A stretch of 13,198 nt of DNA from a bacterium (GTDB taxonomy: Bacteria > Actinomycetota > Humimicrobiia > Humimicrobiales > Humimicrobiaceae): NCBI GenBank assembly GCA_030611285.1, contig JAUWQC010000014.1, positions 1 to 13,198 of the forward strand, in the 5' to 3' direction. Below, one piece after another: positions 1 to 13,198 of the stretch. Numbering within the stretch: position 1 is the stretch's first letter; every line of letters begins with the position of its first letter. The notes beneath the pieces are model-generated. The model worked only from the letters and a program-made list of their open reading frames with translations, did not search any database and had not been told where the DNA came from. The translations under genes were made by a program, and so were the position numbers.

Positions 1-119
1 ACACAGAAATGGAGATAAAACTAATATCCTCCATAGCTATGGAAGAAGGGCAGAGGTTTGCTATCCGTGAAGGGGGAAGAACTATAGGAGCTGGCAGTGT
101 TACCAGGATAATTGAGTAG
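1..119 (+). CDS. tuf: Elongation factor Tu, C-terminal fragment
   Basis: This is the last 38 codons of EF-Tu, the GTPase that delivers aminoacyl-tRNA to the ribosome. The gene is cut by the window edge; the reading frame starts at base 3 and ends at TAG 117-119. The fragment reads [20 protein letters not shown] and continues with the near-invariant [11 protein letters not shown] block of EF-Tu domain III, ending in RIIE. Domain III helps hold the tRNA and binds EF-Ts. The next gene is rpmG, after a 97-base gap that contains a good promoter, so tuf may end an upstream unit (typically str). I see no convincing terminator hairpin directly after the stop. Identification is certain at family level; only the length is unknown. 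Confidence 0.96.
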
Positions 120-140
120 AACAAAGGAGAGATTTTATTG

Positions 141-169
141 TTGACATCAAATAAATATAGTGCTAACTT
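141..169 (+). promoter_or_regulatory. Candidate sigma-70-type promoter for rpmG-tRNA-secE-nusG
   Basis: A perfect -35 box TTGACA (141-146) lies 17 bases before TAACTT (164-169). The -10 is preceded by TG at 161-162, giving the extended form TGcTAACTT. Transcription would start near 176, leaving a leader of about 40 bases before the rpmG TTG. A short inverted repeat GCTAA-ctta-TTAGC (162-175) overlaps the -10. The -10 hexamer itself is weak (3 of 6), which the TGn motif could offset. It is placed correctly between tuf and rpmG. Confidence 0.6.
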
Positions 170-216
170 ATTAGCTTGCGATTTCTGTTAACAAAAAAAA
201 TAACCGGTGAAAAGAA

Positions 217-366
217 TTGAGACAGATAATAATTTTTGCCTGTACTGAATGCAAGAGAAGAAATTATAGTACTGAAAAAAATAAAAAAAATACACCTGAT
301 AGAATAGAAATAAAGAAGTATTGTAAATGGTGCAAAAAACATACTATTCATAAGGAGACCAGATAG
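217..366 (+). CDS. rpmG: 50S ribosomal protein L33
   Basis: A 49-residue L33, a small large-subunit protein near the E site. It was found by direct reading. It starts at TTG 217, the only plausible start because an in-frame TGA lies at 208-210; GGTGA (206-210) is a modest ribosome-binding site. The protein begins [20 protein letters not shown]. It has two CxxC pairs, C9/C12 and C36/C39 (YCKWCKKHT), so it is the zinc-binding C+ form of L33. The ending HTIHKETR is typical of the family. It sits just before tRNA-Trp, with 2 bases between stop and tRNA, in the common tuf-rpmG-trpT-secE-nusG order. Length is normal. Confidence 0.95.
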
Positions 367-368
367 AT

Positions 369-445
369 AGGGCTGTAGCTCCAATTGGTAGAGCACCGGT
401 CTCCAAAACCGGGTGTTGTGGGTTCGAATCCCTCCAGCCCTGCCA
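369..445 (+). tRNA. trpT: tRNA-Trp (anticodon CCA)
   Basis: A full cloverleaf can be drawn by hand. The acceptor is AGGGCTG (369-375) with CAGCCCT (435-441). The D stem is GCTC (378-381) with GAGC (391-394). The anticodon stem is CCGGT (396-400) with ACCGG (408-412), around loop CTCCAAA with anticodon CCA at 403-405. A 5-base variable loop follows. The T arm is GTGGG (418-422), loop TTCGAAT, CCCTC (430-434). The discriminator is G442 and CCA 443-445 is encoded. The T stem has one U·U opposition (T419/T433), the only flaw. It is probably co-transcribed with rpmG upstream and secE downstream. Its last 21 bases plus one flanking A are repeated exactly at 589-610. Confidence 0.97.
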
Positions 446-446
446 A
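425..446 (+). repeat. Direct repeat, copy 1 (tRNA-Trp 3' end)
   Basis: This 22-base stretch runs from the T loop through the encoded CCA of tRNA-Trp plus one A. It is identical to 589-610. The bases just before differ (TT here, AC in copy 2), which marks the left edge. It is the functional copy because it completes the tRNA. This is the usual form of an attachment site in a tRNA gene, where site-specific elements integrate into the 3' half and restore it. Confidence 0.9.
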
Positions 447-490
447 GTCTATATGAGTAGAACATTGAGTACGGTAGAGGTAGTTTGGGG

Positions 491-511
491 AAACATGCCA
501 GTGGCATGTTT
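491..511 (+). repeat. Perfect 9-bp hairpin inside the insert
   Basis: AAACATGCC (491-499), loop AGT, GGCATGTTT (503-511). No T run follows on either strand, so it does not look like an intrinsic terminator. It could be an RNA-processing hairpin between the tRNA and secE, or a structural part of the inserted element. Confidence 0.8.
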
Positions 512-513
512 GC

Positions 514-596
514 GGGATTCGAAAAGACGGACTGAGTCGAAGACGAGGGAGTCCGCGGCTCTGCAGCGAGCAAAGCGAGACGGAAGACCGAATCCC
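514..596 (+). repeat. Inverted repeat mimicking the tRNA T arm
   Basis: GGGATTCG (514-521) is the reverse complement of CGAATCCC (589-596), the tRNA-derived right end of the insert. It encloses 67 bases that can form further stems: CGGACT/AGTCCG, and GCTC (558-561) with GAGC (568-571). The pairing puts one copy of T-arm sequence antisense to another, so the right half of the insert could fold as one long hairpin. Confidence 0.6.
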
Positions 597-610
597 TCCA
601 GCCCTGCCAA
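589..610 (+). repeat. Direct repeat, copy 2 (displaced tRNA-Trp tail)
   Basis: An exact 22-base duplicate of 425-446, without the 5' half of a tRNA before it. It carries its own CCA (607-609). If the insert arrived by integration, this is the original host tail pushed downstream. The A-rich leader of secE follows. Confidence 0.9.
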
Positions 611-639
611 AAGTCAAAAAACGTAGAGGACAAATTATA

Positions 640-951
640 ATGGCTAAAAGGAAAGTTTCAAGAAAGTATAGGAAAAAAGCGATAGTAGAAAGGCAGATGC
701 AGGAAAGAAAGCTCCCATCACAACCAAGGAAGAAAATAAATTGGAAGCAATTTATAAAAAAACTGCCTTCGAGAATTGGAAAATTTTGCAGGGATGTTAT
801 ACATGAGTTAAAAAGAGTAACCTGGCCTACCAGAAAAGCGCTTTTAAATTATACTATAGTAGTTATAGTTACTATTATTATTTTTGCGGTTATCCTGGGA
901 GTTTTTGATTTTGGCTTCTTACGAATAGTGGAACTGATGACAAAAATTTAA
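640..951 (+). CDS. secE: Preprotein translocase subunit SecE
   Basis: SecE is the essential small membrane subunit of the SecYEG protein-export channel in the cytoplasmic membrane. The ATG at 640 has AGAGGA (625-630) 9 bases upstream. The 103-residue protein has a basic N-terminal tail (residues 1-45, many K/R), then the diagnostic motif HELKRVTWPTRKAL (about 55-68), which lies at the membrane surface and contacts SecY. One membrane helix follows (about 70-93, rich in I and V). This single-helix form with an extended basic tail is usual outside gamma-proteobacteria. It is separated from nusG by only 16 bases, the classic secE-nusG pair. The tRNA-tail insert sits immediately upstream, in its leader. 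Confidence 0.95.
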   Translation: MAKRKVSRKYRKKAIVERQMQERKLPSQPRKKINWKQFIKKLPSRIGKFCRDVIHELKRVTWPTRKALLNYTIVVIVTIIIFAVILGVFDFGFLRIVELMTKI

Positions 952-967
952 TTGTTTGGTGATTTGA

Positions 968-1492
968 ATGAGACCAAGATGGTATGTAATTAATTCATAT
1001 GCAGGATATGAAAATAAAATAAAAACTAACCTGGAGCACAGAATAGAGTCCATGAATATGGATAATAAGATTTTTGACATATATATACCCAAAGAGGATG
1101 TAGTTGAAATTAAGAGAGGGAAGAAAGAGGTATCATCTAAAAGAGTGCTTCCGGGCTATCTACTGGTGAAGATGCATCTGGATGATGATTCCTGGTATGT
1201 GGTAAGAAATACTCCTGGAGTTACGGGCTTTGTAGGCAGAGAAGATAAGCCAACTCCCTTATCAGATTATGAAGTTAAAAGAATTATGAAAAGGCAGGAT
1301 GTTGAGAAACCCAAACCTAAGACCGATTTTGAAATTGGGCAGCCTGTAAAAGTAACTACAGGGCCATTTGCGAATTTTGACGGTACTATAAGTGAGATAA
1401 ATTTGGATCAGGGTAAATTAAAGGTTCTAGTTTCTATATTTGGAAGACAGACACCTGTTGAACTAAGTTTTAATCAGGTGTCAAAAATATAG
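968..1492 (+). CDS. nusG: Transcription termination/antitermination factor NusG
   Basis: NusG binds the beta' clamp helices of RNA polymerase and affects elongation, Rho termination and coupling to the ribosome. The 174-residue protein starts [20 protein letters not shown], the conserved start of the NGN domain (about 1-110). That domain includes [11 protein letters not shown] and the [10 protein letters not shown] signature. The C-terminal KOW domain (about 120-174) carries [16 protein letters not shown] and ends in the usual beta-strand pattern. Length is normal and there is no added domain. The ATG at 968 has a weak ribosome-binding site (TTGGTGA, 956-962), so translation may partly depend on secE. 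Its target polymerase subunits are encoded downstream. Confidence 0.96.
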
Positions 1493-1499
1493 AAGAAAA

Positions 1500-1527
1500 T
1501 TGAAATATTTCTATTAAAATGTATAGT
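1500..1527 (+). promoter_or_regulatory. Candidate internal promoter before rplK
   Basis: TTGAAA (1500-1505), 16 bases, TATAGT (1522-1527), ending 30 bases before the rplK ATG. Each box matches consensus at 5 of 6 positions. In AT-rich sequence such pairs arise by chance, so this rests on position (65-base gap between nusG and rplK) as much as on sequence. Confidence 0.35.
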
Positions 1528-1557
1528 ACGAAATTATTTGACTAGAGGTAAGTGTTT

Positions 1558-1983
1558 ATGGCTAAACGAATTATAGCGCAAATTAAATTGCAAATTCCGG
1601 CGGGGCAGGCAAATCCTGCTCCTCCTGTTGGTCCTGCTCTTGGGCAGCATGGGGTTAATATTATGGAATTCTGCAAAGCTTTTAATGAAAAGACGGCAAA
1701 AGAACAGGGAATGATTATTCCGGTGATTTTAACTGTATATAAAGACAGAAGTTTTAGTTTTATTACCAAAACCCCACCAGCTGCAGTTCTAATAAAAAAA
1801 GCTTTGAATTTGGAAAAAGGGTCAAGTGAACCTAATAGAGAAAAAGTTGGGGAACTTTCAAGGGAACAGGTTGAAGAAATTGCAAGAATTAAGCTAAAAG
1901 ATTTAAATGCTAGAACTTTAGAGCGCGCAGTTAAAATAATAGAAGGAACTGCTAAAAATATGGGAATAAAAGTAGGTTCCTAA
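1558..1983 (+). CDS. rplK: 50S ribosomal protein L11
   Basis: L11 binds 23S rRNA at the GTPase-associated centre, next to the L10-L12 stalk, and is the site of thiostrepton action and of stringent-response sensing with RelA. The start at ATG 1558 gives [20 protein letters not shown], the normal N-terminus. A GTG two codons upstream (1552) would lie only 2 bases from the ribosome-binding site AGAGGT (1544-1549), so ATG is preferred (8-base spacing). The N-terminal domain holds the proline-rich [19 protein letters not shown]. The C-terminal RNA-binding domain contains [18 protein letters not shown] and ends NMGIKVGS. The protein has 141 residues, normal length. It forms the rplK-rplA pair with the next gene. 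Confidence 0.96.
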
Positions 1984-2056
1984 GGTTGATTCTATGATAG
2001 CAGTAGATAAGTAATTGACGCAGAGTAAAATTATTAAGTAAAAAAGGCGGTAGGTT

Positions 2057-2764
2057 TTGAAGAGAGGGAAAAAATATTTATCGAAATTAGAAAATTTGGA
2101 TAAAAATAAGATGGTAAGCCCAAAAGAAGCTATTAACTGGATTAAAAAGAACCATTATGCTAATTTTGATGAGTCTGTAGATATTAGTGTAAATTTAGGC
2201 ATTGATCCCAGAAAAGCTGACCAGATAGTAAGGGGAACTATAGTTTTGCCTAACGGAACCGGGAAGGTTCCCAGGGTACTTGTTTTTGCGCAGGGTGAAA
2301 AAGCCGAAGAAGCCCGGAAAGCAGGAGCAGATTATGTCGGAGGAGAAGATTTCATAGGTAAAATCAGCCAGGGATGGCTGGATTTTGGAGTTTGTATTGC
2401 GGCACCAGACATGATGAAGTATGTAGGTAAAATTGGTAAGATTTTAGGCCCTAGAAAATTAATGCCCAATCCTAAATCTGGAACAGTTACTTTTGAACTA
2501 AAAAAAGCGGTGGAGGATTCAAAAAGAGGAAAACTGGAATACAGGACTGATAAAAATGGTGTAGTGCACTGTAGTATGGGAAGAGTATCATTTGGATTAA
2601 AAGAACTACTGGAAAACTATGCGGCTCTATTGGATGCAATTATAAAGTCAAGACCTGCTTCAGCTAAAGGTAAATACATAAAAAGTATTTATATATCAGC
2701 AACTATGAGCCCAAGTATTAAGATTGATCCGGGTAAGAGCATTGAAGTAGCAGAGGTGGCATAA
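2057..2764 (+). CDS. rplA: 50S ribosomal protein L1
   Basis: L1 forms the mobile L1 stalk that guides deacylated tRNA from the E site, and in many bacteria it represses its own mRNA. The start is TTG at 2057, giving MKRGKKYLSKLENL, which aligns with the family start (M)AKRGKKY. The ribosome-binding site is in GGCGGTAGG (2046-2054). Recognisable blocks are SVDISVNLGIDPRKADQIVR, GTGKVPRVLVFAQG, the domain II block DMMKYVGKIGKILGPRKLMP, and KSIYISATMSPSIKID near the end. With 235 residues the length is normal. No dedicated L1-binding operator was recognised in the rplK-rplA region. Confidence 0.96.
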   Translation: MKRGKKYLSKLENLDKNKMVSPKEAINWIKKNHYANFDESVDISVNLGIDPRKADQIVRGTIVLPNGTGKVPRVLVFAQGEKAEEARKAGADYVGGEDFIGKISQGWLDFGVCIAAPDMMKYVGKIGKILGPRKLMPNPKSGTVTFELKKAVEDSKRGKLEYRTDKNGVVHCSMGRVSFGLKELLENYAALLDAIIKSRPASAKGKYIKSIYISATMSPSIKIDPGKSIEVAEVA

Positions 2765-2774
2765 GAAAATTAAA

Positions 2775-2802
2775 ATGAATTTGATATAAACAAATATATA
2801 AT
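2775..2802 (+). promoter_or_regulatory. Possible promoter just before the L10 leader
   Basis: A perfect TATAAT at 2797-2802 stands just before the L10 leader, but the best -35 candidate 16 bases upstream (ATGAAT, 2775-2780) matches only 3 of 6. Transcription from here would begin at the very 5' edge of the leader structure. The region is AT-rich, so this is weak. Confidence 0.3.
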
Positions 2803-2805
2803 ACA

Positions 2806-2860
2806 GCCCTAGACCGTAGGTGTTATTATAAGGATTTAATAACTTAATTTCCTACCGAGG
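2806..2860 (+). promoter_or_regulatory. Ribosomal protein L10 leader (L10/L12-binding kink-turn RNA)
   Basis: The 194-base rplA-rplJ gap carries the pattern of the L10 leader: AGACCGTAGGTG (2811-2822) on one side and CCTACCGAGG (2851-2860) on the other. GTAGG (2816-2820) pairs with CCTAC (2851-2855). The distal stem is GTTATTA (2822-2828) with TAATAAC (2837-2843). An outer CCT (2808-2810) pairs with AGG (2858-2860), leaving unpaired AGACC/CG that would form the kink-turn. In the known family (Rfam L10_leader), L10 or the L10-L12 complex binds here and lowers expression of rplJ-rplL. Position directly before rplJ supports the call. Confidence 0.85.
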
Positions 2861-2887
2861 TTGATTTGAAAAGATTAAATCGGCCTT
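2857..2887 (+). promoter_or_regulatory. Predicted antiterminator hairpin of the rplJ leader
   Basis: GGTTGATTT (2859-2867) can pair with AAATCGGCC (2877-2885), and the stem extends to 2857/2887 for 11 bp including G·U pairs, with a 9-base loop. The 5' arm uses AGG of the L10 kink-turn stem and the 3' arm uses the 5' arm of the terminator-like hairpin. It is therefore incompatible with both, as expected for an attenuation switch. Confidence 0.55.
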
Positions 2888-2936
2888 TAGAACAATTGGG
2901 GTCGATTTAATCTTTATAAATCTTATATTTTTTAAA
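2870..2936 (+). terminator. Terminator-like attenuator hairpin before rplJ
   Basis: AAAGATTAAATCG (2870-2882) is perfectly complementary to CGATTTAATCTTT (2903-2915), 13 bp. The stem continues inward with G·U and C-G pairs to 2887/2898. The sequence after it is U-rich, with a run of T's only near 2928-2933, so it is not a textbook intrinsic terminator. Together with the L10 leader it fits termination control of rplJ-rplL when L10 is in excess. Confidence 0.55.
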
Positions 2937-2958
2937 AATAAATAATTTGGAGGTCGGA

Positions 2959-3489
2959 ATGGCCAGACAAGAAAAAGTGGATAAAGTAAATGAGTTAAAA
3001 GAGATATTTAAGAGCAGTTACGGTCTTATTTTTACTGATCATAGTGGGCTTAGAGCTGAAGATGCTGTAGTAGTAAGAGATAAACTGGTGGAGATAAATT
3101 CTTATCTTAAAATAATAAAAAATACTCTTGCCCTTATTGCGGCTAAAGATGTTTTTAAAGATATAAATCTTGAGGAAGTATTAAAAGGGCCGACCAGTAT
3201 TGTTGTAAGCGGTAAGGATATGGCTTCAACTGCTAAGGTAATAGAAGGTTTTTCAAAAGATCTAGATACATTAAAAGTAAAAGTGGGAATACTTGAAAAT
3301 AGACTTCTAAGTCCGGAAGAGGTTAATAAGTTTGCCAGTTTGCCTGGAAAAGAAGTTTTACTTACCAATTTAGTGATATCAATTAAATTTCCAATAGCTA
3401 AGTTGGTAAATGTTTTAAGTGCTCTAACCAGAGATCTGGTAATAATTCTGGATGCAATTAGAGAAAAAAAAGAAAAGAATAATAATTAG
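2959..3489 (+). CDS. rplJ: 50S ribosomal protein L10
   Basis: L10 anchors dimers of L7/L12 to 23S rRNA and so forms the base of the ribosomal stalk. The start is ATG 2959 ([17 protein letters not shown]), with GGAGG (2949-2953) five bases before it. An in-frame TTG at 2947 overlaps this ribosome-binding site and is rejected. The RNA-binding N-terminal domain shows [34 protein letters not shown] and the GPTSIVV segment. The C-terminal helix (about 135-170) that carries L7/L12 is hydrophobic/charged as expected and ends in REKKEKNNN. It has 176 residues, normal length. It lies 10 bases before rplL and behind the L10 leader, which probably controls both. Confidence 0.96.
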
Positions 3490-3499
3490 GGGAGGGATA

Positions 3500-4105
3500 A
3501 TGGCAGAACCAAAAAAAACAAGTGACAAAATAGAAGAAAAAAAAGAAAAAAGTAAGGATGAACAAAAAGTGAGTGAAGAAAAAAAAGAAACAGTTAAAGC
3601 AAGTGAAGAAAAGGAAGAAATAGCTAAAGTAGGTGAAGAAAAGAAAGAAGCAGTTAAAATAAGTGAAGTTAAAAAAGAAACAAATAAAGTAAAAGAAAAA
3701 GAGAAAACTGCTGGTAAGAGTAAATCTATTGATGAAATTTTAAGTGCTGTTGAAAAAATGACTGTACTTGAACTTTCTGAACTGGTAAAAGCTCTTGAAG
3801 AAAAATTTGAAGTTAGTGCGCAAGCGATGGCAGTTGCAGCTCCTGCAGCCGGTGGAGCAGCTTCAGCTCAGGGAGCAGCCCCTGCTGAGGAAAAAACAGA
3901 ATTTGATGTTCAATTAAAATCAGTTGGAGCTAAAAAAATACAGGTTATTAAAGTAGTAAGATCTGTAACCAGTCTTGGTCTAAAAGAGGCCAAAGAAGTA
4001 GTTGATAAAGCACCGAATATGGTTAAAGAAGGGGTTTCAAAGGAAGAAGCAGAAAAAATAAAGAAACAACTGGAAGAAGCTGGCGCTGAGGTTGAAATAA
4101 AGTAG
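3500..4105 (+). CDS. rplL: 50S ribosomal protein L7/L12 with a long Lys/Glu-rich N-terminal extension
   Basis: L7/L12 is the multicopy stalk protein that recruits EF-Tu, EF-G and other GTPases. The ATG at 3500 has a strong ribosome-binding site (GGGGAGGG, 3489-3496). The normal protein is recognisable from about residue 75: dimerisation domain [20 protein letters not shown] (76-95), Ala/Gly/Pro hinge (about 112-130), then the globular C-terminal domain with [20 protein letters not shown] and [14 protein letters not shown]. Total length is 201 residues against about 120-130 in most bacteria. The first 74 residues are extra, almost wholly K, E, S, T, V and A, and include four tandem 10-residue repeats (25-64). 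No ATG, GTG or TTG start lies near residue 75, so the extension appears to be translated. It may form a charged helix or be disordered. Function unknown. Confidence 0.93.
3572..3691 (+). repeat. Four tandem 30-bp repeats in rplL
   Basis: Four in-frame units encode [30 protein letters not shown] and [10 protein letters not shown] (residues 25-64). The pattern is (S/G)-E-x-K-x-E-x-x-K-(A/V/I). The DNA copies have diverged by several substitutions, so this is not a very recent expansion. They are A-rich on the + strand, a composition that favours slippage and length variation. Confidence 0.85.
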
Positions 4106-4212
4106 TGCAGTAAAAACCATACTAATTCCGGATATTTAAGGATGACAATGTAACTGAGCTATTACACTATTTAAAGGGAAGCGTCTATTATTTCGAGATT
4201 TGAAGTAAATAG

Positions 4213-4240
4213 TTGACTATTAATTTATATTTGATAAACT
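4213..4240 (+). promoter_or_regulatory. Candidate extended -10 promoter for rpoBC
   Basis: TTGACT (4213-4218), 16 bases, then TAAACT (4235-4240) preceded by TG at 4232-4233 (TGaTAAACT). Transcription would start near 4247, giving a leader of about 140 bases before rpoB. The architecture resembles the rpmG and rpsL promoter candidates in this window. Confidence 0.45.
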
Positions 4241-4276
4241 GGTGGTTTGTGAGTTTTTCTTGGAAAAATTTATCAA
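4231..4276 (+). promoter_or_regulatory. Stem-loop overlapping the candidate rpoB promoter
   Basis: Outer arms TTGATAAA (4231-4238) and TTTATCAA (4269-4276) are perfectly complementary. Directly inside the right arm is TTTTTC (4254-4259), loop TTG, GAAAAA (4263-4268). Read-through RNA from rplL could form the whole structure; RNA started at the candidate promoter would form only the inner hairpin. No clean T tail follows, so it is a folding candidate, not a proven terminator. Confidence 0.4.
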
Positions 4277-4388
4277 TGCTATTTTATATAGTTTTTTACC
4301 CAATGCATAGGTTTTTATATTTATTTTGTCATAGCCCTTTTTTACTGCTTTATCAAACTTAGAATATAATAAAGAGGAGAATAAATTA

Positions 4389-7300
4389 ATGCAAAAAATC
4401 AAAAAAATCCAGAGGTATAATTTTGGCAAAATCCCACAATTAATGGATATGCCTCACCTTCTGGATATACAGAGGAAGTCTTTCCAATGGTTCCTGGAAG
4501 AAGGACTGATGGAAGCTCTAAAGGATATTTCACCCGTTGAAGATTTTACAGGCAATATGTCAATTGAGTTTTCAAACTATAATTTTGATGATGAGAATTC
4601 AGCTCCAGACGAGTGTAAAATGCAGGATATGTCTTATACTGCCCCTTTAAAAGTTCTGACAAGATTTATAAATAAAGAAACGGGTGAAATAAAAGAGCAG
4701 GAAGTCTTTATGGGGGATTTTCCTATGATGACTGAAAGAGGAACTTTTATAATTAATGGAACAGAGAGAGTGGTAGTATCTCAATTAGTCCGTTCTCCGG
4801 GAGTATATTTTGATACAGATATAGATAAGAAGACTGAAATAGACATATATATGTGTAAAGTTATACCTACCAGAGGTTCATGGATTGAGATTGAAACTGA
4901 TAAAAGAAATATTGCCTATGTGAGAATTGATAGAAGAAGAAAGTTTTTACTTACTATTTTCTTAAAATCTGTAGGTTTTGGAAATAATGAAGACCTACTA
5001 AACATTTTTGGGCCATATGATAAAAAAGACTGTATTAAAAACACTCTGGAGAAAGATTTTACCGAAACTGAGGAAGAAGCATTAATTGAGATATATAAAA
5101 AATTAAGACCTGGAGAACCACCAACAGTTGAAAGTTCCAGAAATCTCATAAATTCCTTATTTTTCAATCCAAAAAGATATGATTTTGGAAAAGTAGGGAG
5201 ATATAAAATGGATCAAAAGCTAATGGAGGAAACTGATAAAAATATTTTAGATAAGCTTGATATCATTAATGCCAAAATGGGTATAGATACCAGTCAGAAA
5301 CATATCCTGAATTGTAAGGACATATTCTTAATAGTTAAATATCTGGTTCAACTTATGAGTGGAATAGGTGAAATAGATGATATTGACCACTTTGGTAATA
5401 GAAGAATCAGAAATATTGGGGAGCTCATACAAAATCAAGTAAGGATTGGTCTTTCAAGGATGGAAAGAGTTGTAAAGGAAAGAATGACCACCCAGGATGT
5501 TGATACCATAACCCCAAAATCTTTAATTAATATCAGGCCCCTGGTCGCCAGTCTAAAAGAATTTTTTGGCAGCGGGCAGCTTTCGCAGTTTTTAGATCAA
5601 ACCAATCCTTTAGCTGAAATTACTCATAAAAGGAGGCTAAGTGCTCTTGGTCCTGGTGGACTGAGCAGGGAGAGAGCTGGTTTTGAAGTGAGAGATGTTC
5701 ACTCATCGCACTATGGGAGAATGTGTCCCATAGAAACGCCAGAGGGTCCTAATATTGGACTGATTGGCTCTCTGGCTACCTATGCAAGATTAAATGAGTA
5801 TGGATTTATAGAAGCCCCCTACAGAAGAGTTATTAATAGTAAATTGACCAATAAGGTGGAGTATTTATCTGCAGATAATGAAGAAAATTATGTAATTGCC
5901 CCGGCAACTGCAAAAGTCGGAAAAGACGGTAAATTTCTGGAAGAAAGAGTCATGGCCCGTTCAGGTGATGAAATAGTCACTGTTGAACCGGGCGTGATAG
6001 ATTATGTAGATGTGTCACCAAGGCAAATTTTTAGCGCTGCTGCATCTCTTATACCATTTCTGGAGCACGATGATGCCAATAGAGCATTAATGGGTTCTAA
6101 TATGCAGCGTCAGGCAGTGCCATTAATTGAACCTGAGCCTCCACTGGTAGGTACAGGAATGGAAGAAAAGGTAGCAAGGGATAGTGGAGTACTGGTTCTT
6201 GCCAAAGACGATGGTGTAGTTGAAGAAGTATGCGCAGACCATATTAAGATAAATTACAAGAAAGAAAAGAACTATATTCATAGTTTGTATAAATTTAGAA
6301 GATCAAACCAGGGGACCTGTATAAATCAAAAGCCCGTTGTGGAAGAAAGTGAAAAAGTTAGAAATGGTAGTGTAATTGCAGATGGACCTGCAACCAGTGC
6401 CGGTGAACTGGCGCTGGGTAGGAACTTAAGAGTAGCCTTCATGTCCTGGGAAGGATATAACTATGAGGATGCAATTATTATTTCAGAGAGGTTGGTAATA
6501 GAAGATATCCTATCTTCTATTCATATTTCAAAACAGCAAGTAGAAGCCAGGACCACAAAGCTTGGAGCGGAAGAGATAACCAGGGATATACCAGGTATAG
6601 GGGAGGAAGCTTTAAAATATTTAGATGAACGTGGAATTATAAGTATTGGAGCTGAGGTAAAACCAGGAGATATACTGATTGGCAAGATAACACCAAAGGG
6701 TGAAACAGAGCTTACGGCAGAAGAAAAATTGTTGAGGGCAATTTTTGGCGAAAAAGCAAGGGAAGTAAGAGAGAGCTCCCTTAAAGTGCCTCATGGTGGA
6801 GGCGGGAAAGTTTTAGATGTACAGCTATTTTCCAGAAAAAAGGGACACGACCTTCCACCAGGAGTAAATGAGCTTGTCAGAGTATTCATTGCAGAGAAAA
6901 GAAAGATTTCCATTGGTGATAAGCTCGCAGGGAGACATGGTAATAAAGGAGTCATATCGGTAATTCTTCCTGAAGAAGATATGCCTTATACTGAAGAGGG
7001 TGAACCAATAGATATAATATTTAATCCTCTGGGGGTTCCTTCAAGAATGAATGTAGGTCAGCTGCTGGAATGTCATCTTGGCTGGGCAGCTTATGAAGGA
7101 TGGAATAATAAAAAGGAGAATAGTAGCAGCAACGGTCCTGTCTATGTTGCAACACCTATTTTTGAGGGAGCAAAAGAAGAGGATGTAGTAAAATTGCTAA
7201 AGATGGCTAATCTCCCCCGGAGCGGAAAAACTGCTTTGTATGATGGCCGGAGTGGAGAGAAACTATCTGATAATATTACTATAGGTTATATATATGTAAT

Positions 7301-7847
7301 GAAATTGCTTCATCTGGTAGATGACAAGATTCATGCAAGATCTACCGGTCCATATTCTTTAGTTACCCAGCAGCCACTGGGCGGTAAGGCACAATTTGGT
7401 GGTCAGAGATTTGGAGAAATGGAAGTGTGGGCATTGGAGGCTTATGGTGCTGCTTATGCGTTGCAGGAAATGCTTACTATAAAGTCAGATGATGTAACAG
7501 GACGTGTGAAGACCTATGAAGCAATCGTAAAAGGTGAAAATATAGAGAAGCCGGGAATTCCGGAATCATTTAAGGTGCTTATAAAAGAAATGCAGAGCCT
7601 GGCACTTGATGTGGAGGTATTATCAGAAGAAGGGAAGGAAGTAAAAGTATTGAGAGCTGAAGATGAGATTATGAAAACTGTGGAGGATTTAGGAATTGAT
7701 CTTAAGGAAGAGAAAGATCTGGAAGACGGGAAAGTGAAGGAAACTATAGGAAAGGATGAAAAAATAAAGAGAAAGAAATCAGAAGAGGAGAAAGAAGAAA
7801 GCAACACTAAAGTGTCCAAAAAGAAAAAGGTAAGAAGTAAAAAATAA
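4389..7847 (+). CDS. rpoB: DNA-directed RNA polymerase subunit beta
   Basis: RpoB forms one pincer of RNA polymerase and much of the active site. The ATG at 4389 has GAGGAG (4374-4379) as ribosome-binding site. Landmarks in order: N-terminal [16 protein letters not shown]; protrusion and lobe with [20 protein letters not shown]; rifampicin region from residue 394 ([20 protein letters not shown]), keeping the Gln, Asp, His, Arg and Ser residues usually changed in resistance; the fork block [19 protein letters not shown]; the flap with [20 protein letters not shown]; active-site lysines K845 and K853 in [15 protein letters not shown]; and the C-terminal clamp [20 protein letters not shown]. It lacks the flap-region insertion of proteobacteria. 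The 1152 residues include a 64-residue charged tail (1089-1152) ending KKKKVRSKK. RpoC follows after 55 bases. Confidence 0.97.
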
Positions 7848-7853
7848 AATAAT

Positions 7854-7877
7854 GATTAGTATTGCTTAAGACTAATC
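7854..7877 (+). other. 7-bp stem-loop between rpoB and rpoC
   Basis: GATTAGT (7854-7860) and ACTAATC (7871-7877) are complementary around a 10-base loop, 10 bases before the rpoC ribosome-binding site. There is no T run after it. It may be an mRNA stability or processing hairpin, or chance. Confidence 0.4.
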
Positions 7878-7902
7878 TAATTAATTTGGAGGGATTTTGT
7901 AA

Positions 7903-10900
7903 ATGGTTGTAAGTATAGATGTAAATAATTTTGATGCTTTAAAAATTGGGCTTGTTTCACCAGAAAAAATTAGATCGTGGTCCAATGGCGAGGTTAAAAA
8001 GCCTGAAACTATAAATTATAGGACATTAAAGCCGGAAAAAGATGGGCTATTCTGTGAGAGAATTTTTGGCCCCACCAAAGACTGGGAATGTTACTGCGGG
8101 AAATATAAAAGGGTGAGATTCAAGGGAATAATTTGTGAGAGATGCGGGGTTGAAGTAACCAGATCTAATGTAAGAAGGGAAAGAATGGGGCATATTGAGC
8201 TTGCATCTCCGGTTTCACATATATGGTTTTTCAAAGGAGTTCCCAGCAGGATGGGATATGTTCTGGATATCAGCCCCAAGGATTTGGAAAAAGTTCTCTA
8301 CTTTGATTCCTATATTATAACCAGTATCAACAGAGAGAAAATAGCTGCTGAAGAGGAGGAAATCAAAAAGTTAAACCAGAAGGCTCTGGACAGGGCAAAG
8401 GAATTGCACCAGCTGAGACTGGAAGAATTAAAATTAAATAGAGATAATTTTATAAGTGAAAATAATAAAATTGGTGATAAGGAAAGTTTAATTGAAGTTC
8501 GGCAAAAAAATAAGAAAGTAGATGAAAATGATATAGATGGTAAGACTGGAGAGAAAAAAATTCCTGAATTGGATTTAGAGGTAAAGAAAGCGAAAATGTT
8601 AAAAGAGACAGAGATGCTCCTGGAAGAAGAGGAGGAAATATATCAGGAAGAAATTGATCTGATAAAAAGAGCTGATACTTTTTTCTTTAATTTAGAGGAA
8701 AAGATGCTGGTCTCTGACGAAGCTCTGTTTAAGAAAATGAAAGAAATTTATGGACGGTATTTTAAAGGTGGAATGGGGGCAGAGGCTGTAAAAGAACTAC
8801 TGAAAAATATTGATTGCAAAAAAGAAGTCGAGGACCTTAAGGAAACTGTGAAGAAGTCCAAAGGTCAGAAAAGAAGCAGGAGTATAAAGAGACTAAAAAT
8901 ATTATCTTCACTTATGAAATTTGACAATAAGGCTGAATATATGGTTCTGGATATACTTCCCGTAATTCCCCCGGACTTGAGGCCAATGGTTCAGTTGGAT
9001 GGTGGAAGGTTTGCCACATCTGATTTGAATGACCTGTACAGAAGAGTTATTAATAGAAATAACAGGCTTAAGAAACTACTAGAACTGGATGCCCCTGAAA
9101 TAATTATTAACAATGAAAAGAGAATGCTTCAGGAAGCCGTTGATGCACTTTTTGATAATGGAAGAAGAGGCCGGGCTGTAGTTGGTGCTGGAAACAGGCC
9201 ACTTAAGTCTTTAAGTGATATGCTTAAGGGCAAACAGGGTAGATTCAGACAGAACCTTTTAGGTAAAAGGGTGGATTATTCAGGGAGATCGGTTATTGTA
9301 GTTAATCCTAATCTTAAGCTGGAACAGTGTGGGCTTCCAAAGAAAATAGCTTTGGAACTATTCAAGCCCTTTGTTATGAAGAAATTAGTTGATGAGGGAT
9401 TTGCCCAGAATATAAAGAGTGCCAAGACTATGGTAGAGAAAGAAAGTAATGAAGTCTGGGATATATTAGAAGAGGTAATTAAAAATCATCCTGTCCTGCT
9501 TAACCGTGCACCGACACTTCACCGGCTTGGTATACAAGCGTTTATGCCTGTACTGATAGAGGGTAAGGCTATACAAATTCATCCTATGGTTTGTACTGCA
9601 TTTAATGCAGATTTTGATGGCGACCAGATGGCTGTTCATGTACCTTTATCAAATGAGGCAAAAGCTGAAGCAATGATTTTAATGCTGTCTGTAAATAATA
9701 TATTATCTCCTGCAAACGGCCAACCGATTGTTGTTCCTTCTCAAGATATGATTCTGGGAATATATTATTTGACTTCAGAAAGAGAAAAATCAGAAGGAAA
9801 GGAGAGATTTTATAATAATTCACAGGATGCTATTTTAGATTTTGATTATGGTTTTATATCTTTGCATACGCCTATTAAAGTGAAAATTGAGGAGAAAGTA
9901 ATCAAGACCACAGTTGGAAGAATAATATTTAACGAATCGCTGCCTGAGGATTACAAATTTATTAATAAAGAAATATCCAAAAAAGAACTTATTAATATTA
10001 TTGCTGAATGCATCAACAAATTTCCTCAAAATGTTGTTACTGAGGCACTGGATGCTATTAAACAAACAGGATTTAAATATGCCACCAGGTCAGGTATTAC
10101 TATAGGAATAGATGATATAGATGTACCACCTGAAAAAGCCAGGATTTTAAGCAGTGTGGAGAAAAAAGTTGAAAGAATTGAGGATTATTACAGGCAAGGT
10201 TTGATAACAGAATTTGAAAAACATCAAGCATTGATACAAACATGGTCACAGGCTAATGAAAGCGTAGCTAGCGCTATGGAAAAGAATTTTAACAAATTTA
10301 ATTCGGTTTATATGATGGCTACATCCGGTGCTAGAGGAAATATAAAACAGCTCCGTCAGTTAGCAGGTATGAGAGGACTGGTAGCAAATGCTAGAGGAGA
10401 TATTATAGAGAGTCCTATCAAATCTAACTTTAGAGAGGGACTTACGGTTTTAGAATATTTTATTTCCACCCATGGTGCCAGACAGGGACTTGCAGATACT
10501 GCACTACGAACTGCAGATTCGGGATATCTGACCAGACGGCTGGTTGATGTTGCACAGGATACTATGGTAAAAATTAATGACTGCGAGACCGAGGATGGTG
10601 TAAATCTTTATGTTTTAACTCTTGAGGGAGAACCTAATATTAATTTAATAGGAAGAACCTGCCTGGGAGATGTTAATAATCCTAATACTAAAAAGAATAT
10701 AATAAAAGGTGGTGAAGAAATTACTGAAAAGCACCTGCAGAAGTTCATACATGCCAATATTGAGAGCGTAAAAGTGCGTTCAGTTATGGCTTGCAAAGTA
10801 GAATCCGGAGTTTGCCAGAAATGCTATGGAAGAGATCTTGCTACTGGCAAAGTGGTTGAAATTGGAGAAGCGGTAGGGATTATAGCAGCGCAATCTATTG

Positions 10901-12102
10901 GGGAGCCAGGCACACAGCTGACTATGCGTACTTTCCATACAGGTGGAGTAGCAAGTACTGTAATCCAGAAGTTTATAAAATCGCCAGTTAAGGGAAAGCT
11001 TATATTCAGTAAAGAATTGTTATCTGAGCTTAATATTAAAAAAGCCGACCTCACCGAGAAGGATACCAGCGAGGTTATTGAGATAAATATAGAACATATT
11101 CCACATAAATTAATTTTCCAGGTTCAGATGGAGAGAGGAGATATTGTAGATGTAATTATTCCTAAAGGAGAAATACTCAATATAAATAAAAAAGTAAATG
11201 TTGAGGTTGGAGAGGTTTTCGCTAAACTGATTCTTACTGCTAAGAGAAAAAAACATGTTCACAAGCATGAAAAAACTTTTGAGGGTCTTGATATTACCAG
11301 CGGTCTACCCCGGGTAGTAGAATTATTCGAAGCCAGAACGCCTAAAGAACATTCGTTTATAGCAGAGATATCAGGAAAGGTTGAAATTGAAGATGTAGAT
11401 TCTAGATTTAGAATGCTTACCATAAGGAGTAAAGATGGCAAGCAGGAAAATGTTTACCAGATCCCGATTAGAGCAAGATTAAGGGTTAAAAACGGAGATA
11501 AGATTTCTGCAGGAGATCAATTGACTGATGGACCAAGAAATCCTCATGATATATTAAGAATTAACGGAATTAAGGAATGCGAACAATATTTGGTAAAAGA
11601 GGTACAGAATGTATATAGAGCCCAGGGTGTGGATATAAATGATAAACATATAGAAGTAATAGTCAGACAAATGCTGAAGAAGGTTACCATAATTGATCCT
11701 GGAGATAGTAATTTTCTTCCAGGGCAGCTTGTAGGCAGGCTCTATTATGAAAAAGAGAATAACAAATTAATTTCTAATATGAAAGTACCAGCAACAGCTG
11801 TTCAAGATTTGATGGGTATAACCAAAGCTTCGCTGGCGACTGATAGTTTTCTTTCAGCTGCATCATTTCAGGAAACTACCAGAGTGCTAACAGATGCAGC
11901 TTTGGAGAATAAAATAGATAGATTATCTGGACTAAAGGAGAATGTAATATTAGGTAGAGCTATACCGGCAGGAACGGGTATGAGCAGCTATAGGGACTAT
12001 CAATTAGATTACCCTGGCTATAAGGAGGACAATAAAGATGAGATAGAAATCCTTCAGGAACCAGAAGGGGATGAAGAAAAAGAAATAGAAATTAATATCT
12101 AA
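7903..12102 (+). CDS. rpoC: DNA-directed RNA polymerase subunit beta'
   Basis: RpoC holds the catalytic Mg2+ and the clamp. The ATG at 7903 has GGAGGG (7888-7893). The N-terminal zinc ribbon has C63, C65, C78 and C81. A Lys/Glu-rich, probably coiled-coil insertion spans about 144-262. The switch/lid region includes [20 protein letters not shown]. Catalytic NADFDGDQ is at 568-575 (D570, D572, D574). The second zinc site is C894, C964, C971 and C974. The bridge helix and trigger loop include [18 protein letters not shown] (to G1015). Next comes an insertion of about 110 residues (1018-1129), placed like the SI3 domain of E. coli, before [16 protein letters not shown]. The C-terminus has [17 protein letters not shown] and then an acidic tail. 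All catalytic and zinc residues are present. At 1399 residues it resembles E. coli in length, but the length is distributed differently. Confidence 0.97.
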
Positions 12103-12146
12103 AATATAAGTAAAAAAATACTATAAAATAGCCATTTTTTTATATT
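12103..12146 (+). terminator. AT-only hairpin after rpoC, weak terminator candidate
   Basis: AAAAAAAT (12112-12119) and ATTTTTTT (12134-12141) can pair, with an inner CTAT/ATAG (12121-12124 / 12128-12131). The T7 on the right arm would double as a U tract. The stem has almost no GC, so it would be weak as an intrinsic terminator. It starts right after the rpoC stop. Confidence 0.3.
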
Positions 12147-12173
12147 GACATTTTAATTTTTAGATGATAATCT
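12145..12173 (+). promoter_or_regulatory. Promoter of the rpsL-rpsG-fusA (str) operon
   Basis: TTGACA (12145-12150), a 17-base spacer, then TAATCT (12168-12173) preceded by TG at 12165-12166 (TGaTAATCT, extended -10). The -35 is perfect and spacing is ideal. Transcription would begin near 12180, about 80 bases before rpsL. This is the best promoter candidate in the window. Confidence 0.65.
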
Positions 12174-12216
12174 CTTTTTTCGTGTCTTCAAAAAAGGTTA
12201 TCATTAATCATTTTTT
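12164..12216 (+). terminator. Hairpin plus T run between rpoC and rpsL, probable rpoBC terminator
   Basis: ATGATAA (12164-12170) pairs with TTATCAT (12198-12204), and CTTTTTT (12174-12180) with AAAAAAG (12190-12196), around a 9-base loop and a small internal loop. Six T's follow at 12211-12216. The hairpin contains the -10 of the rpsL promoter in its 5' arm, so it forms only in transcripts arriving from rpoC. Confidence 0.5.
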
Positions 12217-12259
12217 GTTGTGGTAGTATTGTTAAATTGAGCTAGAGGATAGGGTATTT

Positions 12260-12631
12260 ATGCCTACTATAAGTCAACTGGTTAAAAAAGGAAGAAAAAG
12301 ATTAAAAAAGAAAAAGAAAACACCTGCTCTTCAGGGAAATCCTTTAAGAAGAGGTGTATGTATTAGAGTATATACTTCTACTCCCAAGAAGCCGAATTCA
12401 GCGCTGCGAAAAGTAGCTAGAGTAAGGCTTACAAATGGAGCTGAGGTTACAGCATATATACCAGGAATTGGTCATAATCTACAGGAGCACTCTATAGTAT
12501 TAGTAAGAGGCGGTAGAGTAAAAGATCTCCCTGGGGTGAGATATAAGATTGTCAGGGGCACGTTAGATACTGCAGGGGTTGAAGATAGAAAATCTTCACG
12601 CTCGAGGTATGGATCTAAGAAGCCAAAGTAA
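12260..12631 (+). CDS. rpsL: 30S ribosomal protein S12
   Basis: S12 lies at the decoding centre and affects accuracy; it is the main site of streptomycin-resistance changes. The ATG at 12260 has AGAGGA (12244-12249) as ribosome-binding site. The 123-residue protein begins [20 protein letters not shown] and contains the signature [20 protein letters not shown], then [20 protein letters not shown] followed by PGVRYK. Both lysines linked to streptomycin sensitivity (in TPKKPNS and GRVKDLPG) are present, as is the Asp that RimO methylthiolates in many bacteria. The stretch of seven K/R after residue 10 is more basic than usual. It is first in the str operon, behind its own promoter. Confidence 0.97.
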
Positions 12632-12649
12632 TTTATGAGGAGTTAATAA

Positions 12650-13120
12650 ATGCCAAGAAAAGGAAAACCTCCGAAAAGGAAAATAAAGACAGATCCTGTT
12701 TATAAAAGCAGGGTTGTATCTCAACTGATTAACAAGGTTCTGACAGATGGTAAAAAAAGTATTGCTGAGGATATAGTATATAAGAGTCTGAGAATTCTGG
12801 GAGAAAGGACCAAAGAAAATCCATTAGAGATACTGGATAAATGTCTTGATAATGTAAGGCCTGTGCTGGAGGTAAAACCAAGAAGAGTTGGCGGAGCTAC
12901 TTATCAGGTACCGGTGGAAGTCTCTGCGGAAAGAGCAAATACGCTGGCTATTAGATGGATAGTTGATTTTGCAGGCAGAAGGAAGGAAAAGACTATGGCT
13001 GCAAGGTTATCTGCCGAGATTTTAGATGGTGCCAGTAATACTGGAAGCAGTATTAAAAAGAAAGAAGATTTACATAAGATGGCTGAGGCAAACAAGGCTT
13101 TTGCGCACTATAGGTGGTAG
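12650..13120 (+). CDS. rpsG: 30S ribosomal protein S7
   Basis: S7 binds the 3' major domain of 16S rRNA, starts assembly of the 30S head, and in some bacteria represses this operon. The ATG at 12650 has GAGGAG (12637-12642). The protein starts [18 protein letters not shown] and has the family blocks [38 protein letters not shown], and the end of the rRNA/E-site region [16 protein letters not shown], finishing [13 protein letters not shown]. At 156 residues the length is standard. It follows rpsL by 18 bases and precedes fusA by 15 bases. No special S7-binding structure was recognised in these short gaps. Confidence 0.97.
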
Positions 13121-13135
13121 TGTAGGTGACTATAT

Positions 13136-13198
13136 ATGGCTAGACAAGTTTCATTAAAAAATACAAGAAATATAGGTATAACTGCTCACATAGATGCA
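13136..13198 (+). CDS. fusA: Elongation factor G, N-terminal fragment
   Basis: These are the first 21 codons of EF-G, the GTPase that drives ribosomal translocation. The window ends inside the gene. ATG 13136 has AGGTGA (13124-13129) six bases upstream. The sequence MARQVSLKNTRNIGITAHID-A stops just at the P-loop (AHIDAGKTT in the family). IGITAHIDA after a basic N-terminus separates EF-G from EF-Tu (HVDHGKTT). Position after rpsG in the str operon agrees. Confidence 0.95.
   Translation, partial: MARQVSLKNTRNIGITAHIDA

Follow-up and report, generated by a model that had tools for sequence, protein, structure and literature searches.

A short, gene-free unit lying directly behind the tRNA-Trp gene belongs to a multi-copy family of the Humimicrobiaceae. 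Each unit consists of a spacer, a hairpin, an 8-nt arm, a structured core and a copy of positions 56–76 of the host tRNA, and the arm is complementary to host positions 56–63. Closely related units occur behind different tRNA genes, each carrying its own host's tail. With somewhat better than even confidence, the unit is regarded here as a tRNA-tail element of the rtT-like kind, non-autonomous and spreading among tRNA genes whose tails resemble one another. The window, that is, the whole stretch of DNA analysed (13,198 nucleotides), contains the following features at this locus:

369..445, plus strand: host gene, tRNA-Trp (anticodon CCA), called by ARAGORN and scoring 61.4 bits with the Rfam tRNA model
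425..445, plus strand: first tail copy, tRNA positions C56–A76, part of the functional tRNA (repeat comparison)
446..490, plus strand: AU-rich spacer of the unit, following the locus more than the genome in the family comparison
491..511, plus strand: hairpin H (AAACATGCC-AGT-GGCATGTTT), from RNA and DNA folds
514..521, plus strand: arm GGGATTCG, complementary to host tail positions 56–63 (helix P1) and covarying with the host
525..554, plus strand: core helix P2 with its inner hairpin, from mutual information and pair counts
558..588, plus strand: core helix P3, in which G558 pairs with C588, the unit's last base, adjoining the tail
512..598, plus strand: match to covariance model R1 over arm, core and tail start (107.1 bits), one of the eight R1 training sequences
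589..609, plus strand: second tail copy, C56–A76, the 3' end of the unit, an exact repeat; 610 is a one-base extension
640..951, plus strand: secE-like ORF with the unit in its leader, named from position and translation

The insert behind tRNA-Trp and its relatives

The sequence-only reading of this locus had reported an exact 22-bp repeat of the tRNA-Trp 3' end, 164 bases downstream, and this is confirmed: bases 425–446 recur at 589–610 with a start-to-start distance of 164. Its interior length of 143 nt is also correct, but the placement at 447–588 is not, since the insert between the tail copies occupies 446–588. The segment is structured, as had been claimed. None of 200 dinucleotide shuffles folds as well as bases 447–610, whether folded as RNA (z −3.5) or as DNA (z −4.1). 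Good folds are also obtained for the opposite strand (RNA z −3.6; DNA z −3.3, with one of 200 shuffles equally good), and therefore the strand is not named by folding alone. The outermost P2 pair of the window unit is an A–C mismatch, and a hairpin resembling H stands at the equivalent place in the family rows listed. The longest ORF starting within the insert has 57 amino acids, while minus-strand ORFs of 89 and 156 amino acids merely cross it; in agreement with the earlier judgement, the ORF list shows no integrase gene within the window element, which is too short for one. The identical arrangement is found at the same site in another MAG (G006), with 93% identity over 561 query bases, which makes the misassembly that had been considered unlikely.

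The window's genome holds eight copies of the unit in total, according to blastn with bases 425–610 and to a covariance model. The blastn search of this genome returned seven further places plus one 23-base fragment. Six of these copies lie behind tRNA-Arg(TCT), Pro(TGG), Lys, Asp, Leu(CAG) and tmRNA, and the seventh is an orphan with no tRNA in its stretch. Counting Trp, seven units are tRNA-linked; six of them carry an exact copy of their own host's tail at the end, and the Pro copy is damaged. Copies at other tRNA genes of the same genome, each with the matching tail, are what had been proposed as support for mobility.

The covariance model R1 was built from these eight copies, and its search of the same genome at E≤1 returns the same eight. 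Among 149 relatives, R1 matches 24 genomes, all of them within the window's family (24/35 in the family, 0/114 outside). A broader model, R2, gave 150 matches in 24 of the 35 family genomes; in a phylum sample it matched 23/34 family genomes and 0/362 others, under stricter filters and with 11 candidates scored per genome, so that weak relatives outside the family may be missed. A 21-base core pattern was found in 84 stretches (80 listed) of a collection of 84,980 species genomes and had no exact match in viral contigs. Among the matches listed are Actinomycetota MAGs, including Ca. Humimicrobium oleiphilum and Ca. Hydromicrobium americanum; Ca. Humimicrobium is assigned to Ca. Humimicrobiaceae by NCBI.

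From 107 stretches of relatives, 148 hits were located (132 + 16). After removal of 22 without an upstream tRNA in the stretch and two short ones, 124 units were assigned to hosts comprising 23 isoacceptors and tmRNA. Two of these 24 host types, Ala(cgc) and Asn, rest on one unit each: in the Ala(cgc) unit, the tRNA end given by ARAGORN appears to be a few bases off, and in the Asn unit the tail copy is decayed. Among the 22 hits lacking a tRNA, 13 have less than 150 nt of room. Contig starts are close by in two further cases (L139, L131); in L114 the tRNA is covered by Ns, and in L086 a group II intron cuts the unit off. Four are orphan units with no tRNA to explain them (L007, L074, L062, L112). 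The orphans in L007 (G000:C218) and L074 (G006:C133) have similar upstream flanks, far from any tRNA, and their ends differ. In the remaining one, L073 (G006:C80), a unit carries a tmRNA tail with no adjacent tmRNA, and a neighbouring frame resembles a tyrosine integrase by eye; this neighbourhood suggests an island in ssrA.

Group II introns were encountered at a few places. In L278 (G011:C126) and L086 (636–707), an intron with its reverse-transcriptase gene lies within the arm of a tRNA-downstream unit, and the tail of the interrupted unit is the tRNA-Pro(cgg) tail of G020. In L282 (G004:C52, 1650–2360), a group II intron lies near, and on the same strand as, the RNase P RNA gene.

Rfam 15 contains no known RNA family for the window unit and six further loci. 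Within window bases 1–1400, the gathering score was reached by tRNA only, and the sole weak match of the unit itself (548–593) is to the L2-Alphaproteobacteria leader, with 14.7 bits against 37.8. The Rfam intron models have no match over the units themselves in the window and six loci, the single group II match (L086, 636–707) being a separate intron inserted in a unit. A search that covered mainly the open-access literature found no description of this Humimicrobiaceae tRNA-tail family.

Host-matched tails, arms and core

The tail of the unit is an exact copy of host C56–A76 (21 nt) in 98 of 124 units and has at most four mismatches in 112. When the element-bearing tRNAs of the same genome were compared, the host was the strictly best tail match in 113/121 tests. 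This identity stops at the CCA: in the 55 units without a further unit behind them, positions +1, +2 and +3 match in 55%, 44% and 27%.

The arm starts 60–77 nt past the CCA in 109/124 units, the remainder being mostly second or third units of arrays. It is perfectly complementary to positions 56–63 of its own host over 8 nt in 91/124 cases, compared with 77/643 for the other element-bearing tRNAs of the same genome; over the first 7 nt, the figures are 111/124 and 152/643. Watson–Crick pairing with the host reaches 95–98% at positions 56–62, 80% at 63 and 25% at 64. At the variable positions 57 and 59, pairing with other tRNAs of the same genome is about 50%. In 16 discordant units the tail copy and the tRNA differ within 56–63. 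The arm fits the tRNA perfectly in six of them (G002 Trp, G021 Arg, G028 Ser, G014 Asn, G029 Pro and G000 Pro) and the copy in one, in which the tRNA end appears to have been misplaced by ARAGORN; the other discordant units have at least one arm–tRNA mismatch. The host-copied tail and the arm pairing with it therefore point to one repeat that has spread to many tRNA genes, matching each.

The core forms a three-way junction with 23 pairs, 15 of which show two-sided changes. In the final structure, 94.6% of cells are paired. Cells with two-sided changes number 374, versus 137.8 in shuffles, a value reached by 0/500; none of the 500 shuffles attains any of five structure measures. A mutual-information scan of 132 matches, in which no pairs were presumed, recovered P1 (arm–tail), P2, P3 and the pair that joins the unit's last base to a base of the core, with rows aligned to R1 and hence a bias towards R1 pairs, P1 above all, the last pair being unmodelled in R1. 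This alignment (A4) comprises 132 of the 148 hits, and the 16 left out include those of the window's genome. The pair involving the last base, readable in 139/148 hits, is GC or TA in 124/139 and paired in 95.0%.

P3 tips are GNA triloops in 82/127 and GNRA tetraloops in 2/127 cases and P2 tips are more mixed (GNA 40/123, GNRA 8/123), as assigned by a loop caller slightly biased to short loops. GNA triloops closed by C–G favour single-stranded DNA; the folding-energy parameter sets used carry no bonus for them. A second form of P3 has TACGTGAG for CTCTGCAG. In the Lys units of G000, G002 and G005 (L003, L048, L067), the spacers are near-identical and the tips of P2 and P3 wholly different. The cores of several genomes look as if they had been converted within genomes.

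Turnover, spread and candidate partner enzymes

Sites vary among genomes: they are filled, empty, tandemly repeated or scarred. At the trpT–secE site, nusG was located in 29/35 family genomes and the tRNA was readable in 22, where 10 sites are filled (one of them decayed), 11 are empty and run into the secE leader, and one (G018) bears an apparent 17-nt scar of the unit start. Relatives with an empty site at this locus had been named beforehand as the comparison to make. Tandem arrays also occur, with another unit, by the criterion applied, behind 35 of the 90 first units that have enough sequence. In L159 (G003:C148, 1–100), a unit has apparently been deleted between the hairpin ATGCCA and the tail TGCCA, leaving its 5' half. 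The empty sites could be clean losses via the 21-nt direct repeat. With both the direct repeat and empty sites present, homology-driven copying would look alike to target-site duplication.

Near-identical units occur with differing host tails. The Arg(acg) and Ser(gga) units of G029 are 96% identical in the spacer and 95% in the core, while their host tails differ at 7/21 positions and the sole difference within the 8-nt arm is at the base matching the host change. The units of G002 Leu(tag) and G004 Glu(ctc) agree in 96% of the core, and six positions of their tails differ outside the stretch covered by the arm. A unit that has moved therefore bears the tail of its new host. Among 109 first units, the nearest spacer belongs to another tRNA in another genome in 56 cases, to the same tRNA in another genome in 44 and to another tRNA in the same genome in 8; for cores, the respective numbers are 52, 15 and 33, and the rest are ties (8 of them, for cores, with the same genome). 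Spacers thus go more with the locus, cores more with the genome.

Relatedness between units was also compared with the similarity of host tails. In genus g1, it correlates with similarity at 56–63 (r 0.35, 0/300 permutations) and at 64–76 (r 0.30, 3/300). Over all genera the correlation is weak (r 0.15 for 56–63, 6/300; r 0.14 for 64–76, 3/300), and it was undetected in g9 (76/300) and g13 (187/300). The arm is not singled out by this analysis, because 64–76 correlates almost as well as 56–63.

Three enzyme families were searched over the 35 family genomes, and no consistent partner was found among RVT_1 (12/35), Y1_Tnp (14/35) and IS110 (16/35). RVT_1 at E≤0.001 is present in 12/24 element-bearing and 0/11 element-free genomes, an association with a two-sided Fisher value of 0.0055, uncorrected, with RVT_1 being one of the three families tested. 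Of the 12 genomes, 11 exceed the curated cut-off and G013 falls below it. Y1 (10/24 vs 4/11) and IS110 (12/24 vs 4/11) show no association. Reverse transcriptase, Y1 and IS110 are absent from 12, 14 and 12 of the 24 element-bearing genomes, respectively, and the window's genome is one of the 12 without RVT_1.

Known systems and competing explanations

The closest likeness is to the rtT repeats of the E. coli tyrT operon. In E. coli K-12, three units with a spacing of 178 stand behind tyrV, each ending in tail positions 58–76 (19 nt) and containing GGGGAAGGAT, complementary to ATCCTTCCCC of the tRNA-Tyr tail. The Rfam RtT model (RF00391) matches these three units and one between tyrT and tyrV. 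RtT-like units with 18–19 nt of the tRNA-Arg tail were also found in argVYZQ of K-12, behind argV, argZ and argQ. The arm of the argV unit (GGGAGGAT) fits the Arg tail, and those of argZ and argQ are imperfect; the three units score 31.0, 29.2 and 22.8 bits with the RtT model, below its 45-bit cut-off. These argVYZQ units (L290, 5652–6450) are without annotation in the record. In the other four of the five K-12 tRNA loci read besides that of tyrT and tyrV, including the one with tyrU (the third tRNA-Tyr), no such unit is seen. In passages of PMC4986893, RtT family RNAs adjoin Asn and Lys tRNA genes in Actinobacillus and many E. coli tRNA operons are mentioned, and a passage of PMC2965389 links rtT-like sequences to BIME repeats. 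E. coli rtT is described as a by-product of tRNA operons with a possible stringent-response role (passages of PMC2965389, PMC4986893).

Both families have a unit directly 3' of the tRNA that ends in its tail, the RtT-type trait that is exact here over the 21 nt of those 98 of 124 units. They also share an arm complementary to the tail copy, a GC-rich hairpin core and tandem arrays. No source is known to us that uses arm–tail complementarity as a criterion for RtT. However, P1 pairs positions 59–68 in E. coli and 56–63 in Humimicrobiaceae, and the hosts number 24, including tmRNA, in the latter, as opposed to two (Tyr and Arg(ACG)) in the six K-12 loci read. RF00391 has no match in window bases 1–1400 at E≤5, nor in L001, L007, L062, L074, L086, L112 and L140 at E≤0.5; R1 did not find E. 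coli rtT (best 6 bits). A search of phages gave no match to the rtT unit of E. coli. With a shared anatomy and no mutual model match, the family is therefore rtT-like in anatomy and not a member by sequence.

Other mobile systems resemble the unit in part. Islands and phages integrated into tRNA genes by tyrosine recombinases, with att in the tRNA 3' end, also duplicate this end at their distal border. In contrast, the unit has 143 nt without an integrase, and related units carry their own host's tail on both sides. Bacterial MITEs and REP elements are likewise short, structured, multi-copy and gene-free, whereas the unit is tied to tRNA or tmRNA 3' ends save for four orphans, with arm and tail following the host. 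No inverted pair of at least 12 nt, as terminal inverted repeats might give, was found at the insert ends, and the three families tested yielded no transposase partner, which leaves the proposed MITE-like nature doubtful. In IS200/IS605 elements, the guide stands on the 5' side of a hairpin and pairs with the junction on its 3' side, in a manner comparable to the arm and tail. These guides have about 4 nt and are not known to involve a target duplication, and, unlike in that system, Y1 transposases have no association here. In sum, the proposal of a small mobile element holds for the most part, and the idea of a scar left by a larger element is unsupported. The mobile-element interpretation, partly supported as it stands, had lacked the host-covarying 8-nt arm, the three-way-junction core and the likeness to E. 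coli rtT.

According to the preferred reading, that of a spreading rtT-like element, the unit would be transcribed together with its tRNA, forming a structured RNA trailer that ends in CCA. The arm–tail pairing would close the fold and may keep the duplicate tail from invading the real tRNA. More tentatively, the unit might move through annealing of a copy to a tRNA gene whose tail is similar. A strand transfer at the T-arm (56–63) and a return at the CCA, as by template switching or a trans-acting enzyme, would then leave the new host's tail on both sides. The copying mechanism proper is a guess, to which rather less than even credence is given. Against this reading, no mobilising gene was found among the three families searched, and some of the units are inherited at fixed sites, as indicated by the nearest spacers that stand behind the same tRNA in another genome (44/109). 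The missing correlation in g9 and g13, the four orphans and the possibility that empty sites are clean losses also count against it.

This vertical signal in the spacers speaks for a rival explanation, a host-useful trailer RNA of the rtT type, acting in tRNA processing, in the stringent response or as a sponge, whose copies are inherited, homogenised by gene conversion and not selfish. The strongly conserved structure, the core types common within genomes (nearest core in the same genome in 33/109, plus the 8 ties) and the role described for rtT also fit such an RNA. This explanation is considered somewhat unlikely, with no unit in 11/35 family genomes and with the turnover of sites, the decayed copies, the scar and the tandem arrays speaking against it. 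Less likely again is an insertion programmed by the arm as a guide, in which the arm, acting either as RNA or as single-stranded DNA, base-pairs with the T-arm strand and directs a nuclease, transposase or reverse transcriptase, a 21-bp target duplication results and arm mutations retarget the unit. An arm match limited to 8 nt and beginning at the insertion junction, an arm that still fits the tRNA in several units with a decayed tail copy, and the host tail on both sides are consistent with it. However, the three enzyme families provide no partner, the correlation at 64–76 nearly equals that at 56–63, and a 21-bp duplication is long for a transposase.

A reverse transcriptase, of a group II intron or another kind, could also mobilise the unit in a SINE-like manner. 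The restriction of RVT_1 to element-bearing genomes and the group II intron in the arm of one unit would agree with this. Nevertheless, half of the element-bearing genomes have no RVT_1, several different Rfam group II models match the introns found, a unit occurs at only one of the eight reverse-transcriptase loci looked at (of 15 matches), and genome incompleteness and a shared mobile load can yield such an association; this origin is quite improbable. The old partial tandem duplication that had been suggested, or a misassembly at one locus, is permitted if the single locus is viewed alone. It was rejected as extremely improbable in view of the 150 matches, with mostly host-matched tails, and of the same site in other MAGs. 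A bolder form of the guided insertion, held to be about as unlikely as that explanation itself, is a gene-free 143-nt element inserted by nucleic-acid guidance, with the 8-nt arm choosing the tRNA or tmRNA gene and arm changes retargeting it. The same principle would have arisen again, or be anciently shared, in E. coli rtT, and the active form may be single-stranded DNA.

Large islands classically land at tRNA 3' ends; in Humimicrobiaceae, a gene-free unit exploits them over 23 isoacceptors and tmRNA, with a pairing element that tracks each host. The multi-host family reveals a covariation that a single-host view could not show, and the long-known E. coli tyrT repeats are thereby recast as one case of a kind also found in a distant phylum. 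The host-tracking arm makes a specific mechanism testable, namely whether the arm chooses the target.
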